Assembly (NCBI GenBank): GCA_951812585.1 | Contig: OX638318.1 | Span: 1,982,380-2,046,379, forward strand | Length of the DNA: 64,000 bases | Reading direction: 5' to 3' | Source: Rhodothermales bacterium | Lineage (GTDB): Bacteria > Bacteroidota > Rhodothermia > Rhodothermales > Bin80 | Shown: positions 1 through 64,000 of the stretch, piece by piece | How positions within the stretch are numbered: the stretch's first letter is position 1 | Layout: each line of letters starts with the position of its first letter | Notes under the pieces: generated by a model | Databases searched by the model: none | The model's input: only the letters and a program-made list of their open reading frames with translations | Told to the model about the DNA's origin: nothing | Position numbers and translations under genes: made by a program

Positions 1-2
1 TG

Positions 3-1682
3 TATGGCGAGGAAGTGGTATGGGTGGACTGGCAGCGGCCCGGGTTTGAGCTTGGGCTTGCGCTGCAGGCGCTGTGCGCGGCGCATCCAGCCGCAAAGGG
101 CGCGATACTGGGTGGCCATGGCCTGATCAACTGGGCCGATGATGATAAGCAGTGCTATGAATTGGGGCTGCGCCTGATGCGTCAGGCCGCGACGTTTCTG
201 GATTCCAGGGGCGCAGATACCTATGTCTTCGGCGGCATGCATCACAAGGCGGTGCCGGAAGCGGCGCGGAACGACATCCTGGCGCAGCTTTTGCCCTGGC
301 TGCGCGGCAAGCTGAGCACCGGCCGACGGCTTATAGGTACGATAGACACGGCAGCTCCTGTGATGGCTTATGTGGGCGCTCGGGATGCGAAACGCCTGTC
401 GGAGCTGGGCACCTCGTGCCCGGACCATTTCCTGCGCACCAAGATCAAGCCGCTCTATGTGGACTATAATCCTGCAGGCGACAGTCTGGATGCACTCAAG
501 GCGAAGCTGGAAGCGGGGATCGGAGCCTATCAGCGGGATTATGCGGCCTACTACGCGGCGCACAAGCACAGCGATTCGCCGCCGATGCGCCCGTCCATGC
601 CGACGGTGGTGCTGATTCCGGGGCTCGGCATGGTGACTTGGGGCAAGAGCAAGAGCGAGAGCCGGGTCACCGCGGAGTTCTACAAGGCCGCAATCGAGGT
701 CATGCGAGGAGCCGAGGCGGTGTCCACGTACACGGCGATTGCCCGGCAGGAGGCATTCGACATCGAGTACTGGCGGTTGGAAGAAGCCAAGCTGCGCCGG
801 ATGCCGCCGGAAAAGGAGCTCTCGCGGCGCATTGTTGTGGTAATCGGGGCGGGCAGCGGCATTGGCCGAGCCGCGGCGCAGCGCATGCTGCCGGAAGGCG
901 CTGTGGTGGCTGCACTTGATCTCAGCCAGGAGGCCGTACAAGCATTTGCCCAGCATACCCTGGATCGTATCGGGATGGGTATAGGCGTCGCTGGGACCGG
1001 GATTTCGGGCTCAGGCGACATCATTGGAATCGCGTGTGATATTACCAGCCGCGCGTCCATTCGTGCGGCACTGCGCCAGGTGTTGATGGCCTATGGCGGG
1101 CTGGACCATGTGGTGATCACCGCGGGACTTTTTGTTTCGCCGAACGCCGAAGGCATGGTTGCCGACGAGGCCTGGGACGCGATGCACCGCGTTAACGTGA
1201 AGGGCCCATTTCTGGTGGCGGAGGAGGCTGCGGCGATCTGGCGTGCACAGCAGTTGTCGGGCAGTCTGGTCCTGACCACCAGCGTCAACGCTGTGGTCCC
1301 GAAGGCGGGCAGTCCCGCCTACGATACCGGCAAGGCCGCCGCGAATCACCTGGTGCGCGAACTGGCTTGCCGTCTGGCTCCCATGATTCGCGTGAACGCG
1401 GTCGCGCCGGCTACGGTACTTAAGGGCAGTGCAATGTTTTCGCGCACCCGTGTGATCGCATCGCTTAAGCGATACCAGTTGCCGTGCGACGCGTCGGAGG
1501 ACACGGAGGTACTGATGGATCGGCTGGCCGCGTTCTATGCGGATCGCACCTTGACCAAGGCTGCGGTCACGACCAAGGACCAGGCCGAAGCGATCTTTCT
1601 GCTTGCGGGCGAGCGCCTTGGCAAGACCACGGGCCAAGTACTTACGGTGGACGGGGGCTTACGCGACGCCTTCTTGCGGTGA
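3..1682 (+). CDS. Bifunctional aldolase / short-chain dehydrogenase (RhaD-type), 5' partial
   Basis: The frame is open to the window edge, so the N-terminus lies outside; about 560 residues are visible of a family usually near 690-700. The first ~230 residues belong to the class II aldolase half (HGLINWADDD region). From about residue 275 a Rossmann SDR domain follows: nucleotide-binding GAGSGIG, then the YDTGKAAA segment carrying the catalytic Tyr-x3-Lys. Family members cleave rhamnulose-1-phosphate (or a related sugar phosphate) and oxidise the resulting lactaldehyde in the cytoplasm. A Gly-rich stretch (about residues 320-335) sits between the first strands of the SDR domain and is unusual. 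The stop lies only 7 bp from the convergent kelch gene. The family call is firm; the substrate is inferred. Confidence 0.85.
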   Translation, partial: YGEEVVWVDWQRPGFELGLALQALCAAHPAAKGAILGGHGLINWADDDKQCYELGLRLMRQAATFLDSRGADTYVFGGMHHKAVPEAARNDILAQLLPWLRGKLSTGRRLIGTIDTAAPVMAYVGARDAKRLSELGTSCPDHFLRTKIKPLYVDYNPAGDSLDALKAKLEAGIGAYQRDYAAYYAAHKHSDSPPMRPSMPTVVLIPGLGMVTWGKSKSESRVTAEFYKAAIEVMRGAEAVSTYTAIARQEAFDIEYWRLEEAKLRRMPPEKELSRRIVVVIGAGSGIGRAAAQRMLPEGAVVAALDLSQEAVQAFAQHTLDRIGMGIGVAGTGISGSGDIIGIACDITSRASIRAALRQVLMAYGGLDHVVITAGLFVSPNAEGMVADEAWDAMHRVNVKGPFLVAEEAAAIWRAQQLSGSLVLTTSVNAVVPKAGSPAYDTGKAAANHLVRELACRLAPMIRVNAVAPATVLKGSAMFSRTRVIASLKRYQLPCDASEDTEVLMDRLAAFYADRTLTKAAVTTKDQAEAIFLLAGERLGKTTGQVLTVDGGLRDAFLR

Positions 1683-1689
1683 GGTCCGC

Positions 1690-2733
1690 CTAGTTGGACG
1701 GACTGTACACGATTTGCGTACTGACTTCCGTGGCCCCCACGGTCTTGGAGCCTGACGCGATGTAGATCCTGCCACCGTACAGCACGGCTTGCATGGCATG
1801 CAGACCTTCGCTTAGCGGAGGCATGTTGAACCACGTTTCCGTAGCGGGGTCAAACACTTCGACCTCAGTGTGCGCAGGAGGGTTGTCGGGGTTTTCACTC
1901 AGTCCCCACTGGCTTTCGCCGCCGATCACGACCAGCTTGTTGTGGTATCGCAGCGCCGTGGTCCCGGCCCGCTCCGTAGGAATGTTGGCTGAGGGTGCCA
2001 GGGTCCGCCACCGATTAAAGGTGAAGTCGTACACATCGACCTCGGGCACGGTAAGCTCCACGGGCTGTCCCGTGCCGTAGGAGCTGCGGCGTCCGCCTGC
2101 TACGTAAAGGTTGTTGTCCAGCACGACGGCCTGAAAGTGGTCGCGTGCCCGCGGTGCATCGGGGAGCTCGATCCACTCGCCCGTTTGGGGCGCGAAGCGA
2201 TCAAGCCAGGCCACATGTCCATCCGTATGCCCGTTTTGGATGCCGCTGATCAGGTAGAAATGGTCCGCATGAACCACCAGCCCGGCCGCGCCGCGCCGGC
2301 GCTTTTCCGGTATGGGTGGACCCTCGGTCCAGGTATCCGAGGCAGGGTCATAGATATAGACGTTCGGTATGGGCGTTTCGGTTGGCCAGCCACCGGTAAA
2401 TGCTCCGAGCACATAGATCTTGCCATGATGCTCCACCGGCTGAAAATGATGCATTTCCAGGGGAGGCATACCGAGTGTGGTCCATGTTTCGCTTGCGGGA
2501 TCAAAGGCCTGCACCGGACGGTCGCCGCGCCCGCCCAGGAGGTAGAAGCGATCTCCGACCCGAACGTATCCGTGCTCATGGCGCCCCATCGGGCCATGCT
2601 CCGACTCCAGCGTGCTCCATGTGCCAGCGGCCCACTCCGGAGCCTGTTGGCTCTGGGCTTGCGCAGCACCGAAGGGGTCACACCATAGCAGCGTGAAGGA
2701 TAGGAGGCAAAGGGCGCGCATCATAACGTGCAT
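1690..2733 (-). CDS. Secreted kelch-repeat beta-propeller protein
   Basis: 347 residues with an N-terminal signal peptide (hydrophobic LCLLSFTLLW core, probable cleavage after AQA). The rest is a series of about five to six kelch repeats of ~50 residues, each with the YLLGG/YVAGG-type glycine pair followed by 'FDPASETWT'-like strands (for example FDPASETWTTL, YDPASDTWTEG, FDPATETWFNM). Kelch propellers bind ligands or sugars; galactose-oxidase-like members need copper ligands that I do not see, so a binding role in the periplasm or at the cell surface is the safest reading. The start could be any of the three clustered Met codons at the N-terminus. It is convergent with the aldolase gene. Confidence 0.8.
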   Translation of the reverse strand: MHVMMRALCLLSFTLLWCDPFGAAQAQSQQAPEWAAGTWSTLESEHGPMGRHEHGYVRVGDRFYLLGGRGDRPVQAFDPASETWTTLGMPPLEMHHFQPVEHHGKIYVLGAFTGGWPTETPIPNVYIYDPASDTWTEGPPIPEKRRRGAAGLVVHADHFYLISGIQNGHTDGHVAWLDRFAPQTGEWIELPDAPRARDHFQAVVLDNNLYVAGGRRSSYGTGQPVELTVPEVDVYDFTFNRWRTLAPSANIPTERAGTTALRYHNKLVVIGGESQWGLSENPDNPPAHTEVEVFDPATETWFNMPPLSEGLHAMQAVLYGGRIYIASGSKTVGATEVSTQIVYSPSN

Positions 2734-3364
2734 CGGTCAGGTTCAACAGGCTTGGAAAGTAAGGCGCAATGGCCAAATCGTGCAGGGCGCACATGCAGTC
2801 AAAGCACGCGCGCTGCTCAAGAAGCATGGAAAGGCCCGTCGTCTGGCTGCGATTTTTGCCGCGAAGCGTTTGCACAACGAAGGAGGACGGTGCGAAAAGC
2901 AACAGCATCGCCGCCAACGGGGCTGAGTCCATGGCCCGTTCGGGTCAGACCTGTGGAAGTCGTGAGTCAAGCCTTCGAGCACAAACCTCGAAGGCTTAGG
3001 CGCGGCGCGCCCTTAATGGAAGTAGTAGCCGGGCACCCGCCGCTGCAAATCGATCCGTCTGGGGCGCCTGGTTCCGGTACCCAACCGTAAGCGGCGCAGC
3101 CCCTGGGTGAGTGGCACAATCCGTGACGGGGCCGTAGCCGGCCTCGCTCCAACCTGAATCGGTCCGCACCAGCGCACTGCTGCGGCATTGACTGTGTCGC
3201 CACTGTACGCGGCATGGTCTGGCCTGGAGAATCACTGATTCGCCGCAAGATCGCGCTGTCTGCTTCGCCGCGTCCAGGCGAGTCACGGACACGGACTTTC
3301 GAACAGACCGTGATGCTGAAGCGGCGGGACACTGCGTCCGGCAGGATGGCCTGGGCGGATGTTA
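2734..3364. other. Intergenic stretch without a supported gene
   Basis: 631 bp between the kelch gene and the metallo-hydrolase gene, both on the minus strand. Short open frames exist on both strands but none has a recognisable domain or a convincing start. The only structure that stands out is the perfect hairpin at 2969-2997, listed separately. Confidence 0.5.
2969..2997. terminator. Perfect 11-bp hairpin, possible terminator
   Basis: AAGCCTTCGAG and CTCGAAGGCTT form an 11-bp perfect inverted repeat around a 7-nt loop (CACAAAC). It lies downstream of the metallo-hydrolase gene (minus strand) but 368 nt away and has no T-tract on either side, so rho-independent termination is only one option; a processing or protein-binding site is another. 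Confidence 0.4.
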
Positions 3365-4222
3365 CTAGTTTCCCCGGCGATGCAGGCTGACCTGGCGGTA
3401 CATGCCTTCGATATTCAAAGGAAGCCACGCTTCGTACTGACCCAGGTGGCTGAAGGCATCGAGCTTGATGGACTGCTGCATCTCTTCCAATGACTCGCCT
3501 GCCCGGGCGGCGGAAAGCACCGCGCCGTACAGCGCTTCCAGGTAGCGACGGATTTCTACGGCATCCTCCTTGGTAGCCACGGGGCCGTGGCCGGGCACCA
3601 GGATGTCGAAGTCCAGTGCCTCCACACGCTTTATCGCGTCAATCCAGTCGGGGAAGTACGCGTCGGTCAAGTCACGATAGGGCAGAGAACGAATTGGAAT
3701 GAAGTCCACCGCAAAGACCGCGCGCTCCGCTGGAAAGTGCATCACAATGGAGTTGTCCGAATGCCCGCGTCCGACATAGATGAGCTCCACTTGCTTTTCG
3801 CCCAGCGCAATGTTCATGCGGTCTGAAAACACTATTTCTGGCACGGCCGTAGGACGCTGTTCACCGATGATGGCTGCCTTGGCATTTTCGTGTGCGACGA
3901 TGATGGCCTCGTCATCAAAGACTTCGCCACCGCCGATGTGGTCGGCATGGTCGTGGCTGTACACCACGTACCGGATGGGCTGGCCGAACTGGGCCGCCAC
4001 AGCGTTCTTCAGCCACACAGCAGCGGCTGCGTTGATAGGATCGGTGGCGAGTACGCCCGCCTCGGTGACCAAAAGCACGGAGTAATGGCCGCCATTCTGA
4101 AAACGGTACAAGTCACCCGCGATGTGCGTGATGGCGCGCACAGGGCCATCTTGTGCGCCTGCCGCGGCGGGCAGCAAAACCAGGCCGAGGAGCAAAAGCG
4201 TAGAAACAGGTTTCATGGGCAA
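3365..4222 (-). CDS. Exported metallo-beta-lactamase-fold hydrolase
   Basis: 285 residues with a signal peptide (LLLLGLVLLPAAAGA, cleavage about residue 23). The zinc site of the MBL fold is complete: HDHADH (about residues 90-95), GRGHSD for the third histidine, the FAVDF bridging aspartate and VPGHGP near residue 200. The layout resembles periplasmic MBL proteins annotated as class B-like or quinoprotein-relay hydrolases rather than resistance enzymes; the substrate cannot be read from sequence. It is the last gene of a same-strand run of exported proteins (dsbD-like, redoxin, lipoprotein), though gaps of 80-90 bp argue against tight coupling. Confidence 0.8.
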   Translation of the reverse strand: MPMKPVSTLLLLGLVLLPAAAGAQDGPVRAITHIAGDLYRFQNGGHYSVLLVTEAGVLATDPINAAAAVWLKNAVAAQFGQPIRYVVYSHDHADHIGGGEVFDDEAIIVAHENAKAAIIGEQRPTAVPEIVFSDRMNIALGEKQVELIYVGRGHSDNSIVMHFPAERAVFAVDFIPIRSLPYRDLTDAYFPDWIDAIKRVEALDFDILVPGHGPVATKEDAVEIRRYLEALYGAVLSAARAGESLEEMQQSIKLDAFSHLGQYEAWLPLNIEGMYRQVSLHRRGN

Positions 4223-4304
4223 AAGGATTCAGGTGTGGCAGAAGATGTGCGGCTGCGCACGCGGCGCACTGTGGTGGAGCATTGCGTCCATCAGTGTGGA
4301 TGGC

Positions 4305-5288
4305 TTACTCCAGATTCAACACTTCACGCAGCACTTCGTCAGTCAGGCTGTTGTGCGTCCAATAGTCAAGGAGAATGGTTGTGTCGCGCACCGCTTGCGT
4401 GGCTAATACGCGCGTTGCATTGCCGCTGTCTTGCGTAATGGACTCTTCCCATCCGACAATCTCATGCGGGAATGCGGTGCTGAACCGGATGGTGAGGGTG
4501 CGGTGCTCGTATGCGAGTGTGTAAGAAGACACAGCGTCATCCGTGGCAAGCGCCGCGCTGGCGTGCTTCACAGCAAAGGCACTGCGGCTCAAGCGCTGAA
4601 ACTGCGTTCCCGCAATGACCCGAGCGTCACCGGTCGGCAGCGCACCAGGGTTGATCCGAATCTTGGACCATAGCTCGTCTTCAAGGATCACAGGTGCCAA
4701 GCGCACCGTCTGGTCGGCTTCGCTTTCGAAGTAGGAGTGGTGCGCAACATGGAAGGCGTTTTCCCGCAGGTCAATCTGGACAAAAGTGTGCCCGCACCAC
4801 TCCTGCACAGACGTCGTAACCTTTAACGAATGCGGATCGCGATCCCCGGAGAGCGGCGTAAACACCGACGACATCAGCGAGTATGGGTAGATGCCGGTGA
4901 TGAACTCCTTCATGCTGTTGAGCTTGAGGACCGTAACCTTGTCTCCGTCTGTCCTGGTAATGCCTTCCAACTTGACGTGCCTGGAACGGGAAAAGTCCTC
5001 GGTCACAAAGATCAGTACCGCCTTGCCCGCCCGTGGTTCGCCGTAGTGCAGCTGCTTGAGGTCGTAACTGGTTATCTCCGCCTTGCCTTGGTACCAGTAG
5101 TTCCCGAAGCCCGGATCCACGGGATATGCTGCAATGGCGGATGCCGTGCCTCTGCCATCGTAAGGGGCATCGGCGGCAAAAGATGTGGGCGCGTCGGCAC
5201 GGTCCGGGACGCATCCTGCCAAGAGGAGGGCGCTGGCAGCGAGGGACACCGTGAGCGTTTGCATGATGTCAAGGCCCGGCTTTGGCAC
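4305..5288 (-). CDS. Lipoprotein of unknown function
   Basis: 327 residues. A type II signal ends in the lipobox LLAGC (Cys at residue 26 from the first Met, or 18 if the internal Met at 5264 is used). After a polar spacer the body carries the segments NYWYQGKAEITSY and KAVLIFVTEDFS. Proteins with such segments occur in Bacteroidota and are sometimes mislabelled 'septum formation inhibitor Maf'; no Maf nucleotide pyrophosphatase motif is visible. No catalytic motif is recognised. Most likely an outer-membrane- or periplasm-tethered beta-rich protein. It lies between the redoxin and metallo-hydrolase genes on the same strand. Confidence 0.7.
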   Translation of the reverse strand: MPKPGLDIMQTLTVSLAASALLLAGCVPDRADAPTSFAADAPYDGRGTASAIAAYPVDPGFGNYWYQGKAEITSYDLKQLHYGEPRAGKAVLIFVTEDFSRSRHVKLEGITRTDGDKVTVLKLNSMKEFITGIYPYSLMSSVFTPLSGDRDPHSLKVTTSVQEWCGHTFVQIDLRENAFHVAHHSYFESEADQTVRLAPVILEDELWSKIRINPGALPTGDARVIAGTQFQRLSRSAFAVKHASAALATDDAVSSYTLAYEHRTLTIRFSTAFPHEIVGWEESITQDSGNATRVLATQAVRDTTILLDYWTHNSLTDEVLREVLNLE

Positions 5289-5374
5289 GTCCTAGGCGGC
5301 ACGGTGTTCGATGTGGGTTGGCCCCAACAAGTCCGGCCCAAAGGGCCTCCCAAAGCGCGCCGCGTGCCTGGCTC

Positions 5375-6007
5375 TTACTGCTTGTATTTCACCGAGCACC
5401 CGTACGGCCGAGAGGTCTCTACTGTGACGGCCTTGCCGCTTAGTGCTTCGTCCAGCGCGGCGCGCACGTAGTTGTGCGCATCCTTCGTCTGGGCGTCGCT
5501 GGCGCGTGGCTTGTCGTCAATGCCGCCCTTGTAGATCAGGATGCCATCGGGATCAATGATGTACATGTGCGGGGTCGTCTTCGCGCCGTATTGCATGCCC
5601 ACATCGCCTTCGGGGTCCAAAAGAATGGCTGTCTGCGCACCGTTCATCGCAGCATTTTGCGCATTCATGGCGTCAGGCTCGTAGTAGCCTTGTTTGCCCG
5701 GTGCCGAGGAAACAATCGCGAGCCAGACCACATCCTTGGCGGTGTACTCCTTCTGCAGCGCGGGCATGTTGCCCGTGCGGTAGTGGCGCGCTACATACGG
5801 ACAGCCGAAGTTCAGCCACTCCAGCACAACGAATTTGCCCTTAAGCGCAGACAGCTGGTACGTCTGGCCATCGGATCCAGGCAAGGAAAAGGTCGGTGCT
5901 GGCTGCCCGACTACGGCGTCATCATCGCTTGCAGTCCTGGGCGCATAAGGCGCGGCGGCAGCGATAAGCAGGCCTGCCAAACCAGCGTACAATGGAAGTA
6001 CACGCAT
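5375..6007 (-). CDS. Exported thioredoxin-fold redoxin (AhpC/TSA-like)
   Basis: 210 residues with an N-terminal hydrophobic signal or anchor (AGLAGLLIAAAA) and a peroxiredoxin/redoxin fold starting at GQPAPTFSLPGSDG. The active-site position reads FGCPYVARHY: one cysteine and no CxxC, closer to a one-cysteine peroxidatic arrangement than to a TlpA thioredoxin. TPHMYIIDPDG is the usual cis-proline strand. It starts 25 bp after the DsbD-like gene ends, on the same strand, so it is plausibly a client of that electron transporter in the periplasm. Peroxidase activity is inferred, not shown. Confidence 0.8.
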   Translation of the reverse strand: MRVLPLYAGLAGLLIAAAAPYAPRTASDDDAVVGQPAPTFSLPGSDGQTYQLSALKGKFVVLEWLNFGCPYVARHYRTGNMPALQKEYTAKDVVWLAIVSSAPGKQGYYEPDAMNAQNAAMNGAQTAILLDPEGDVGMQYGAKTTPHMYIIDPDGILIYKGGIDDKPRASDAQTKDAHNYVRAALDEALSGKAVTVETSRPYGCSVKYKQ

Positions 6008-6031
6008 GTCAGTTGATTGATTGGTGGGGAG

Positions 6032-8170
6032 TTAGTCAGATGCTACAACCTGATCGGGCAAGGCTGCCAAGGCGTTCAGCACGATAGACTCGGTCAGCAC
6101 TTCAGGCAGCACAGCGGGCGGACTGCCGTTGCCAGGATAGAGCACATAGAGTGGCACACCGCTGCGCCCATGCAGCGCTAGCGCACGCGTAATCTCCTCA
6201 TTGCGGCTGGTCCAGTCGGCGCGCATCAGCGTTACGCCTTTCTGCGCAAAGGCAGCCATCACTGCATCGCTGTTGAGCGTGGTGCGCTTGTTTACCTGAC
6301 ACGTCAAACACCAGGTGGCGGTAAAGTCAACAAAGACCGGCTGTCCTTGCGCGCGCAGGGCGTCGCGGCCAGCCAATGAAAAGGCCTGCCACGCCGCATC
6401 TTCGGTTGCTGCAGGGCCCGTCGCTGCGACGGACTGCGTACCCTGGTATGCAGTAAAGAGGGAAAGCAGCACCGCAACAGCAGCTACGCTGCGGGTCGCC
6501 AACCGGATGCGCAGCGACAGCTGTTCAGCCGGCCAGCGCCCCAGGATCCAAAGGGCAATGCCCATAAGTAGGAGTCCGACCAAAAGGAGTCCAATGCCAT
6601 CGACGCCGACCTGATTGCCAAACACCCACACGAGCCATATCGTGGTGGCGATCATGGGGAAGGCCATCAGGTGCTTCAGCGTTTCCATCCACGGGCCGGG
6701 CTTGGGCAGCTTTGCCAAAAGCTGAGGCATCATGGACAGTCCTACGTAGGGCAGGGCCATGCCGAAGCCCAATGCGGTGAAGACAAGAATGGCCTCTAGC
6801 GGCGGCAGCACCACCGCGGCACCGAGGGCAGCTCCCATGAATGGCGCGGTGCATGGCGTAGCGACCAGCGTTGCCAAAGTACCACTCCAGAACGATTGCG
6901 GGTAGCCGCGCCGGGCGAGGCCCCTGTTCACCCATCGGGGCGAGAACGCCCGGACTTCAAAAACCCCCAGCAGGCTGAGCCCAATGCCAAAGAAAAGGAC
7001 CGCCATGCTTGCCACAAACAGGGGGGACTGAAGCTGAAAACCCCAGCCGATCTGATTGCCCGCGGCCCGGAGGATCAAAAGCAGCCCGGAAAGGATCCAG
7101 AATGACACAATAATTCCACCGGCGAACACGAACCCGTGCCAACGCATGGCGCGAGGCTCCTGGCCGCCATGCTGCGCAAAGCCCAGCACCTTGATGGATA
7201 CGATGGGAAATACGCAGGGCATAAGGTTCAGCAACAAGCCGCCGATGAGCGCAAACAGCAGCAGCAGCAGCAATGGCGAGGCTGCTGCCGCAGACTGGTC
7301 AAAGTCCACCAGAGTGGCTGCCACGGGCACATCAACCGCCAGGGCCCTGTGCATGCCCGCAGCGTCCACCGCCTGGTCTTTCCGCGCGAGAAGAACACCC
7401 TTCAGGCGCGCGGGCGGGGCGCTCGCATAGTCTGACTGCTGCAAAGCAAATACATAAGACGAACCCTCGCGGCTCACCGGTTGCTGTACTGCGTGCTCCA
7501 GAACCAGAGGCTCTGCCGGGAAAAAGTAGGCGCCTCTAAGGTCTACGCTGAATCCTGCCGGCGGCGTTACCTGCAGCGCAAAGCTTTTGGAATAGCTCAT
7601 TGCTTGGACTTCCCACCCAGGCGGCGTCACGGGCAGGTGTGCCCGCGCCTGTTGGAAGTGCTCGGCAAAAGCGCTGGGCGCCGGCTCGTTCGCGACAACG
7701 GGCAAGGACAGCGACACGGATTCCTCCGCGAACAGGCACACATCGGCGCAAATAAGCCAATTGACCGTCGCGCCGATCTGCACGCGCGCACCAGCTTCCA
7801 GGTCCGCGGGCGGCGTGATTTCAGTCAGCAGGAAAACCTGGTCGCTGTATCCGTACGACCGCAGCGGGCCGGCGTCAATCTGCTCTGGAAAGGGCCACAG
7901 GATGGGGCCTGCCACGAAGCCATCGGGCAGTGTCCACGCAATCTCGGTGGGCTCGCCCGAGTCGCCGGGGTTTTTCCAGTAACTCTTCCAGCCTTGATCC
8001 ATAACCAGGCGGACACCGACCGCAAATGGTGTTTCTGGTTGAATTGAGGCTACCTCGCTGAAAAGCGCTGCTTCGCTGAATGGGCTTGGGTCGCCATCTT
8101 GCGTATACTGGCCGTGTGTTGTGGCAGGGACCAACGCCAGTATGAGGGCGCAAAGCACTAGGCGATCCAT
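6032..8170 (-). CDS. DsbD/ScsB-type thiol:disulfide interchange protein
   Basis: About 712 residues from the Met at 8170; this start is preferred because it gives a clean signal peptide (LVLCALILALVPATTHG), whereas the longer frame adds 37 polar residues. Three modules are visible: an N-terminal periplasmic domain with a Cys pair (LICADVC), a central eight-helix membrane domain with the conserved membrane cysteines in MPCVFP and ATPCTAP, and a C-terminal thioredoxin domain with WCLTC. The family moves electrons from cytoplasmic thioredoxin across the membrane to periplasmic redoxins. The adjacent redoxin gene and the tethered thioredoxin-like genes of the neighbouring island are candidate partners. 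Confidence 0.9.
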   Translation of the reverse strand: MDRLVLCALILALVPATTHGQYTQDGDPSPFSEAALFSEVASIQPETPFAVGVRLVMDQGWKSYWKNPGDSGEPTEIAWTLPDGFVAGPILWPFPEQIDAGPLRSYGYSDQVFLLTEITPPADLEAGARVQIGATVNWLICADVCLFAEESVSLSLPVVANEPAPSAFAEHFQQARAHLPVTPPGWEVQAMSYSKSFALQVTPPAGFSVDLRGAYFFPAEPLVLEHAVQQPVSREGSSYVFALQQSDYASAPPARLKGVLLARKDQAVDAAGMHRALAVDVPVAATLVDFDQSAAAASPLLLLLLFALIGGLLLNLMPCVFPIVSIKVLGFAQHGGQEPRAMRWHGFVFAGGIIVSFWILSGLLLILRAAGNQIGWGFQLQSPLFVASMAVLFFGIGLSLLGVFEVRAFSPRWVNRGLARRGYPQSFWSGTLATLVATPCTAPFMGAALGAAVVLPPLEAILVFTALGFGMALPYVGLSMMPQLLAKLPKPGPWMETLKHLMAFPMIATTIWLVWVFGNQVGVDGIGLLLVGLLLMGIALWILGRWPAEQLSLRIRLATRSVAAVAVLLSLFTAYQGTQSVAATGPAATEDAAWQAFSLAGRDALRAQGQPVFVDFTATWCLTCQVNKRTTLNSDAVMAAFAQKGVTLMRADWTSRNEEITRALALHGRSGVPLYVLYPGNGSPPAVLPEVLTESIVLNALAALPDQVVASD

Positions 8171-8287
8171 GATACACTTGCATTTAGCGGTGCGGCAAAC
8201 TTCTCTAACGAATCCAGCGCGGCATTGCTCCCGAATGAGGGCCGTACTGATGTCATCGCTGCGGGTCATAGCAAGGTGCAAAAAAGG

Positions 8288-9517
8288 GGGATTATATACT
8301 TAACTGTAACTTTTCTTCGATTGGGCCGTATGAGGACTAAACCAGATCGGGGGAATCATGACAGGGCCAGGCAGATCACACCGCAAGGGACTCACACTCT
8401 TGGCGTTGGCACGGCGGTATCCGAGCGAGGAGGCCGCCCGGGAATGGTTTGAGGCCATCTTTTGGCCGGAAGGCCGCTTTTGTCCGCAGTGCAGGGGCAC
8501 CGATACCTATGCTTGCCCACAACAGACCATGCCGTACCGTTGCCGCACATGCCGCAAGCGGTTCAGTGTTCGGACGGGAACGGTGCTGCAAGCCTCACGG
8601 TTGCCATTGCTCAAGTGGACCTATGCCATTTATCTTGAAATGACCGCGCTCAAGGGCGTATCCAGCATGAAGCTTCACCGCGACCTGGGCATCACGCAAA
8701 AGTCGGCGTGGTTCATGCTGCAACGGATTCGGGAGGCGTTCGCGCCGTTAGCCGCCGCCGCGTTTGAAGGCCCGGTTGAAGCCGACGAGACGTATGGTTG
8801 GGGGCAAGGAGGCCAACAAGCACGCGCACAAGAAGCTGAAAGCGGGACGCGGAACGGTTGGCAAGACGGCGGTAGCGGGGCTGAAAGACCGCGGTACCGG
8901 CCAGATTCGGGCCACGGTCGTTGAGGACACAAGCGGCCCGACGTTGAAGCAGTTCGTGTATAACCCCACCGAAATCGGCGCAACGGTCTACACGGACGAC
9001 GCCACCGCTTACAAGGGCATGATCGGTATGGAGCATGAGACGGTCAAACACAGCGTGGGCGAATAGGTTAACGGCATGGCCCACACAAGCGGGCTGGCGT
9101 CGTTCTGGGCCACGCTGAAGCGGGCGCACCATGGCGTGTATCACAAAATGAGCGCCAAGCACTTGCAACGGTACGTGCACCAGTTTGCGCAAAAGCACAA
9201 CGTCCGGGACATGGACACGCTCGAACAAATGCAGCATGTGGTGTCCGCACGGGCAGGGCGGCGGCTTATGTACAAGGATCTGATTGCGCAATGAGATAGG
9301 GTCAAGGATACGAAGGGCGCGTTACACGCTGAGTTTGAGCGGATCGACACCACGCCCAGTCCGAATCCGCGCTATCGCGGATTGACGATACAGCAGGCGG
9401 TAAGGCAACTGGTGAAGGCCAGTCCGAAACCGAAGCAAGCGGCAGAATCGAGGGCAAGAAACGACGAGCTTCGGCACGTCTAAGCCCCAAGCAGTGTACA
9501 ATTAAGTATATAAGCCC
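8288..9517 (+). mobile_element. IS1595-family element, copy 1 (full length, inactive)
   Basis: Terminal inverted repeats of about 20 bp are visible: the left end reads GGGATTATATACTTAACTGT and the right end, reversed, GGGCTTATATACTTAATTGT. The element is about 1,230 bp. I find no matching 8-bp target duplication: the left flank is A/G-rich and the right flank is ctatttta. Its right end abuts and truncates the propeller gene at 9518. The transposase is broken by a +1 frameshift and an internal stop. Confidence 0.85.
8358..9294 (+). pseudogene. IS1595-family transposase, frameshifted, with a nonsense codon
   Basis: The N-terminal part encodes a zinc ribbon (CPQC ... YRCRTC) and a helical linker. 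The ISXO2-like catalytic domain starts at ADETY, where one extra G near 8796-8805 shifts the frame; VGGKEANKH then continues in the +1 frame. A TAG at 9064-9066 replaces the Trp codon found in the other two copies. The second catalytic region reads VYTDDATAY. The segment around the third catalytic residue reads HTSGLASFW, where relatives usually have a TNxxESFW-like motif. The shared frameshift is discussed under findings. Confidence 0.8.
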
Positions 9518-10519
9518 CTATTTTAAACACAGCCCATGCTCTTGGCCGCTCACAGGCTGCCTACCGTCAAATGTCATGTAGTGCACGTAGAAGTCTCCCG
9601 CTGGGCCGGTTGTGATCGACAGAATCATGCTCTGGCCAGCTGCTGGAAAGTCAAGGCCCCAACCGGGTCCCTCTAATTCCATGAAGTGTACCGGATCAAA
9701 GTCGGAAAACTTCACCTGCCAAGCGATCTCGCCATCTTCTTTGTAGCCGGTCACCACGGGCGCATTGACCCGGTTCAAGGCGACGATGCCGTACGCTTCG
9801 CTGCAGGCCATCATCCCCTGTTGCGACATTATGAGCGAAATGTACTCGATTGGAGACTTGTAGGCCTTCAGAAACGAAGCCACGCGGTCGCCGTCATACG
9901 TGAATTTGTGTAGCACACCCTCGAACTCTCGATTGCTTCCGTAGACCCAGTAGTGCCCATTCATTGCGCAGCCATTGAAGGCAACTAGGTCAGTGTAGAA
10001 TCTCGCTCTTGGTTTTGGTGTGAATGTGGTAGCATCCCGACGATCAAAAGCCGAAACAAAATTCCCTGATCCCTCTAGCACGAAGACTGACTCTCCTTGG
10101 TCAGCGACAGAAATCCTCTTCGGCTTGCGTCGGAATTCCCCTGGACCCGCTCCGTGCCTGCCAAACGTCGTGAGTAGAGCCCCACCATAGTCAATTACGC
10201 GCACCTCGCGGTTTTCGGAGTCCAAAACAAGCACGGTTCCGTCACCCGGGAGCGCCAGGCTAACGACTTCACCGAACATTTCATGGTACTCGCCATCAGC
10301 CACGCCGAGGGTAATCTTCTCGTAGTCTGCTTCATCCATGAAGGTGGACATGGGGTCCGCACGCAAGATGAAGCGCGGGTCGGTCGCCACTGGAATGTTC
10401 TCTGCCGTCGGATGCAGCTCAACGAGCTTAAAGCGCTGCGTTCCACTCGCCTCATTCACGACGAGAATGAACTGCAACAGTCCCACTAAGGGCCATAGTG
10501 GTCGGAGTGTTGCTTTCAT
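9518..10519 (-). pseudogene. Secreted 6-bladed beta-propeller, C-terminus cut by IS copy 1
   Basis: 333 residues with a signal peptide (LWPLVGLLQFILVV) and propeller blades typical of the 6-bladed family: VLVLDSENREVRVID and FGRHGAGPGEFRRKP are the characteristic blade and GPGEF loop. The last residues (GLCLK) and the stop codon come from the junction with the right end of IS copy 1: the TAG uses the base next to the element's inverted repeat. The final blade is probably missing. Homologous in type, but not closely similar in sequence, to the propellers at 11438, 13436 and 16200. It has no peptide or redoxin partner beside it; the IS may have removed one. Confidence 0.7.
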
Positions 10520-11117
10520 GTACGTTTGTCAGTTGTGGTTCGGATTCGCATCCTCTTGACTGAAGTTACCCCCAGTGCAGTGCGGAGTTCAATTTATAAG
10601 GCTACACGACGGTTTAAATTTAGAATAGTGTGCCGTTACTTCATTTCACCTAAGGATATCAGGTGTGATGAGCGTTGGAGCTTAGGACGTTAGGTTGCGC
10701 CGAAGTGACGTTGCTGGTAACAGCCTCTTATTTGACCTTAACACCCAGCAGTTCGAATGCGCGCGCCTGGTTCTCTGACAGGCTTCCAAGCACTGTCAGG
10801 GGCTCCTGGACCTCGCCAATTTTCGGCGTGACCTCGTACTTGCCCAGCTGAGCCAGGTGGCTCATCAGCGACTGGAAGCTGGTGGCGCGAGCGCCGTCGC
10901 TGGTTTGCGGATCAGGAGACCTTGAAGCGTGCGGTCCGCAGCCGGGTTGTGCAGCTGCGCCTGCGGAAGCGAGACTCCTTGCAACAGGCCGTAGGGAAGC
11001 GCTCTTGGCGGCTGGTGCAGCCTGCTGTGGCACATAGGGAATCCCGAAACTCCCCTGCAAAAGTCTGGTTGAACATGAGCAGTCGTTCACGCGCCACGAG
11101 CGCAGTTCCAGATCACG
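10520..11117. other. Intergenic region with transposase debris
   Basis: The first ~200 bp upstream of the minus-strand propeller are AT-rich (10580-10630, including tttataa) and could hold its promoter. From 10728 onward the sequence carries a transposase C-terminal remnant, described separately. No intact gene is seen before the peptide gene at 11118. Confidence 0.5.
10728..10880 (-). pseudogene. Transposase C-terminal remnant (IS1634-like)
   Basis: About 50 residues ending in ENQARAFELLGVKVK. This matches the general ending of IS1634-type transposases, in which a 'pTpxQxraxelLgv' tail follows a 'L..L......' helix (here SLMSHLAQLGKY). Upstream the frame dissolves and no catalytic residues are left. 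The family call rests on the tail alone. Confidence 0.4.
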
Positions 11118-11438
11118 ATGCACTTAATCGAATGGACATTTCGAATCGGTATGCGGTTCGTCGGATGTTTACCTCTTCGTGCTATTAAAATCGTCAAAGG
11201 CCTGCTTGCGGCGGCCGTAGCAGCTACGAGCCTGCTCATAGTCTTGACTAGTGTCCAACCGGTGGACGCCAATCAGGAGGACGAAGACCAAGACTACGTT
11301 ATGGACGTAGAACTCTACTGTCAACCTCTCGGCGAAGAGAAGCGTTACGACTGTTACAGTGCTTGGTGCACATGGGAGGGGTCGGAATGCTCATTTATGC
11401 CGTACGAGTGTTTCGATAATGACGGGGGAATGTGCTGA
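11118..11438 (+). CDS. Small Cys-rich exported peptide (module A)
   Basis: 106 residues from the ATG at 11118, or 95 from the in-frame ATG at 11151. A strongly hydrophobic segment (GLLAAAVAATSLLIVL) acts as signal or anchor with a plausible cut after VDA. The mature part is about 54 residues, very acidic, and holds six cysteines (YCQ, DCY, WCT, ECS, ECF and the terminal MC). The stop overlaps the propeller start by one base (TGATG), so the two are translationally coupled. No Pfam family is recognised with certainty; the arrangement recalls NVEALA-type peptides of Bacteroidota, which also sit before propeller genes. Everything from 11173 on is inside the tandem duplication; the start codon lies outside it. 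Confidence 0.6.
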   Translation: MHLIEWTFRIGMRFVGCLPLRAIKIVKGLLAAAVAATSLLIVLTSVQPVDANQEDEDQDYVMDVELYCQPLGEEKRYDCYSAWCTWEGSECSFMPYECFDNDGGMC

Positions 11439-12481
11439 TGACACAGCGAGCTGTCTTTTGCGCACTCATTATCGGTGCGCTCTCCTTGAGTGCCTCCACG
11501 GCCCCTTATGCGCGGGCGCAGGCTGCTCCTCCCCTCGAGCTGAAGCACTTCACGAAGGTGAAGACGATCCGGTTCGATGATCCGGATACGCTGCTGATAG
11601 GAACCATCGACTATATGGATGTGGATCCGGCGGGACGCATACTTGTGGTCGACCAAAGAGGTAGGCAAGTCTTCTTGTTTGACTCGACTGGAGCTCTACA
11701 GGCTTCACTGGACCCGACTGCCTGTCATCCGGGCTTCACCTTTCAGCCTATTACCGCCCACTTTGGGGGCGATGCGTTCATCTTTATCCAAAACGCTAGC
11801 CCTTGGGGATATCGCTTCACAGCGGTGGGGGACTGCTTGGGTAGCGTTGATGGGGATTTTTCAGCTTATCGCTTCTTCGATATTGATCCAGTGGGCACCC
11901 CATATGGTTCCTATCCTGGAGGCTTGGCCGGAACGCGGATACTGCGACGTATGAGCCCCACCGGGAAAACCCTTAAGGAGTTTCCCATGCCGCCTTCCAA
12001 GTACCCCAATGCAACTCTGAGGGTGGCCGGCGGCGGCTTCATTGCAGATGGAGAGCACCTCTTTTACGCTTCGGCGCCAGAGCGGGACATCTTGAAGTTT
12101 TCCACGGATGGAACGCTTGCAGGCAAATTTTCGCCGCGTGGCTCGTGGTTTCGCTCCCCCCGCCGAGATCTGCCGAGCGATGCCCAGTCGACTATGAGAG
12201 TTGCCGGCAAATGGTCCTCCAACATCACGACAATTTATGGACTTTTCGAGCTTACTGATCAGGCTCTCATGGTTCAGTATAACGGCTCGGAGCGAGGGGG
12301 AGGGTACCAGGTCTTCACCAAAGAAGGCGTGTTGGTTGCTGAAGAGCTGGGCATCAAGCCGCTGGTTTTCTTCCTTCATGGCAAATACGGATTGGTCTAT
12401 CGTGTGGTTCAGCCACGCTTGGATGACCAGGGCTATCTCCCCAACCCATACCTTGAGGTCTACCAATTTGTCACGCCATAG
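11438..12481 (+). CDS. Secreted 6-bladed beta-propeller protein (module A)
   Basis: 347 residues from the ATG that overlaps the peptide stop; a GTG at 11432 is an alternative. Signal peptide (FCALIIGALSLSASTA, cut near ARA-Q). Blade motifs repeat: YMDVDPAGRILVVDQRGRQ, FLFDSTGALQASLDP, ILKFSTDGTLAGKF and VFTKEGVLVAEELG. Two cysteines (TACHPG, GDCLG) could form a disulfide. Family members are periplasmic or surface propellers without known enzymatic activity. The pairing with a Cys-rich peptide before it and a tethered thioredoxin-like protein after it is repeated elsewhere in this island. Intact here. Confidence 0.75.
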   Translation: MTQRAVFCALIIGALSLSASTAPYARAQAAPPLELKHFTKVKTIRFDDPDTLLIGTIDYMDVDPAGRILVVDQRGRQVFLFDSTGALQASLDPTACHPGFTFQPITAHFGGDAFIFIQNASPWGYRFTAVGDCLGSVDGDFSAYRFFDIDPVGTPYGSYPGGLAGTRILRRMSPTGKTLKEFPMPPSKYPNATLRVAGGGFIADGEHLFYASAPERDILKFSTDGTLAGKFSPRGSWFRSPRRDLPSDAQSTMRVAGKWSSNITTIYGLFELTDQALMVQYNGSERGGGYQVFTKEGVLVAEELGIKPLVFFLHGKYGLVYRVVQPRLDDQGYLPNPYLEVYQFVTP

Positions 12482-12489
12482 CACGAGTC

Positions 12490-13094
12490 ATGCCATCACC
12501 TGTAAAGGCTGAAGTAGCCAAGATCGTTGCACTGTCCGTGTTGCTGCTGCTGGGCGTCGGCTACCTGCTACGCATGGACAGTGGGGATTGGCTCGCGGGG
12601 GAGGGGCCCTTGTTTTGTACGATGACGCAAGTACAGTGGACTCGCTGAAGGTTGCACTTGAGGGGCATACGGCACCACTCCTTTATGCATATGACGTTGT
12701 AACAGCCCAGCGTGATAGCATCAACCGTAGTATTGACGGTGTGATCGTGCTGGTTGGGGGAGGAACCTGCATTCAGAGGCAGATGGGAGCACTGAGGAGG
12801 GCGCAGTCGCTACAGGAGGCTATCGGGGTAAATGTCCCGATTCAGGTTCTTATTATGGACGATGGCGACGCGGAAGTGATAAGAGCACAGGCTCTCCTCT
12901 TTCACAAGGCCTTGCGTCCAACATTCAAGCTGCGGTATACCAATGAGATGAGTCCCTTATCACGGATAGTTCTGTCGGAGCGGCTAGAACCGGTCCTGAT
13001 CATCAGTGACCGCACAGTTGGCAAGGTACTACACGCATCAGAACGTAGTCGGATAGTGAGCGTCGTATCGGGTCTAGTTGCGGATTCGCCTTAG
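12490..13094 (+). pseudogene. Membrane-tethered thioredoxin-like protein, frameshifted (module A)
   Basis: The ATG at 12490, 8 bp after the propeller, opens a short frame with one membrane helix (IVALSVLLLLGVGYLL). Relative to unit B one base is missing near 12580, so this frame runs into a stop near 12648; the downstream domain continues in another frame (LVLYDDASTVDSLK ... GVIVLVGGGTCIQRQ ... VLIISDRTVGKVL) to the stop at 13094. The repaired protein would be ~200 residues: an anchor plus a thioredoxin-like fold. The CxxC position reads TCIQRQ, so only one of the two cysteines remains. The fold is inferred by comparison with the module C protein, which keeps CSPC. Confidence 0.55.
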
Positions 13095-13172
13095 AAGCTG
13101 TAGTATTTCCACAGCCCCGGATTACACCCATAACCCAACCTACATTGAATCGAAACTCATGACTACTCTTCT

Positions 13173-13436
13173 CTTCGTGCTATTAAAATCGTCAAAGGCC
13201 TGCTTGCGGCGGCCGTAGCAGCTACGAGCCTGCTCATAGTCTTGACTAGTGTCCAACCGGTGGACGCCAATCAGGAGGACGAAGACCAAGACTACGTTAT
13301 GGACGTAGAACTCTACTGTCAACCTCTCGGCGAAGAGAAGCGTTACGACTGTTACAGTGCTTGGTGCACATGGGAGGGGTCGGAATGCTCATTTATGCCG
13401 TACGAGTGTTTCGATAATGACGGGGGAATGTGCTGA
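13173..13436 (+). pseudogene. Cys-rich peptide copy without a start codon (module B)
   Basis: The coding sequence from the hydrophobic segment to the last cysteine is identical to module A. The duplication breakpoint at 13171 removed the original start, however: in frame, no ATG, GTG or TTG precedes the hydrophobic segment before an upstream TGA. A TTG at 13242 is in frame but would skip the export signal. Probably not exported, or not made, unless a rare start is used. Confidence 0.6.
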
Positions 13437-14479
13437 TGACACAGCGAGCTGTCTTTTGCGCACTCATTATCGGTGCGCTCTCCTTGAGTGCCTCCACGGC
13501 CCCTTATGCGCGGGCGCAGGCTGCTCCTCCCCTCGAGCTGAAGCACTTCACGAAGGTGAAGACGATCCGGTTCGATGATCCGGATACGCTGCTGATAGGA
13601 ACCATCGACTATATGGATGTGGATCCGGCGGGACGCATACTTGTGGTCGACCAAAGAGGTAGGCAAGTCTTCTTGTTTGACTCGACTGGAGCTCTACAGG
13701 CTTCACTGGACCCGACTGCCTGTCATCCGGGCTTCACCTTTCAGCCTATTACCGCCCACTTTGGGGGCGATGCGTTCATCTTTATCCAAAATAATAGCCC
13801 TTGGGGATTTCGCTTCACAGCGGAGGGGGACTGCTTGGGTAGCGCTGATGCGGACTATTCAGCCCATCGGGCCTTCGATATTGACCCAACGGGCACCCTC
13901 TATGGCGTCTATCCTGGTCGGCCGGACTGGCCACGGATACTGCGACGTATGAGTCCCACCGGGAAAACACTTGGGGAATTCCCAATGCCCCCCTCCAAAT
14001 ACCCCAATGCCGTTCGGAGGATGGGCGGCGGAGGCTTCATTGCAGATGGAGAGCACCTCTTTTACGCTTCGGCGCCAGAGCGGGACATCTTGAAGTTTTC
14101 CACGGATGGAACGCTTGCAGGCAAAATTTCGCCGCGTGGCTCGTGGTTTCGCTTCCCCCGCCGAGATCTGCCGAGCGATGTCCAGGGGTCTCTTAGAGAG
14201 TTTGGCAAGTGGTCCCAAAACATCACGACAATTTATGGACTTTTCGAGCTTACTGATCAGGCTCTCATGGTTCAGTATAACGGCTCGGAGCGAGGGGGAG
14301 GGTACCAGGTCTTCACCAAAGAAGGCGTGTTGGTTGCTGAAGAGCTGGGCATCAAGCCGCTGGTTTTCTTCCTTCATGGCAAATACGGATTGGTCTATCG
14401 TGTGGTTCAGCCACGCTTGGATAACCAGGATTATCTCCCTAACCCATACCTTGAGGTCTACCGTTTTTTTGCGCCATAG
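13436..14479 (+). CDS. Secreted 6-bladed beta-propeller protein (module B)
   Basis: 347 residues, same length and signal peptide as module A. It is identical over the first ~120 residues, then differs in clusters: NNSPWGFRF versus NASPWGYRF, YGVYPGRPDWPRIL versus YGSYPGGLAGTRIL, DVQGSLREFGKWSQN versus DAQSTMRVAGKWSSN, and the last residues RFFAP versus QFVTP. Between the clusters the DNA is again identical. The gene is open throughout and may be functional although its module partners are damaged. The ATG at 13436 overlaps the stop of the peptide copy by one base. Confidence 0.75.
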   Translation: MTQRAVFCALIIGALSLSASTAPYARAQAAPPLELKHFTKVKTIRFDDPDTLLIGTIDYMDVDPAGRILVVDQRGRQVFLFDSTGALQASLDPTACHPGFTFQPITAHFGGDAFIFIQNNSPWGFRFTAEGDCLGSADADYSAHRAFDIDPTGTLYGVYPGRPDWPRILRRMSPTGKTLGEFPMPPSKYPNAVRRMGGGGFIADGEHLFYASAPERDILKFSTDGTLAGKISPRGSWFRFPRRDLPSDVQGSLREFGKWSQNITTIYGLFELTDQALMVQYNGSERGGGYQVFTKEGVLVAEELGIKPLVFFLHGKYGLVYRVVQPRLDNQDYLPNPYLEVYRFFAP

Positions 14480-14487
14480 CACGAATC

Positions 14488-14601
14488 ATGCCATCACCCG
14501 TAAGGCTGAGATAGCCAAGATCATTGCACTGTCCGTGTTGCTGCTATTGGGTGTCGGCTACCTGCTACGCATGGACAGTGGAGAATTGGCTCGCGGGGAG
14601 A
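14488..14601 (+). pseudogene. Redoxin remnant, anchor part only (module B)
   Basis: Corresponds to the first ~38 codons of the module A redoxin (KIIALSVLLLLGVGYLL membrane helix). A one-base deletion near codon 6 brings a TAG at codon 9, and the thioredoxin-like domain is gone because IS copy 3 sequence follows directly. Confidence 0.7.
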
Positions 14602-14605
14602 GGGG

Positions 14606-15019
14606 CTGAAAGACCGCGGTACCGGCCAGATTCGGGCCACGGTCGTTGAGGACACAAGCGGCCCGACGTTGAAGCAGTTCGTGTATAACCCCACCGAAAT
14701 CGGCGCAACGGTCTACACGGACAACGCCACCGCTTACAAGGGCATGATCGGTAGGGAGCATGAGACGGCCAAACCCAGCGTGGGCGAATGGGTCAACGGC
14801 ATGGCCCACACAAGCGGGCTGGCGTCGTTCTGGGCCACGCTGAAGCGGGCGTACCATGGCGTGTACCACAAAATGATCGCCAAGCACTTGCAACGGTACG
14901 TGCAGCAGTTTGCGCAAAAGCACAACGTCCGGGACATGGACACGCTCGAACAAATGCAGCATGTGGTGTCCGCACGGGCAGGGCGGCGGCTTATGTACAA
15001 GGATCTGATTGCGCAATGA
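14606..15019 (+). pseudogene. IS1595-family transposase, 5'-truncated
   Basis: Uninterrupted from LKDRGTGQIRATVV to the end (RRLMYKDLIAQ). It contains the second catalytic region (VYTDNATAY) and HTSGLASFWATLKR but lacks the zinc ribbon and the first catalytic Asp. Unlike copy 1 it has a Trp codon at the GEWVNG position, and unlike copy 2 it has no late frameshift, so it preserves the best C-terminal sequence of the three. Confidence 0.8.
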
Positions 15020-15207
15020 GAAGGGTCAAGGATACGAAGGGCGCGTTGCACGCTGAGTTTGAGCGGATCGACACCACGCCCAGTCCGAATCCGCGCTATC
15101 GCGGATTGACGATCCAGCAGGCGGTAAGGCAACTGGTGAAGGCCAGTCCGAAACCGAAGCAAGCGGCAGAATCGAGGGCAAGAAACGACGAGCTTCGGCA
15201 CGTCTAA
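15016..15207 (+). CDS. Small accessory ORF of the IS1595 element (63 aa)
   Basis: Starts at an ATGA overlap with the transposase stop and encodes 63 polar, basic residues (ALHAEFERIDTTPSPNPRY, then AVRQLVKASPKPKQ). In copies 1 and 2 the same codons persist, but one extra T at the overlap puts them in frame behind the transposase TGA without a start. Many IS1595-type elements carry a short passenger here; its role is unknown. Whether it is translated is uncertain. Confidence 0.45.
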   Translation: MRRVKDTKGALHAEFERIDTTPSPNPRYRGLTIQQAVRQLVKASPKPKQAAESRARNDELRHV

Positions 15208-15241
15208 GCCCCAAGCAGTGTACAGTTAAGTATATAATCCC

Positions 15242-15451
15242 CTTCGCATTGCGTTTCCTACCCACAGTGCACTGCTTGGGCAACTCTGCCAGCAGTGCCG
15301 GCAGTGCCCTGTTGGGCTGTTGCTCCAAGCGCCGGGGCTTCTTGGACTGCTTGTCGTCGTCCTTTTTCTCAGGCTTCTTCGGCTTCTCGCGCGCCTCTAT
15401 CGCGGTCGAGTCCCGCGATACGTGCCCCGCTTCAGCGGTAATACGGACCAC
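15242..15451 (-). pseudogene. Transposase fragment (IS4/IS5-like DDE type) cut by IS copy 3
   Basis: Reads RDSTAIEAREKPKKPEKK, a Lys/Asp-rich linker, then LLAELPKQCTVGRKRNAKG before the frame meets the IS end at 15241. The 'DSTAIEAREKP' and 'LP..C..G.KxNxKG' blocks are a familiar pair in a group of IS4/IS5-like transposases, with the first catalytic Asp in the DST block. The C-terminal half is absent. The N-terminal limit is not defined. Confidence 0.6.
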
Positions 15452-15629
15452 TCCGCCGCCCTAATGAGATTGGCGGAGGATATTTCTTCGACCCGTCGTT
15501 CGCTCATGTGTTGGGAGGTCGCCGTACAGTTAACCTAACCTGGTATCGCTACGCTCCCGTAGGCGTAGGCCGTCCCGAACCTGCGCTGTGGCCTCCAGCT
15601 GTTCAAAAGGAGATGTTGCTGGTGAAATG

Positions 15630-16192
15630 CTAGTCATGATAGATTTGCCGTTGCCCTTCCATCGGAGGATCCAATACCCTCACAATTCTCCGAGACGAGG
15701 CCAAGTACGATTGGGGAGTACCATTGCGCCACGCAGACTGATTGAACACCGTGTCTGTGGACACAAAAAATGGAAACGTGGCCTCACTTACACGCCTCAA
15801 CAAGAGGGATTCCCTCTGAGCTTGTGTCGTACTCACGCGGGGATCTACGTATATGGCAACTACAGGAACGTCGGCTGCCCTGCTGGCTGCATCGGTCCAA
15901 TTGCGTAGTACGTCAACTTGGCAGGGTGAGCAGTTCAGTCCACCAAGCAGAATAACGACGGTACTATCGGCACCATCCACGCTGGACAGCCAACTGGCGC
16001 CACCGCCTTCACCAAGGGTATTTGTGACTCCGGCAAAGATAGCCCCGCCAGATCTACACCGCTGTCAGGAAATACAGACTGACGCTCCGAGACCGATCCG
16101 GCCTGTAGCCACGAATAACCGACCATTAGCACGGCCAGCCCACAGCCATACGCTAACAGGAATAAGATGATCAGGCCTATGCGGTTAGCCAT
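15630..16192 (-). pseudogene. Membrane-tethered thioredoxin-like protein, frameshifted (module C)
   Basis: The ATG at 16192 is 7 bp after the propeller stop. Residues 5-30 form a membrane helix (LIILFLLAYGCGLAVLMVGY). The frame of the anchor runs to a stop near 15935, whereas the thioredoxin-like domain (STVVILLGGLNCSPCQ, then VPVVAIYVDPRVSTTQAQ) lies in another frame from about 16070 to the stop at 15630. The shift therefore falls between anchor and domain, around 16030-16080. The active site CSPC is intact, so if the shift is a sequencing error this would be a functional periplasmic redoxin of ~185 residues. Confidence 0.65.
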
Positions 16193-16199
16193 TCGTGTC

Positions 16200-17255
16200 C
16201 TACTGCTGGCGGTAACGATACCGAATGATGACGGGATTGTCCACCGTGCCGTCGGGTAGCTCTTCATGCTCGCCCATGGCATAGACTAAGCCGTCCTTTG
16301 CGGCCATAATGTCGATATCAGCAAACGTACTGATGGCCGATTCGGGGCGAGTATGATCTACTATCAGAAGGCCGAGGCCCTTCTGATTCATGAACCGTGC
16401 CTTCCAGCTTCCCATGTATGCTATTATATGAGTTGAATCGTGTAACTCGTATAAACCATAAGTAATAGTATATTCCATGATCTCCCTGACTCGCTTCATT
16501 CTATCCGTCGTCGTCCTGGTCAAGTCTTGGGTACGATCCTTATAGAACACCGGTACATTGTGTGGTTCGTCCGGTGACTGCACGGACACAGCGTCTGGGC
16601 TCTCAGGATATAAGTATCGAGGGCCAGCCTCAAAGCACCCAATGCTGCGCCCCGGCGATGGCAGCACTTGGGTAGACAGCAGTGGGAATCTAGGGGCCCG
16701 AAGTGATACTTCACGCGCAAGCTCCAAGTCTGGAGTGAGTACCAACAGACTGGGATTCCGCGGTGTAAATGAGCGGAACACAAAGATCGAATCTTCGACT
16801 CCGCAAAATCCGGTCGTCGCGATTAGCTCAGGACGACGCTTGGCAACAATGCATTTACCTGTAGAGTCAAAAACGAAATAGGTGCCACCCGAAGCACTGG
16901 CGACAATTCGATCCTTGCCGACGAATCGTGCACTTCTTGGTACGACCGGCTCTGGATAGCAGTCCTCAGTGTTAAGCTGTACGACATGAGCTCCTGTGGC
17001 CGTGAACAGGTGAATGGCCTGGGCCACGTTGTCAACCAAGATCAACGCACCGGTACTACTGATGTCCAACGACTGGACTTGGCCTATCAAGACCTCAGGA
17101 TCTAGCGTCAGCGTGTCTTCAGCGACGAAGATTTCATCAAAGGGCACATACGGCGCAGCATGGGTGGGAGCTTGTTGCCCAAAACTGGAGACTTCCGTTG
17201 CCGTAATCGCAACGGAAATCACTCCTAGCAATGCCAAGGCTCTATTCGTACGCAT
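16200..17255 (-). CDS. Secreted 6-bladed beta-propeller protein (module C)
   Basis: 351 residues with a signal peptide (ALALLGVISVAITATEVSS). Blades show LDISSTGALILVDNVAQ, HLFTATGAHVVQLNTEDC and TYFVFDSTGKCIVAKR. The overall plan equals modules A and B (LILVDN blade, Cys near residue 105, TITYGLYELHD matching TIYGLFELTD), but the sequence is clearly older in divergence. It lies between a Cys-rich peptide gene (167 bp upstream) and the tethered redoxin (7 bp downstream), on the strand opposite to modules A and B. Confidence 0.75.
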   Translation of the reverse strand: MRTNRALALLGVISVAITATEVSSFGQQAPTHAAPYVPFDEIFVAEDTLTLDPEVLIGQVQSLDISSTGALILVDNVAQAIHLFTATGAHVVQLNTEDCYPEPVVPRSARFVGKDRIVASASGGTYFVFDSTGKCIVAKRRPELIATTGFCGVEDSIFVFRSFTPRNPSLLVLTPDLELAREVSLRAPRFPLLSTQVLPSPGRSIGCFEAGPRYLYPESPDAVSVQSPDEPHNVPVFYKDRTQDLTRTTTDRMKRVREIMEYTITYGLYELHDSTHIIAYMGSWKARFMNQKGLGLLIVDHTRPESAISTFADIDIMAAKDGLVYAMGEHEELPDGTVDNPVIIRYRYRQQ

Positions 17256-17421
17256 AGTTTGTTTGGAATCCGGTGATCCAACCAGTGTGGTGCAGACAGC
17301 AACCTTACGAGTGGCCTATCCCACGTAATCGATGCTCCAGCCGCTAGACGCTGTACAGGCTTCGACACTCCGATTGCACCAACGCTCTGTTCAAGGACGC
17401 GGCATCGCCCCCTAGGTATCG

Positions 17422-17703
17422 TCATTCGTCGCCCTGACAATAAATACACCCGAAACTAGCCTCAATGGAACAACAGATGTACCCGTCCTCCTCAAGGCAT
17501 TCGAAGTCGCACACATGCACCAATCCACCCTCGACCCACGGGCAGTTGGAGTCCGGGCAATTTTTGTTAGATAGGTAGGCCTCAATGTATGGCGTAGGCA
17601 CCGCAATGGCAGTATTATCCTTCACGGTACTGGATATGGTGGAAGCCATGGTGCCCATCGCGAACAGGAGTCCACCGATCACGCACAGCAGTCGGCTACG
17701 CAT
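17422..17703 (-). CDS. Small Cys-rich exported peptide (module C)
   Basis: 93 residues from the ATG at 17703, chosen because it directly precedes the hydrophobic signal (RSRLLCVIGGLLFAMGTMA); the frame extends upstream without a better start. The mature part has eight cysteines (NCPDSNCPW, HVCDFEC, YICCS, GCIYC), suggesting several disulfides. No sequence similarity to the module A peptide beyond size, export and Cys content. It precedes a propeller gene, as in module A. Confidence 0.6.
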   Translation of the reverse strand: MRSRLLCVIGGLLFAMGTMASTISSTVKDNTAIAVPTPYIEAYLSNKNCPDSNCPWVEGGLVHVCDFECLEEDGYICCSIEASFGCIYCQGDE

Positions 17704-18129
17704 TGAATTTATGCTTATGATCTTCCTGTTGAAGTGTAGGATTGTGGCAGGCCACCAAGGTGCCACCGGCTTAGCGGCGTCAACCGGGAACCGCTCCAGC
17801 GACATCAAGAGCTAATATACGGGCGTTGCGGTGATTGGGATTCCATTTGGATGCAATCCGCCTTTTTTTCGTACCATGCCCCCTCGTTACCAGAACCGTT
17901 GGGGTGCATGGTACGCTAAAAACGGTGCGGCCTACGCTCGAAGCTGGCTTCAAGAACATCCTACCAAAGATCTCCTCCAACACGATCAGGTCGCTTGCCC
18001 GATAAAGGTGCATGGGTCCCACCGCTTCATAGGAACCGCCCACGAACTCGTCCAGACCACTATTGCGGTCCAACCAACGCTTGGCGACCCGTTCACTGCC
18101 CGGCTGCGCCAAGCGTACGATGACGCTGT
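17704..18129. other. Region without a supported gene
   Basis: Lies between the module C peptide start and the ISNCY transposase remnant. Minus-strand frames continue out of the remnant but match nothing I recognise. The sequence next to 17703 should contain the promoter of module C; no clear motif was seen. Confidence 0.4.
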
Positions 18130-18474
18130 CAATAGCAGCGCATCCCACAGCAAGCGGACATCCGTGGGCCAGTGCACAGGCGTCTTTGCCACTGCTGAAT
18201 CGGCCCGGCAGCGAAGCGAATCCGTCTTCCTGTGCTTCAGCAGCTGATGCCCACGGGCCACCACCACCGCATTGACTTCCTGTAACGTCTCCTCCGTAAG
18301 CAGACGCACATTGTCAATAACGGTCTGCAGGGCGATAGGGGTGCTGCGGTGCGTGAAGGTGTCCTGCAGTCCACGGAGCACGGCCGGAATGTCATCTCTG
18401 GACCGAGGAGCCAACTTGATCTCTCCAATGGGCGTATGCCCAAGCGCAAACTGTGGCTCGAAGATCGCGCGCAT
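18130..18474 (-). pseudogene. ISNCY-family transposase, N-terminal remnant
   Basis: About 115 residues: FEPQFALGHTPIGEIKL, SRDDIPAVLRGLQ, then AVVVARGHQLLKHRK, SLRCRADSAVAKTPVHWPTD and VRLLWDAL. The 'SRDDIPxxLRGLQ' start and the 'R.DSxVxxTxVHxPTDxxLLWDA' block are typical of ISNCY-group transposases. After WDAL the homology stops. The start codon is 12 bp from the left end of IS1595 copy 2. Confidence 0.65.
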
Positions 18475-18486
18475 AGCAATAAAAGA

Positions 18487-19733
18487 GGATTTATATACTT
18501 AACTGTAACTTTTCTCTGATTGGGCCATATGAAGAATTTGGGTCATATGAAGAATAAACCAGATCGGGGGAATCATGACAGGGCCAGGCAGATCACACCG
18601 CAAGGGACTCACACTCTTGGCGTTGGCACGGCGGTATCCGAGCGAGGAAGCCGCCCGGGAATGGTTTGAGGCCATCTATTGGCCGGAAGGCCGCTTTTGC
18701 CCGCAATGCAGGGGCACCGATACCTATGCTTGCCCGAAACAGACCATGCCGTACCGTTGCCGCACATGCCGCAAGCGGTTCAGTGTTCGGACGGGCACGG
18801 TGCTGCAAGCCTCCCGGTTGCCATTGCTCCAGTGGACCTACGCCATTTATCTTGAAATGACCGCGCTCAAGGGCGTATCCAGCATGAAGCTTCACCGCGA
18901 CCTGGGCATCACGCAAAAGTCGGCGTGGTTCATGCTGCAACGGATTCGGGAGGCGTTCGCGCCGTTAGCCGCCGCCGCGTTTGAAGGCCCGGTTGAAGCC
19001 GACGAGACGTATGGTTGGGGGCAAGGAGGCCAACAAGCACGCGCACAAGAAGCTGAAAGCGGGACGCGGAACGGTTGGCAAGACGGCGGTAGCGGGGCTG
19101 AAAGACCGCGGTACCGGCCAGATTCGGGCCACGGTCGTTGAGGACACAAGCGGCCCGACGTTGAAGCAGTTCGTGTATAACCCCACCGAAATCGGCGCAA
19201 CGGTCTACACGGACGACGCCACCGCTTACAAGGGCATGATCGGTATGGAGCATGAGACGGTCAAGCACAGCGTGGGCGAATGGGTCAACGGCATGGCCCA
19301 CACAAGCGGGCTGGCGTCGTTCTGGGCCACGCTGAAGCGGGCGTACCATGGTGTGTACCACAAAATGAGCGCCAAGCACTTGCAACGGTACGTGCAGCAG
19401 TTGCGCAAAAGCACAACGTCCGGGACATGGACACGCTCGAACAAATGCAGCATGTGGTGTCCGCACGGGCAGGGCGGCGGCTTATGTACAAGGATCTGAT
19501 TGCGCAATGAGATAGGGTCAAGGATACGAAGGGCGCGTTGCACGCTGAGTTTGAGCGGATCGACCACACGCCCAGTCCGAATCCGCGCTATCGCGGATTG
19601 ACGATCCAGCAGGCGGTAAGGCAACTGGAGAAGGCCAGTCCGAAACCGAAGCAAGCGGCAGCTTCGAGGGCAAGAAACGACGAGCTTCGGCTCGTCTAAG
19701 CCCCAAGCAGTGTACAGTTAAGTATACAAGCCC
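18487..19733 (+). mobile_element. IS1595-family element, copy 2 (full length, inactive)
   Basis: About 1,247 bp with inverted repeats (left GGATTTATATACTTAACTGT; right, reversed, GGGCTTGTATACTTAACTGT). It is 17 bp longer than copy 1 because of an 18-bp tandem duplication near the left end (catatgaagaa repeated around 18527-18552) and a one-base deletion near 19401. Its right end abuts the eight-base T-tract of the tRNA-fMet terminator. The flanks ataaaaga and aaaaaaaa are both A-rich but not an exact duplication. Confidence 0.85.
18575..19510 (+). pseudogene. IS1595-family transposase, two frameshifts
   Basis: Nearly identical to copy 1, including the extra G after ADETY (near 19013-19022). 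It keeps the Trp codon that is a stop in copy 1, but one T is missing in the QQFAQKHN coding stretch near 19401, so the C-terminus shifts again before the normal end at 19510. Confidence 0.8.
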
Positions 19734-19762
19734 AAAAAAAAGGCCGCAGCAGCGCTGCGGCC
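19734..19762 (-). terminator. Rho-independent terminator of the tRNA-fMet gene
   Basis: On the minus strand GGCCGCAGC and GCTGCGGCC pair in a 9-bp GC-rich stem with a 3-nt loop, followed by eight T residues. It starts 7 bp after the encoded CCA end. IS copy 2 begins right behind the T-tract. Confidence 0.9.
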
Positions 19763-19769
19763 CTTTTAC

Positions 19770-20149
19770 TGGTGGCGGGGGCGGGATTTGAACCCGCGAC
19801 CTCCGGGTTATGCACACCACTACAGTTTTCACTGCCGGCAAAGCGCCGTTTGTGGTCCGGACTTTCTCTTCACCCTCGGCCAAGCCGTTAGGGTGCCTGC
19901 CGTCAAGTCTCTACACCTTCCTCAGCATAAAGCCAAGGCTTGGCTCGGGATTACCCCGCCAAAGGCTTCCCCGATTTTGACAGGTGTTCACGTGAGAGTT
20001 TCCTCCACACGCAGCCCGTCGCAGACTGCAGGACACGAAAGCGTCGGCGGTTATACCTTCGTGCGTCATGCGCCCGCTGCTCTTACAGTGGACGCGGTTC
20101 CTGCGCTGCAGCTTGAGCCCGGTGAGCTACCGGCCTGCTCCACCCCGCG
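19770..20149 (-). tRNA. Initiator tRNA-fMet(CAU) interrupted by a group I intron
   Basis: The 5' exon (20149-20116) begins CGCGGGG and the 3' exon (19812-19770) ends in an encoded CCA. All arms fold: acceptor stem with the initiator-specific unpaired 1-72 position (C1/C72), D arm GAGC/GCTC, anticodon stem CCGGG/CCCGG with the three G-C pairs of initiators, and T arm GCGGG TTCAAAT CCCGC. After removing the insert the anticodon loop is CTCATAA, anticodon CAU. The exon junction lies between U33 and C34. Confidence 0.93.
19813..20115 (-). ncRNA. Group I intron (IC3-like) in tRNA-fMet
   Basis: 303 nt, no ORF. The upstream exon ends in U and the intron ends in G, as splicing requires. The conserved core is recognisable: R element GAGACTTGACGGCAGG (within 19891-19916), P8 hairpin CACCCT/AGGGTG, S element AAGAGAAAGTCC (within 19859-19875), and P/Q elements AATCGGGGAAGCC and AATCCCGAGCC. 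The R-P8-S block closely resembles that of cyanobacterial tRNA introns of subgroup IC3, one of which is known from tRNA-fMet. Self-splicing is likely but unproven. Confidence 0.88.
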
Positions 20150-20161
20150 AAGTACGCCCCC

Positions 20162-20191
20162 AATATAAGGAAATTTCCAAACGAATCGCAA
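20162..20191 (-). promoter_or_regulatory. Promoter of the tRNA-fMet gene
   Basis: On the minus strand TTGCGA (20191-20186), an 18-bp spacer and TATATT (20167-20162) form a sigma-70-like promoter, with the -10 box ending 12 bp before the tRNA 5' end. The spacer holds the perfect palindrome GGAAATTTCC (20169-20178). Confidence 0.6.
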
Positions 20192-20374
20192 GCAGACCCC
20201 ATTCGCTCGTGAACCTTTTGCGAAATGGCCGCTGTTGGCACCCTATGCCATGCTGCTGGTTTAAGGCTGTACCGCTGCGCAGACGGCGGTGGCGGTGATG
20301 CCGGCGGTACGAATCCCTGGAAGCATCACCGTTGGCAGTGACCTCTTCATCCACGCATATGCACGCTAAACCCG

Positions 20375-21565
20375 ATGGCGACCCTACGTCCCTTTCGTGC
20401 CCTCCGCCCGACCCCCTCGGCTTGCCATGCCATTGCCTCGGTGCCGTACGATGTCGTTAGTGTGCCCGAGGCGCGCGCGCTGGCGGAAGGCAACGCGCTG
20501 AGTTTTCTACATGTTGTACGCCCGGAAATAGACCTGCCCGAGGGCACCGATGAGCATGCCGACGCGGTGTACTCGATGGGCGCCGCCAACCTGCAGCAGT
20601 ATGTTCAAGGCTCCCACAGCATCCGGGACGAAGCGCTCGCGCTATACGTTTATCGGCTGCGGATAGCCGAGCACGAGCAAACAGGCCTGTTCGGCTGCGT
20701 ACCAGTACGCGAGTATCTGGATGGCACCATCAAAAAGCATGAAAACACGCGCCCGCCCAAGGTGGCTGATCGCACGCGCCACATCATCACGCAGCGGGCC
20801 CATGCTGAACCTGTGATGCTTGCATATCCAGACAATGCAGCGGTGGAGGCGCACATCAAACAGGTGCAGGGGCGCAGCCCGATGTACGACTTTATCGCCC
20901 CCGACGGCGTGCGGCATACGTTGTGGCAGGTCATGCGCTACGAGCCGATCGTCGCGGCGTTCTCAAATGTGTCGTCTGTTTATGTGGCGGATGGCCATCA
21001 TCGCTGCCAGGCAGCCGCAGAGGCCCACAATACCTTGGGACTCGAAGGCAGCGCCGCCTTTCCGGCCGTATTGTTTCCGGCCCAAAAGATGCGCATCTTG
21101 CCCTACAACCGGGTCGTGCACAACGCGGAGTCAGGCTTGGAGATGCTGCACAACTATGTTGATGTGGGGCCCGCGGGCACGCAAGCGATGCCTTCCCGGG
21201 CGGGTGATGTGTGCATGTATGATGCAAGCGGCTCCTGGCGCGTTATCAGGCTGCCGCCCACGCGCCGCGCCAGCGCCAAGGACACACTGGACGTTGCGCG
21301 CCTCAGCGAGTTTATTCTGGAACCTGTGTTCGGTATTGCGGATCAGCGAACGGATCCAAGGATTGAATTCGTGGGCGGCATTCGCGGGCCGGCAGCACTC
21401 ACAGAACGGGTGCACGCCGAGGCGGGCGCGGCGGCGTTCTCCATGTATGCAACCAGCATGGAAGAGCTGATCAGGGTTTCTGATGCCAACCTGCTGATGC
21501 CGCCCAAGTCCACATGGTTTGAGCCGAAGCTGCGCAGCGGCCTGCTCGTGAATCTGTTCGACTAA
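20375..21565 (+). CDS. DUF1015 family protein
   Basis: 396 residues, full length for the family. Family hallmarks: the N-terminal PFRALRPTP and SVPYDVVS segment, HENTRPPKVADRTRH near residue 130, and the VADGHHRCQAA motif near residue 210. The biochemical function is not established. It is 4 bp upstream of serA and serC follows, so it is probably part of serine metabolism. The DGHHR motif resembles the signature loop of the ParB/sulfiredoxin superfamily, which includes a free-serine kinase (SerK); this is an inference discussed under findings. No phosphoserine phosphatase gene is in the cluster. Confidence 0.85.
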   Translation: MATLRPFRALRPTPSACHAIASVPYDVVSVPEARALAEGNALSFLHVVRPEIDLPEGTDEHADAVYSMGAANLQQYVQGSHSIRDEALALYVYRLRIAEHEQTGLFGCVPVREYLDGTIKKHENTRPPKVADRTRHIITQRAHAEPVMLAYPDNAAVEAHIKQVQGRSPMYDFIAPDGVRHTLWQVMRYEPIVAAFSNVSSVYVADGHHRCQAAAEAHNTLGLEGSAAFPAVLFPAQKMRILPYNRVVHNAESGLEMLHNYVDVGPAGTQAMPSRAGDVCMYDASGSWRVIRLPPTRRASAKDTLDVARLSEFILEPVFGIADQRTDPRIEFVGGIRGPAALTERVHAEAGAAAFSMYATSMEELIRVSDANLLMPPKSTWFEPKLRSGLLVNLFD

Positions 21566-21569
21566 AGCC

Positions 21570-22772
21570 ATGAAGGTTCTCATTGCGGACAAGTTGCCCC
21601 CGGCCAGTATTTCCGCGTTGCGCGCTGCGGGCCACGACACCATAGTGGAAGTCATGGACGGGGCCATACTCCGCGAAACGCTGGCCATGGTGTCGCCTGA
21701 TGTCCTCGTCGTCCGCTCCACTACGGTGGACCGTGCCGCGCTTTTGGCCTGCCCGATGCTGAGCCTCGTCGTGCGCGCAGGCGCAGGGTACGATTCCATA
21801 GATACGGCAGCGGCCAGTGCGCTGGGCATCTTCGTGGCCAACTGTCCGGGCAAGAATGCGCACGCAGTGGCGGAACTGACGATTGGGCTGATGGTGTCGC
21901 TGGACCGCCGTATCCCTGAAGGCGTGCAAGCAGCGCGTGAGGGACGATGGGACAAGGCGCGCTTTGCGCGAGCCCGCGGCTTCGCCGGGCGCACGTTGGG
22001 CGTGATTGGACTGGGCCCGATTGGACGGCTGGTGGCCCAGATGGCCCTCGGCATGAACATGCATGTGGTCGCCTGGAGCCGATCACTTACAACGCAGCGG
22101 GCAAAAGAGCTGGGCGTTATCTGGGCACCAACCCCTGAGGAGGCCGCCGCTGTTTCGGATGTCGTGACACTGCATGTAGCCGCGCACGCTAACACCCGCC
22201 ACCTGGCGGGTCGATCATTCTTTGAGGCAATGAAGCCGGGCGCGTACTTTATCAATACGACACGCAGCAGTGTGGTTGATGAAGATGCGCTGGCGTGGGC
22301 GCTGGAAACAAAGGGTATGCGCGCGGCACTAGATGTCTGCTCGGGCGAGCCGCGCTATAAGCAGGGCACTTTCTCGTGGCCTCTGGCACAGCACGAAGGT
22401 GTGTACGTAACGCACCATATTGGTGCGTCCACGGTGCAGGCGCAGGAAGCAACGGCGAACGAAGCGGTGCAAATCATCAAGACCTTTGCGGAAGAAGGCG
22501 TCGTTCGCAACTGCGTGAATGTGATGCTGCATCCCGCTGCAACGCACCTCTTGACCGTACGGCACCGGGATCGCGTAGGGGTCCTGGCCGCAATCCTGGA
22601 CATCGTGCGCAGCGCCAATATCAACGTTCAGGAGATGGAAAACCTCTGCTTTGCAGGACAGGACGCGGCTGGCTGTGCACTCATTCGTCTCAGCGGCAAG
22701 CCTGACGAAGCGCTCATCGGGAGGATTGAAGCGCAAGAACATGTCTTTGCGGCCTCGCTGACCACACTCTGA
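21570..22772 (+). CDS. serA: D-3-phosphoglycerate dehydrogenase
   Basis: 400 residues. Substrate-binding half (residues 1-95 and ~285-310), a Rossmann NAD-binding half with VIGLGPIGRLVA near residue 150, the catalytic His in THHIGAST near residue 280, and a C-terminal ACT-type domain from about 325 (LLTVRHRDRVGVLAAILDI) that usually binds serine for feedback inhibition. It oxidises 3-phosphoglycerate to 3-phosphohydroxypyruvate, the first step of serine synthesis. It lies between DUF1015 and serC with 4-5 bp gaps, clearly one operon. Confidence 0.92.
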   Translation: MKVLIADKLPPASISALRAAGHDTIVEVMDGAILRETLAMVSPDVLVVRSTTVDRAALLACPMLSLVVRAGAGYDSIDTAAASALGIFVANCPGKNAHAVAELTIGLMVSLDRRIPEGVQAAREGRWDKARFARARGFAGRTLGVIGLGPIGRLVAQMALGMNMHVVAWSRSLTTQRAKELGVIWAPTPEEAAAVSDVVTLHVAAHANTRHLAGRSFFEAMKPGAYFINTTRSSVVDEDALAWALETKGMRAALDVCSGEPRYKQGTFSWPLAQHEGVYVTHHIGASTVQAQEATANEAVQIIKTFAEEGVVRNCVNVMLHPAATHLLTVRHRDRVGVLAAILDIVRSANINVQEMENLCFAGQDAAGCALIRLSGKPDEALIGRIEAQEHVFAASLTTL

Positions 22773-22777
22773 TCGAG

Positions 22778-23854
22778 ATGGCGATTTCACAACGGTTGCA
22801 CAACTTTTCGGCAGGTCCCGGCACCTTGCCGCTGGAAGTGATCAGCGCGGTCAAGGAAGAGCTGCCCCTGTACCAGGAGACCGGGGCGTCGGTGATGGAG
22901 ATTTCGCACCGCAGTGCCGCCTACATTGCCATCGAAGCGTCGGCGCGCGCTGCCCTCAGGCGGCTGTTGGGCCTGGGCGAAGGGTGGCACATCCTGTTCC
23001 TGCAAGGGGGTGCCTCGATGCAGTTTCATCAGGTGCCGCTGAATTTCTTGCCACGTGCGGGCTCTGCCGACTATCTGATCACGGGAACATGGGCCAGGAA
23101 GGCCTTTGCAGAAGCCAAGCGCCTGGGCGGGGCGCGGGCAGCAGCGTCCAGCGCGGACGAGGCGTTTGCGTACATACCGCAGCGCTACGATCCAAGCCTT
23201 TCGGCCGCGTATCTGCACTTCACCTCCAACAACACGGTGTACGGTACGCAGTATTCTGCTGCGCCCGATGCACCCGTGCCGCTGGTATGCGACGCTTCCA
23301 GCGACTTTCTGAGCCGCCCGATAGAAATGCACCGCTATGGGCTGATCTACGCCGGAGCGCAAAAGAACATCGGCCCTGCGGGTGTCACGGTCGTGCTGGT
23401 GCGGGACGACTTCCTGCGGCGCCGCAACGATGCGCTGCCCACTATGCTGGACTACGGGACGCACGCCGCGAAATGCTTCAACACGCCCCCAGTGTACGCG
23501 GTTTATGTCGTGGACAAGGTGCTCCAATGGCTGGAACGTCAGGGCGGGGTGGCCGGCATTCAGGCGGTCAATGCGAAGAAGGCCGTGCTGCTCTATGATG
23601 CTATCGACGCAACCGACTTTTATCGGGGCACGGTGCGGCCGGAAGCGCGCTCCCAGATGAATGTGACCTTTCGCCTGCCCTCAACGGCTCTGGAGGCGCG
23701 CTTTGTTGAAGAGGCAGCGGAAGAGGGCCTGGCGGCGCTCAAAGGCCATCGCTCCGTAGGCGGTATCCGGGCCTCCATCTACAATGCGTGCCCGCTGCCG
23801 GCCGTGGAAGCGCTGGTTTCGTTCATGCGCGCCTTTGAAAAGCATCACGGTTGA
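22778..23854 (+). CDS. serC: Phosphoserine aminotransferase
   Basis: 358 residues, class V aminotransferase. The start NFSAGPGTLP is the family's N-terminal signature, VMEISHRS follows, and the PLP lysine is in GAQKNIGPAG near residue 195. The end (HRSVGGIRASIYNACP) carries the phosphate-binding His-Arg pair. It converts phosphohydroxypyruvate and glutamate to phosphoserine and 2-oxoglutarate, the second step after SerA. The start is 5 bp after the serA stop. Confidence 0.93.
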   Translation: MAISQRLHNFSAGPGTLPLEVISAVKEELPLYQETGASVMEISHRSAAYIAIEASARAALRRLLGLGEGWHILFLQGGASMQFHQVPLNFLPRAGSADYLITGTWARKAFAEAKRLGGARAAASSADEAFAYIPQRYDPSLSAAYLHFTSNNTVYGTQYSAAPDAPVPLVCDASSDFLSRPIEMHRYGLIYAGAQKNIGPAGVTVVLVRDDFLRRRNDALPTMLDYGTHAAKCFNTPPVYAVYVVDKVLQWLERQGGVAGIQAVNAKKAVLLYDAIDATDFYRGTVRPEARSQMNVTFRLPSTALEARFVEEAAEEGLAALKGHRSVGGIRASIYNACPLPAVEALVSFMRAFEKHHG

Positions 23855-23891
23855 GTCGTCGTATATTGGCGCCCATGTGCATGGAGCAGGC

Positions 23892-25019
23892 ATGACGGTA
23901 GGCGTCGCAAGAGAGGTCACCGCGGGCGAACGCCGCGTAGCGCTGGTGCCAAGCAGCCTGAAGCCGCTCCTAAGCCTGGGCATCACGGTTGTGGTGGAGC
24001 GCGGTGCGGGCACGGACGCATTTGCCAGCGACGCGGATTACGAGGCGGCGGGAGCAACCATCGGTTCGCGCGCAGAGGCCTTGGGTGCCGATGTGGTCGT
24101 GTGTGTGCATGCGCCGGATGAATCCGATATCAGCCAGCTCAAGGCCAGCGGTGTGCTGATCGGCTTCTTGCGACCGCTCGAAGCGCCGGGCAGAGCGGCC
24201 GACCTGGCCGCGCGCGGCGTCACCGCACTGGCGATGGAGCTGGTGCCGCGCATTTCACGGGCGCAGTCCATGGATGCGCTGAGTGCGATGGCCTCGCTCG
24301 CGGGCTACAAGGCGGTGCTTCTGGCTGCAGAGCAGCTGCCCCGATTTTTTCCGCTACTCACCACCGCCGCAGGTACGGTGCGACCCGCCAATGTGACGGT
24401 CCTGGGCGCGGGTGTGGCCGGTCTTCAAGCCATCGCGACGGCGCGGCGCCTCGGTGCTCGCGTGTGGGGATATGACATCCGGGATGCGGTGCGCGAAGAG
24501 GTCCAGAGCCTCGGTGCGCGCTTTGTGGAACTCGCGCTGGACATCGGTGACATGGAAGATGACGCCGGTTATGCGCGTGCGCTTATGGATGCCAAGGCCA
24601 GGCAGCAGGCTTCGCTTTTGGTGCCGCACCTGTCCAAAAGCGATGTCGTTATCACGACCGCACAGATTCCCGGGCGCTCCGCTCCGCTTTTGATCACCGA
24701 AGAGGCTATTCAGGCCATGAGATCTGGGAGCGTTGTCGTGGACCTGGCGGCCCCCACGGGCGGCAACTGTGCCTTGACGCGTGCAGATACGACGGTTATC
24801 GCGCACGCAGTGACGATACTCGGTCCAACCAATCTGCCCGCTTCCATGCCGGCGGACGCCAGTTATTTGTACGCGCGCACCATTGCGGCCATGATCAGGG
24901 AGTTTGCCCAGAGCGGACAGTTCGAGGCTGCGTTTGACGATGACATCTTCAAGAGTGCTTGCATTACGCATGGCGGGCGGGTCGTCAACGAGCGGGTCCT
25001 GCAGCGCTTATCAGCCTAA
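23892..25019 (+). CDS. pntAA: NAD(P) transhydrogenase subunit alpha, part 1
   Basis: 375 residues from the ATG at 23892; the longer frame overlaps serC and reads unlike the family, which starts TVGVAREVTAGERRVALVP. This is the NAD(H)-binding domain I, related to alanine dehydrogenase, with the dinucleotide motif VLGAGVAGLQAIATARRLGA near residue 170. It forms the soluble part of the proton-translocating transhydrogenase together with PntAB and PntB. The three-gene layout (AA, AB, B) is like that of Rhodospirillum. The stop is directly followed by the pntAB start. Confidence 0.92.
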   Translation: MTVGVAREVTAGERRVALVPSSLKPLLSLGITVVVERGAGTDAFASDADYEAAGATIGSRAEALGADVVVCVHAPDESDISQLKASGVLIGFLRPLEAPGRAADLAARGVTALAMELVPRISRAQSMDALSAMASLAGYKAVLLAAEQLPRFFPLLTTAAGTVRPANVTVLGAGVAGLQAIATARRLGARVWGYDIRDAVREEVQSLGARFVELALDIGDMEDDAGYARALMDAKARQQASLLVPHLSKSDVVITTAQIPGRSAPLLITEEAIQAMRSGSVVVDLAAPTGGNCALTRADTTVIAHAVTILGPTNLPASMPADASYLYARTIAAMIREFAQSGQFEAAFDDDIFKSACITHGGRVVNERVLQRLSA

Positions 25020-25325
25020 ATGTCCATGCTTACGTACCTGACCTATTTTGTGCTTTCCATGTTTGTGGGCCGCGAGGTGATCAGCAAGGTGCCCCCAACG
25101 CTGCATACGCCGCTCATGTCCGGCTCCAACGCCATCAGCGGCATCACGATTGTCGGTGCGCTCGTTGCAGCCGGCATGACCGAGGGTCCCTGGGCGCGAT
25201 GGCTGGGAGTAGCTGCCCTGATTGCCGCCACCATCAATGTGGTAGGCGGCTTTCTGGTGACGGATCGCATGCTGCAGATGTTCAAGAAAAAGCCTACTGC
25301 GCGTCTGGGCGGGACACCACACTAG
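25020..25325 (+). CDS. pntAB: NAD(P) transhydrogenase subunit alpha, part 2
   Basis: 101 residues, three to four membrane helices (LTYFVLSMFVG, AISGITIVGALVAAG, WLGVAALIAATINVVGGFLV) and a basic C-terminus. SKVPPTLHTPLMSGSNAISG is the conserved domain II start. It provides part of the proton channel. Its ATG follows the pntAA stop with no spacer. Confidence 0.92.
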   Translation: MSMLTYLTYFVLSMFVGREVISKVPPTLHTPLMSGSNAISGITIVGALVAAGMTEGPWARWLGVAALIAATINVVGGFLVTDRMLQMFKKKPTARLGGTPH

Positions 25326-25337
25326 TGCACCGAACGC

Positions 25338-26738
25338 ATGGTCAGTGACCTGATCAACCTGTCCTACCTGTTGGCCGCGGCGCTCTTTATCGTGGGCCTG
25401 AAGCGGCTGCAGTCGCCTGCAACAGCGCGGCGCGGCAATCAACTAGCAGCGCTTGGAATGCTCCTAGCGGTTGTGGCCACGCTCTTTCTTAAGCAGATTC
25501 TCTCCCCTATAGAGATGATCGCGGGCCTGGCCGTGGGCGGGCTTGTCGGATTGGTCCTGGCACGCCAGGTCAAGATGACGGCCATGCCAGAGCTGGTGGC
25601 TGCCTTCAATGGGTTTGGCGGGTTGGCTTCGGCCCTGGTGGCCGGTGCGGAGGTCATCGGCGCCACCGGCTGGAGCACCGTGCTGACTATTACGATCAGT
25701 GTGGTGATCGGCATGGTGACCTTTAGTGGCAGCTTTGTAGCCTTCGGAAAGCTGAGCGGGAAGATCAGCGGCAATCCCATCAGCTTTCGCGGACAGGGCC
25801 TTTTGATGACGCTCGTGGCAGGCGCTGCCATTTTTGCCATGGCGTGGGCTTTGATCGGTCCGGCGTCGCTTTCAGCAGGATTGGCTCCGGCATCGTTCGG
25901 CGTACTGGTGCTGGCTGCTGTTGCGCTTTTGCTTGGCATACTCTTCGTAATGCCGATCGGAGGTGCCGACATGCCGGTCGTGGTGGCGCTCCTCAACTCG
26001 TTTTCGGGTCTTGCGGCGGCTGCGACCGGGTTTGTGCTCGGCAACACAGCGCTGATCGTAAGCGGTGCCCTGGTCGGCGCTTCGGGGCTGATCCTGACCA
26101 ACATCATGTGCGTGGCCATGAACCGGTCGCTGCTGAATGTGCTCATTGGCGGGTTCGGTCAGGAGTCCGACGCGTCTGCGCCGGCGCTTGGCATGGCGGA
26201 CGGGCGGCGGGTCACAACCACCTCGCCGGACGATACTGCGATCCTTTTGACCTATGCGCAGCGTGTCATCATCATCCCGGGATATGGTCTGGCGGTGGCG
26301 CAGGCGCAGCACCAGGTGCGGGAGTTGGCGGATATCCTGCAGGCGCGCGGCGTCGATGTCAAGTATGCGATCCACCCGGTGGCGGGGCGCATGCCCGGCC
26401 ATATGAATGTGCTGCTAGCCGAAGCCAATGTGCCGTATGACCAGCTCTTTGAGATGGACGATATCAACCATGCTTTCGACAATACGGACGTGACGTTGGT
26501 GGTTGGCGCGAACGATGTGGTCAATCCGGCCGCGCGCCATGACCAGTCCAGCCCCATCTATGGCATGCCGATCCTGAACGCAGACCAGTCGCGCGCAGCC
26601 ATCGTGCTCAAGCGCAGCATGCGGCCAGGGTACGCCGGCGTCCAGAATGAACTGTTCTTCTCGGCCAACACGCGCATGCTGTTTGGGGATGCAAAGGATT
26701 CCATTTCGGCGCTGATTGCGGAGGTTAAAGAGATTTAA
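25338..26738 (+). CDS. pntB: NAD(P) transhydrogenase subunit beta
   Basis: 466 residues. Nine or so membrane helices (domain II, residues 1-265) precede the NADP(H)-binding domain III with GYGLAVAQAQHQVREL and IHPVAGRMPGHMNVLLAEA. Together with PntAA/PntAB it couples hydride transfer from NADH to NADP+ with proton import, supplying NADPH. Ends at 26738, 3 bp before the thioesterase GTG. Confidence 0.93.
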   Translation: MVSDLINLSYLLAAALFIVGLKRLQSPATARRGNQLAALGMLLAVVATLFLKQILSPIEMIAGLAVGGLVGLVLARQVKMTAMPELVAAFNGFGGLASALVAGAEVIGATGWSTVLTITISVVIGMVTFSGSFVAFGKLSGKISGNPISFRGQGLLMTLVAGAAIFAMAWALIGPASLSAGLAPASFGVLVLAAVALLLGILFVMPIGGADMPVVVALLNSFSGLAAAATGFVLGNTALIVSGALVGASGLILTNIMCVAMNRSLLNVLIGGFGQESDASAPALGMADGRRVTTTSPDDTAILLTYAQRVIIIPGYGLAVAQAQHQVRELADILQARGVDVKYAIHPVAGRMPGHMNVLLAEANVPYDQLFEMDDINHAFDNTDVTLVVGANDVVNPAARHDQSSPIYGMPILNADQSRAAIVLKRSMRPGYAGVQNELFFSANTRMLFGDAKDSISALIAEVKEI

Positions 26739-26741
26739 GCC

Positions 26742-27197
26742 GTGAAGCAGCAGCCCAACTCAAACTTCTGCTTTGTTTGCGGGCGGGACAACCCGCGTGG
26801 ATTGTATATGCGCTTTTTCGACAATGATGACGATGTGGTCTGGTCGGAGCATATCATTCCGGACGACTATCAGGGGTATCCAGGCGTGGTTCATGGCGGT
26901 ATTCAGTCCGCCATTCTGGACGAGATTGTCTGTCGCGTCTCGCTGGTCAAGGACATGCATCACTTCATGGTGGCCGCGAAGATGGACGTGCGGTTTCGCA
27001 AGCCGGTGCCTACAGGGACACTGCTGCGGTTTGAGGCGCGCCGTGAGCACTTGAGCGGCAGTCGTGGGCGCGCAATGGGAAGAATCATCCTGCCCGACGG
27101 GTCCGTAGGCACGGAAGCGCGTTTGCTGCTCACGGATATTCCTGCGCAGGTCCGCCGCCAGGGCACCGATGAGCTACTCGGCTGGCGCGTCGATTAA
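26742..27197 (+). CDS. PaaI-like hotdog-fold thioesterase
   Basis: 151 residues from a GTG 3 bp after pntB. The N-terminal NFCFVCGRDNPRGLYM and the PGVVHGGIQSAILDE motif near residue 50 are the signature of PaaI-type hotdog proteins (HGG and the Asp/Glu on the central helix). They hydrolyse acyl-CoA thioesters in the cytoplasm; the substrate is unknown. Co-transcription with pnt is likely from the spacing. Confidence 0.82.
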   Translation: MKQQPNSNFCFVCGRDNPRGLYMRFFDNDDDVVWSEHIIPDDYQGYPGVVHGGIQSAILDEIVCRVSLVKDMHHFMVAAKMDVRFRKPVPTGTLLRFEARREHLSGSRGRAMGRIILPDGSVGTEARLLLTDIPAQVRRQGTDELLGWRVD

Positions 27198-27482
27198 ATG
27201 CGCGCGACGGATGGAGACCTGTCCCAGCCGCTTCACTGTTCGCATGCGCATCGATCCGGTGCGCGCAAGGCTGCCTGTCAGTGTTGCCTGTGCAATGCAG
27301 ATCGGGTTCCCGCTGCTACGAGGGGCAGCGCCATGTGCTTTGCAACAAGAAGGTCCACGCATGGTATGCGCCTGCGGGCCGCGGCGCAGCGGATAAACGC
27401 CTAGCCGGATGTCGTACGGCCTGCGCTTATGGCACTGCCCATATCGCTGCGTTGCCAGTACACTCAGTGAGTAGTGTCCGCG

Positions 27483-28205
27483 ATGCATACAATCGAAGAT
27501 CAGGTGATACTGCGGGTTGACAAGCTGACGAAGTGCTACAGGAGCGGGGCGCGCATGCTGACGGTGCTCAACGCCGTCTCGTTCGAGGCGCGCGAAAAGG
27601 AATCCATAGCGGTTGTGGGTCCGTCCGGGAGCGGCAAGACCACGCTTCTGGGGCTTTGCGCGGGACTGGATAAACCCACCAGCGGCAGCGTGGTGGTGGG
27701 CGGCACGGATCTCGCAGGCCTGACCGAAAACGCCCGTGCGGCTTTGCGCAACGAGCTGGTGGGCTTTGTCTTTCAGACATTCAAGCTGATTCCTACGCTG
27801 ACGGCCCTGGAAAACGTCATGGTGCCGGCGGAGCTGCGCCGCGACCGCAAGGCCCGCCGTAAAGCCGTAGCGCTTTTGGAATCCGTCGACCTGGCCGATC
27901 GCCAGCACCACTACCCGGTGCAGCTAAGCGGAGGAGAGCAGCAGCGCGTAGGCCTGGCGCGTGCCTTTATCAATCGCCCGCGCATACTCTTTGCAGACGA
28001 GCCGACGGGCAACCTGGATGCCGATACCAGTGCGACGATCGAGCACTTGCTGCTGGATCTGAACCGGAGTGCCGGGACCACGCTCATCATTGTCACGCAC
28101 AACTTGGAGCTGGCCGCGCGAACGGATCGGATACTGGAGCTGCGGGGCGGTGCACTCGTACAGGAGGGCCGCACACCAGCGGCCATCCGAGGGAAGACAG
28201 CTTAA
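27483..28205 (+). CDS. ABC transporter ATP-binding protein (YbbA/LolD type)
   Basis: 240 residues from the ATG at 27483; a GTG at 27474 is in frame. All nucleotide-binding motifs are present: Walker A GPSGSGKTTLL, signature LSGGEQQRV, Walker B ILFADEPTGNLD and the H-loop VTHN. The MacB/LolD/YbbA subfamily drives mechanotransmission or lipoprotein release rather than bulk transport. The permease gene begins 10 bp after its stop. Confidence 0.9.
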   Translation: MHTIEDQVILRVDKLTKCYRSGARMLTVLNAVSFEAREKESIAVVGPSGSGKTTLLGLCAGLDKPTSGSVVVGGTDLAGLTENARAALRNELVGFVFQTFKLIPTLTALENVMVPAELRRDRKARRKAVALLESVDLADRQHHYPVQLSGGEQQRVGLARAFINRPRILFADEPTGNLDADTSATIEHLLLDLNRSAGTTLIIVTHNLELAARTDRILELRGGALVQEGRTPAAIRGKTA

Positions 28206-28215
28206 CGACCCTGCG

Positions 28216-30717
28216 ATGCTGGACCGATGGACATGGCAGATGGCCTGGCGAGACAGCAAGGGAAGCCGTCGCAGGCTGCTGCTGTTCTTGTCCGCCATGG
28301 TTGTGGGCGTGGCGGCATTGGTTGCGATCCTTTCTTTTGGACACAGCCTGGAACGCAGCATTGACGAGGACGCCGGCTCGCTGCTGGGTGCAGACCTGCG
28401 CATCTCCAGCAGCCGTGCGTTTTCGCCAGCGTTGGAGTCGATGATCGATTCTCTGGGTGGTGTGCAAGCGCGGCGCGTGTCGTTCGTGGCCTCGGCCCAG
28501 TTTTCTGCGCAGCAGCCCGTGCAGACCGTAAGGGTTCGCGCGATGGACGCGGGGTTTCCGCTCTATGGTCGGATCATTGCCAGCCCCCCGGAGGCAGAAG
28601 AAAAGATGCGCGCAGGTCAAGGCGTGCTGGTGGCCCAAAGTGGGATTTCTGTTGCCCGCGTGCAGCCGGGGGACTCGGTGACGATCAAGGGGCGGCGATT
28701 CGAGGTCGCAGGGATTCTGATAGGGGCCCGCGTGGAGAATGCGGTGGAGATGCTTTATCAGCCGCCTGTGTACATGGCGCTGGCAGATCTGGATACGCTG
28801 GACGGCCGTGTTGGTACGTACGAGGTGTTCCTGCGATTTGATCGCGAGGTTGATACGGCGGCATTGCAGTCAGCGATAGAGGAGGCGCATGATGTCGGCG
28901 TGCGAACGCTGGCCGATGTCAAAGAGGACTGGGATTTTCTACTGGAAGGCCTGGAGGCTTTCCTGGGGCTTATTGGATTCTTTGCGCTTATCCTGGGAGG
29001 CCTGGGCGTCGGGAGCGTGCTGCAAGTGTACCTCAAGGAGCGCAAGGACACTGTTGCCGTATTGCGCTGCGTAGGCGCATCATCCGGTCGCGCAACCAGG
29101 ATCTACCTGGCGCAGTCGATTGGCATGGGTGTCCTTGTAGGTCTGGCTGCTTGCGCCGTAGGGACGCTAGGACAGGTAATCATGCCGCTTGGGATCAACG
29201 ATCTGCTACCCGTAGATATGCATTACCGGGTGGCGCCCGAGGGGCTGTTCGCTGGGTTTGGCCTGGGTGTTGGGGCCACCGTGGTATTCTCGCTTGTGCC
29301 GCTGTCTGGACTCGGCGCCATACCGCCCCTGGCTGCACTGCGCTCCGCCTACGGCCGCCAGCGGTTTCGTAAGTCGCGTCTTGCGGTGTATGCACTGGTC
29401 GGCCTCGGCATTGGTCTCTGTGCATGGGTGCAAGTCGGCCACATCGGCGTAGCGATCCTGTACGCGCTGGCCATGGGCGTCGCGTTTGGCATACTGTCCC
29501 TGACGGCCTGGGCGTTCATTCGCATGCTGCGAGCCGTCGCGCCGCGTATTCGCACCTACACATGGCGGCAGGGGCTGGCCAACATGCACCGCCCAAACAA
29601 CCAGACGCTGCTCATGGTGGTGGCGTTGGGGCTTGGCACCGTGATGATCATGACGGTGGTGCTGGTTGAGGGCGCTATCGTAGAAAAGTTTGCGAACTTG
29701 AACTTCGAGGCAGAGGAGATTCCAGATGCGGTGCTGTTCCTTGTGGATGCAGAGAAGCCGGAGGATATCACAAGTATGATCGCGGCGCATGATATCCGCA
29801 TACTCCAGACGGATATCCTAATGCCGGTGTCGGTTGATTCCATCTATGGCCGCAGCCGCATGAGTGACGAGGATTCGACTGGCAGTGATCGGATAGGGTT
29901 CGACTGGGTGGGTGGGGCGACCTTTGCCGATCATCGCACGGACTCCGTCCTGGTGGAGGAGGGCACCCTGGTGCGCGAGTGGCAGGACTCCACGCAGGTG
30001 GCACCGGTGGCGATACACGCTTACGCGGCTCGAGAGGCACTGCAGGTGGCCGTGGGCGACACCTTGCTGCTGCGCGTACTAGACAGGCAGGTGTTGACAC
30101 GCGTGGGAAGCATCTATGCAGGGCCTGTGCTAGGTCGCGGAATGGCTACGATGATTTTGCCGCAGGGCATACTGGAATCGCTACCGCATACGCGCGTGCT
30201 GTCGCTCAAGGCGGCGGATCCGCAATCGCTTGCAGTCTTCCATGGCGCATTTATGGATCAGTTTCCCGATTATCCCATCATCAATGTGCCTTTGGTTTTG
30301 CGCGTTGTGCAGGAGGTGTTCCGGCGACTCAACTACATGCATCGGTTCATGTCTCTATTCAGCGTGATTACCGGCATCCTGGTGTTGGCGGGTGCTGTCA
30401 TGGTCAGTCGGCGGGCACGCATAGAGCAGGCTGTGCTGCTCAAGACGCTGGGCGCGTCGAAGCGCCAGGTATTATCCATCATGTGTGTGGAATTCCTCTT
30501 CCTGGGCCTGCTGGCTACGGGTACGGGACTGGGACTTGCAATGGTGGCGGCCTGGGTCCTGACCGGCTTTCAGCTGGAGATCGCCTTCATCGTTCCGAAA
30601 GTCCCGATTGTGCTCGCTGCTACCGCGCTTGTGGGCATCACGCTGGGCGTCGGCCTGCTAAACAGTCGCGGAATCTATGCGCGGCCGCCCCTGGAGGTCT
30701 TGCGTACGGAGGTATAG
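28216..30717 (+). CDS. ABC transporter permease (YbbP/FtsX-like)
   Basis: 833 residues from the ATG at 28216. A longer in-frame start would overlap the ATPase gene and has no membrane signature. The layout is that of YbbP: one N-terminal helix (LLLFLSAMVVGVAALVAIL), a large periplasmic domain, three or four helices with an FtsX block (LIGFFALILGGLGVGSVLQV), two further helices near 440-480, a second periplasmic domain and a final FtsX block (VITGILVLAGAVMVSRRARI). Probably an exporter of lipophilic compounds or lipoproteins; the substrate is unknown. Confidence 0.88.
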   Translation: MLDRWTWQMAWRDSKGSRRRLLLFLSAMVVGVAALVAILSFGHSLERSIDEDAGSLLGADLRISSSRAFSPALESMIDSLGGVQARRVSFVASAQFSAQQPVQTVRVRAMDAGFPLYGRIIASPPEAEEKMRAGQGVLVAQSGISVARVQPGDSVTIKGRRFEVAGILIGARVENAVEMLYQPPVYMALADLDTLDGRVGTYEVFLRFDREVDTAALQSAIEEAHDVGVRTLADVKEDWDFLLEGLEAFLGLIGFFALILGGLGVGSVLQVYLKERKDTVAVLRCVGASSGRATRIYLAQSIGMGVLVGLAACAVGTLGQVIMPLGINDLLPVDMHYRVAPEGLFAGFGLGVGATVVFSLVPLSGLGAIPPLAALRSAYGRQRFRKSRLAVYALVGLGIGLCAWVQVGHIGVAILYALAMGVAFGILSLTAWAFIRMLRAVAPRIRTYTWRQGLANMHRPNNQTLLMVVALGLGTVMIMTVVLVEGAIVEKFANLNFEAEEIPDAVLFLVDAEKPEDITSMIAAHDIRILQTDILMPVSVDSIYGRSRMSDEDSTGSDRIGFDWVGGATFADHRTDSVLVEEGTLVREWQDSTQVAPVAIHAYAAREALQVAVGDTLLLRVLDRQVLTRVGSIYAGPVLGRGMATMILPQGILESLPHTRVLSLKAADPQSLAVFHGAFMDQFPDYPIINVPLVLRVVQEVFRRLNYMHRFMSLFSVITGILVLAGAVMVSRRARIEQAVLLKTLGASKRQVLSIMCVEFLFLGLLATGTGLGLAMVAAWVLTGFQLEIAFIVPKVPIVLAATALVGITLGVGLLNSRGIYARPPLEVLRTEV

Positions 30718-31042
30718 GGCACCCCGGAGGAAACCTTGCAGCGACGGATGTCTTCTGGGGCTTGCGCTTCGGCCTTCGCTGAGCGGTAATGCAAGCGAGG
30801 TGTCCTCTTCGCCGCTGTGTGTCCTTTTCGTCGCTGCTAACCGGCGAATCCGTAGCTTGTGCGTGGGCCGCGGTACGGCCCGCGCGTTATGGCCGGCATC
30901 GTGCCATGGTCGGGCGCGTGAAGCGTATGCGCGGCCTTGGCCTGCACGATGACTGCGTCGGACACAGTCACGCCCGCGTCAAATCGACCTCGGTTATGTA
31001 CAATAAGCTGCTGCCTGACGCCCGCAGTGGAGGGGTGCGCCA
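30718..31042. other. Intergenic region, no gene recognised
   Basis: 325 bp between the permease and rpe. GC-rich with small self-complementary blocks such as ggccgcggtacggcc near 30870; no open frame with a credible product and no T-tract terminator. The rpe promoter is expected near its right end. Confidence 0.4.
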
Positions 31043-31747
31043 GTGGTGAAACCAGAGGTGAAACTGTCCCCGTCTATCCTGGCGGCAGACTTCGCCCACC
31101 TGGAAACGCAAGCGAAGGAAGCGCTCGACGCCGGGGCGGAATGGCTGCATATAGATGTTATGGACGGGCACTTCGTTCCGAACATCACAATGGGACCGCT
31201 CGTGGTGAAGGCGCTGCAGCCACTCCGCAGAAAGGCTGGCGCGGTTTTGGATGTGCACCTGATGATTGCGTGTCCTGACCAGTATATAGACGCCTTTGCG
31301 GCAGCAGGCAGCGACATCATCACAGTGCATGTCGAAACATGTCCCAATCCTGAAGCGACGCTGAAGCACATTCGGCAATCCGGAGCGCGCCCGGGCATCA
31401 CGCTCAATCCGGACACGCCGCTTAAGACGCTTGCGCCGCTATTGCCCCATGTGGATGTCGCGATGCTGATGACCGTCTTTCCTGGTTTTGCAGGGCAGGT
31501 GTATCTTCCTGGGTCCAACAGTCGTATCCGCGCGCTGCGCAGTATGCTGGATGAACTGCCACAGTCCGTGCACCTGGAGGTGGATGGCGGTGTTAAACCA
31601 CACAATGCGCTGCATGCAGTCGAAGCGGGCGCCACGGTGCTGGTAGCGGGCAGCGCAGTGTTCCGTGGTAACATCGGTGCCAATGTTGCTGCGCTCCGCG
31701 CGGCCATAGCCCCTGTAGCTCAACAGGATAGAGCGACGGCCTCCTAA
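31043..31747 (+). CDS. rpe: Ribulose-phosphate 3-epimerase
   Basis: 234 residues from a GTG (a second GTG follows directly). TIM-barrel motifs: LSPSILAADFAHL, the metal ligands in HIDVMDGHFVPN, VLDVHLMI, and the phosphate-binding VDGGVKPHNA and VLVAGSAVF. It interconverts ribulose-5-phosphate and xylulose-5-phosphate in the pentose phosphate pathway. The last 13 codons, including the stop, lie inside the tRNA-Arg gene, giving the tail PVAQQDRATAS. Confidence 0.93.
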   Translation: MVKPEVKLSPSILAADFAHLETQAKEALDAGAEWLHIDVMDGHFVPNITMGPLVVKALQPLRRKAGAVLDVHLMIACPDQYIDAFAAAGSDIITVHVETCPNPEATLKHIRQSGARPGITLNPDTPLKTLAPLLPHVDVAMLMTVFPGFAGQVYLPGSNSRIRALRSMLDELPQSVHLEVDGGVKPHNALHAVEAGATVLVAGSAVFRGNIGANVAALRAAIAPVAQQDRATAS

Positions 31748-31784
31748 GCCGTATATCCGGGTTCGAGTCCTGGCGGGGGTACCA
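31709..31784 (+). tRNA. tRNA-Arg(CCU)
   Basis: Cloverleaf from GCCCCTG to an encoded CCA: D arm with GCTCAACAGGATAGAGC, anticodon loop CTCCTAA (anticodon CCU), T arm CCGGG TTCGAGT CCTGG. The first 39 bases also encode the end of rpe, whose stop codon sits in the anticodon loop. folK starts 4 bp after the CCA. Confidence 0.93.
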
Positions 31785-31788
31785 CACC

Positions 31789-32319
31789 ATGGAGAGCGGG
31801 CTAGGCTATATCGCACTGGGTTCTAACCTGGGGGATCGCGCCCGGCACCTGCACGCCGCGATTTACGGACTGGCTGTGTCGCCCAACCTGCAGGTCCTCC
31901 GGTGTTCGCCCATCTATGAGGCGCCAGCGCATACGCTCGATTATCAGGAGCCGCAGCCTGCCTACCTCAATGCGGTCGTGGAGGTCCGGACCTCGCTGCC
32001 GGCAAGGCAGCTGATTGCGCTTTGCCAGTGCCTGGAGCGGCGCGCAGGCCGAAAGAGTGGCGCACGCTGGGTTCCCAGGCAGCTGGATCTGGACCTCCTG
32101 GCTTTGGGCACGCTGTCGTGCCGTGCGCCCGGCCTGACCGTTCCGCACCCTCGCTTGGCGGAGCGGCGATTCGTGCTGCAGCCGTGGGCCGACCTGTCTC
32201 CCAATTACTATATTGGGAAACCCTTTGACGCTACGGTCTCCGTGCTGCTGTCGCAATGCCCGGACCAGAAGGAGATCCAGCGTTCGTGCGTTGTATGGCA
32301 AAATCGTCCTGATCCCTGA
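31789..32319 (+). CDS. folK: Hydroxymethyldihydropterin pyrophosphokinase (HPPK)
   Basis: 176 residues. Family motifs: YIALGSNLGDR at the start, SPIYEAPA, YLNAVVEV, and the catalytic block RWVPRQLDLDLLALG followed by VPHPRLAERRFVL. It pyrophosphorylates 6-hydroxymethyl-7,8-dihydropterin in folate synthesis. The start lies 4 bp behind the tRNA-Arg CCA, so its mRNA 5' end is probably set by tRNA processing or read-through. The deoxynucleoside kinase gene follows after 19 bp, a pairing seen in Bacteroidota. Confidence 0.92.
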   Translation: MESGLGYIALGSNLGDRARHLHAAIYGLAVSPNLQVLRCSPIYEAPAHTLDYQEPQPAYLNAVVEVRTSLPARQLIALCQCLERRAGRKSGARWVPRQLDLDLLALGTLSCRAPGLTVPHPRLAERRFVLQPWADLSPNYYIGKPFDATVSVLLSQCPDQKEIQRSCVVWQNRPDP

Positions 32320-32338
32320 GGACGCTGGAACAGAGCCT

Positions 32339-33016
32339 ATGGAGCCTGAAGGCGCTACGCTGCCCTCTTCGCTGCGTTACCTGGCGGTCGATGGTGCCAT
32401 GGGCCTCGGCACCTCTGCGTTGGCACGCCTCTTGGCCGAACGGTTTGATGCCCGGCTCATACTCGAGCCGTACGAGGAAAATCCCTACCTGGAGCGCTTC
32501 TACCGCAATCCGGCGCGATGGGCATTTCAGGCCCAATTGGCGTTCCTGGCCAGTCGCTTTCGCCAGCAGCGCACGATGCGACACCTGGACCTTTTTCATC
32601 ATGGCATGGTCGCAGACTACGTATTCGACAAGGACCGCATCTTTGCCGGGATCAATCTGAGCGGCGAAGACCGGGAACTGTACGAAGTGCTGTATGCTCA
32701 GATGGAGTCCACCACGCCGCGTCCGGACCTCGTGGTATTCATGCAAGGAAGCGTCGCCCACTCCATCCAGGCCGTGCGCGCACGTGGACGGGCGTACGAG
32801 GCGGACATCGACGAAGGTTACCTCGGTGAGCTACACCAGGCCTATACCGAGCATTTCTTTCAATATACCCGCAGTCCTGTGCTGATCATCAACGCAGAGC
32901 AGATGGACTGTGTCCACAATCCCGAAGATTTTGACGAGCTGGTGCGCCATGTTGCCCAGCCCCGGCACCCCGGCATCACCTACCTCAGGCCCACGCGACC
33001 AGACCTGTTTTCCTAG
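32339..33016 (+). CDS. Deoxynucleoside kinase-family protein with atypical P-loop
   Basis: 225 residues from the ATG at 32339. The overall pattern is that of bacterial deoxyadenosine/deoxyguanosine kinases: EPYEENPYLERFY for the substrate-binding Glu, FQAQLAFLASRFRQQ, MVADYVFDKDRIFA, and a Pro-Asp-Leu-Val strand. The P-loop, however, reads DGAMGLGTSALA: the Walker A lysine is replaced by threonine (usual pattern GxxxxGK[ST]). The enzyme may be altered or inactive. Adjacent to folK, as commonly in this phylum. Confidence 0.78.
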   Translation: MEPEGATLPSSLRYLAVDGAMGLGTSALARLLAERFDARLILEPYEENPYLERFYRNPARWAFQAQLAFLASRFRQQRTMRHLDLFHHGMVADYVFDKDRIFAGINLSGEDRELYEVLYAQMESTTPRPDLVVFMQGSVAHSIQAVRARGRAYEADIDEGYLGELHQAYTEHFFQYTRSPVLIINAEQMDCVHNPEDFDELVRHVAQPRHPGITYLRPTRPDLFS

Positions 33017-33028
33017 GCGAGGGTCGGC

Positions 33029-33706
33029 TCACACGCCGAACTTTATCGAGAGCGCGTATTGGCTTCGCACCGGTTCGCCCTGTTTACGCGCCGGCCTGAA
33101 CAGCCACCGGTTCGCCGCATTGATGGCAGCTTCTTCGAGCCCGAATCCGAGCGCTTCCACGGGCTGACGCGTAAGTCCGTCTTCGCCCAGCAGAAAGCGG
33201 TTGGTGATCTGGTAAGCGGTGACGCGCCCCCGCTGATCAATATCGACGCGCAGGGTGATCTCCGCACGTATGTTGCGGCGCCGTGCGGCTCGCGGATACT
33301 CGGGCTCGGCAATGCGGACGGGCTTGGGCCCACTGTCCGCCCGGAGCGCATTCTGCGGTGCCTTTTCCTCCGCCGCGCTGGGCTCCGGCGGTCCGAACTG
33401 ATCGACCGGCAAAAGGTCCGCATCCAACAGCGGCGGGTCATCCAGGATGCGATCCTCTGGCATGATCACAGGAGGCAATGGCGCCGGCGGAGGCGGCGGC
33501 TTGCGACGCTGCATCGTGGGCACCACCTCCTCCATGGCAATGAGCTCAGGAGCCGGCGACTGGTACGTCAGGTGCGTCGGGTCGTGGCCATCGGAGATCG
33601 GCCAGTAACGCACAAGCAGCAGCAGCAGCAGCGTGCTTGCTGCCGTGGTAGCCATCACGCGCGTCACGTGAAAGGAGCGGTAGCGCTGCTGCGAATTACG
33701 GTGCAT
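33029..33706 (-). CDS. tonB: TonB-family energy transducer
   Basis: 225 residues: one N-terminal membrane helix (TTAASTLLLLLLVRYW), a proline-rich periplasmic spacer (RKPPPPPAPLPP), and a C-terminal TonB domain (PEYPRAARRRNIRAEITLRV ... ANRWLFRPARKQGEPV). It transmits proton-motive force from ExbBD to TonB-dependent receptors; the receptor at 48790 is a candidate client. Convergent with the kinase gene and divergent from carA. No exbB or exbD gene is in the window. Confidence 0.88.
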   Translation of the reverse strand: MHRNSQQRYRSFHVTRVMATTAASTLLLLLLVRYWPISDGHDPTHLTYQSPAPELIAMEEVVPTMQRRKPPPPPAPLPPVIMPEDRILDDPPLLDADLLPVDQFGPPEPSAAEEKAPQNALRADSGPKPVRIAEPEYPRAARRRNIRAEITLRVDIDQRGRVTAYQITNRFLLGEDGLTRQPVEALGFGLEEAAINAANRWLFRPARKQGEPVRSQYALSIKFGV

Positions 33707-33846
33707 CTACGAATGAAACGCCTGGGCGCAAAGGATGTTACGCGAGCGGATCGCAGCTTGAAGACTGTACTAAGGTGCGGCGGTGTTCTTGACCGTACCC
33801 TGCCAAAACCGTACTTTCGCCTTACAAGGTGCTCGATGTTGCTATT

Positions 33847-33873
33847 CAAATCTGTTGATACAAATCTGTTGAT
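33847..33873 (+). promoter_or_regulatory. Tandem 13-bp direct repeats upstream of carA
   Basis: CAAATCTGTTGAT occurs at 33847-33859 and again at 33861-33873, a 14-bp period, ending 19 bp before the carA start. This could be an operator for pyrimidine or arginine control of the carAB operon, or part of a promoter. No known operator consensus is matched. Confidence 0.4.
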
Positions 33874-33892
33874 GTGCGGTGGCTTAATGTGA

Positions 33893-34990
33893 TTGCGCGT
33901 GGATAACGAGACGAGATGTAAGCTGGCCTTGGCTGACGGGACGGTCGTAAGCGGACATGCTATCGGTGCCAGAGGCGAAGCCGGCGGAGAGCTGTGCTTC
34001 AACACCAGTATGACCGGCTACCAGGAGATTCTGACCGACCCTTCCTATCACGGTCAGATCATGATGATGACCTACCCCCACATCGGCAACTACGGGGCCG
34101 CCGAGGCCGACACCGAAGCAGCGCATCCGATGGTGGCGGCGCTGGTGACCCGGGCGTTTTCGTACCGGTACTCCAATGCGCAGGCGGAGGAGTCACTCGA
34201 AAACTACATGCTGCGCCACAAGCTGGTCGGGATCACCGGCGTGGACACGCGCCGCCTGGTGCGCCACATTCGGCACCGCGGCGTCATGAATGCGATTGTT
34301 TCGTCGACGGATCTGGACGACGAAAGCCTGCTGGAAAAGGCCAGACGGTGGCCCTCCATGGAAGGATTGGAACTGGCCTCCCGCGTCAGCACGGGCCATG
34401 CCTACGATTACGCCGAAGGCCGTGGGCCCCGGATCGCCGTGTACGACTTCGGATGCAAGGCGAACATTCTGCGCACGTTTGCGCAAAAGGACTGCTTTGT
34501 ACGCGTATTCCCGCACGATACGCCGCTGTCCGACGTGATGGCATGGCAGCCGGATGGCTTCTTCTTTTCCAACGGGCCGGGCGACCCGCGTGCCATGCCC
34601 GACGCTATTGCTACCGCCCGTGGTGCCATCGCATCCGGGCGCCCCATCTTCGGCATCTGCCTGGGGCACCAGCTGATGGCGCTGGCCGAAGGCTTTGTGG
34701 TATTCAAGATGCTGGTCGGACATCGCGGGGCCAACCACCCGGTCAAGAACCTGGACACCGGCCGCGTAGAAGTGACCACACAGAATCACGGATTTGCGGT
34801 GGACCCGGACAGCATAGACACGACTCGTGCTGTAATCACGCACACCAACCTGAACGACGCGACCGTGGAAGGGCTCGGATTTCATGCCTTTCCAGGACTG
34901 AGCGTCCAGTATCATCCCGAAGCATCTCCCGGGCCGCACGACAGCCGATACCTCTTCGAGGCCTTTGTCCATCTTATGGACGCAACCTAG
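33893..34990 (+). CDS. carA: Carbamoyl-phosphate synthase small chain
   Basis: 365 residues from a TTG; a GTG two codons further in is an equally good start. The N-terminal CarA domain (TSMTGYQEILTDPSY, GVDTRRLVRHIR) is followed by a class I glutamine amidotransferase domain with the catalytic Cys in GICLGHQLMAL and His-Glu in QYHPEASPGP. It hydrolyses glutamine to supply ammonia to CarB for carbamoyl phosphate, the entry to pyrimidine and arginine synthesis. carB starts 5 bp after its stop. Confidence 0.93.
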   Translation: MRVDNETRCKLALADGTVVSGHAIGARGEAGGELCFNTSMTGYQEILTDPSYHGQIMMMTYPHIGNYGAAEADTEAAHPMVAALVTRAFSYRYSNAQAEESLENYMLRHKLVGITGVDTRRLVRHIRHRGVMNAIVSSTDLDDESLLEKARRWPSMEGLELASRVSTGHAYDYAEGRGPRIAVYDFGCKANILRTFAQKDCFVRVFPHDTPLSDVMAWQPDGFFFSNGPGDPRAMPDAIATARGAIASGRPIFGICLGHQLMALAEGFVVFKMLVGHRGANHPVKNLDTGRVEVTTQNHGFAVDPDSIDTTRAVITHTNLNDATVEGLGFHAFPGLSVQYHPEASPGPHDSRYLFEAFVHLMDAT

Positions 34991-34995
34991 AAGGC

Positions 34996-37824
34996 ATGCC
35001 GAAGCGCACTGATATCAACAAGATTCTGCTGATCGGATCCGGTCCCATCGTGATCGGACAAGCCTGCGAGTTTGACTATTCAGGGACGCAGGCTTGCCGC
35101 GCGCTGCGCGCCGAGGGGTACGAAGTGGTCCTGGTGAACTCGAATCCGGCCACGATCATGACGGACCCGATGACGGCTGACAAGGTCTACCTGGAGCCGT
35201 TGGAGCCTGAAGCCATCATACGCATCGTGGAGACGGAGCGGCCGGACGCGGTGTTGCCTACCATGGGTGGTCAGACGGGACTCAACCTGGCGGATCGCCT
35301 GCATCGCCAGGGCTACTGGGAGGCGCAAGGCGTGGAAGTCATCGGGGTGGATATTGACGCCATCCATATCACCGAAGATCGGCAGCAGTTTCGCGATTTG
35401 ATGGAGTCTATCGGCGTGGATCAGGCGCGGAGCAAGGTCGCGCGCAGTCTGCTGGAAGCCAAGGAGATCACGCAGGCACTGGGTGGCCTGCCGGTCGTGA
35501 TTCGCCCTTCGTTTACGCTAGGCGGCGCGGGGGGCGGCATCGTCTGGAATGCCTCGGAGCTCAAGCGCAAAGTGCGGCGCGGCCTGGAGCTGTCACCCGT
35601 GCATGAAGTGCTCATTGAAGAGTGCGTGTTCGGCTGGAAAGAGTTTGAGCTGGAGCTGTTGCGTGATTCAAACGAGAACGTCATCATCATCTGCGCGATA
35701 GAGAACGTCGATCCGATGGGGGTGCATACCGGCGATTCCGTAACGGTAGCACCCGCGCAAACACTGACCGACAAGCAGTATCAGCACATGCGCGATACGG
35801 CCATCAAGATGATGCGCTCCATCGGCACCTTCGCGGGCGGCTGCAACGTGCAGTTCGGCATAGATCCACAGTCGGGGCGCATGATCGCGATTGAAATCAA
35901 TCCGCGCGTGTCCCGTTCGTCGGCGCTGGCATCTAAGGCGACCGGGTATCCTATTGCGAAGGTCGCGGCGCGCCTGGCGGTGGGCTATACGCTGGATGAA
36001 CTCCCCAACGATGTGACCGGGACCACGAGCGCCTGTTTTGAGCCGGCCATTGATTACGTGGTCACCAAGATCCCGCGTTGGAATTTTGAGAAGTTCGAGG
36101 GCGTCGACGAAGAGCTCACCACGCAGATGAAGGCCGTGGGGGAGGTCATGGCCATCGGACGCACCTTTGCGGAAAGCCTGCAAAAGGCCTGGCAGAGCCT
36201 GGAAATCGGCTATGCCGGCCTGGGAGCGGACCGGGAGCATGCCCCGCGCCCGGTGGTTCGGCAGCGGCTCCGCAAGCCGTACTGGGATCGCACGCTGCAT
36301 ATCCGCAACGCCTTCAAGCACGGTGCATCCATTCCGGAGGTGCAGGACATCACGAAGGTGGATCCGTGGTTCTTGATGCAGATCGAACACATCGTTCGTG
36401 TGGAGGCGCGCCTGAGCAGGCAGCACCTCAAAGGCCTTGATCATGCGCTGCTGTCGGAGGCGAAGCAGTGCGGCTTTTCGGACGTCCAGATCGCCTTTCT
36501 CTTAGCGCAAGAGGTGACAGAAGATCAGGTGCGTGCGCATCGCCTGGCCCTCGGCCTCAAGCCGGCCTTTCTCCTGGTGGATACCTGTGCGGGAGAGTTT
36601 GAAGCCCGGACGCCGTACTACTACTCTTCCTACGAACAGATCACCGAGAGCGTTGTAAGCGAAAAGCCAAAGGTCATTATCCTGGGCAGCGGACCCAACC
36701 GCATTGGGCAGGGCATTGAGTTTGACTATTCGTGCGTGCACGGCGTGCAGGCCGCGCGGGAGATGGGCTACGAGTCGATCATGATCAACTGCAACCCGGA
36801 AACGGTGTCCACTGATTTTGACATTGCGGACAAGCTGTACTTCGAGCCGGTTTTCTGGGAGCGCGTCCTGGACATTATAGAGCACGAAAAGCCCGAAGGC
36901 ATCATCGTGCAGCTAGGCGGTCAGACCGCCCTCAAGCTGGCGCAGAAACTGATTGACCGGGGCATTCGCATCTTCGGTACCTCGCAAGAGATGATGGATC
37001 TGGCGGAGAACCGGGGAAAGTTTTCGGAAGTGCTTGAGGCACTGGAGATCCCCTTTCCGCCGTATGGGATGGCGAACAGTGTGTACGAGGCCGTACGCGT
37101 AGCCGAAAAGATCGGGTACCCCATTCTGGTTCGGCCCAGTTATGTGCTCGGTGGGCAGGGCATGCGTATTGCCATCAACAAGGATGAGGTGGAGCAGTGC
37201 GTCACCGACATCTACCGGCTGCTCCCCGGTAACGAAATCCTCTTGGACCTCTTCCTGGACGATGGCATCGAGGTCGATGTGGACGCCATTCGCGACGGCG
37301 ATGAAGTCTGGATCAGCGGCATCATGCAGCACATCGAGCCCGCAGGCGTGCATTCGGGCGACTCCACGGCGGTACTGCCACCGTACTCCTTGTCGGACGA
37401 AGCGATCAAAACGATCCGGGCATACGTGACAGCTATCGCACACCACCTGGATGTGATCGGCCTGATCAATGTCCAGCTGGTGGTGCAGCGGGGCAAGGTT
37501 TATGTCATAGAAGCAAATCCGCGTGCCTCGCGCACGGTGCCGTTTGTCGCCAAGGCCACCGGTGTCGCCGTGGCGCGTATTGCGACCCGGGTGATGCTAG
37601 GTGCCAAGCTGAAGGAGATGCGCGCCCAGGGCCTGTTGGAATCCTCCCTGCGTGGGTATGCGATCAAGGAGCCGGTGTTTTCGTGGGACAAGTTTCCCGA
37701 GGTGCGGCAGGAGCTGGGGCCGGAGATGAAGTCCACGGGAGAGGCCATCGTCTTTGTCGATACGCTGACCGACAGCCACTTTCGGCGCCCGTACGAACTG
37801 CGCAATCTGTACCTGTCCAGGTAG
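34996..37824 (+). CDS. carB: Carbamoyl-phosphate synthase large chain, short form
   Basis: 942 residues. Two ATP-grasp halves: the first begins ILLIGSGPIVIGQACEFDYS, the second VIILGSGPNRIGQGIEFDYS near residue 560. The protein ends shortly after FSWDKFPEVRQELGPEMKST, so the C-terminal ~130-residue MGS-like domain that binds allosteric nucleotides and ornithine in E. coli (1,073 aa) is absent. Short CarB proteins occur in several Bacteroidota. The long upstream extension of this frame overlaps carA and is not coding. Confidence 0.93.
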   Translation: MPKRTDINKILLIGSGPIVIGQACEFDYSGTQACRALRAEGYEVVLVNSNPATIMTDPMTADKVYLEPLEPEAIIRIVETERPDAVLPTMGGQTGLNLADRLHRQGYWEAQGVEVIGVDIDAIHITEDRQQFRDLMESIGVDQARSKVARSLLEAKEITQALGGLPVVIRPSFTLGGAGGGIVWNASELKRKVRRGLELSPVHEVLIEECVFGWKEFELELLRDSNENVIIICAIENVDPMGVHTGDSVTVAPAQTLTDKQYQHMRDTAIKMMRSIGTFAGGCNVQFGIDPQSGRMIAIEINPRVSRSSALASKATGYPIAKVAARLAVGYTLDELPNDVTGTTSACFEPAIDYVVTKIPRWNFEKFEGVDEELTTQMKAVGEVMAIGRTFAESLQKAWQSLEIGYAGLGADREHAPRPVVRQRLRKPYWDRTLHIRNAFKHGASIPEVQDITKVDPWFLMQIEHIVRVEARLSRQHLKGLDHALLSEAKQCGFSDVQIAFLLAQEVTEDQVRAHRLALGLKPAFLLVDTCAGEFEARTPYYYSSYEQITESVVSEKPKVIILGSGPNRIGQGIEFDYSCVHGVQAAREMGYESIMINCNPETVSTDFDIADKLYFEPVFWERVLDIIEHEKPEGIIVQLGGQTALKLAQKLIDRGIRIFGTSQEMMDLAENRGKFSEVLEALEIPFPPYGMANSVYEAVRVAEKIGYPILVRPSYVLGGQGMRIAINKDEVEQCVTDIYRLLPGNEILLDLFLDDGIEVDVDAIRDGDEVWISGIMQHIEPAGVHSGDSTAVLPPYSLSDEAIKTIRAYVTAIAHHLDVIGLINVQLVVQRGKVYVIEANPRASRTVPFVAKATGVAVARIATRVMLGAKLKEMRAQGLLESSLRGYAIKEPVFSWDKFPEVRQELGPEMKSTGEAIVFVDTLTDSHFRRPYELRNLYLSR

Positions 37825-37825
37825 C

Positions 37826-38542
37826 ATGGCCGGACATAACAAGTGGTCGAAGATCAAACGCCAGAAGGCGGCAACCGACGGCAAGCGGTCCAAGGCATGG
37901 GCTATCATTGCGCGTGAAATCACCGTAGCGGCACGGGTGGGCGGCGGCGATCCTGCCATGAACGCGAAGCTCGCGCTGGCCGCACAAAAGGCCAAGCGCG
38001 AGAACATGCCCAAGGAAAATATTGAGCGCGCGATTCGCCGCGGCACTGGCGAACAGGAAGGCCAGAACTATGAGGAGCACATCTACGAGGGCTACGCGCC
38101 CCAGGGTGTAGCGGTTCTGATCGAGGCACTGACCGACAACACCAACCGCACGGTGGCGGACCTGCGCAGCATGTTCACCAAGGCGGGCGGCAGTCTGGCC
38201 AAGTCCGGCTCCGTAGCCTACCTCTTTGACCGCAAGGGCTTCGTGCAGGTCGCACCTGATGGGGCACTGGATCTCTTCGAGCTTGCAATCGATGCCGGCG
38301 CTGAAGATGTGGAAGAAGAGGATGGCGCGTTCATCGTGCTCTCGACACCAGAGGAATTCATGGCGGTGCATCAGGCGTTTGAGGCCGCGGGTGCAGAGGT
38401 TGCGGACGCTCGACTGGTTCAGATGCCCAGGTCAACGGTCGCTCTGGACGCTTCTAGCGCGCAAAAGGTTGTGCGGCTGCTTGAGCGGATCGAAGAGCAT
38501 CAGGATGTGCAGGCCGTCTACTCCAATCTGACTGCGCCATGA
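37826..38542 (+). CDS. yebC: YebC/PmpR-type protein
   Basis: 238 residues, full length. Opens with MAGHNKWSKIKRQKAATDG, contains MPKENIERAIRRGTG and the YEGYAPQGVAVLIEALTDN block. Family members bind DNA as regulators or, by recent work, help ribosomes at proline stretches. Starts 2 bp after carB and its stop overlaps the ruvC start (ATGA). The yebC-ruvC pairing is widespread. Confidence 0.92.
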   Translation: MAGHNKWSKIKRQKAATDGKRSKAWAIIAREITVAARVGGGDPAMNAKLALAAQKAKRENMPKENIERAIRRGTGEQEGQNYEEHIYEGYAPQGVAVLIEALTDNTNRTVADLRSMFTKAGGSLAKSGSVAYLFDRKGFVQVAPDGALDLFELAIDAGAEDVEEEDGAFIVLSTPEEFMAVHQAFEAAGAEVADARLVQMPRSTVALDASSAQKVVRLLERIEEHQDVQAVYSNLTAP

Positions 38543-39072
38543 TTATCATGGGCGTTGATCCTGGGTCTGTGCGCACGGGCTTCGGCGTGATCTTATGCGA
38601 GGGCGGCGCGCAAAAGGCATGCGGCCACGGTATCATCAAGCCCCAGGGGGCGCATACGGACAAGCTCCAGGCTATCTATGAAGGGCTGACGCGGGCCATC
38701 AAGGAATACGCCGCGGATGCCTGCGCGATGGAGATGCCAGTATACGCGAAGAACCCGCAGGCTATGCTAAAGCTGGGAAGGGCTCAGGCCGCCGCGATGC
38801 TGGCGGCGCTGCACCAGGGCCTTACGGTGGTGCAGTACACGCCCAAGGAGGTCAAGCGCGCTGTCACCGGCAATGGTGCGGCCAGCAAGCAGCAGGTTGC
38901 CTACATGGTGCGCAGCCTGCTCAAGCTCCAGAACGAAGCCTTGAGCCTGGACGAATGTGATGCTTTCGCAGTTGCGCTCTGCCACCGGCATCGGCAGGAA
39001 ATCGGTACACCGCGACAAGCGCACTCGGGCTGGGCTTCATTCGTGCGCCGCAACCCGCACCGGGCCGTCTAG
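38539..39072 (+). CDS. ruvC: Holliday junction resolvase RuvC
   Basis: 177 residues. RNase H-fold catalytic acids visible: Asp in GVDPGSVRTGFG, Glu in AMEMPVYAKNPQAM, and Asp in LDECDAFAVALCH. LGRAQAAAMLAA and TPKEVKRAVTGNGAASKQQV are the other family blocks. Cuts four-way junctions with RuvAB. Starts inside the yebC stop (ATGA). Confidence 0.93.
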   Translation: MIIMGVDPGSVRTGFGVILCEGGAQKACGHGIIKPQGAHTDKLQAIYEGLTRAIKEYAADACAMEMPVYAKNPQAMLKLGRAQAAAMLAALHQGLTVVQYTPKEVKRAVTGNGAASKQQVAYMVRSLLKLQNEALSLDECDAFAVALCHRHRQEIGTPRQAHSGWASFVRRNPHRAV

Positions 39073-39356
39073 CCGTCCTTGAAATAGCCGCGCTCTTCGT
39101 CGCGAACGCGCACCACTTCTGCGACCTCGTCCGCATCCAGCTGATCGGGTGCCAGGCGGTTTATCAGGTGCGCGATCTGGAGATCCTTGTGGGGCGTCTG
39201 GTTCCACTCGGGATGTGCCTGCTCGACGATGCTGACCAGGATGCGAATGAACGGATAGCGCTCTTCGGCCAGCGGCAATCCCGCGATAGCATAGGCGAAC
39301 AGCTCCGCATTGCGGCCCACTTGGCGATCTACGAGCTTCTTGTTCCGGAAGACCAT
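39069..39356 (-). CDS. Small protein, possibly DUF4290-like
   Basis: 95 residues, alpha-helical pattern: GRNAELFAYAIAGLPLAEERYPFIRILVSIVEQ, then Leu-rich helices and a charged end (DEVAEVVRVRDEER). The 'GRN ... eeR ... i..i' spacing recalls DUF4290, a Bacteroidota-specific family of unknown role, but the protein is shorter. Converges with ruvC, the two stops overlapping by 4 bp. The ORF is plausible because it fills the space exactly; the family call is weak. Confidence 0.45.
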   Translation of the reverse strand: MVFRNKKLVDRQVGRNAELFAYAIAGLPLAEERYPFIRILVSIVEQAHPEWNQTPHKDLQIAHLINRLAPDQLDADEVAEVVRVRDEERGYFKDG

Positions 39357-39476
39357 GAAAGCGCTCTCAAGAATTCCATGGCAAAGGTACTGTCAGGCCG
39401 CGTAGGAGTCAACCGGGATGCGAACCTAGGGGGCCACCGGTACGTATCAGCACCCACAAATCATAATCACCAACGC

Positions 39477-39758
39477 ATGTCCCAATCCAAGCGGCAGCAA
39501 ACACCGTATCGGCTGGAGCACCTGCCGATAGTGCAGGCATTCCACTGGCGGTCACGATCAAAGCGCCCTCTGAGGGCGGGCGAGCTGGTGTATTACGGCC
39601 CCATGCCGACGCAGTATGGCATTGGGGAGGTCCAATATGTAGCAGGCAAGCGCGTGTCGGTAGACTTTCGGGGGACGGGAACATGCAATGTGCATGAGGA
39701 CATCATTGATGCGCGCTACCTGATTCCGATCAAGGAGTCTGCCCGGACACAGCTGTAG
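39477..39758 (+). CDS. Small DUF3553-like protein
   Basis: 93 residues from the ATG at 39477; the frame is open upstream but overlaps the antisense small gene. The core LRAGELVYYGPMPTQYGIGE and VAGKRVSVDFRGTG resembles the short beta-barrel of DUF3553 ('G..V.hp..p.wGiG.V......v.V.F'). Role unknown, possibly nucleic-acid or protein binding. Located 12 bp before the ABC ATPase. Confidence 0.5.
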   Translation: MSQSKRQQTPYRLEHLPIVQAFHWRSRSKRPLRAGELVYYGPMPTQYGIGEVQYVAGKRVSVDFRGTGTCNVHEDIIDARYLIPIKESARTQL

Positions 39759-39770
39759 CTCACTCGAATT

Positions 39771-40679
39771 TTGGCCATTCTTACACTGCGCGGTGCGACC
39801 AAGCGTTACGGTGCGGTCACCGCGGTGGATCATGTATCGTTTGAGGCTCGTCCCGGCCGTATCCTGGGCATGCTGGGTCCCAATGGCGCGGGCAAGACTT
39901 CGGCCATCCGCATGATCGCCGACATTACGGCACCGGATGAAGGCGAAGTGCTCTTGGACGGGCATCCGGTGGGACCCTGGAGCCAGAAGGTGATGGGATA
40001 CCTTCCCGAGGAGCGGGGCCTGTATCGCAAGCTCAAGGTGGGGGAACAGCTTCTGTTTCTCGCGGCGCTCAAGGGGATACCGCGGGCTAAGGCCAAGGAA
40101 AAGGTTCACTACTGGGCACAGCGCTTCGGTTTGGAGCAGTGGCTTGTTCGCAAGACGCAGGAGCTCTCCAAAGGGATGCAGCAAAAGGTGCAGTTCATTG
40201 CAGCCGTCTTGCCGGAGCCTCGCTTTTTGATACTCGACGAGCCATTCAGCGGCTTGGACCCCATCAACAGTGAGCTATTGCGCGAGATCATCTTCGAGCT
40301 CAAGAGTGCCGGACGCACCATCCTGTTTGCCAGCCACCGGATGGAGCAGGTAGAGCAGCTCTGCGATGACATTTGCCTGATCGCACGGGGCAAGGTATTG
40401 ATTCACGGCGGCCTGCGTGAGGTCAAAAGGAGCTACGGTCGCAACACGCTCTTTCTGGACTTTGAGGGCGATGGCGCATTTCTTGCGCCCTTTCTGCGTG
40501 CCGGACGTATAGAAGTCAAGAGCCGAGATGCGCGCGGCGCAGAGCTGCGCCTGCTCGACACGCGCGTGCCGCGTGCCATCTTGGATGCAATGATCAGTCA
40601 GCAGGTCAATTTCTATCGCTACGAGCTCGCGGAGCCATCCCTTACGGAGATTTTCATAAGCGAGGTGGGCGAATCATGA
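39771..40679 (+). CDS. ABC exporter ATP-binding protein (NatA-type)
   Basis: 302 residues from a TTG (ILTLRGATKRYGAVTAV). Walker A GPNGAGKTSAI, signature LSKGMQQKV, Walker B FLILDEPFSGLDP, and a C-terminal DUF4162-like extension typical of NatA-type ATPases. The SKGM variant of the signature is normal for this subfamily. Its stop overlaps the permease start (ATGA). Substrate unknown; sodium or small-molecule export is a common assignment. Confidence 0.88.
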   Translation: MAILTLRGATKRYGAVTAVDHVSFEARPGRILGMLGPNGAGKTSAIRMIADITAPDEGEVLLDGHPVGPWSQKVMGYLPEERGLYRKLKVGEQLLFLAALKGIPRAKAKEKVHYWAQRFGLEQWLVRKTQELSKGMQQKVQFIAAVLPEPRFLILDEPFSGLDPINSELLREIIFELKSAGRTILFASHRMEQVEQLCDDICLIARGKVLIHGGLREVKRSYGRNTLFLDFEGDGAFLAPFLRAGRIEVKSRDARGAELRLLDTRVPRAILDAMISQQVNFYRYELAEPSLTEIFISEVGES

Positions 40680-41971
40680 GCGCGACCCTGATCATCGCCA
40701 GGAGCGAGTTTTTGCGGCGCGTGAAGTCCAAGGGTTTCATCATCACGACGCTGTTGGCTCCGCTCGCCCTGATAGGATTTGGTGCAGTCATTGTAGTCAT
40801 TACTTTTGTCTCCGTTGATGCCATCGAAAGCGACCTACGCACGATTGGCGTGGTTGATGAAACCGGATTCGTGCTGGACCGCATCCTTGCGGACGGGAAC
40901 GCGGAGCATACGCTCATTGCGGCCGAAGCCGAAACGGCGCGGGAGGAGACTTTGGCCGGTCGCTACGACGCCTATGTGGTGATCGGGGCCGGGGTGGTGA
41001 CGGGTGAGGAGCCGGTGCGCTACTTTGCGGCGAAGGGTGGTGGTTTCGGCATAGCAGACGATTTGCGGTATTTGATACGGGATGCTGTTCGCAAGTATCG
41101 CATGGAGCAGGCCAGCATTACGCAGGAGACGCTGGACATCATCTACACGAATGTAGATTTGCAGTCGGTGATGCTGGGAACTGAAGGGGAAGAGGCAGGC
41201 AGCTCGCTTGCGTACGGCGGTGTCGGCGCCATTATGGGCTTTATGATCTATATCACCATGCTGCTTTACGGCACCACGGTGATGCAGGGCGTGATGGAGG
41301 AAAAGCAAACCCGCATCGTGGAGGTTATCGTCTCTTCCGCGCGCCCATTCAGCTTGCTCATGGGCAAGGTCTTAGGCATTGGCGCGATGGGCCTGACGCA
41401 ACTGGCGACATGGGCGGTGATGATCTTTGCCGTCACCACATTCGGTGGAATGATCTTCGGCTTGTTCATGGATCCCGCATCGCTCGGGCTTGAAGCTTCG
41501 GCGTCTACGGAGGACATTCTTGCGGCGGCCGAGATTACCTTGCCGTCGATTCATTTCTCCGTGTTCATCTGGTTCGTGCTGTATTTCGCTGGCGGTTACC
41601 TGTTGTATGCGGGACTGTTTGCGGCAGCGGGCTCCATGGTGGAGCAGCAGCAGGACGCACAGACCGTGCTGCTGCCGTTGCTTATGCCGATCATCGTGTC
41701 TATCGTATTCATCTCGCCCGTCCTTCAGAGTCCCAACTCGACGCTGGCGGTGGTGCTTTCGCTTATCCCGTTTACGGCACCGGTGCCCATGGTTGTGCGG
41801 CTCGCGGTGACGGACATTCCATTGTGGGAGGTGCTACTGTCTTACGGGCTGCTGGTGGCTGGATTCGTGGGAACGATCTGGGTTTCCAGCCGCATATACA
41901 GGGTCGGCATCCTGATGTATGGAAAGAAAGCGTCCCTGAAGGACGCCGTACGCTGGTTAAGACACGGATAG
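40676..41971 (+). CDS. ABC exporter permease (NatB-type, ABC-2)
   Basis: 431 residues. One N-terminal helix (ITTLLAPLALIGFGAVIVVI), a ~150-residue extracytoplasmic domain, then five or six helices (GGVGAIMGFMIYITMLLYG, VMQGVMEEKQTRIVEVI between them, WFVLYFAGGYLLYAGLFAA, LLLPLLMPIIVSIVFIS). The EEKQTRIVEV amphipathic element is the ABC-2 hallmark. Overlaps the ATPase gene by 4 bp and surely forms one transporter with it. Confidence 0.87.
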   Translation: MSATLIIARSEFLRRVKSKGFIITTLLAPLALIGFGAVIVVITFVSVDAIESDLRTIGVVDETGFVLDRILADGNAEHTLIAAEAETAREETLAGRYDAYVVIGAGVVTGEEPVRYFAAKGGGFGIADDLRYLIRDAVRKYRMEQASITQETLDIIYTNVDLQSVMLGTEGEEAGSSLAYGGVGAIMGFMIYITMLLYGTTVMQGVMEEKQTRIVEVIVSSARPFSLLMGKVLGIGAMGLTQLATWAVMIFAVTTFGGMIFGLFMDPASLGLEASASTEDILAAAEITLPSIHFSVFIWFVLYFAGGYLLYAGLFAAAGSMVEQQQDAQTVLLPLLMPIIVSIVFISPVLQSPNSTLAVVLSLIPFTAPVPMVVRLAVTDIPLWEVLLSYGLLVAGFVGTIWVSSRIYRVGILMYGKKASLKDAVRWLRHG

Positions 41972-42116
41972 CGTAACCGTGGCCTGCATCGCTTGCGTGT
42001 TTGCCCCAGCGCGCACCACACAGGAGGCGTTCATTGCGGCACTGATTGGGCGGCGTCGCCTGCTAATCATTCTGGCGAGAGAAGTGTTAAAGCAGGTTGC
42101 ACCCATATAGTTTGCT

Positions 42117-43340
42117 ATGCACACAGAAATCCGACAGGTCGATACCAGCTACCATGTTTTGGAGATTACCGCCACCGCGGCAGACTTGGCCGATGACGTA
42201 AAGCGCGCCCTAAAGGAGCTCAAGGGCACGGTGGAGATGAAGGGATTTCGGCCGGGTCATGTACCGCCCGCATTATTGAAGGTTGTTTTCCGCAAGGAGC
42301 TCACCGAGCAGGTAAGCGAAAAGTTTATTGACGAGGTGTTCACGGACTTGGTGGCAGAGGCCGATCAGTACCTGCTGGAAGGAACCTATGTGGTGCGTTC
42401 GCTCGACTACACGCTGGAACAAGACCTCGCGGCTGAAGTCGCTTTCAATGTGGTCCCGGACATTGACTTGTCGAAACTCGAGCAGGAAGCGATCGCGGTT
42501 CACCAGGATAAAGTCCTGCCGCAACAAATAGATGCCGAGTACTGGCGCCGGATGAAGAGCGAGTCTTCGCGTGTTACGCTGAAGGCCGGAGAGCGGATCA
42601 GTGCCTTGGACGATGTGCTGTGCAGTATTCATTCGGTTGATGCCAAAACCGGCCTGCGCCTTGTCGGAGGATATGCGAAAACTGTTGAGATAGACCTGTG
42701 CGCCGCTAGCCCGGATAATCGGTTCAATTCAGAGATCAAGCGTGCAATCGTCGGGCGCTATGTGAAGGATACCGTCCAGATCGAGGTGGAAGACGAAGGC
42801 CTTCCATCTCTTGCTTCAGTGGTGATGACAGTTCCGCAGACCCCCACCTATTCCGTAGAAATACTGGAGGCAGAGCAGACGGTATTACCCGAGCCTAGCG
42901 AGGAACTGTTTCGTTCTTTGTCAGGCGACCGGTGCGGCACAGAAAAAGAATTCCGGCAGTACCTGGGTGAACGTATTCAGGACGATCTGGACGCAGATAC
43001 CGCCAAATACCTGCGGGATCGCGTCTTCGTGCGGATGATGGAGCTGTTTCCCTTCAAGGTTGCAGTTGCGCATGCGGAGCCAACTGCCGACCCGTCTCCT
43101 GGGACCAGGGAAACAATGGATGAGCTATTTATTCGGTGGAGCATTATTGTGCGTGCTGTGGACAAGCAAATACCCACCGAGGGCGATGCAGAAGACGCTG
43201 AAGCCGATCAGGAGAAAGTGACGCTCGCGTTTCGTGATCGTCAAATGAACAGGGTTCTCGATTTTCTAGTTGGCCGCTGCATCAGTGCTTCAAAGTCACT
43301 GGTCCTTCCCGGCGACTACACGCTTCTCCACCAAGGCTAG
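42117..43340 (+). CDS. tig: Trigger factor (divergent)
   Basis: 407 residues. The ribosome-binding loop is clear: MKGFRPGHVPPALLKVVF near residue 42, matching the GFRxGxxP signature. The middle (residues ~150-235), where a FKBP-type isomerase lies in E. coli, has no recognisable FKBP active-site pattern; the C-terminal helical chaperone arm (RCGTEKEFRQYLGERI ...) is present. It binds nascent chains at the ribosome exit. clpP follows 280 bp downstream, as in many bacteria. Confidence 0.82.
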   Translation: MHTEIRQVDTSYHVLEITATAADLADDVKRALKELKGTVEMKGFRPGHVPPALLKVVFRKELTEQVSEKFIDEVFTDLVAEADQYLLEGTYVVRSLDYTLEQDLAAEVAFNVVPDIDLSKLEQEAIAVHQDKVLPQQIDAEYWRRMKSESSRVTLKAGERISALDDVLCSIHSVDAKTGLRLVGGYAKTVEIDLCAASPDNRFNSEIKRAIVGRYVKDTVQIEVEDEGLPSLASVVMTVPQTPTYSVEILEAEQTVLPEPSEELFRSLSGDRCGTEKEFRQYLGERIQDDLDADTAKYLRDRVFVRMMELFPFKVAVAHAEPTADPSPGTRETMDELFIRWSIIVRAVDKQIPTEGDAEDAEADQEKVTLAFRDRQMNRVLDFLVGRCISASKSLVLPGDYTLLHQG

Positions 43341-43620
43341 GGTAGCGAAGCGGCGCTGGCAAGCGGTGTGCCACCGTTATCAGCGCGCAGTGGTGCGAGG
43401 ACATCCGCCGCTGCTTGCAGCAAAATGCCAGCGCATACTGACGCGTCCCGGGGTGAAGGCCTGCGAACAGCCAAAGCCCGGCGCTGGGGCTGTGGCCTTG
43501 AATCAACAGGCAGCGGCAGGCGTTTAGTGCGCGCAGCGCTTAGCCGGTAGCCGCCTAGCGCAGCCCGATGTCGGAGCCCGGCATCTACTGTACTCAGTCT
43601 TTCAGATACCAGCGGAGATT

Positions 43621-44304
43621 ATGGTCAATGACTTTGTCAAGTTTACAAAGAGCTTGCGTCTGCCGAGCAGCATATACGGGCGCGGCATGGGGGATCAGCC
43701 CATCAGTCAGCTCGTCCCTGTCGTAGTAGAGCAAACCGCTCGGGGAGAGCGGGCGTACGACATTTTCAGTCGCCTGCTCAAGGAGCGCATCATCCTGCTC
43801 GGGACTCCCATCAATGATGTGGTGGCCAACCTTACCGTGGCACAGCTCTTGTATCTGACGAGCGAGGACCCGAAGCGGGACATCAACATCTGGATCAATT
43901 CGCCGGGCGGCATGGTCTACAGTGGCTTGGGCATCTACGACACCATGCAGCTGATCTCATGCCCTGTGGTGACCATCTGCGTTGGACTTGCCGCATCGCT
44001 CGGGTCCGTGCTCTTGACGGCAGGCTCCCGGGGGCAGCGATCCGCACTGCCGAATTCGCGCATCATGCTGCACCAGCCTGTGGGCGGCGCTTCGGGCCAA
44101 GCCTCGGACATCGAAATCCAGGCGCGCGAAATCCTGTCGCTCAAGCAGCGACTCTACGAGATATTGGCAGAGCACACGGGCCAGTCCCTGGAGACGATCT
44201 CAAGCGACGCGGACCGGGACTACTGGCTGAGTGCTACGGAAGCAAAAGAGTACGGCCTGATCGACAAAGTGCTGCGACCGGAGGCACCCGAATCGGACAG
44301 CTAA
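43621..44304 (+). CDS. clpP: ATP-dependent Clp protease proteolytic subunit
   Basis: 227 residues. Serine protease triad visible: Ser in [14 protein letters not shown], His in [10 protein letters not shown], Asp in [20 protein letters not shown]. Other blocks: [15 protein letters not shown] and [17 protein letters not shown]. It degrades proteins with a Clp ATPase (ClpX or ClpA, not in the window). The upstream 280 bp show no gene. Confidence 0.93.
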
Positions 44305-44371
44305 GCGCCACGTACGTAGTTTGCCCGCATGGGCCTGGAGCCTTCTGCGGCGCAGCGCGTACTGCGATGAG

Positions 44372-44444
44372 TACCGCGTACGGGATTTGAACCCGTGTTA
44401 CCGGCGTGAGAGGCCGGCGTCCTAGACCCCTAGACGAACGCGGC
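44372..44444 (-). tRNA. tRNA-Glu(CUC)
   Basis: 73-nt cloverleaf on the minus strand: acceptor GCCGCGT/ACGCGGT with discriminator A, anticodon stem CCGGC/GCCGG with loop CTCTCAC (anticodon CUC), T arm ACGGG TTCAAAT CCCGT. The CCA end is not encoded, unlike the other two tRNAs here. Glutamate identity follows from the anticodon. Confidence 0.92.
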
Positions 44445-44481
44445 AAGAAGACGCCCAACCGCTCGGGCCCCCTGGGGTTCC

Positions 44482-44510
44482 GGTGCAAGGATCTGCCGCG
44501 GCATTGCACC
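44482..44510. promoter_or_regulatory. Inverted repeat between tRNA-Glu and the cysteine desulfurase gene
   Basis: GGTGCAA and TTGCACC form a perfect 7-bp inverted repeat separated by 15 bp, in the divergent intergenic space. Possible operator or hairpin; no known regulator is assigned. Confidence 0.3.
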
Positions 44511-44603
44511 ATAGAATCCCTACCTTGGCCTTGAACCCGTCTGGTCGGCCCGTTGGGCCTATCGGACACGCAACTCTGCATCCAACAGTAGGAGACTGCT
44601 CCC

Positions 44604-45743
44604 ATGGGACCCGCCATCTACTTGGACTACAACGCGACCACGCCGGTTGATGCGCGCGTTTTGGAAAAGATGCTGCCGTTTTTCACCGAGCACTATGGCA
44701 ACCCTGCCAGTGATCGGCATCCATTCGGGTGGGCGGCTAATGCGGCTGTGGAGGCGGCGCGCCTGCAGGTAGCCGATGCGCTCGGCGTCAAGCCGAATAA
44801 CATCACCTTTACCAGCGGGGCCTCCGAGGGTATTAACACCGCCATCAAGGGAATTGCACGGGCATACGCGGGCCGGGGCCGTCACATCGTCACGGTGCAG
44901 ACCGAGCATGCGGCGACCCTGGGCTGCTGTGCGACCTTGGAAAGGCAGGGCTACAACGTAACCTACCTTCCTGTAGATCAGGACGGGCTGATCGACCGGG
45001 CTGCGCTGGAGTCGTCGCTGACCGACGAAACCATTCTCGTCAGCGTCATGTGGGCGAACAACGAAACCGGGGTCCTGCAGCCCATCGCGGACATAGCGGC
45101 TATGGTGCGCGCGCGCGGAATCTTCTTCATGACGGATGCCACGCAGGCTATCGGCAAAGTGCCGGTGACGGCCAATGATGTGGATGCGCTCGTCTGCTCG
45201 GGCCACAAGCTGTACGGCCCCAAGGGCGTGGGCGTGCTGTACCTGCGAGAGCGGGTTCGCGTCCCTGCGCTCGTGGATGGCGGCGGTCAGGAGCGCGGAC
45301 TGCGCGGCGGCACGCTGAACGTGCCGGGCATTGTCGGCATGGGAGAAGCCTTCGCGCTGGCCTGCAGCTGCTGCGCAGATAATGCGGCGCGCATGCGTGG
45401 GCTGCGCGACACGTTTGAGTCTGTGCTCTGCGCGTCGCTGCCTGGCATTCGCTTCAATGGGCAACGTGCACCGCGCCTGCCTAATACCTCCAACGTGATA
45501 TTCCCAGGGGAAAAGTGCGAGCATCTGCTGATGAGCTCTTTAAGCGAGGTGGCCATCAGTCCAGCGAGCGCTTGCGCATCCGGCATTGCGGGGATGAGTC
45601 ATGTCCTGCACGCCATGGGCGTGACCGCAGGCGAAGCCCTGCGTACAGCGCGCATCAGTCTGGGCATTGCCACTACGGAAGAAGACATCAGGCGTGCGGC
45701 AGGCGTCATGATCGCTGCCGTACGCCAACTGGAAGCTGCATAG
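44604..45743 (+). CDS. Cysteine desulfurase (NifS/IscS type)
   Basis: 379 residues, class V PLP enzyme. The start IYLDYNATTPVDARVLEKMLP and HAATLGCC region fit the family; the PLP lysine is in CSGHKLYGPKGVG (near residue 200), and the catalytic cysteine in SPASACASG (near residue 325) provides persulfide for Fe-S clusters and thio-modified tRNA. A DUF2480 gene follows 5 bp downstream. Confidence 0.92.
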   Translation: MGPAIYLDYNATTPVDARVLEKMLPFFTEHYGNPASDRHPFGWAANAAVEAARLQVADALGVKPNNITFTSGASEGINTAIKGIARAYAGRGRHIVTVQTEHAATLGCCATLERQGYNVTYLPVDQDGLIDRAALESSLTDETILVSVMWANNETGVLQPIADIAAMVRARGIFFMTDATQAIGKVPVTANDVDALVCSGHKLYGPKGVGVLYLRERVRVPALVDGGGQERGLRGGTLNVPGIVGMGEAFALACSCCADNAARMRGLRDTFESVLCASLPGIRFNGQRAPRLPNTSNVIFPGEKCEHLLMSSLSEVAISPASACASGIAGMSHVLHAMGVTAGEALRTARISLGIATTEEDIRRAAGVMIAAVRQLEAA

Positions 45744-45748
45744 CATCT

Positions 45749-46243
45749 ATGGAAATCGTCAACAGAGTGCAGCAAAGCGACATCCTCGTGTACAACCTGT
45801 CGTCGCTGTGGGATGGCGCACCCGTAGTGGAGCTTGATCTGGCACCATTTCTCGAGGCAGGTCTCGTGCTGCGCGAAAAGAACTTTCGCCGCATGGTCAA
45901 TGAGCACGCCTGGGCACGTTATGCAGGCAAGCATGTTGCGCTGTGCTGCACGACGGATGCCATCGTGCCGACCTGGGCCTACCTACTCATTGCTTCCAGG
46001 CTGGGTCAGGCACGTTCGGTGGCAGCCGGACGACGGGCCGACGCCGTCGACACATATTTTGCCCGTGCGCTGGAGCAAGAAGACTGGTCCCGTTTCCAGA
46101 ACCGTATCGTAGTCATCAAGGGCTGCGGTTCGGATGTTGTGCCGCGCAGCGCATACGTCACGGCTATGCGCAAGCTGATGCCCATAGCACGCAAGGTGAT
46201 GTATGGCGAGCCCTGTTCGGCCGTTCCCCTATATCGTCGCTGA
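45749..46243 (+). CDS. DUF2480 family protein
   Basis: 164 residues and a full match to this Bacteroidota-restricted family: EIVNRVQQSDILVYNLSSLW, then LVLREKNFRRMVNEHAW, VALCCTTDAIVPTWAYLLIA, VVIKGCGSDVVPRSAYV and the ending VMYGEPCSAVPLYRR. Conserved cysteines (CC, GC, PCS) suggest metal or persulfide handling. The function is unknown, but it lies in an operon with a cysteine desulfurase, 5 bp after it. Its TGA overlaps the next ATG by one base. Confidence 0.88.
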   Translation: MEIVNRVQQSDILVYNLSSLWDGAPVVELDLAPFLEAGLVLREKNFRRMVNEHAWARYAGKHVALCCTTDAIVPTWAYLLIASRLGQARSVAAGRRADAVDTYFARALEQEDWSRFQNRIVVIKGCGSDVVPRSAYVTAMRKLMPIARKVMYGEPCSAVPLYRR

Positions 46244-47001
46244 TGCAGATAGATCTTTCTGGCAAGGTTGTTCTCATCACCGGTGCCAGCCGTGGCATTG
46301 GGAAGGCAGTGGCCGCCGGGGTGGCGCAGGCTGGCGGCACCGTAGCCATCCATTACCGCAAAAGCCGTGCGGCCGCCGCTCACCTTGCGCAGGTGCTCGG
46401 CCATGGTGCGCGCGACTTTCAGGCAGACCTCAGCCGCATAACAGCGTGCGAACGTCTGTTCCGCGAAGTCATCGACCATTTCGGCAGGCTAGATGTGCTG
46501 ATCAACAATGCCGGCGTTGCGGTGCATACACCGCTGGATGCGCCCACGGACACATGGCGCAGCGATTGGGCGCGCACCATGCATGTCAATCTTCGGGCCG
46601 CCGAGCTCTTGTGCAGAATGGCGCTGCGTCACTTCAGAAGCCGCGGCGGCGGGCGCATCATCAATGTGGCGTCACGCGCTGCATTCCGCGGGGACACGCC
46701 GGCGTATATGACCTATGCAGCATCCAAGGCCGGCCTTGTCGCCCTGACGCGCACCATCGCGCGCGCCTACGGGAAGGAGAACGTATGCGCCTTTGTGATC
46801 GCGCCGGGGTTTGTGCGGACCGATATGGCGAAGGACTCCATTGACGAATACGGAGAGGATCATGTGCTGGGCGATTTGGGGCTGAACCGCTTGACCGAGC
46901 CGGAGGATGTGGCGCCCATCGTTGCGCTGCTCGCTAGCGGTCTTGCGGACCATGCAACCGGCGCGTCTATTGACATCAATGCCGCCAGTTATGTGCACTA
47001 G
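46243..47001 (+). CDS. Short-chain dehydrogenase/reductase (FabG-like)
   Basis: 252 residues. Classical SDR: VLITGASRGIGKAVAAG (cofactor), NNAGVAVH, INVASRAAFRG with the catalytic Ser, and YMTYAASKAGLVALTRT with Tyr-x3-Lys. NADPH preference is suggested by HYRKSRAA after strand 2. Likely a 3-oxoacyl-ACP reductase or related ketoreductase. Translationally coupled to DUF2480 through TGATG. Confidence 0.87.
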   Translation: MQIDLSGKVVLITGASRGIGKAVAAGVAQAGGTVAIHYRKSRAAAAHLAQVLGHGARDFQADLSRITACERLFREVIDHFGRLDVLINNAGVAVHTPLDAPTDTWRSDWARTMHVNLRAAELLCRMALRHFRSRGGGRIINVASRAAFRGDTPAYMTYAASKAGLVALTRTIARAYGKENVCAFVIAPGFVRTDMAKDSIDEYGEDHVLGDLGLNRLTEPEDVAPIVALLASGLADHATGASIDINAASYVH

Positions 47002-47336
47002 CGGTATCTGCGCCAAATCAGGCCGGAGCCGCTCAGCAGGCGCAAGCCTGGCTTGCCGGCACTCTGCTGGGTCATGGCACAGTCAAGCAGCGCGTTTGGA
47101 TGAGTAGCGCCGAGTGGTGCACAGTCCTTGTGAACCGCCGCCGCGAATGCCTAGGGGCTTTCGTGCCATACTCCATGGTGCCGCTGCCTGTATCCCAACC
47201 GCGCGGGCAGGGCCACCCAAGCGGGCGTACGCCATTTGGGCATGTGCAGCTTAGCAAACGGCGGGTGCGCAGGAACTTTGCAGCACTGAGCGTTTTGGGT
47301 ATCCATTAGCTCAACGGTGTATTTCCCGTACCCGCT
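47002..47336. other. Intergenic region upstream of the ECF sigma operon
   Basis: 335 bp with no credible gene on either strand. It should hold the promoter of the sigma/anti-sigma/receptor operon; the last ~60 bp before 47337 are less GC-rich, but I could not assign -35/-10 boxes. Confidence 0.4.
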
Positions 47337-47909
47337 ATGGTGGATCTGACGACAGAGCGTTTCAGCGCATGGAGCCGCGCGCTGCGCGACTCGGATCAGA
47401 GGGCCTATACGGAGCTTTTTGAGGCAACGTACAGCGGCTTGTTCCGCTATGCCTGCTACATAACGCGCAATGAACAGGTGGCATACGATGTGCTGCAGGA
47501 TGTGTATATGAAGCTCTGGCAGATTCGCGGCAAATTGGACCCGGCACGATCACTCAAGGCACTTCTGTATATGATGGTGCGCAACTGTGCCCTGAATGCA
47601 ATGCGCCGCAGCGCCAACCAGAAGGAGATTTCACTGGAAGCTGGCGTTGATTTTTACCCCTCGCCCAACCAGCAAGACCTGCAATACGAGGCGGACCAGC
47701 TCAACAAGCAAATCCGCGCTTGGATTATGGAGTTGCCCAAGCGGCGCCGGGAGGCATTTCTGCTCAGCCGCTATGAAGAGCTGAGCCATGTGGAAGTAGC
47801 CGAGGTGATGGGCGTGGCCCCCAAGACGGTAAACAATCATATTGTGCTCGCGCTTTCGCACCTGCGCAGCAGATTGCACATGTACTTGCGCGAGCCTGTG
47901 ACGTTATGA
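47337..47909 (+). CDS. ECF RNA polymerase sigma factor (FecI-like)
   Basis: 190 residues. Region 2 (AYTELFEATYSGLFRYACYI, then VLQDVYMKLWQIR) and region 4 (MELPKRRREAFLLSRYEELSHVEVAEVMGVAPKTVNNHI) are clear. The type found in Bacteroidota is controlled by a FecR anti-sigma factor that senses an occupied TonB-dependent receptor. Its stop overlaps the FecR start (ATGA), so the ratio is fixed by coupling. Confidence 0.92.
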   Translation: MVDLTTERFSAWSRALRDSDQRAYTELFEATYSGLFRYACYITRNEQVAYDVLQDVYMKLWQIRGKLDPARSLKALLYMMVRNCALNAMRRSANQKEISLEAGVDFYPSPNQQDLQYEADQLNKQIRAWIMELPKRRREAFLLSRYEELSHVEVAEVMGVAPKTVNNHIVLALSHLRSRLHMYLREPVTL

Positions 47910-48784
47910 CTACGAATCATTCGCTGCCAGTTGGGCTGCAAATAGGCGCGGACGTCGACTTCTCCATGGAGGAGCTGGCGGAAACGTGGGCGCTGGCAGC
48001 GGACGCCAGTCCGCTGGGCGCGGCCCCCGACCCCGCGCGCATAGAAACCATGCGGCGCACGCTGATCGAGCACAGCCGCGCACTGCGGCTGGTGCCTCGC
48101 AGGTACTATTGGGCGGTGGCAGCCAGCGTGGTGCTGCTCATCTGCGCAGGTGTCTTTACCCTCTCGCGGCCAATTCAGCTCACAGCAACGGCTGCTTTGG
48201 ATGCCGAGCTGCCAGACGGGTCCAGCGTGGCATTGTCAGCTGAATCGGAGCTGCGCTACCATCGCCGGTTTGGCCGCGCCCACCGGAATCTGGCCATGGA
48301 AGGCGCCGCGCTGTTTGATGTACACACCAGTCCGATCCCTTTCGTTGTTGCAATCCGCGACGTAACGGTAACGGCGGAAGGCACAAGATTCAGCGTGGAC
48401 GCGACCGACCAGGGTACCACGGTGTATGTCGCCGAGGGCACCGTAGCTGTCGCCTCGCAGGGGGATACGCGCCGCCTGCATGCAGGTGAAGGCGTCCGCG
48501 TAGAAGTGGGCACAGGCAACTTCAGTGCGCTGGCAGTGCCTGGCCAGACCTCCACGGAGTTATTCATTCACATCAAGCAGCCACTCGGTGTGATGTTTGA
48601 TGCCGTGGAAGACCGCTTTGACATTGAAATCATCGCAGAAGAGAGCATTCGCCAGCATGTGCACAACTTCAAGCACGAGGTCACGACCGTGGAAACGCTC
48701 ATCAGTGATCTCTGCCGCAGCGTAACGTCCATGACGCTACGGTACCGCAGCACTGCCGCGGGCTTCGAAATCCTGGAAGAGTAG
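47906..48784 (+). CDS. FecR-type anti-sigma factor / signal transducer
   Basis: 292 residues. Cytoplasmic N-terminal part (~65 residues), one membrane helix (WAVAASVVLLICAGVFTL), then a periplasmic FecR domain (LPDGSSVALSAESELRYHRRF, VAIRDVTVTAEGTRFSV) and a C-terminal DUF4974/STN-like domain (QPLGVMFDAVEDRFDIEI). It holds the sigma factor until the receptor's signalling domain contacts it. Lies between the sigma gene and the receptor gene. Confidence 0.9.
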   Translation: MTTNHSLPVGLQIGADVDFSMEELAETWALAADASPLGAAPDPARIETMRRTLIEHSRALRLVPRRYYWAVAASVVLLICAGVFTLSRPIQLTATAALDAELPDGSSVALSAESELRYHRRFGRAHRNLAMEGAALFDVHTSPIPFVVAIRDVTVTAEGTRFSVDATDQGTTVYVAEGTVAVASQGDTRRLHAGEGVRVEVGTGNFSALAVPGQTSTELFIHIKQPLGVMFDAVEDRFDIEIIAEESIRQHVHNFKHEVTTVETLISDLCRSVTSMTLRYRSTAAGFEILEE

Positions 48785-48789
48785 CCGCC

Positions 48790-51690
48790 GTGCGGTGTGC
48801 ATGGCCATCAGCGGGGCGGCAGCTTCTGGCGCTTTTGTGCCTGCTTGCGCTGGCATCGTCATCGCGCGCTCAGCGCGCGTACGATGTGGTTCTGCAAGGC
48901 GTGCCGCTTGAGGAAGCGCTGACCGAGCTTATGACCCGCACCGACCTGGTGCTGGGATTTGATCAGCGGCTCGTTGCTGGCAAGTGGACCAACTGCGTCA
49001 CCTACGAGGCCACCGGCGAAGAGGCTTTGCAGTGCGTCTTGCAAGGGACCGGGTTGGACTATTTTCGGCTTCCCTCGGGCCTCTATGTGATCACAGAGCG
49101 TGCAGAAGCCCGCATACGGTACGGCGCCTTGCATGGCGTTGTCGTGGATGACCGGACGGGCGAACCGTTGGAGCATGCGCACATCATGCTCCACCCAGGA
49201 AGCGGAACAACCTCAAACCAGGATGGGCGTTTCATCTTCTCCAACCTGGAGCCGGGGCTCTATGCAGTTACGACCTCCTATATAGGCTACTCCAGCCCGT
49301 TGGTGTATGTGCGGGTTGTGCCGGACAGCGTGGCGCAAACCCGCCTCGGCCTGCGCCAAGAGGTGATTGTCGAGCGAACACCCATCGTGGTAAACGGTCT
49401 GGCTTGGCGCGTGCCCTCCGACACGCTGGGACAGCAGTCGCTGGATCGCGATGCCTTGTATCGGGCATCCGGAGGCCTGTTGCCTGAGGTGGGACGGGCA
49501 CTGTCCACCATGGTTGGCGTGCGGCTCAATGATGCCACGGCCGATCTGCATATCCAAAGCAGCGGCTCCGGGGAGCATCAGTATCGTCTCGACGGTGCGC
49601 CGGTCTTTGTACCCGTCAGTATTGGCGGCTTGGTCGGGCCGTTCAGCACCTACGCATTAAGCCGTCTGACGGTACACAAGACCGGGTTTGGCGCAGACAT
49701 TGGCAGCCAGACTGCGGGTGTTATCGCGGCCACGCACGCCTTGGGCTTGCGTTCGGGTCGCCACATCGATGTGCATGTGGATCCCATGAGCATCAACGCC
49801 CGGGCGAGCCACAGCTTGAAAGATGGCTCCGCGATCATGGCGGCGGGCCGCATTGGTCTCTGGGACGTGTACGCGCCGCCTTCCGTTCATGGTATGCTGC
49901 GGCGATGGAATCAGACCGACCAGTTCATGTATTCCGCCTTCCGCGCGGTGCCGCAGCCGATCACATCGGGGATCAACGTCTTCGATGAATCGCTGGCTTC
50001 ACTGGATCCGGGGCTGCATTTTTCCGATGTACACTTTGCGCTGCGCAAGCGCTATAACGTATTGAGCAGCGTGCACGCCTCGGCGTACTGGGGGCGGCGG
50101 CAACTGGAAAGCCAGGAGCATCCTGCAGGCACCGGCTATATCCCCATCTCTGATCTGCTGCGGCAGACCGCGCCCGGGGTGCAGGACAACTACGTGTGGG
50201 ACAATTTTACCGGGCAGATCCGGTACGAAGCCGTGGCAGGCACGCGCATCATGGCCTCTGCCCAGGCGCGTGCGAGTCTATTTCGCCTGCAACATGGCAT
50301 CACCACGGCCAAGATTACGCAGCAAGCCGTGATGAGCAATGAAAGCCTGTCCTCTCAGATTGACCTGAGAGACGACAATGGCAATCGTGTACGGGAATTC
50401 GGCTTGGCTGGACGCCTTACGTATGCCCTCTGGCGCGGCTGGAATGTTGAGGCGGGCCTTGAGCCAGCGTATACACACAGTCGCTTTCTGGTGAATGGAA
50501 CGCGCACGGCGCCGATTGCACATGAACACGGCACATGGCGCATGGAAAGCTTTCTGCAGAATCGCATTCCTATCAACGAGCGCCTGACAGTGGATGCGGG
50601 GACGCGGGTCACCTATCTGTATTCACGCCGTTCGTGGTATGCCGAGCCGCGGCTGTCGGTGCGCTACGACGTTTCGGAGAGTCGCTTCGGGCCCTGGTCT
50701 GCGCGCTTGGCCACGGGCCTATACCGGCAGTACGTCACGCAGTTTGATGTCACCAGTCGCAGCGCCCGTGCACTGCGGTCATCCAGCCGCATGTGGATGG
50801 CGCTGGACAAAACGGTGGCACCACCCAAGGCTGCACACGTCAGCCTGGAGGGGGTTGTGCGTCCTTCCCGAGGCTGGTCGGTACATGCAGAAGCCTATTT
50901 CAAGCGATTGATGCACCTGCTGTCGATCAACTACGCGACCCCCGTTTCCAGTTCCGTCGCTACGGAGTTTGCGGAAAACAGTACAGACTTGTCTTCGTTC
51001 ATCAGCGAAGGCACCTTGCTGCCCAGTCAGCTCCAGTCCACGTTTCTCAGTCCAGGCAGCGGGCATGCGTATGGCGTAGGTGTTCGCACCGAGAAGCGCT
51101 TGCAGAGATTGCAGCTGAAAGCCGGCTACGAATTCAGCCGAACGGCGCGCAGCTTTGGGGCGCAGTTTGAGGGGCGCACCATAGCAGCTCCGTGGAATGA
51201 GCCGCATCGCCTGGAATTCGAGGCCGACTTCTTCGCCACGCGCAACCTGGTCTCGCAGGTGCGGTGGTACAGCATCTGGGGCCGGACATGGGGATTCCGG
51301 CAGTCCTACTACGACTTTCTTGGTGCCTACGGGCAGCAGCTTCTGGAGCTATTGGAAACGCCGCGGGTGGACGTATCCCCTTCCGGTTTTGACCTCTTGA
51401 GCGTACCGATCGTCGTGGACCACATCCGCGCCTACCGACTGGAGCATCCGGAAGAGCATCGCCTGCCCGCTGTGCATCAGCTGGACCTCAGCATTGCGTA
51501 CACGCAGCACCTGCGCACGATGCGTATGCAGGTTCGGGCCGATGCCATCAATATCCTGGGTTTCAACAATGTTGCGGACTGGGGACTGGTTGCTGATCCA
51601 GATGCACCCGCAGACGACGCGCTACTGGTCATCTCCGAACGATCCACGCTCCCCATCACGCCATCGTTGGCGCTGAGACTAATCTGGTAG
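48790..51690 (+). CDS. TonB-dependent receptor with STN and carboxypeptidase-like domains
   Basis: 966 residues from a GTG, with a signal peptide (LLALLCLLALASSSRA). Order: STN signalling domain (~30-100: VVLQGVPLEEALTELM), a carboxypeptidase-regulatory-like beta-sandwich (~115-200: LHGVVVDDRTGEPLEHAHIM), plug (~230-330), and an outer-membrane beta-barrel to the end (SLALRLIW, with the C-terminal aromatic). It probably imports a metal chelate or other scarce nutrient and signals through FecR. The 3' end overlaps lspA by 12 bp. Confidence 0.87.
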   Translation: MRCAWPSAGRQLLALLCLLALASSSRAQRAYDVVLQGVPLEEALTELMTRTDLVLGFDQRLVAGKWTNCVTYEATGEEALQCVLQGTGLDYFRLPSGLYVITERAEARIRYGALHGVVVDDRTGEPLEHAHIMLHPGSGTTSNQDGRFIFSNLEPGLYAVTTSYIGYSSPLVYVRVVPDSVAQTRLGLRQEVIVERTPIVVNGLAWRVPSDTLGQQSLDRDALYRASGGLLPEVGRALSTMVGVRLNDATADLHIQSSGSGEHQYRLDGAPVFVPVSIGGLVGPFSTYALSRLTVHKTGFGADIGSQTAGVIAATHALGLRSGRHIDVHVDPMSINARASHSLKDGSAIMAAGRIGLWDVYAPPSVHGMLRRWNQTDQFMYSAFRAVPQPITSGINVFDESLASLDPGLHFSDVHFALRKRYNVLSSVHASAYWGRRQLESQEHPAGTGYIPISDLLRQTAPGVQDNYVWDNFTGQIRYEAVAGTRIMASAQARASLFRLQHGITTAKITQQAVMSNESLSSQIDLRDDNGNRVREFGLAGRLTYALWRGWNVEAGLEPAYTHSRFLVNGTRTAPIAHEHGTWRMESFLQNRIPINERLTVDAGTRVTYLYSRRSWYAEPRLSVRYDVSESRFGPWSARLATGLYRQYVTQFDVTSRSARALRSSSRMWMALDKTVAPPKAAHVSLEGVVRPSRGWSVHAEAYFKRLMHLLSINYATPVSSSVATEFAENSTDLSSFISEGTLLPSQLQSTFLSPGSGHAYGVGVRTEKRLQRLQLKAGYEFSRTARSFGAQFEGRTIAAPWNEPHRLEFEADFFATRNLVSQVRWYSIWGRTWGFRQSYYDFLGAYGQQLLELLETPRVDVSPSGFDLLSVPIVVDHIRAYRLEHPEEHRLPAVHQLDLSIAYTQHLRTMRMQVRADAINILGFNNVADWGLVADPDAPADDALLVISERSTLPITPSLALRLIW

Positions 51691-52332
51691 CGGCGCTTCT
51701 TCGGCCGCGAAGGCCGGCCCCCCCGCTGCGCTCCTATCCGATTTCGCATTGGCCGCCTCAACCTCTGCGTTGGCCGCCGCCTCCCCTTCGGCCAATCGCC
51801 GAAGGTGGAACTGCTTCTGGAATATCAATACGCCCGCAACGCCGCCGCAGATAGCGATGTCGGCCACGTTGAAGATCGGAAACAGCGCAAGGTATTCTCC
51901 GCCGATCAGCGGTATGTCACCAGGCACCAGGCCCGACCAGATGTTGAAGTGTATGAAGTCCACCACGCGCCCCTCAAAGAAGGGGCCGTACTCAAAGATC
52001 AGGCCGTAGAAGAGCCGGTCCACAATGTTGCCGATGGCACCGCCGAGGATCGCGGCCAGGCACATCGTGTAGGGCGCGTACCCCTTCCGAACGCGGAGCA
52101 GGTAGACGATAATCAGTATCGTCGCAATCACGGAGCAGGCTGTGACGACGCTCGTGGAGCCTGGCATGATCCCGAAGGCCATGCCCGGATTCTCGGTATA
52201 GGTGAGCTGCAGCCAATCGCCCAGTACGCCAATGGATTCCCGGGGGCCGGTGGTGCCCATGTTTATCCGCACGACGATCTTGGTGACCTGATCCAGCACC
52301 AAAACGCTCAGCGCGATCCAGACAAGCCGCAT
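51679..52332 (-). CDS. lspA: Lipoprotein signal peptidase
   Basis: 217 residues, four membrane helices. The two catalytic aspartates are in GNIVDRLFYG and FNVADIAICGG; FENPGMAFG-type block present as YTENPGMAFGIMP. It cleaves prolipoproteins such as those at 4305 and 61189. The C-terminus has a ~50-residue Ala/Glu-rich hydrophilic tail not needed for catalysis. Order ileS - dksA-like - lspA on this strand. Confidence 0.93.
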   Translation of the reverse strand: MRLVWIALSVLVLDQVTKIVVRINMGTTGPRESIGVLGDWLQLTYTENPGMAFGIMPGSTSVVTACSVIATILIIVYLLRVRKGYAPYTMCLAAILGGAIGNIVDRLFYGLIFEYGPFFEGRVVDFIHFNIWSGLVPGDIPLIGGEYLALFPIFNVADIAICGGVAGVLIFQKQFHLRRLAEGEAAANAEVEAANAKSDRSAAGGPAFAAEEAPLPD

Positions 52333-52345
52333 AGAGCTCCAGTGC

Positions 52346-52762
52346 TTACTTGCGCTGCTTCAGCTTGGCTTCCACGGAAAGCTCAGTATGAGGAACCGCC
52401 ATGAGCCGTTCCTTGGCGATCACTTTACCGGTGACCTTGCAAATGCCGTAGGTCTTGTTGTTGATGCGGTCCAAGGCCCGATCCAAATAGCTGATAAACT
52501 TCTGCTGGCGGGCAATCATCAGGTAGAGTTTCTCGCGTTCCATCGCATCCGTACCCGCGTCCGCCATGTGCAGGCTATATGCTGAATCATTGGCAGACTG
52601 TTCGCGGGCGTCTTCGATCTGGAGTTGCAAACACTCCTTGTCATTGTGTGCGGCCTGCCGCTTCTTCAGAATGATCTGCCTGAAAAACTCCAGTTCTTCG
52701 TCGCTGAAGGGCGAGGTTGACACCGCACTACTCTGCGTTGCAGGGCTTTTGGTGGTTGCCAT
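52346..52762 (-). CDS. DksA/TraR-family protein with reduced zinc finger
   Basis: 138 residues. A coiled-coil N-terminal half (EELEFFRQIILKKRQAAHND ... EREKLYLMIARQQKFI) leads to the DksA C-terminal block NKTYGICKVTGKVIAKERL and AVPHTEL. Only one cysteine remains of the four zinc ligands, which is common in Bacteroidota members. DksA-type proteins bind the RNA polymerase secondary channel. Lies between ileS and lspA with gaps of 13-21 bp. Confidence 0.88.
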   Translation of the reverse strand: MATTKSPATQSSAVSTSPFSDEELEFFRQIILKKRQAAHNDKECLQLQIEDAREQSANDSAYSLHMADAGTDAMEREKLYLMIARQQKFISYLDRALDRINNKTYGICKVTGKVIAKERLMAVPHTELSVEAKLKQRK

Positions 52763-52783
52763 GGCACTGTCGTTATTGTGTGG

Positions 52784-55700
52784 CTAGAGCCGCGCGTCCG
52801 CCGGCATGGACCGTTGTACACCGAGCGTTAATGCTTCCCCTTGGAATGCAAACTCTTCCACCGCCTCCCCGGCGGGTTCTTGTACAGGATTCAACGCCAG
52901 GGCCAGCACCTCGTTCCTTACCCATTGTGCATGGTGGCTCAGCGCCGCTGCTAATCGATCTGAGGCATGATACTCTACGGTGATGCGATCTGTTACGGCA
53001 AAGCGTGCCTTTTTGCGCAGATTTTGAATCCGGTTTATCGATTCGCGTGCCAGTCCCTCTTGTATCAGCGATTCCGTCAGGCGCGTATCCAAGGCCACCG
53101 TGATGCCCGCTTCGCTGCTGACTAGCCACCCCTCGATGCCTTCGGTAAGAATCTGAAGGTCTCCAGGCCCGAGCGTGATTGTCTGTCCATCCACAGTGAT
53201 GTCCAGTGATCCATCCTGCTCATAGGTCGCGAGTGCAGCCTGATCCAGGCATTCCACCGCTGCCTTGACTTTCGGCACCTTCTTGCCCAGCCGGCGCCCT
53301 AGCTGCCTGAAATTCAGTCGGGCGGTGCGGCGCACCAGGTCGCTGTCGCTAGCCAGATAGTCTACGCGCTTGACGTTGACCTCGCTCAATATGATGGGTT
53401 CTACCACTGCTAATGCTTCCCGCTCTGCGGCGGTGGCGGTGACCACCAGGATGCGCGAGAGCGGTTGCCGGATATTGATCCTGCCCTTGTTGCGCTGGGC
53501 CAGCACCAGTGATGACACGGTCTTGGCCAAGTGCACGCGATACTCCAGTGCCGCATCGATGGCCGCAGCATCAGGCACGGGAAAGTCTGCCAGGTGCACC
53601 GATTCGGCATCGCCCTCGGACCGCAGCCGCAGGTAAAGCCACTCAGCCATGAAGGGTGCCAGCGGTGCCATCAGGCGCGCCGCAGTCTTCAGGCAGGTCT
53701 GCACGGTCTGGTATGCGGCCTGTTTGTCGGATGCGTCCTGAATGCTGCTTGCCGACCAGAATCGCCGCCGCGACCGCCGGATATACCAGTTGGACAGCTC
53801 GTCCACAAAGCGTTCAACCGCACGAGCGGCCTGGGTGGGGTGATAGTTGGCAAAGGCGGCATCGGCCTTCTGGCAGGTGGTTTGCAGGCGACTCAAGATC
53901 CAGCGGTCCAGTTCGCTGACGGCTTTGATCGCGTGCTGACGCCCCGTATATCCGTCAATGTTGGCGTAGGTGGCAAAGAAGCTGTAGACGTTGGTCAGCG
54001 TCCTGAAGAGCTTGCTTTCGGTATCCTTGATGCCTTCTTCAGAAAACTTGAGATCTTCCCAAGGCGCCGAATTGCTCATCATGTACCACCGCACGCGGTC
54101 GGCGCCCCACCGACGGATCACCTCGAATGGCTCTACTGCGTTGCCTTTGGTCTTGGACATCTTCTCGCCGTTGGCATCGAGTACCAGCCCGCCGACCACG
54201 CAGTTTTTGAAGCACACCTCATCGGTTACCAGCGCAGCGATGGCATGGAGCGTATAGAACCATCCTCGTGTCTGATCCACGCCTTCGGAGATAAAGTCGG
54301 CCGGATAGCTACGTGCGAAGGCTTCCTTGTTCTCAAAGGGGTAATGCCACTGTGCAAACGGCATCGCGCCAGAGTCGAACCAGACATCGATGGTCTCAGG
54401 CACGCGGCGCATGGTCCCGCCACCCGGTGCGGGCCAGGTCAGGGCATCCACAAACGGGCGGTGGAGGTCCAGGTCCGCGCTGTTCGCCGGCAGCTGCGCC
54501 CCGCACTTGGCGCGGAGTTCAGCGATCGAGCCGATCACTTCAACATAGTCGGGGTCCTCGTCCGACACCCAGACCGGCAAGGGCGTGCCCCAGAATCGGC
54601 GGCGGCTCAGCGCCCAGTCCACATTGTTTTCCAGCCATTCCCCGAAGCGCCCGGTGCCGATTGCATCAGGCTGCCATGCAATGGTCTTGTTTAGCGCCAC
54701 TAAGCGATCCCGTATGGCGGTGGTTCGAATGAACCAGCTCTTAACGGGGTAGCTGATCAGCGGCGTTCCCTTGCGCCAGTCGTGCGGATAGTTGTGCTGA
54801 TATGTTTCGTGCCGATACACCAGGCCGCGTGCGCGCAAGTCGCGCGCTAGCGGCTTGTCCGCGTCCTTGAACCAAAGGCTGCCTGCCACGGGTATCTCGG
54901 CCGCAAAGCGCCCATCGGGCCCAACGGGATTAAAGACTGGGAGGCCTTCGCGCTGTCCGGTTGCGTAGTCGTCGGCCCCGAAAGCCGGTGCAATGTGCAC
55001 GAGGCCGGTGCCATCGGTGGTGGACACAAACGAAGCGGCTACGATCCGCCAGGCGTCGTGGCCTTGTTGCTTAAAGTGTTCAAAAACGGGCGCATAGCGC
55101 AGGCCCACAAGGTCCTGGCCAGTCATGGTGGCCGCAATCTCATAGTCGTCGCGGAGCACCTCCAGGCGAGTCGCCGCAAGGATGAAGCACTTGCCCGGTT
55201 GCTTCGTTAGGCGAACCTTTACATACTCGATACCAGGCCCGACAGCCAGGGCGGCATTGGAAACCAGCGTCCACGGCGTTGTGGTCCAGGCCAGGAAATA
55301 GGTGTCCGGCTCCGCTAAAGAGGCAAACTGCACATACAGGCTCGGATCCTGCACCTCCTTGTAGCCCAGGCTTACTTCGTGCGAGCTCAGCACGGTGCCC
55401 GACCCGGGGCTATACCACTGGATCTTGTGGCCCTGGTAGAGGAGGCCCTTGTCAAAGATTTGCTTGAGCAGCCACCAGACGCTTTCTATGTAGTTGTTTT
55501 CAAAGGTGATATAGGGCTGCTCCAGGTCCACCCAGTAGCCCATCAGGCGCGTGAGTTCATCCCACTCCGTCTTGTACTGCAGGACGCTTTTCCGACACGC
55601 CGCGTTGAATCGTTCCAGGCCGTAGGTCAGCACCTGATCCCGACCATCGAGTCCCAGCATCTTTTCCACCTCTATCTCTACGGGGAGGCCGTGCGTATCC

Positions 55701-55957
55701 CAGCCGGCTCTGCGCTCCACGCGACAGCCCTTCATCGTATGGTACCGGCAGAAAACATCCTTGATGGTGCGCGCCAGCACATGGTGAATACCGGGATGTC
55801 CGTTCGCGGTGGGCGGGCCTTCGTAGAAGGTGTAGGTGCGGTCGGGGTCCTTTTGCGCTACGCTTTTGACGAAGATGTCTTGCGCATCCCAGAAGGCAAG
55901 GATCTTCTGTTCTTGCGCCGCCGGTGCGATGTGCCGAACCTCCTCAAATCGTGGCAT
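52784..55957 (-). CDS. ileS: Isoleucyl-tRNA synthetase
   Basis: 1,057 residues from the Met at 55957 (PRFEEVRHIAPAAQEQKIL); a start 10 codons upstream is possible. Class I signatures: HIGH-type GPPTANGHPGIHH and KMSKTKGN near residue 640; the editing-domain sequence TTPWTLVSNAALAVG is present. The form resembles the long IleS of Bacteroidota and Actinobacteria. Charges tRNA-Ile. First gene of the ileS - dksA-like - lspA run. Confidence 0.94.
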   Translation of the reverse strand: MPRFEEVRHIAPAAQEQKILAFWDAQDIFVKSVAQKDPDRTYTFYEGPPTANGHPGIHHVLARTIKDVFCRYHTMKGCRVERRAGWDTHGLPVEIEVEKMLGLDGRDQVLTYGLERFNAACRKSVLQYKTEWDELTRLMGYWVDLEQPYITFENNYIESVWWLLKQIFDKGLLYQGHKIQWYSPGSGTVLSSHEVSLGYKEVQDPSLYVQFASLAEPDTYFLAWTTTPWTLVSNAALAVGPGIEYVKVRLTKQPGKCFILAATRLEVLRDDYEIAATMTGQDLVGLRYAPVFEHFKQQGHDAWRIVAASFVSTTDGTGLVHIAPAFGADDYATGQREGLPVFNPVGPDGRFAAEIPVAGSLWFKDADKPLARDLRARGLVYRHETYQHNYPHDWRKGTPLISYPVKSWFIRTTAIRDRLVALNKTIAWQPDAIGTGRFGEWLENNVDWALSRRRFWGTPLPVWVSDEDPDYVEVIGSIAELRAKCGAQLPANSADLDLHRPFVDALTWPAPGGGTMRRVPETIDVWFDSGAMPFAQWHYPFENKEAFARSYPADFISEGVDQTRGWFYTLHAIAALVTDEVCFKNCVVGGLVLDANGEKMSKTKGNAVEPFEVIRRWGADRVRWYMMSNSAPWEDLKFSEEGIKDTESKLFRTLTNVYSFFATYANIDGYTGRQHAIKAVSELDRWILSRLQTTCQKADAAFANYHPTQAARAVERFVDELSNWYIRRSRRRFWSASSIQDASDKQAAYQTVQTCLKTAARLMAPLAPFMAEWLYLRLRSEGDAESVHLADFPVPDAAAIDAALEYRVHLAKTVSSLVLAQRNKGRINIRQPLSRILVVTATAAEREALAVVEPIILSEVNVKRVDYLASDSDLVRRTARLNFRQLGRRLGKKVPKVKAAVECLDQAALATYEQDGSLDITVDGQTITLGPGDLQILTEGIEGWLVSSEAGITVALDTRLTESLIQEGLARESINRIQNLRKKARFAVTDRITVEYHASDRLAAALSHHAQWVRNEVLALALNPVQEPAGEAVEEFAFQGEALTLGVQRSMPADARL

Positions 55958-56079
55958 GGAAGCAGCCAAGAGCGTGAACACGCGCATACGAAAATCCGCC
56001 GCCCATGTTCTTGCAGTTCTTGCAGCGGCGTCTTGCGCCGCCTAGGAGCCTGGCGGCATGCCGCCGCCCAAGGCCCGCT

Positions 56080-56934
56080 TCACGCGCCCGCGCTGATGGT
56101 CTCTGTGACGCCGCATATGATGGCGGTCAATTGGGGTTCGGCCGCGTCGGCTGCCTCAAGCACAAGTGCCAGTGTGACCTCTTCCAGCGCATCCGGGAAG
56201 CACTCATCGGTAATCACGCCGATGGCCATCACCCTGAGCCCCATGTGGCGGGCTACGATGACTTCAGGCACGGTGCTCATCCCCACAACGTCGGCCCCAA
56301 TGCCGCGCAGGAACCGGTATTCGGCCTTGGTTTCAAGGCAGGGGCCGACGACCGCCACATAGACGCCGCGCTCCAGTCGGATGCCCTCCTTCATGGCGAC
56401 CTGCAGGGCCACTTTGCGCAGCGCAACATCGTACGGTTCACTCATGTCGGGGAATCTCGGCCCCCATTCCTTGACATTCGGACCCACCAGGGGATTCTGG
56501 CCCTGCAGGTTGATGTGATCTGTCAATAGCATCAGGTCTCCGCGCCGAAAGAGCGGATTCATGCCGCCGCAGGCGGTGGAGATCAAGAGTGCCTTGATGC
56601 CGAGCGTCGCCAGGACCCGTACAGGAATGGTTGCTTCGCGTGCGCTATAGCCTTCGTAGACATGCATGCGCCCCTGCATCGCCACAACGGGTACGCCGCG
56701 GAGCGTCCCGAAGAGCAGCCGCCCGTGATGTGATTCAACCGTGGAAACCGGAAAGTGCGGCAGGTCCTCGTATTCTATTTCGTCGTGTACATCAATCTCT
56801 CTCGCCAGGCGGCCCAGCCCGGTTCCGAGGATCAGCCCAACCTGCGGTTTTACAGATGTACGGCTTCGTACGACGGCAGCGGACTCAGTTACACGTGCAA
56901 GTTGCGTCGCTGCATCTGGAATATTTGCTTCCAT
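56080..56934 (-). CDS. Purine nucleoside phosphorylase (trimeric type)
   Basis: 284 residues. Family motifs: GLILGTGLGRLA, SHHGRLLFG for phosphate, MQGRMHVYEGYS, LISTACGGMNP, and MSTVPEVIVARHMGLRV with the purine-binding region before it. It splits inosine and guanosine with phosphate for purine salvage. yggS starts 26 bp beyond its stop's opposite side on the same strand. Confidence 0.92.
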   Translation of the reverse strand: MEANIPDAATQLARVTESAAVVRSRTSVKPQVGLILGTGLGRLAREIDVHDEIEYEDLPHFPVSTVESHHGRLLFGTLRGVPVVAMQGRMHVYEGYSAREATIPVRVLATLGIKALLISTACGGMNPLFRRGDLMLLTDHINLQGQNPLVGPNVKEWGPRFPDMSEPYDVALRKVALQVAMKEGIRLERGVYVAVVGPCLETKAEYRFLRGIGADVVGMSTVPEVIVARHMGLRVMAIGVITDECFPDALEEVTLALVLEAADAAEPQLTAIICGVTETISAGA

Positions 56935-56959
56935 ATTGTGCTCTCAAAATTAATCAATA

Positions 56960-57670
56960 TTAATGAATTCGAGGGCCGAAGATGGCGGAACCCACGCGAA
57001 TGTGCGTGGCTCCTTCCTCGATGGCCACCTCAAAGTCTCCGCTCATGCCCATGGACAGAGTCGTCATCTCTGGAAGCGGCGCTGCTGCCAGGAGCTGCCG
57101 CATCTTTCTGAACTGCGGCCTGACCTCCTCAGGCTCAGCGGTCGGTGCGGCTAGGGTCATCAGGCCCTGAATGCGCAGGTGCTCTTTGGAAGCGAGCGTT
57201 TCCAGGAAACGGTGCGTTTCCGCAGGCGGCACGCCAAACTTGGTGCTCTCTGCCGAAACGTTGACTTGCACAAGACAGGGCAGAACGCGGCCTTCCGACT
57301 GTGCGCGCTGGTTCAGAGCATCGGCCAGGCGCAGGCTGTCCAGCGCGTGAAAGAGATGTGCATAGCGGATAGCGATTCTGGCTTTGTTGCGCTGGAGGTG
57401 GCCGATCAGATGGTATCGACAGACACCGGGCGGCGTGGCCCGGGCCTTGGCTTCCAGCTCCTGCGGCCTGTTTTCTCCGAAGTCCTGCAGACCTGCAGCG
57501 AGGGCTGCAGCAATCGTTTCCAGTGGAAACGTCTTCGTCACGCCGACCAGTGTGACTTCGTTCGCACGGCGCCCGGCCCGCTGGCAGGCGCGCGCCATGC
57601 GTTCATAGACGTTATCCAGGCCTGCCACAATGGCAGTCACTTGGGATTTCGCAGCGTCTGGCAGTGCCAT
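56960..57670 (-). CDS. yggS: YggS-type PLP homeostasis protein
   Basis: 236 residues from the Met at 57670; the longer frame reads into the cas4 remnant and is not conserved. PLP lysine in VTLVGVTKTFPLETI, then FGENRPQEL, YHLIGHLQRNKA, and SMGMSGDFEVAIEEGATHIRVGSAIFG for phosphate binding. Single-domain alanine-racemase-fold protein that buffers pyridoxal phosphate; no enzyme activity is known. Same strand as and upstream of the phosphorylase gene. Confidence 0.92.
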   Translation of the reverse strand: MALPDAAKSQVTAIVAGLDNVYERMARACQRAGRRANEVTLVGVTKTFPLETIAAALAAGLQDFGENRPQELEAKARATPPGVCRYHLIGHLQRNKARIAIRYAHLFHALDSLRLADALNQRAQSEGRVLPCLVQVNVSAESTKFGVPPAETHRFLETLASKEHLRIQGLMTLAAPTAEPEEVRPQFRKMRQLLAAAPLPEMTTLSMGMSGDFEVAIEEGATHIRVGSAIFGPRIH

Positions 57671-57714
57671 GTTGCAAGTACGAATGCGCCTGTCTGTCGG
57701 CAGCGTGGTGCCGC

Positions 57715-58071
57715 TTAATGGAGAAGCAGAGTATAGCCAAAATTCGCGTAAGCTCGTCCGCAAGCGGCTTCCGTTCCGTGGCGGACGCCTGACTTGTACT
57801 CGATGGGACAGGCTGATCCATCCTTCAACTCAACAGTGCCAGCGCGACCCGATAATCCAAGAGTCTTCGGCCAGAGTGGAATAGATCGAAGCACGAGATG
57901 TCCTCGCTCTGTACGATGCTGACCGCTGTCCACACGACGATGAGCGCGCCAGCCCCTTACAGTATGCGCGTTGTCACTCCAAACTCCATCGCAATGGATA
58001 AGGGCACACTGCTGCGGGCAGTGGGCAAAGTGTTCGATAGCGGAGATTGGGATGATGGGCTCGGGGTTCAC
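57715..58071 (-). pseudogene. cas4 remnant (CRISPR-associated RecB-like nuclease)
   Basis: 118 residues. The first ~100 match Cas4 of type I systems: IPISAIEHFAHCPQQCALIH, WSDNAHTVRGWRAHRRVDSG and CPIEYKSGVRHG. Two signs of decay: the RecB-motif aspartate expected in GRAD is glycine (GLSGRAGTVEL), and after EYKSG the sequence becomes unrelated and stops, losing the three C-terminal cluster cysteines. No other cas gene or repeat array is visible nearby. It sits between nuoH and yggS. Confidence 0.7.
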
Positions 58072-58423
58072 AGCCGCGTTGTTCCAAGTAACTTGGTGCT
58101 GTCCGATGTCTATCGCTTCATGTCATGCACGCTTTTCCAGCCAGCCTGGACGCAGAGCGAATTGCCTTCCGCAGTTTCGGCTCGAAAAATTCTTAGGTAT
58201 ACGGGAATTGCCAGAAATTTGTACACCACACGCCGCTCGAGTGAGGCGTTGCGCAGCAGTGCTTTTGGCCTGCTCAGTCGGCTCTAGGCAGCTGTTTCAG
58301 CGGACGGGTCCTAGCAGCCCTTGGATTAAGGGGCATTAGGCCAGCACTCAGCGTGACCGCACTCCGCTGCACTTTGAGAATGCATCCCCCAATGCCATCG
58401 GCCCGGATGCCGCGTGGGAGGCG
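58072..58423. other. Intergenic region upstream of the cas4 remnant
   Basis: 352 bp between the cas4 remnant and nuoH. In the minus-strand frames I see no recognisable cas7 or cas8 tail, and no direct repeats of CRISPR length. A plus-strand frame over 57898-58287 is open but reads as the antisense of cas4. Nothing supported. Confidence 0.4.
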
Positions 58424-59452
58424 TTACCCCATGAAAAGCACAACCACGAGTGCAATCAGCAGCACGTTCACGAGCGCCGTCGGCAACAAGACCTTCCAGC
58501 CGATGGTCATCAGCTGATTGTATTTGAAGCGGGGCAGCGTCCAGCGAACCCAGATGAACAAGAAGGCAAAGAAGCTGACCTTGAGGAGCAGCGTCAGCGC
58601 CTGGAGCAGCCCAAGCAGAACGGAGCCATCCAGTCCCGGGTACGCGGCCAGGATCTGAGGCTCAAACGGCAGAAGATACCCACCGAAGAATAGCGTGGCG
58701 ATGACAAAGGAGGCCACGAACCAGTTCACGTATTCGGCCAGAAAGAACATACCGAACTTCATGCCGCTGTACTCGGTGTGGTAGCCGCCCACCAACTCCT
58801 GCTCTGCTTCGGGCAGGTCGAAAGGGGCACGGTTGGTTTCGGCAAAGGCCGTGATGACGAAGATCAGTGCCCCCAGCGGATTGCGAAACACGTTCCAACC
58901 CAGGATGGCACCGCCCCGCGCCTGATCTTCCACGATCTCCACCACGCTCAGCGAGCCGGCCAGGAGCACCACCGACACCACGGCCAACCCCATCGAAAGC
59001 TCATACGATATCATCTGCGCTGAAGAGCGCAATCCGCCCAGCAGAGAGAACTTGCTGTTGCTGCTCCAGCCTGCCATTGTAACCCCATAGACAGAAACCG
59101 AGGTCAGCGCCAGGATGATCAGCACGGTCACGCCGTTGTCCACAATGACCACGCCTCGGGCGAACGGAATCATGGCGGGCACCGTCATGGCAATGACGAC
59201 CATGACTGCCGGTGCTAGCGAATGCACGAAAGACGAGGCGCTCCTCGGCGCAATGTCCTCCTTGAACATCAGCTTGAACACGTCGGCAAATGGCTGCAAG
59301 AATCCTCCGGGCCCGACGCGATTCGGCCCAGGACGGTTCTGCATGTATCCAGATACCTTGCGCTCCGCGTATACGAGCACCGAGGCTGAGATCAGCATGA
59401 AGTTGATCACGCCGAAGGCGATGATCGCCAGCAGCCAATAGGGTACGTCCAT
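58424..59452 (-). CDS. nuoH: NADH-quinone oxidoreductase subunit H
   Basis: 342 residues, eight membrane helices. Conserved loops: YAERKVSGYMQNRPGPNRVGP after helix 1 and FAETNRAPFDLPEAEQELVGGY in the quinone-site loop. It links the peripheral arm to the proton-pumping arm of complex I. Last nuo gene here; nuoI and the remaining subunits are not next to it. Confidence 0.94.
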   Translation of the reverse strand: MDVPYWLLAIIAFGVINFMLISASVLVYAERKVSGYMQNRPGPNRVGPGGFLQPFADVFKLMFKEDIAPRSASSFVHSLAPAVMVVIAMTVPAMIPFARGVVIVDNGVTVLIILALTSVSVYGVTMAGWSSNSKFSLLGGLRSSAQMISYELSMGLAVVSVVLLAGSLSVVEIVEDQARGGAILGWNVFRNPLGALIFVITAFAETNRAPFDLPEAEQELVGGYHTEYSGMKFGMFFLAEYVNWFVASFVIATLFFGGYLLPFEPQILAAYPGLDGSVLLGLLQALTLLLKVSFFAFLFIWVRWTLPRFKYNQLMTIGWKVLLPTALVNVLLIALVVVLFMG

Positions 59453-59458
59453 GCTGCG

Positions 59459-61174
59459 CTATGCTTCCGGTAGTTTAAATCCCATGGGACCCATCGCCTT
59501 ATGGTTTGCGCCGCCAAAAGCCGGCAACGCGCGGGCAATGTGGTCCATGATCTGGCGCGGACCGGCAAAATCCAGCGCGTGGCCCGCTGCGCTCGCGACC
59601 GCAGGCAAAATCTCCCAGCTTGGCTTGCAGTTGATGAGGTGAGACTCGTTATGCCACCGGTCAAAGGGCGTGCCGTGCTGGTCCGCACGGCTCAGCCCCA
59701 TCCGCATCATAAGCGTGCGATGCGCGCCGCGAATGGCCTTGGCCGGCCGCACGCACTGCGCGCGCCCCTCCTCGTTGACGTAGGTGCCGATAGTCTCGGC
59801 GACCGTGGCCGCGGGCAGTGCCACATCCGCGGCAGCGAGCGTCTTGTTCGTCGTGTTATAGTAGTGCAGAATCACCGGTACCGCCGCCAGCGCGGCCAAA
59901 TCAATCACGCATGCAGCCACGGGATCGTCTTCAAGGACGTACAGTGCACGCACGGCTCCCGCCTCTATCTGTGCGACTAGAGAGGCCGTATCCACAGGCT
60001 GGAGTCCCAGGCGCCGGCACCCTTCGCCATTGGGGACCCGCGCATCAGTGCGCAGCCATCCGTCGCCATGGCCGGGCTCAACATGCGGCAGATAACCCGC
60101 GACCGTGCCGCCGGTCAGGTGTGCCAGCTCCATAAGCAAGTAGTTGTCCTCAACGGTGGCCCGTGCGGAAGCAAGGAAGACGGTGCCGGAGCCAGCCGCC
60201 GCAAGGATCTCCGCAGCACGGCCATACGCCGCTTCCCACGAGGTCTCCTTGAGCGCTCCATCCATACGCACGGACGGACCCGTGGGCCGATCCTCATTGA
60301 AGCGGCGGTAGGCCAGGCGATCTTCGTCCGGGAGCCAGTAGGCATTCACCGCAGGGTTCTCGCGCGGCGTGATGCGAAGCACCAGATTGTCACGCACCCA
60401 GTAGTAGCAGTTGGATCCCTTGGCGTTGGTGGTGGTGATGGACGGCGTGGAGCTCATCTCCCAGATGCGCGCCTGAAACCTGAAATCCGCGGAGGTCAGT
60501 GCCCCCACGGGACACAGGTCGATCACGTTCATGGAGTAGGGCTCGTCGAAGGTTACCCCCGGCGGCGTCATTGGGTAGTTGCGGACGCTGCGCTCGATGA
60601 TGGTCAGCTGGTGACTCTTCGAAATCTCGTCGGTGAAGCGGGTGCACCGCGTACAGTTGATGCAGCGCTCTGCATCCAATACTACGCGCGGGCCCAGCTT
60701 GACCTTCTTCGGCTTGTGCGTCTTCCGAAACTCAAAGCGCGACCCCTCTGGCCCGTACTTGTAGGCCTGAATCTGGAGCGGGCACATGCCGGCCTGGTCA
60801 CAGATAGGACAGTCCAGCGGGTGGTTGATCAGCAGAAACTCCAGCGTGTCCTGCTGGGCGCGTCCGACCTTTTCGCTCGTCCGCTTCGTGTGAATAACCT
60901 GGCCGTCTGCCAGCGTATGGCTGCAGCTGGTCTGCAGCTTCGGAAAGTAGCGGATCACGGGCTCGCCGCTGTCGCTACGCTCCAGTTCACCCGTGGCGCG
61001 GTTGCGGACCGGCGCGCCGACATCGACCAGGCATTGCCGACAATTCGCCGGCACAGACATGCTCGGGTGATAGCAGAAGTGCGGCACCTCGATGCCATGA
61101 TCCAGACAAAACTGGAGCAGGCCTGGACGCCCTTCGAATTCGTACTTCCGGCCGTCTATAGTGACGCTCGGCAT
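59459..61174 (-). CDS. nuoG: NADH-quinone oxidoreductase subunit G, short form
   Basis: 571 residues. Fe-S region at the N-terminus: the [2Fe-2S] ligands in CYHPSMSVPANCRQC, the His-Cys3 cluster around DCPICDQAGMC, and CINCTRC for a [4Fe-4S] cluster. The molybdopterin-oxidoreductase-like domain is shorter than in E. coli (about 900 aa). Part of the electron-input module. Follows DUF4920 after 14 bp; nuoH follows after 6 bp. Confidence 0.92.
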   Translation of the reverse strand: MPSVTIDGRKYEFEGRPGLLQFCLDHGIEVPHFCYHPSMSVPANCRQCLVDVGAPVRNRATGELERSDSGEPVIRYFPKLQTSCSHTLADGQVIHTKRTSEKVGRAQQDTLEFLLINHPLDCPICDQAGMCPLQIQAYKYGPEGSRFEFRKTHKPKKVKLGPRVVLDAERCINCTRCTRFTDEISKSHQLTIIERSVRNYPMTPPGVTFDEPYSMNVIDLCPVGALTSADFRFQARIWEMSSTPSITTTNAKGSNCYYWVRDNLVLRITPRENPAVNAYWLPDEDRLAYRRFNEDRPTGPSVRMDGALKETSWEAAYGRAAEILAAAGSGTVFLASARATVEDNYLLMELAHLTGGTVAGYLPHVEPGHGDGWLRTDARVPNGEGCRRLGLQPVDTASLVAQIEAGAVRALYVLEDDPVAACVIDLAALAAVPVILHYYNTTNKTLAAADVALPAATVAETIGTYVNEEGRAQCVRPAKAIRGAHRTLMMRMGLSRADQHGTPFDRWHNESHLINCKPSWEILPAVASAAGHALDFAGPRQIMDHIARALPAFGGANHKAMGPMGFKLPEA

Positions 61175-61188
61175 GATCGCGTACCGGT

Positions 61189-61638
61189 TTACTGTGGTGC
61201 GACCATGACGCCAGTCGCCATCATGGCCAAGCTGCCCCGCTGCATGGCCATGCCTGCGTCTTGGCTGTAATGGTGCTGCATGGCGGCGTCGGCCCTATCC
61301 TGCTGCAGGATCCCCTGCGCAATGGCGTGCCGCCCGCTGATGTCTGTCGGCACGGTAAAGGCGTAGTCTCCGCTCCCGGTTCGAGCCACATCCACGCGGA
61401 TGCTTTGGCCCTCGAGACTCTGCAGGGTAAGCCAGCAGCCCTTCATCTGGCAAACGGCGTGAACCGTTCCCGCCACGGCGACCACATCACCGTTGTAGAG
61501 CGCACTGTCGGCGATGACTGCTTCTACGGCTATGGCCGCATGGGCCGACACGGGCTCCCCGTAGATGTCGTATCCCTCCGGGGCCGGGGCCGCGCACGCC
61601 ATCAGCGTGAGGATGGTCAGAAGTAATGTATATCTCAT
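61189..61638 (-). CDS. DUF4920 lipoprotein encoded inside the nuo operon
   Basis: 149 residues from the ATG at 61638, which overlaps the nuoF stop (ATGA). Lipobox LMAC at residue 15 after YTLLLTILT. The core VAVAGTVHAVCQMKGCWLTLQ with the KGCW motif, and YAFTVPTDISGRHAIAQG, match DUF4920, a family seen mainly in Bacteroidota. A periplasmic lipoprotein; the Cys pair might bind metal or be redox active. The C-terminus is His/Met/Gln-rich (AMQHHYSQDAGMAMQ), also compatible with metal binding. Why it is coupled to complex I genes is unknown. Confidence 0.82.
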   Translation of the reverse strand: MRYTLLLTILTLMACAAPAPEGYDIYGEPVSAHAAIAVEAVIADSALYNGDVVAVAGTVHAVCQMKGCWLTLQSLEGQSIRVDVARTGSGDYAFTVPTDISGRHAIAQGILQQDRADAAMQHHYSQDAGMAMQRGSLAMMATGVMVAPQ

Positions 61639-62927
61639 GCGGCTGCGGATTGTGCGGCCCAGACAGATTGGCGGCATTTGGCCTCAAAATCTGCTCTGAA
61701 CCGGTTGATGGTGTTGCGAACGGGCCAAGCTGCGGCATCTGCCAACGCGCATACGGTGCGCCCTTCCATCTGGTCGCACAGCTCCAGCAGGAGGTCCAAA
61801 TCGCGCGTATTGCCTTGGCCTTCGTCAATGCGGGTGACGAGATTCTCTATCCAGCCCGTGCCTTCGCGGCAAGGCGTGCACTGGCCGCAGCTCTCGTGGT
61901 GGTAAAAGCGTGCCACGCGGCGCAGAAAAGCCACCATGTCGGTGTCCTCGTCCAGAAACAGCATTCCCGCCGTGCCCAGCATGGAACCCGCCTTATGCAG
62001 ACTGTCGGCATCCATGGTGACGCCCTCGATCATGTCAGCCCGCAGGACGGGGACAGACGCGCCGCCAGGGACCACGGCCTTGAGCTTTTTGCCGCCACGC
62101 ATGCCGCCGGCGACCGCAAGGAGGTCCGTAATGAGCATGCCCGAGGGGTATTCATACACGCCGGGCCTGTTGACATGGCCGGAGATTCCATAAAGAATAG
62201 GCCCCGGGTGCGTGGGCGCACCGATGCTTGCAAACCAGTCGGCGCCTCGCTCGATGATCAGCGGCACGCATGCCAGCGTGTCCGCGTTGTTGATGGTCGT
62301 TGGATAGCCCCAGATGCCGCTCTGGGCAGGGAAGGGCGGCTTGATGCGCGGATAGGCGCGCTTGCCCTCCAAGGACTCCATCAGGCTGGTTTCTTCACCG
62401 CAGATGTATGCACCCGCCCCCTTGTGGACGATGATATCGGATGAGAAGCCCAGGCCCATGATGTTCTTGCCAACCAGATTGGCTTCGTACGCCTTGGCCA
62501 GCTCTGTCTCGATGAGCGTGATCCAGTCCGCAAACTCGCCGCGGATGTACAGGTAGCAGGCCTTGGCCGAGATGGCATAGTTGGCGATCAGGATCCCCTC
62601 CAGCATCTGGTGGGGATTGTATTCCATCAGCTGCCGGTCTTTGAACGTCCCGGGCTCGCTCTCATCACCGTTACAGCACAAATATCGGGGTACCGCCGGA
62701 TCCACCGGGGGCATAAAGCTCCACTTCAAGCCTGTAGGAAACCCCGCGCCGCCGCGCCCTTTGAGGCCGCTCCGTTTGACAATGTCGGTGACCTCTCTGG
62801 GGCTGTTGTGCGTGAGCACGCTGCGCAAGGCAGCGTAGTCGCCGTAGATCGACAGCTTGTGCAGGTCCTTGACGGGCGGCAAAAGCACCCGCTGATAACT
62901 TTGCCAGTTGCCTGCCTTCGTCGCCAT
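61635..62927 (-). CDS. nuoF: NADH-quinone oxidoreductase subunit F
   Basis: 430 residues. NADH/FMN site GRGGAGFPTGLKW and YLCCNGDESEPGTFKDR, plus the ligands of cluster N3 in ESCGQCTPCREGTGW and the later Cys. It oxidises NADH and passes electrons to the Fe-S chain. Starts 2 bp after nuoE and its stop overlaps the DUF4920 start. Confidence 0.95.
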   Translation of the reverse strand: MATKAGNWQSYQRVLLPPVKDLHKLSIYGDYAALRSVLTHNSPREVTDIVKRSGLKGRGGAGFPTGLKWSFMPPVDPAVPRYLCCNGDESEPGTFKDRQLMEYNPHQMLEGILIANYAISAKACYLYIRGEFADWITLIETELAKAYEANLVGKNIMGLGFSSDIIVHKGAGAYICGEETSLMESLEGKRAYPRIKPPFPAQSGIWGYPTTINNADTLACVPLIIERGADWFASIGAPTHPGPILYGISGHVNRPGVYEYPSGMLITDLLAVAGGMRGGKKLKAVVPGGASVPVLRADMIEGVTMDADSLHKAGSMLGTAGMLFLDEDTDMVAFLRRVARFYHHESCGQCTPCREGTGWIENLVTRIDEGQGNTRDLDLLLELCDQMEGRTVCALADAAAWPVRNTINRFRADFEAKCRQSVWAAQSAAA

Positions 62928-62929
62928 GC

Positions 62930-63604
62930 TCAGCGCGTCCTGACGGCTATGGGCAGGGCTGCGTATTCGATGGTGCTTTCCACATCCGTGCGACGATTGC
63001 CGCCCATTTCATCCTCGTCCTGTGGCAGCGTGACACTGGTAAAGCCTGGCATCCGGCCTGCGCGCAGCGCCGCGATAAGCGCGTCCACCTTCTTTTTCGT
63101 CAGGCAGTAGACGAAGGGTCCGTTGGATACCTGCAGCATGGGTGCGGAGCCGCACGCGCCCAGACACTCCACCTCCTGCAAGGTGAAGCAGCCATCCGCT
63201 GTCGTTTCACCGGCATGGATTGCCAGTTTTTCTTCAAGGTAGTGCAAAATGTCGCAGCCGCCTGTGAGCTGGCACGAAAAGCACGTGCAGACGTCAAGCA
63301 CATACGTGCCCTTCTTCTCTTTGAAGTACTGTGTATAAAAGGTCGCCACGCCGTAAACCTGGGCATAGGGAATATCCAGCTCCGTGGCCACCAGGCGCAG
63401 CACCTCCGGAGGCAGAAACCCGAACTTTTCCTGCGCCAGCCAAAGCACCCACATCACAGCGCCATCCGGCGTCGGATACTGCGACACCCAGCGCGCAATG
63501 CGGGCCTTCTCTTCGGCGCTGAATACCAGCTCCTGCTCCGAGAAGTGCGGCGCGGGATTGCGCTCCGGCAGCGCTACCACGGGATTCTTGATGAAGTCAG
63601 TCAT
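62930..63604 (-). CDS. nuoE: NADH-quinone oxidoreductase subunit E
   Basis: 224 residues, thioredoxin-like fold. The [2Fe-2S] ligands appear in CTCFSCQLTGGCDIL and ECLGACGSAPM. Longer than the usual ~165 because of a C-terminal extension (DEDEMGGNRRTDVESTIEY). Pairs with NuoF. Located between nuoD and nuoF with spacings of 4 and 2 bp. Confidence 0.93.
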   Translation of the reverse strand: MTDFIKNPVVALPERNPAPHFSEQELVFSAEEKARIARWVSQYPTPDGAVMWVLWLAQEKFGFLPPEVLRLVATELDIPYAQVYGVATFYTQYFKEKKGTYVLDVCTCFSCQLTGGCDILHYLEEKLAIHAGETTADGCFTLQEVECLGACGSAPMLQVSNGPFVYCLTKKKVDALIAALRAGRMPGFTSVTLPQDEDEMGGNRRTDVESTIEYAALPIAVRTR

Positions 63605-63608
63605 GCTG

Positions 63609-64000
63609 CTATTTGTCCGCTTCGCCCATCACGGGGTCGATCGATCCGATCAGAACGACGATATCGGCCACCGGATGACCCTCCATCATGGACTCCAGTC
63701 CCTGCAGGTTGGTAAAGGACGGGGCATTGATGCGCGCCCGCCAGGGGCAGCCTGTGCCGTCGCTTTCCAGGTAGAATCCAAGCTCACCCTTGGGCGACTC
63801 TATGGCATGATACGCGGTCGCTCCCTGAGGTGGCACGACACCGGTCTCCGTGTACATGAAGTCATGTATCATGCCCTCCATCGAGTAGTATACTTCACTC
63901 TTGGACGGATACGCAGCCTTGGCATCCCCGGAGCGGATCGGGCCATCCGGGAGTCGGACCAGGCACTGTTCAATGATCTTGAGGCTTTCCAGCATCTCCT
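63609..64000 (-). CDS. nuoD: NADH-quinone oxidoreductase subunit D, 3' partial
   Basis: The C-terminal ~130 residues; the frame is open to the window edge. SKSEVYYSMEGMIHDFMYT and GELGFYLESDGTGCPWRARI lead to the family ending ADIVVLIGSIDPVMGEADK, which contributes to the quinone pocket. First visible gene of the nuo run. Confidence 0.94.
   Translation of the reverse strand, partial: EMLESLKIIEQCLVRLPDGPIRSGDAKAAYPSKSEVYYSMEGMIHDFMYTETGVVPPQGATAYHAIESPKGELGFYLESDGTGCPWRARINAPSFTNLQGLESMMEGHPVADIVVLIGSIDPVMGEADK

What the first reader, a model, noticed from the sequence alone, without database searches (positions are those of the whole stretch)
19770..20149. Initiator tRNA-fMet split by a 303-nt group I intron
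The two halves of a textbook initiator tRNA (C1/C72 mismatch, three G-C pairs in the anticodon stem, encoded CCA) are separated by 303 nt between U33 and C34. The insert ends in G after an exon ending in U and contains the R, S, P and Q core blocks of a IC3-type group I intron. tRNA-fMet group I introns are known from cyanobacteria (established); one in a Bacteroidota/Rhodothermota-like chromosome, if confirmed, would be a notable case of tRNA intron spread or persistence. If this is the only initiator tRNA, every translation start would depend on the ribozyme.
Basis: partly seen in the sequence, partly recalled or inferred. Interest (0 to 1): 0.8.

Follow-up and report, generated by a model that had tools for sequence, protein, structure and literature searches.

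The report
Initiator tRNA split by self-splicing intron
The only visible gene for this bacterium's translation-starting tRNA is cut in two by a self-splicing RNA intron; its only visible lysine tRNA and its only AGA-reading arginine tRNA are split in the same way, a pattern shared by nearly all sampled members of its bacterial family.

Summary
On the minus strand, tRNA-fMet (20149-19770) is split after U33 by a 303-nt insert (20115-19813) that scores 62.3 bits as an Rfam group I intron (cut-off 50). P1-P9, named on the window sequence and counted over 44 homologous fMet introns from several phyla, pair in 94% of cells, with 403 covarying cells (118 in shuffles, at most 90 when slid); the splice-site U-G pair is kept in 44 of 44. 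It is the only initiator tRNA visible in the 3.2-Mb genome (rRNA operons are not visible).

The find is larger than reported. The only visible tRNA-Lys (UUU, split U34/U35) and the only tRNA-Arg(UCU) are also split by group I introns. Split fMet occurs in 15 of 16 genomes of this Rhodothermales family and the Lys intron in 16 of 16, against 1/98 and 0/98 in the rest of the order. Split fMet at the same site occurs in about twelve phylum-level groups; long versions carry an I-SspI-like homing endonuclease that this family lacks.

tRNA-fMet group I introns and I-SspI are known from cyanobacteria, so this is a new member of a known kind; for the Lys site I found no precedent. Splicing itself is inferred.

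The parts
20116..20149 (-). tRNA-fMet 5' exon (C1 to U33)
19813..20115 (-). 303-nt group I intron, no endonuclease frame
   Evidence: RF00028 62.3 bits; covariation; no PF11645 in the genome
19770..19812 (-). tRNA-fMet 3' exon (C34 of the CAU anticodon to CCA)
20115..20119 (-). P1, exon side: GGCU plus intron base +1 C; U33 is the splice-site U of the U-G pair
   Evidence: U-G in 44 of 44
20013..20017 (-). P1, guide side (internal guide sequence GGGCU)
19991..20011 (-). P2 hairpin with GAAA loop
   Evidence: all four pairs of the outer stem covary
19979..19984 (-). P3, 5' strand
19915..19974 (-). P4, P5, P6 and P6a
19906..19911 (-). P7, 5' strand (guanosine binding site)
   Evidence: invariant in 44 sequences
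19896..19901 (-). P3, 3' strand
19871..19895 (-). P8
19859..19863 (-). P7, 3' strand
19816..19856 (-). P9 with the P9a and P9b hairpins
19813..19813 (-). terminal G of the intron (omega G)
   Evidence: sequence; G in all homologues by the extraction rule, and invariant before CATAACCCG in the alignment
20162..20191 (-). promoter-like site TTGCGA-18-TATATT, 12 bases upstream of the tRNA
   Evidence: 9 of 12 consensus match, 0.2 expected by chance in the region; consensus only
19734..19762 (-). terminator-like hairpin GGCCGCAGC-GCT-GCTGCGGCC followed by eight T on the minus strand, just after CCA
   Evidence: sequence; the scan scored the same hairpin on the + strand

Best explanation
It is a real initiator tRNA gene carrying an endonuclease-free group I ribozyme intron between U33 and C34. 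After transcription as its own unit, the intron folds into P1-P9, binds guanosine at P7, cuts after U33 (paired U-G with the guide sequence in P1), and joins U33 to C34, giving mature tRNA-fMet. As this is the only visible initiator tRNA, initiation depends on this ribozyme; lysine decoding and AGA decoding depend on two sister introns. The intron belongs to a cross-phylum fMet-intron family whose full-length members encode an I-SspI-like homing endonuclease. An ancestor of this Rhodothermales family probably acquired it laterally, lost (or never had) the endonuclease, and lost intact copies of the gene, so the intron is now inherited vertically. Shown here: gene structure, ribozyme fold by covariation, sole visible copy, distribution, endonuclease in the long relatives. 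Inferred: splicing in the cell, essentiality, direction and time of transfer.
For: RF00028 62.3 bits. P1-P9 covariation in 44 homologues, splice-site U-G in 44 of 44. Spliced exons form tRNA-Met(CAT). No second initiator tRNA by DNA similarity, by the tRNA model (the two other CAU tRNAs look like elongator Met and Ile2) or by pattern with 3 mismatches. Split fMet in 15 of 16 family genomes and no credible intact one, against an intact arm in 42 of 43 other genomes sampled in the order. Same-site introns in many phyla. Long ones encode PF11645 / I-SspI-like proteins, 52-77% identical in blastp against two of them, L133 and L160; none in this family. The family's fMet introns are compatible with one origin (p-AU 0.26), while one clade with the other Bacteroidota fMet introns is marginally rejected (p-AU 0.049).
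Against: No RNA data, so splicing is not shown. The 16S rRNA gene, and the tRNA-Ile(GAU) and tRNA-Ala(UGC) usually in its operon, are not visible in the held genome, so a hidden second fMet gene in an unseen stretch is not strictly excluded. P10 is weak here (ACG instead of AUG). The short intron core gives a poorly resolved tree. The congener G001 shows neither a split nor a credible intact fMet, probably a draft gap.
Confidence: 0.95

Rival explanations
1. A dead pseudogene: a decayed intron in a silent fMet copy, with an intact fMet gene elsewhere.
For: rRNA operon stretches are not visible, so a hidden copy is conceivable; P10 is weakened.
Against: Exons form a complete tRNA; all core helices are kept by compensating changes; no intact copy in this genome or in the 14 other family genomes that carry the split gene; own promoter-like site and terminator-like hairpin (and sequence).
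Confidence: 0.02
2. The intron is old and vertically inherited from a common bacterial ancestor, kept in scattered lineages, rather than laterally acquired.
For: The intron core tree is poorly resolved; one clade of cyanobacterial fMet introns is not rejected (p-AU 0.089) and introns of Omnitrophota cluster.
Against: 98 other genomes of the order have one split fMet, which would need many losses; I-SspI-like endonucleases are 52-77% identical between phyla; a same-site, endonuclease-bearing intron lies within the order but groups with an Armatimonadota intron, not with this family.
Confidence: 0.1
3. The insert is removed by a protein splicing machinery (archaeal-type) rather than by its own catalysis.
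For: Nothing found here.
Against: 303 nt with a full group I core and conserved splice-site U-G, P7 and terminal G.
Confidence: 0.01

Closest known systems
Cyanobacterial tRNA-fMet group I intron with I-SspI (Synechocystis PCC 6803; Biniszkiewicz 1994, Bonocora and Shub 2001, as cited in PMC3073962 and PMC8450103)
   Same: Same host gene, group I ribozyme, anticodon-loop insertion; a PD-(D/E)XK endonuclease in P1 of full-length members, found here in long homologues (2OST, E = 2e-64).
   Different: Host is Rhodothermales; endonuclease absent; fixed in nearly the whole family; accompanied by Lys and Arg introns.
Bacterial genomes whose fMet or Ile2 gene is hidden by group I introns (36 genomes, tRNAscan-SE 2.0 paper, PMC8450103)
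   Same: Same reason for an apparently missing initiator tRNA.
   Different: That paper names Gloeobacter and Synechocystis for fMet in its main text; this family and the Lys intron are not mentioned in the passages read.
[quoted passage not shown]
   Same: tRNA-Arg(UCU) as host, as in L002.
   Different: Gammaproteobacteria; fMet and Lys not reported there.
[quoted passage not shown]
   Same: Small tRNA anticodon-loop group I introns; tRNA-Ile(CAU) and tRNA-Leu(UAA) introns also occur elsewhere in this order (L034, L043, L048-L050).
   Different: Different host tRNAs and insertion sites; the Arg introns of this family form a clade apart from the fMet introns.

Membership tests
Group I intron | Conserved core with P3-P9 including the P3/P7 pseudoknot | tested here: met
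   Full-model RF00028 hit above cut-off; pair counts with covariation
[quoted passage not shown]
   U33-G pair in 44 of 44; intron ends in G
Group I intron | P10 pairing of the guide sequence with the 3' exon | tested here: inconclusive
   All three pairs possible in 20 of 44 introns; window has ACG, one mismatch
Group I intron | Guanosine-dependent self-splicing | not testable with these tools
   Needs an in vitro transcript
Group I intron subclass IC3 | Subclass-specific peripheral elements | not tested
   No subclass models in the Rfam copy; resemblance to the Azoarcus core is from memory only
Bacterial initiator tRNA (tRNA-fMet) | CAU anticodon, C1/C72 mismatch, three G-C pairs in the anticodon stem | tested here: met
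   Sequence; ARAGORN on the joined exons
Cyanobacterial-type fMet intron family with I-SspI | Insertion between U33 and C34 of tRNA-fMet, homologous ribozyme core | tested here: met
   Same-site introns align throughout the core with cyanobacterial ones; all fMet introns as one clade not rejected, p-AU 0.35
Cyanobacterial-type fMet intron family with I-SspI | PD-(D/E)XK homing endonuclease frame in the intron | tested here: not met
   303 nt without such a frame; no PF11645 match in the family. Endonuclease-free members exist in most host groups, so this is not a required feature of the ribozyme family

The most novel reading that the evidence does not exclude
A whole bacterial family has three core decoding tRNAs (fMet, Lys, Arg-UCU) under obligate ribozyme splicing, including a tRNA-Lys(UUU) group I intron of a divergent lineage at a site not described before. 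Because splicing uses guanosine, GTP level or RNA folding could jointly gate initiation and lysine/AGA decoding as a regulatory layer.
Probability: 0.1. Interest if true: 0.75.

Novelty: new member of a known kind. Interest (0 to 1): 0.55.

Why it matters
It shows a bacterial family in which translation initiation, lysine decoding and AGA decoding all appear to rest on self-splicing RNA, with no intact back-up genes visible. It also shows that the fMet intron, best known from cyanobacteria, is a cross-phylum element with an I-SspI-like homing endonuclease, so it offers a natural series from mobile to fixed introns. Practically, the default run of the tRNA finder used here misses these genes, so such genomes look as if they lacked initiator or lysine tRNA.

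Tried and rejected
Not every hit of the genome contigs pattern is an intron: Marinobacter, Saccharospirillum and similar hits are 5'-half-like fragments before intact genes, and a few are genes with altered anticodon loops; I counted only loci with both halves and an insert of at least 150 nt. tblastn hits of the endonuclease in short introns, including this one (E = 4e-9), fall on the ribozyme core that the endonuclease frame overlaps, so I do not read them as endonuclease remains. I first thought the Arg, Lys and fMet introns might be copies of one another: the Arg introns form their own starred clade and the Lys introns could not be anchored in the core alignment. One clade of cyanobacterial fMet introns is not rejected (p-AU 0.089), so the tree alone does not prove lateral transfer. 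The 22-49-nt 'group I introns' in cyanobacterial tRNAs of PMC5733544 are, by size, unlikely to be group I ribozymes, so I did not take them as a precedent for Lys. Searches for I-SspI and for tRNA-Lys group I introns in the paper library gave nothing useful; many subscription papers are not held.

Full report
WHAT IS THERE. The finding is correct to the base. On the minus strand a 34-nt 5' exon (20149-20116) and a 43-nt 3' exon with encoded CCA (19812-19770) are separated by 303 nt (20115-19813). Joined, they form a 77-nt tRNA that ARAGORN calls Met(CAT), with C1/C72 mismatch, A11-U24 and three G-C pairs in the anticodon stem. Default ARAGORN does not report it; with introns allowed it finds the boundaries but misnames the anticodon. 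A promoter-like site lies 12 bases upstream, and a 9-bp hairpin followed by eight T follows the CCA, so the gene looks like its own transcription unit.

IT IS A GROUP I INTRON. RF00028 matches over its full length with 62.3 bits (cut-off 50, E = 2e-13). I wrote down P1 to P9 on the window sequence and counted the pairs on a MAFFT alignment of 44 fMet introns from several phyla. 94.2% of cells are standard pairs (81.7% in shuffles, at most 43% when the 3' partner is slid), 38 of 64 pairs have two-sided changes, and 403 cells change on both sides (118 in shuffles, at most 90 slid). [quoted passage not shown] The guide sequence GGGCU pairs with the end of the exon; the bases before it can pair fully with the 3' exon (P10) in 20 of 44 introns, but here the triplet is ACG and P10 is weak. 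The structure was drawn on one of the aligned sequences, so the slid controls exaggerate the contrast; the shuffles do not respect relatedness. The two-sided changes across phyla are still hard to explain without the fold.

COPY NUMBER. The window lies in a single-contig genome of 3,198,349 bases. The spliced fMet sequence finds only the two halves of this gene at high identity. Of 39 intact tRNAs, two have CAU and look like elongator Met and Ile2. A pattern for the intact anticodon arm with three mismatches finds nothing in this genome. Caveat: no 16S gene is visible, and tRNA-Ile(GAU) and tRNA-Ala(UGC) are also absent from the list, so rRNA operons are unseen and a copy there is not excluded.

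TWO MORE SPLIT tRNAs. The genome has two further RF00028 matches. L002 splits tRNA-Arg(UCU) after U36 (214 nt, 56.0 bits). L003 splits tRNA-Lys(UUU) between U34 and U35 (327 nt, 33.3 bits, below the cut-off). Spliced, both are recognised by ARAGORN as Arg(TCT) and Lys(TTT); for the Lys test I appended CCA, which the gene does not encode. No other tRNA-Lys and no other UCU tRNA was found. The Lys intron can form P1 (U-G), P2, P3, P4, P5, P7, P8 and P9b with 99% of cells paired in ten genomes; most core pairs are invariant and covariation sits in P2 and one P9b pair, so its assignment rests more on the model hit (E = 8.6e-7 in a 471-base stretch of L080) and the fold than on covariation.

DISTRIBUTION IN THE ORDER. 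Split fMet: 15 of 16 genomes of family f1, 1 of 98 others. Intact fMet arm with up to three mismatches: no credible match in f1 (one 3-mismatch match in G001), but a match in 42 of the 43 other genomes sampled. Lys intron core: 16 of 16 f1 genomes, 0 of 98 others; intact Lys arm with up to two mismatches: none in f1, 27 of 43 others. G001 has the Lys and Arg introns but neither form of fMet, probably a draft gap. Contig lengths identify three f1 members as 'Rhodothermales bacterium' MAGs and one as a 'Bacteroidota bacterium' MAG. In 396 genomes drawn from the phylum, 10 have the split pattern: nine of f1 and one other.

DISTRIBUTION BEYOND. A pattern for a 5' half not followed by the normal anticodon matched 105 stretches in one genome each of 84,980 species. 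Seventy-six distinct inserts with both halves and at least 150 nt, counting the f1 genomes, were recovered. They come from records named Omnitrophota, Nitrospirota, Actinomycetota, Desulfobacterota-type, Bacteroidota, Cyanobacteriota, Chlamydiota, Melainabacteria, Elusimicrobiota, Eremiobacterota, Armatimonadota and Uhrbacteria. Many are MAGs, so single phylum names may reflect misbinning; and the pattern misses introns whose third base is T. Lengths fall into two main classes: about 204-370 nt without, and 602-713 nt with, a 145-190-residue open frame. Those frames are 52-77% identical across phyla in blastp against two references, L133 and L160; the two tested match Pfam PDDEXK_5, and L133 matches the I-SspI-type structure entry 2OST at E = 2e-64. 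One insert (L136) has a LAGLIDADG endonuclease instead. A 669-nt endonuclease-bearing fMet intron is present inside the same order (G075, same intron start and length as L160). No f1 genome has a PF11645 match.

HOW IT WORKS AND HOW IT AROSE. Most likely the pre-tRNA self-splices by the standard two-step group I reaction (established mechanism; inferred here). The intron core tree is poorly resolved: f1 as one clade is not rejected (p-AU 0.26), f1 with other Bacteroidota is marginally rejected (0.049), cyanobacteria as one clade is not rejected (0.089). The patchy occurrence, the similarity of the endonuclease across phyla and the identity of the target site favour lateral homing followed, in f1, by loss of the endonuclease, fixation and vertical inheritance.

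WHAT IS KNOWN. fMet group I introns and their endonuclease are known from cyanobacteria (cited in PMC3073962). tRNAscan-SE 2.0 reports 36 bacterial genomes whose fMet or Ile2 gene is interrupted by group I introns (PMC8450103). Arg(TCT) and Leu(TAA) introns are reported in Beggiatoa and Thiomargarita (PMC4853749). I found no report of a group I intron in bacterial tRNA-Lys(UUU), nor of this family-wide set, but the library is open-access only. Hence: a new member of a known kind, of unusual extent.

Noticed in passing
L003:1422-1822 (G000:C1:2386230-2389527, minus strand): The only visible tRNA-Lys(UUU) is split between U34 and U35 by a 327-nt divergent group I intron, conserved in 16 of 16 genomes of the family and absent from 98 other genomes of the order.
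   Followed up: yes
L002:1476-1766 (G000:C1:1497000-1500218): tRNA-Arg(UCU) is split after U36 by a 214-nt group I intron; also in two genomes of another family of the order (L055, L058).
   Followed up: partly
L160, L125, L133, L164, L170, L172 and others: Long fMet introns encode I-SspI-like PD-(D/E)XK endonucleases 52-77% identical across phylum-level groups in blastp against L133 and L160, with the frame overlapping the ribozyme core.
   Followed up: partly
L136 (Desulfatirhabdium MAG): A 952-nt fMet intron carries a LAGLIDADG_2 endonuclease instead of the I-SspI type.
   Followed up: no
L113, L127, L139, L149, L159 (also L101, L119, L144, L167): In Marinobacter, Saccharospirillum and relatives a near-perfect 5' half of tRNA-fMet followed by a C-rich stretch sits about 130 nt before an intact fMet gene (L101, L119, L144 and L167 have the half without a 3' half found nearby); possible tRNA-derived element.
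   Followed up: no
L124, L120, L130: fMet-like genes with altered anticodon loops (CACAACCCG, CAGAACCCG, CACTAACCCG instead of CATAACCCG); L124 would give a CAC anticodon. Could be real or sequencing errors.
   Followed up: no
window 8278-9517, 14596-15241, 18476-19733: Three copies (96-97% identical, one partial) of a transposase-like element; the last ends next to the fMet terminator.
   Followed up: partly
window 11302-12607 and 13300-14606: A 1.3-kb duplication, 93% identical.
   Followed up: no
L034; L043, L048-L050: Other families of the order have group I introns in what look like tRNA-Ile(CAU) and tRNA-Leu(UAA).
   Followed up: partly
L054, L056, L057, L081, L089: RF00028 matches in other genomes of the order for which ARAGORN found no split tRNA; host gene unknown.
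   Followed up: no
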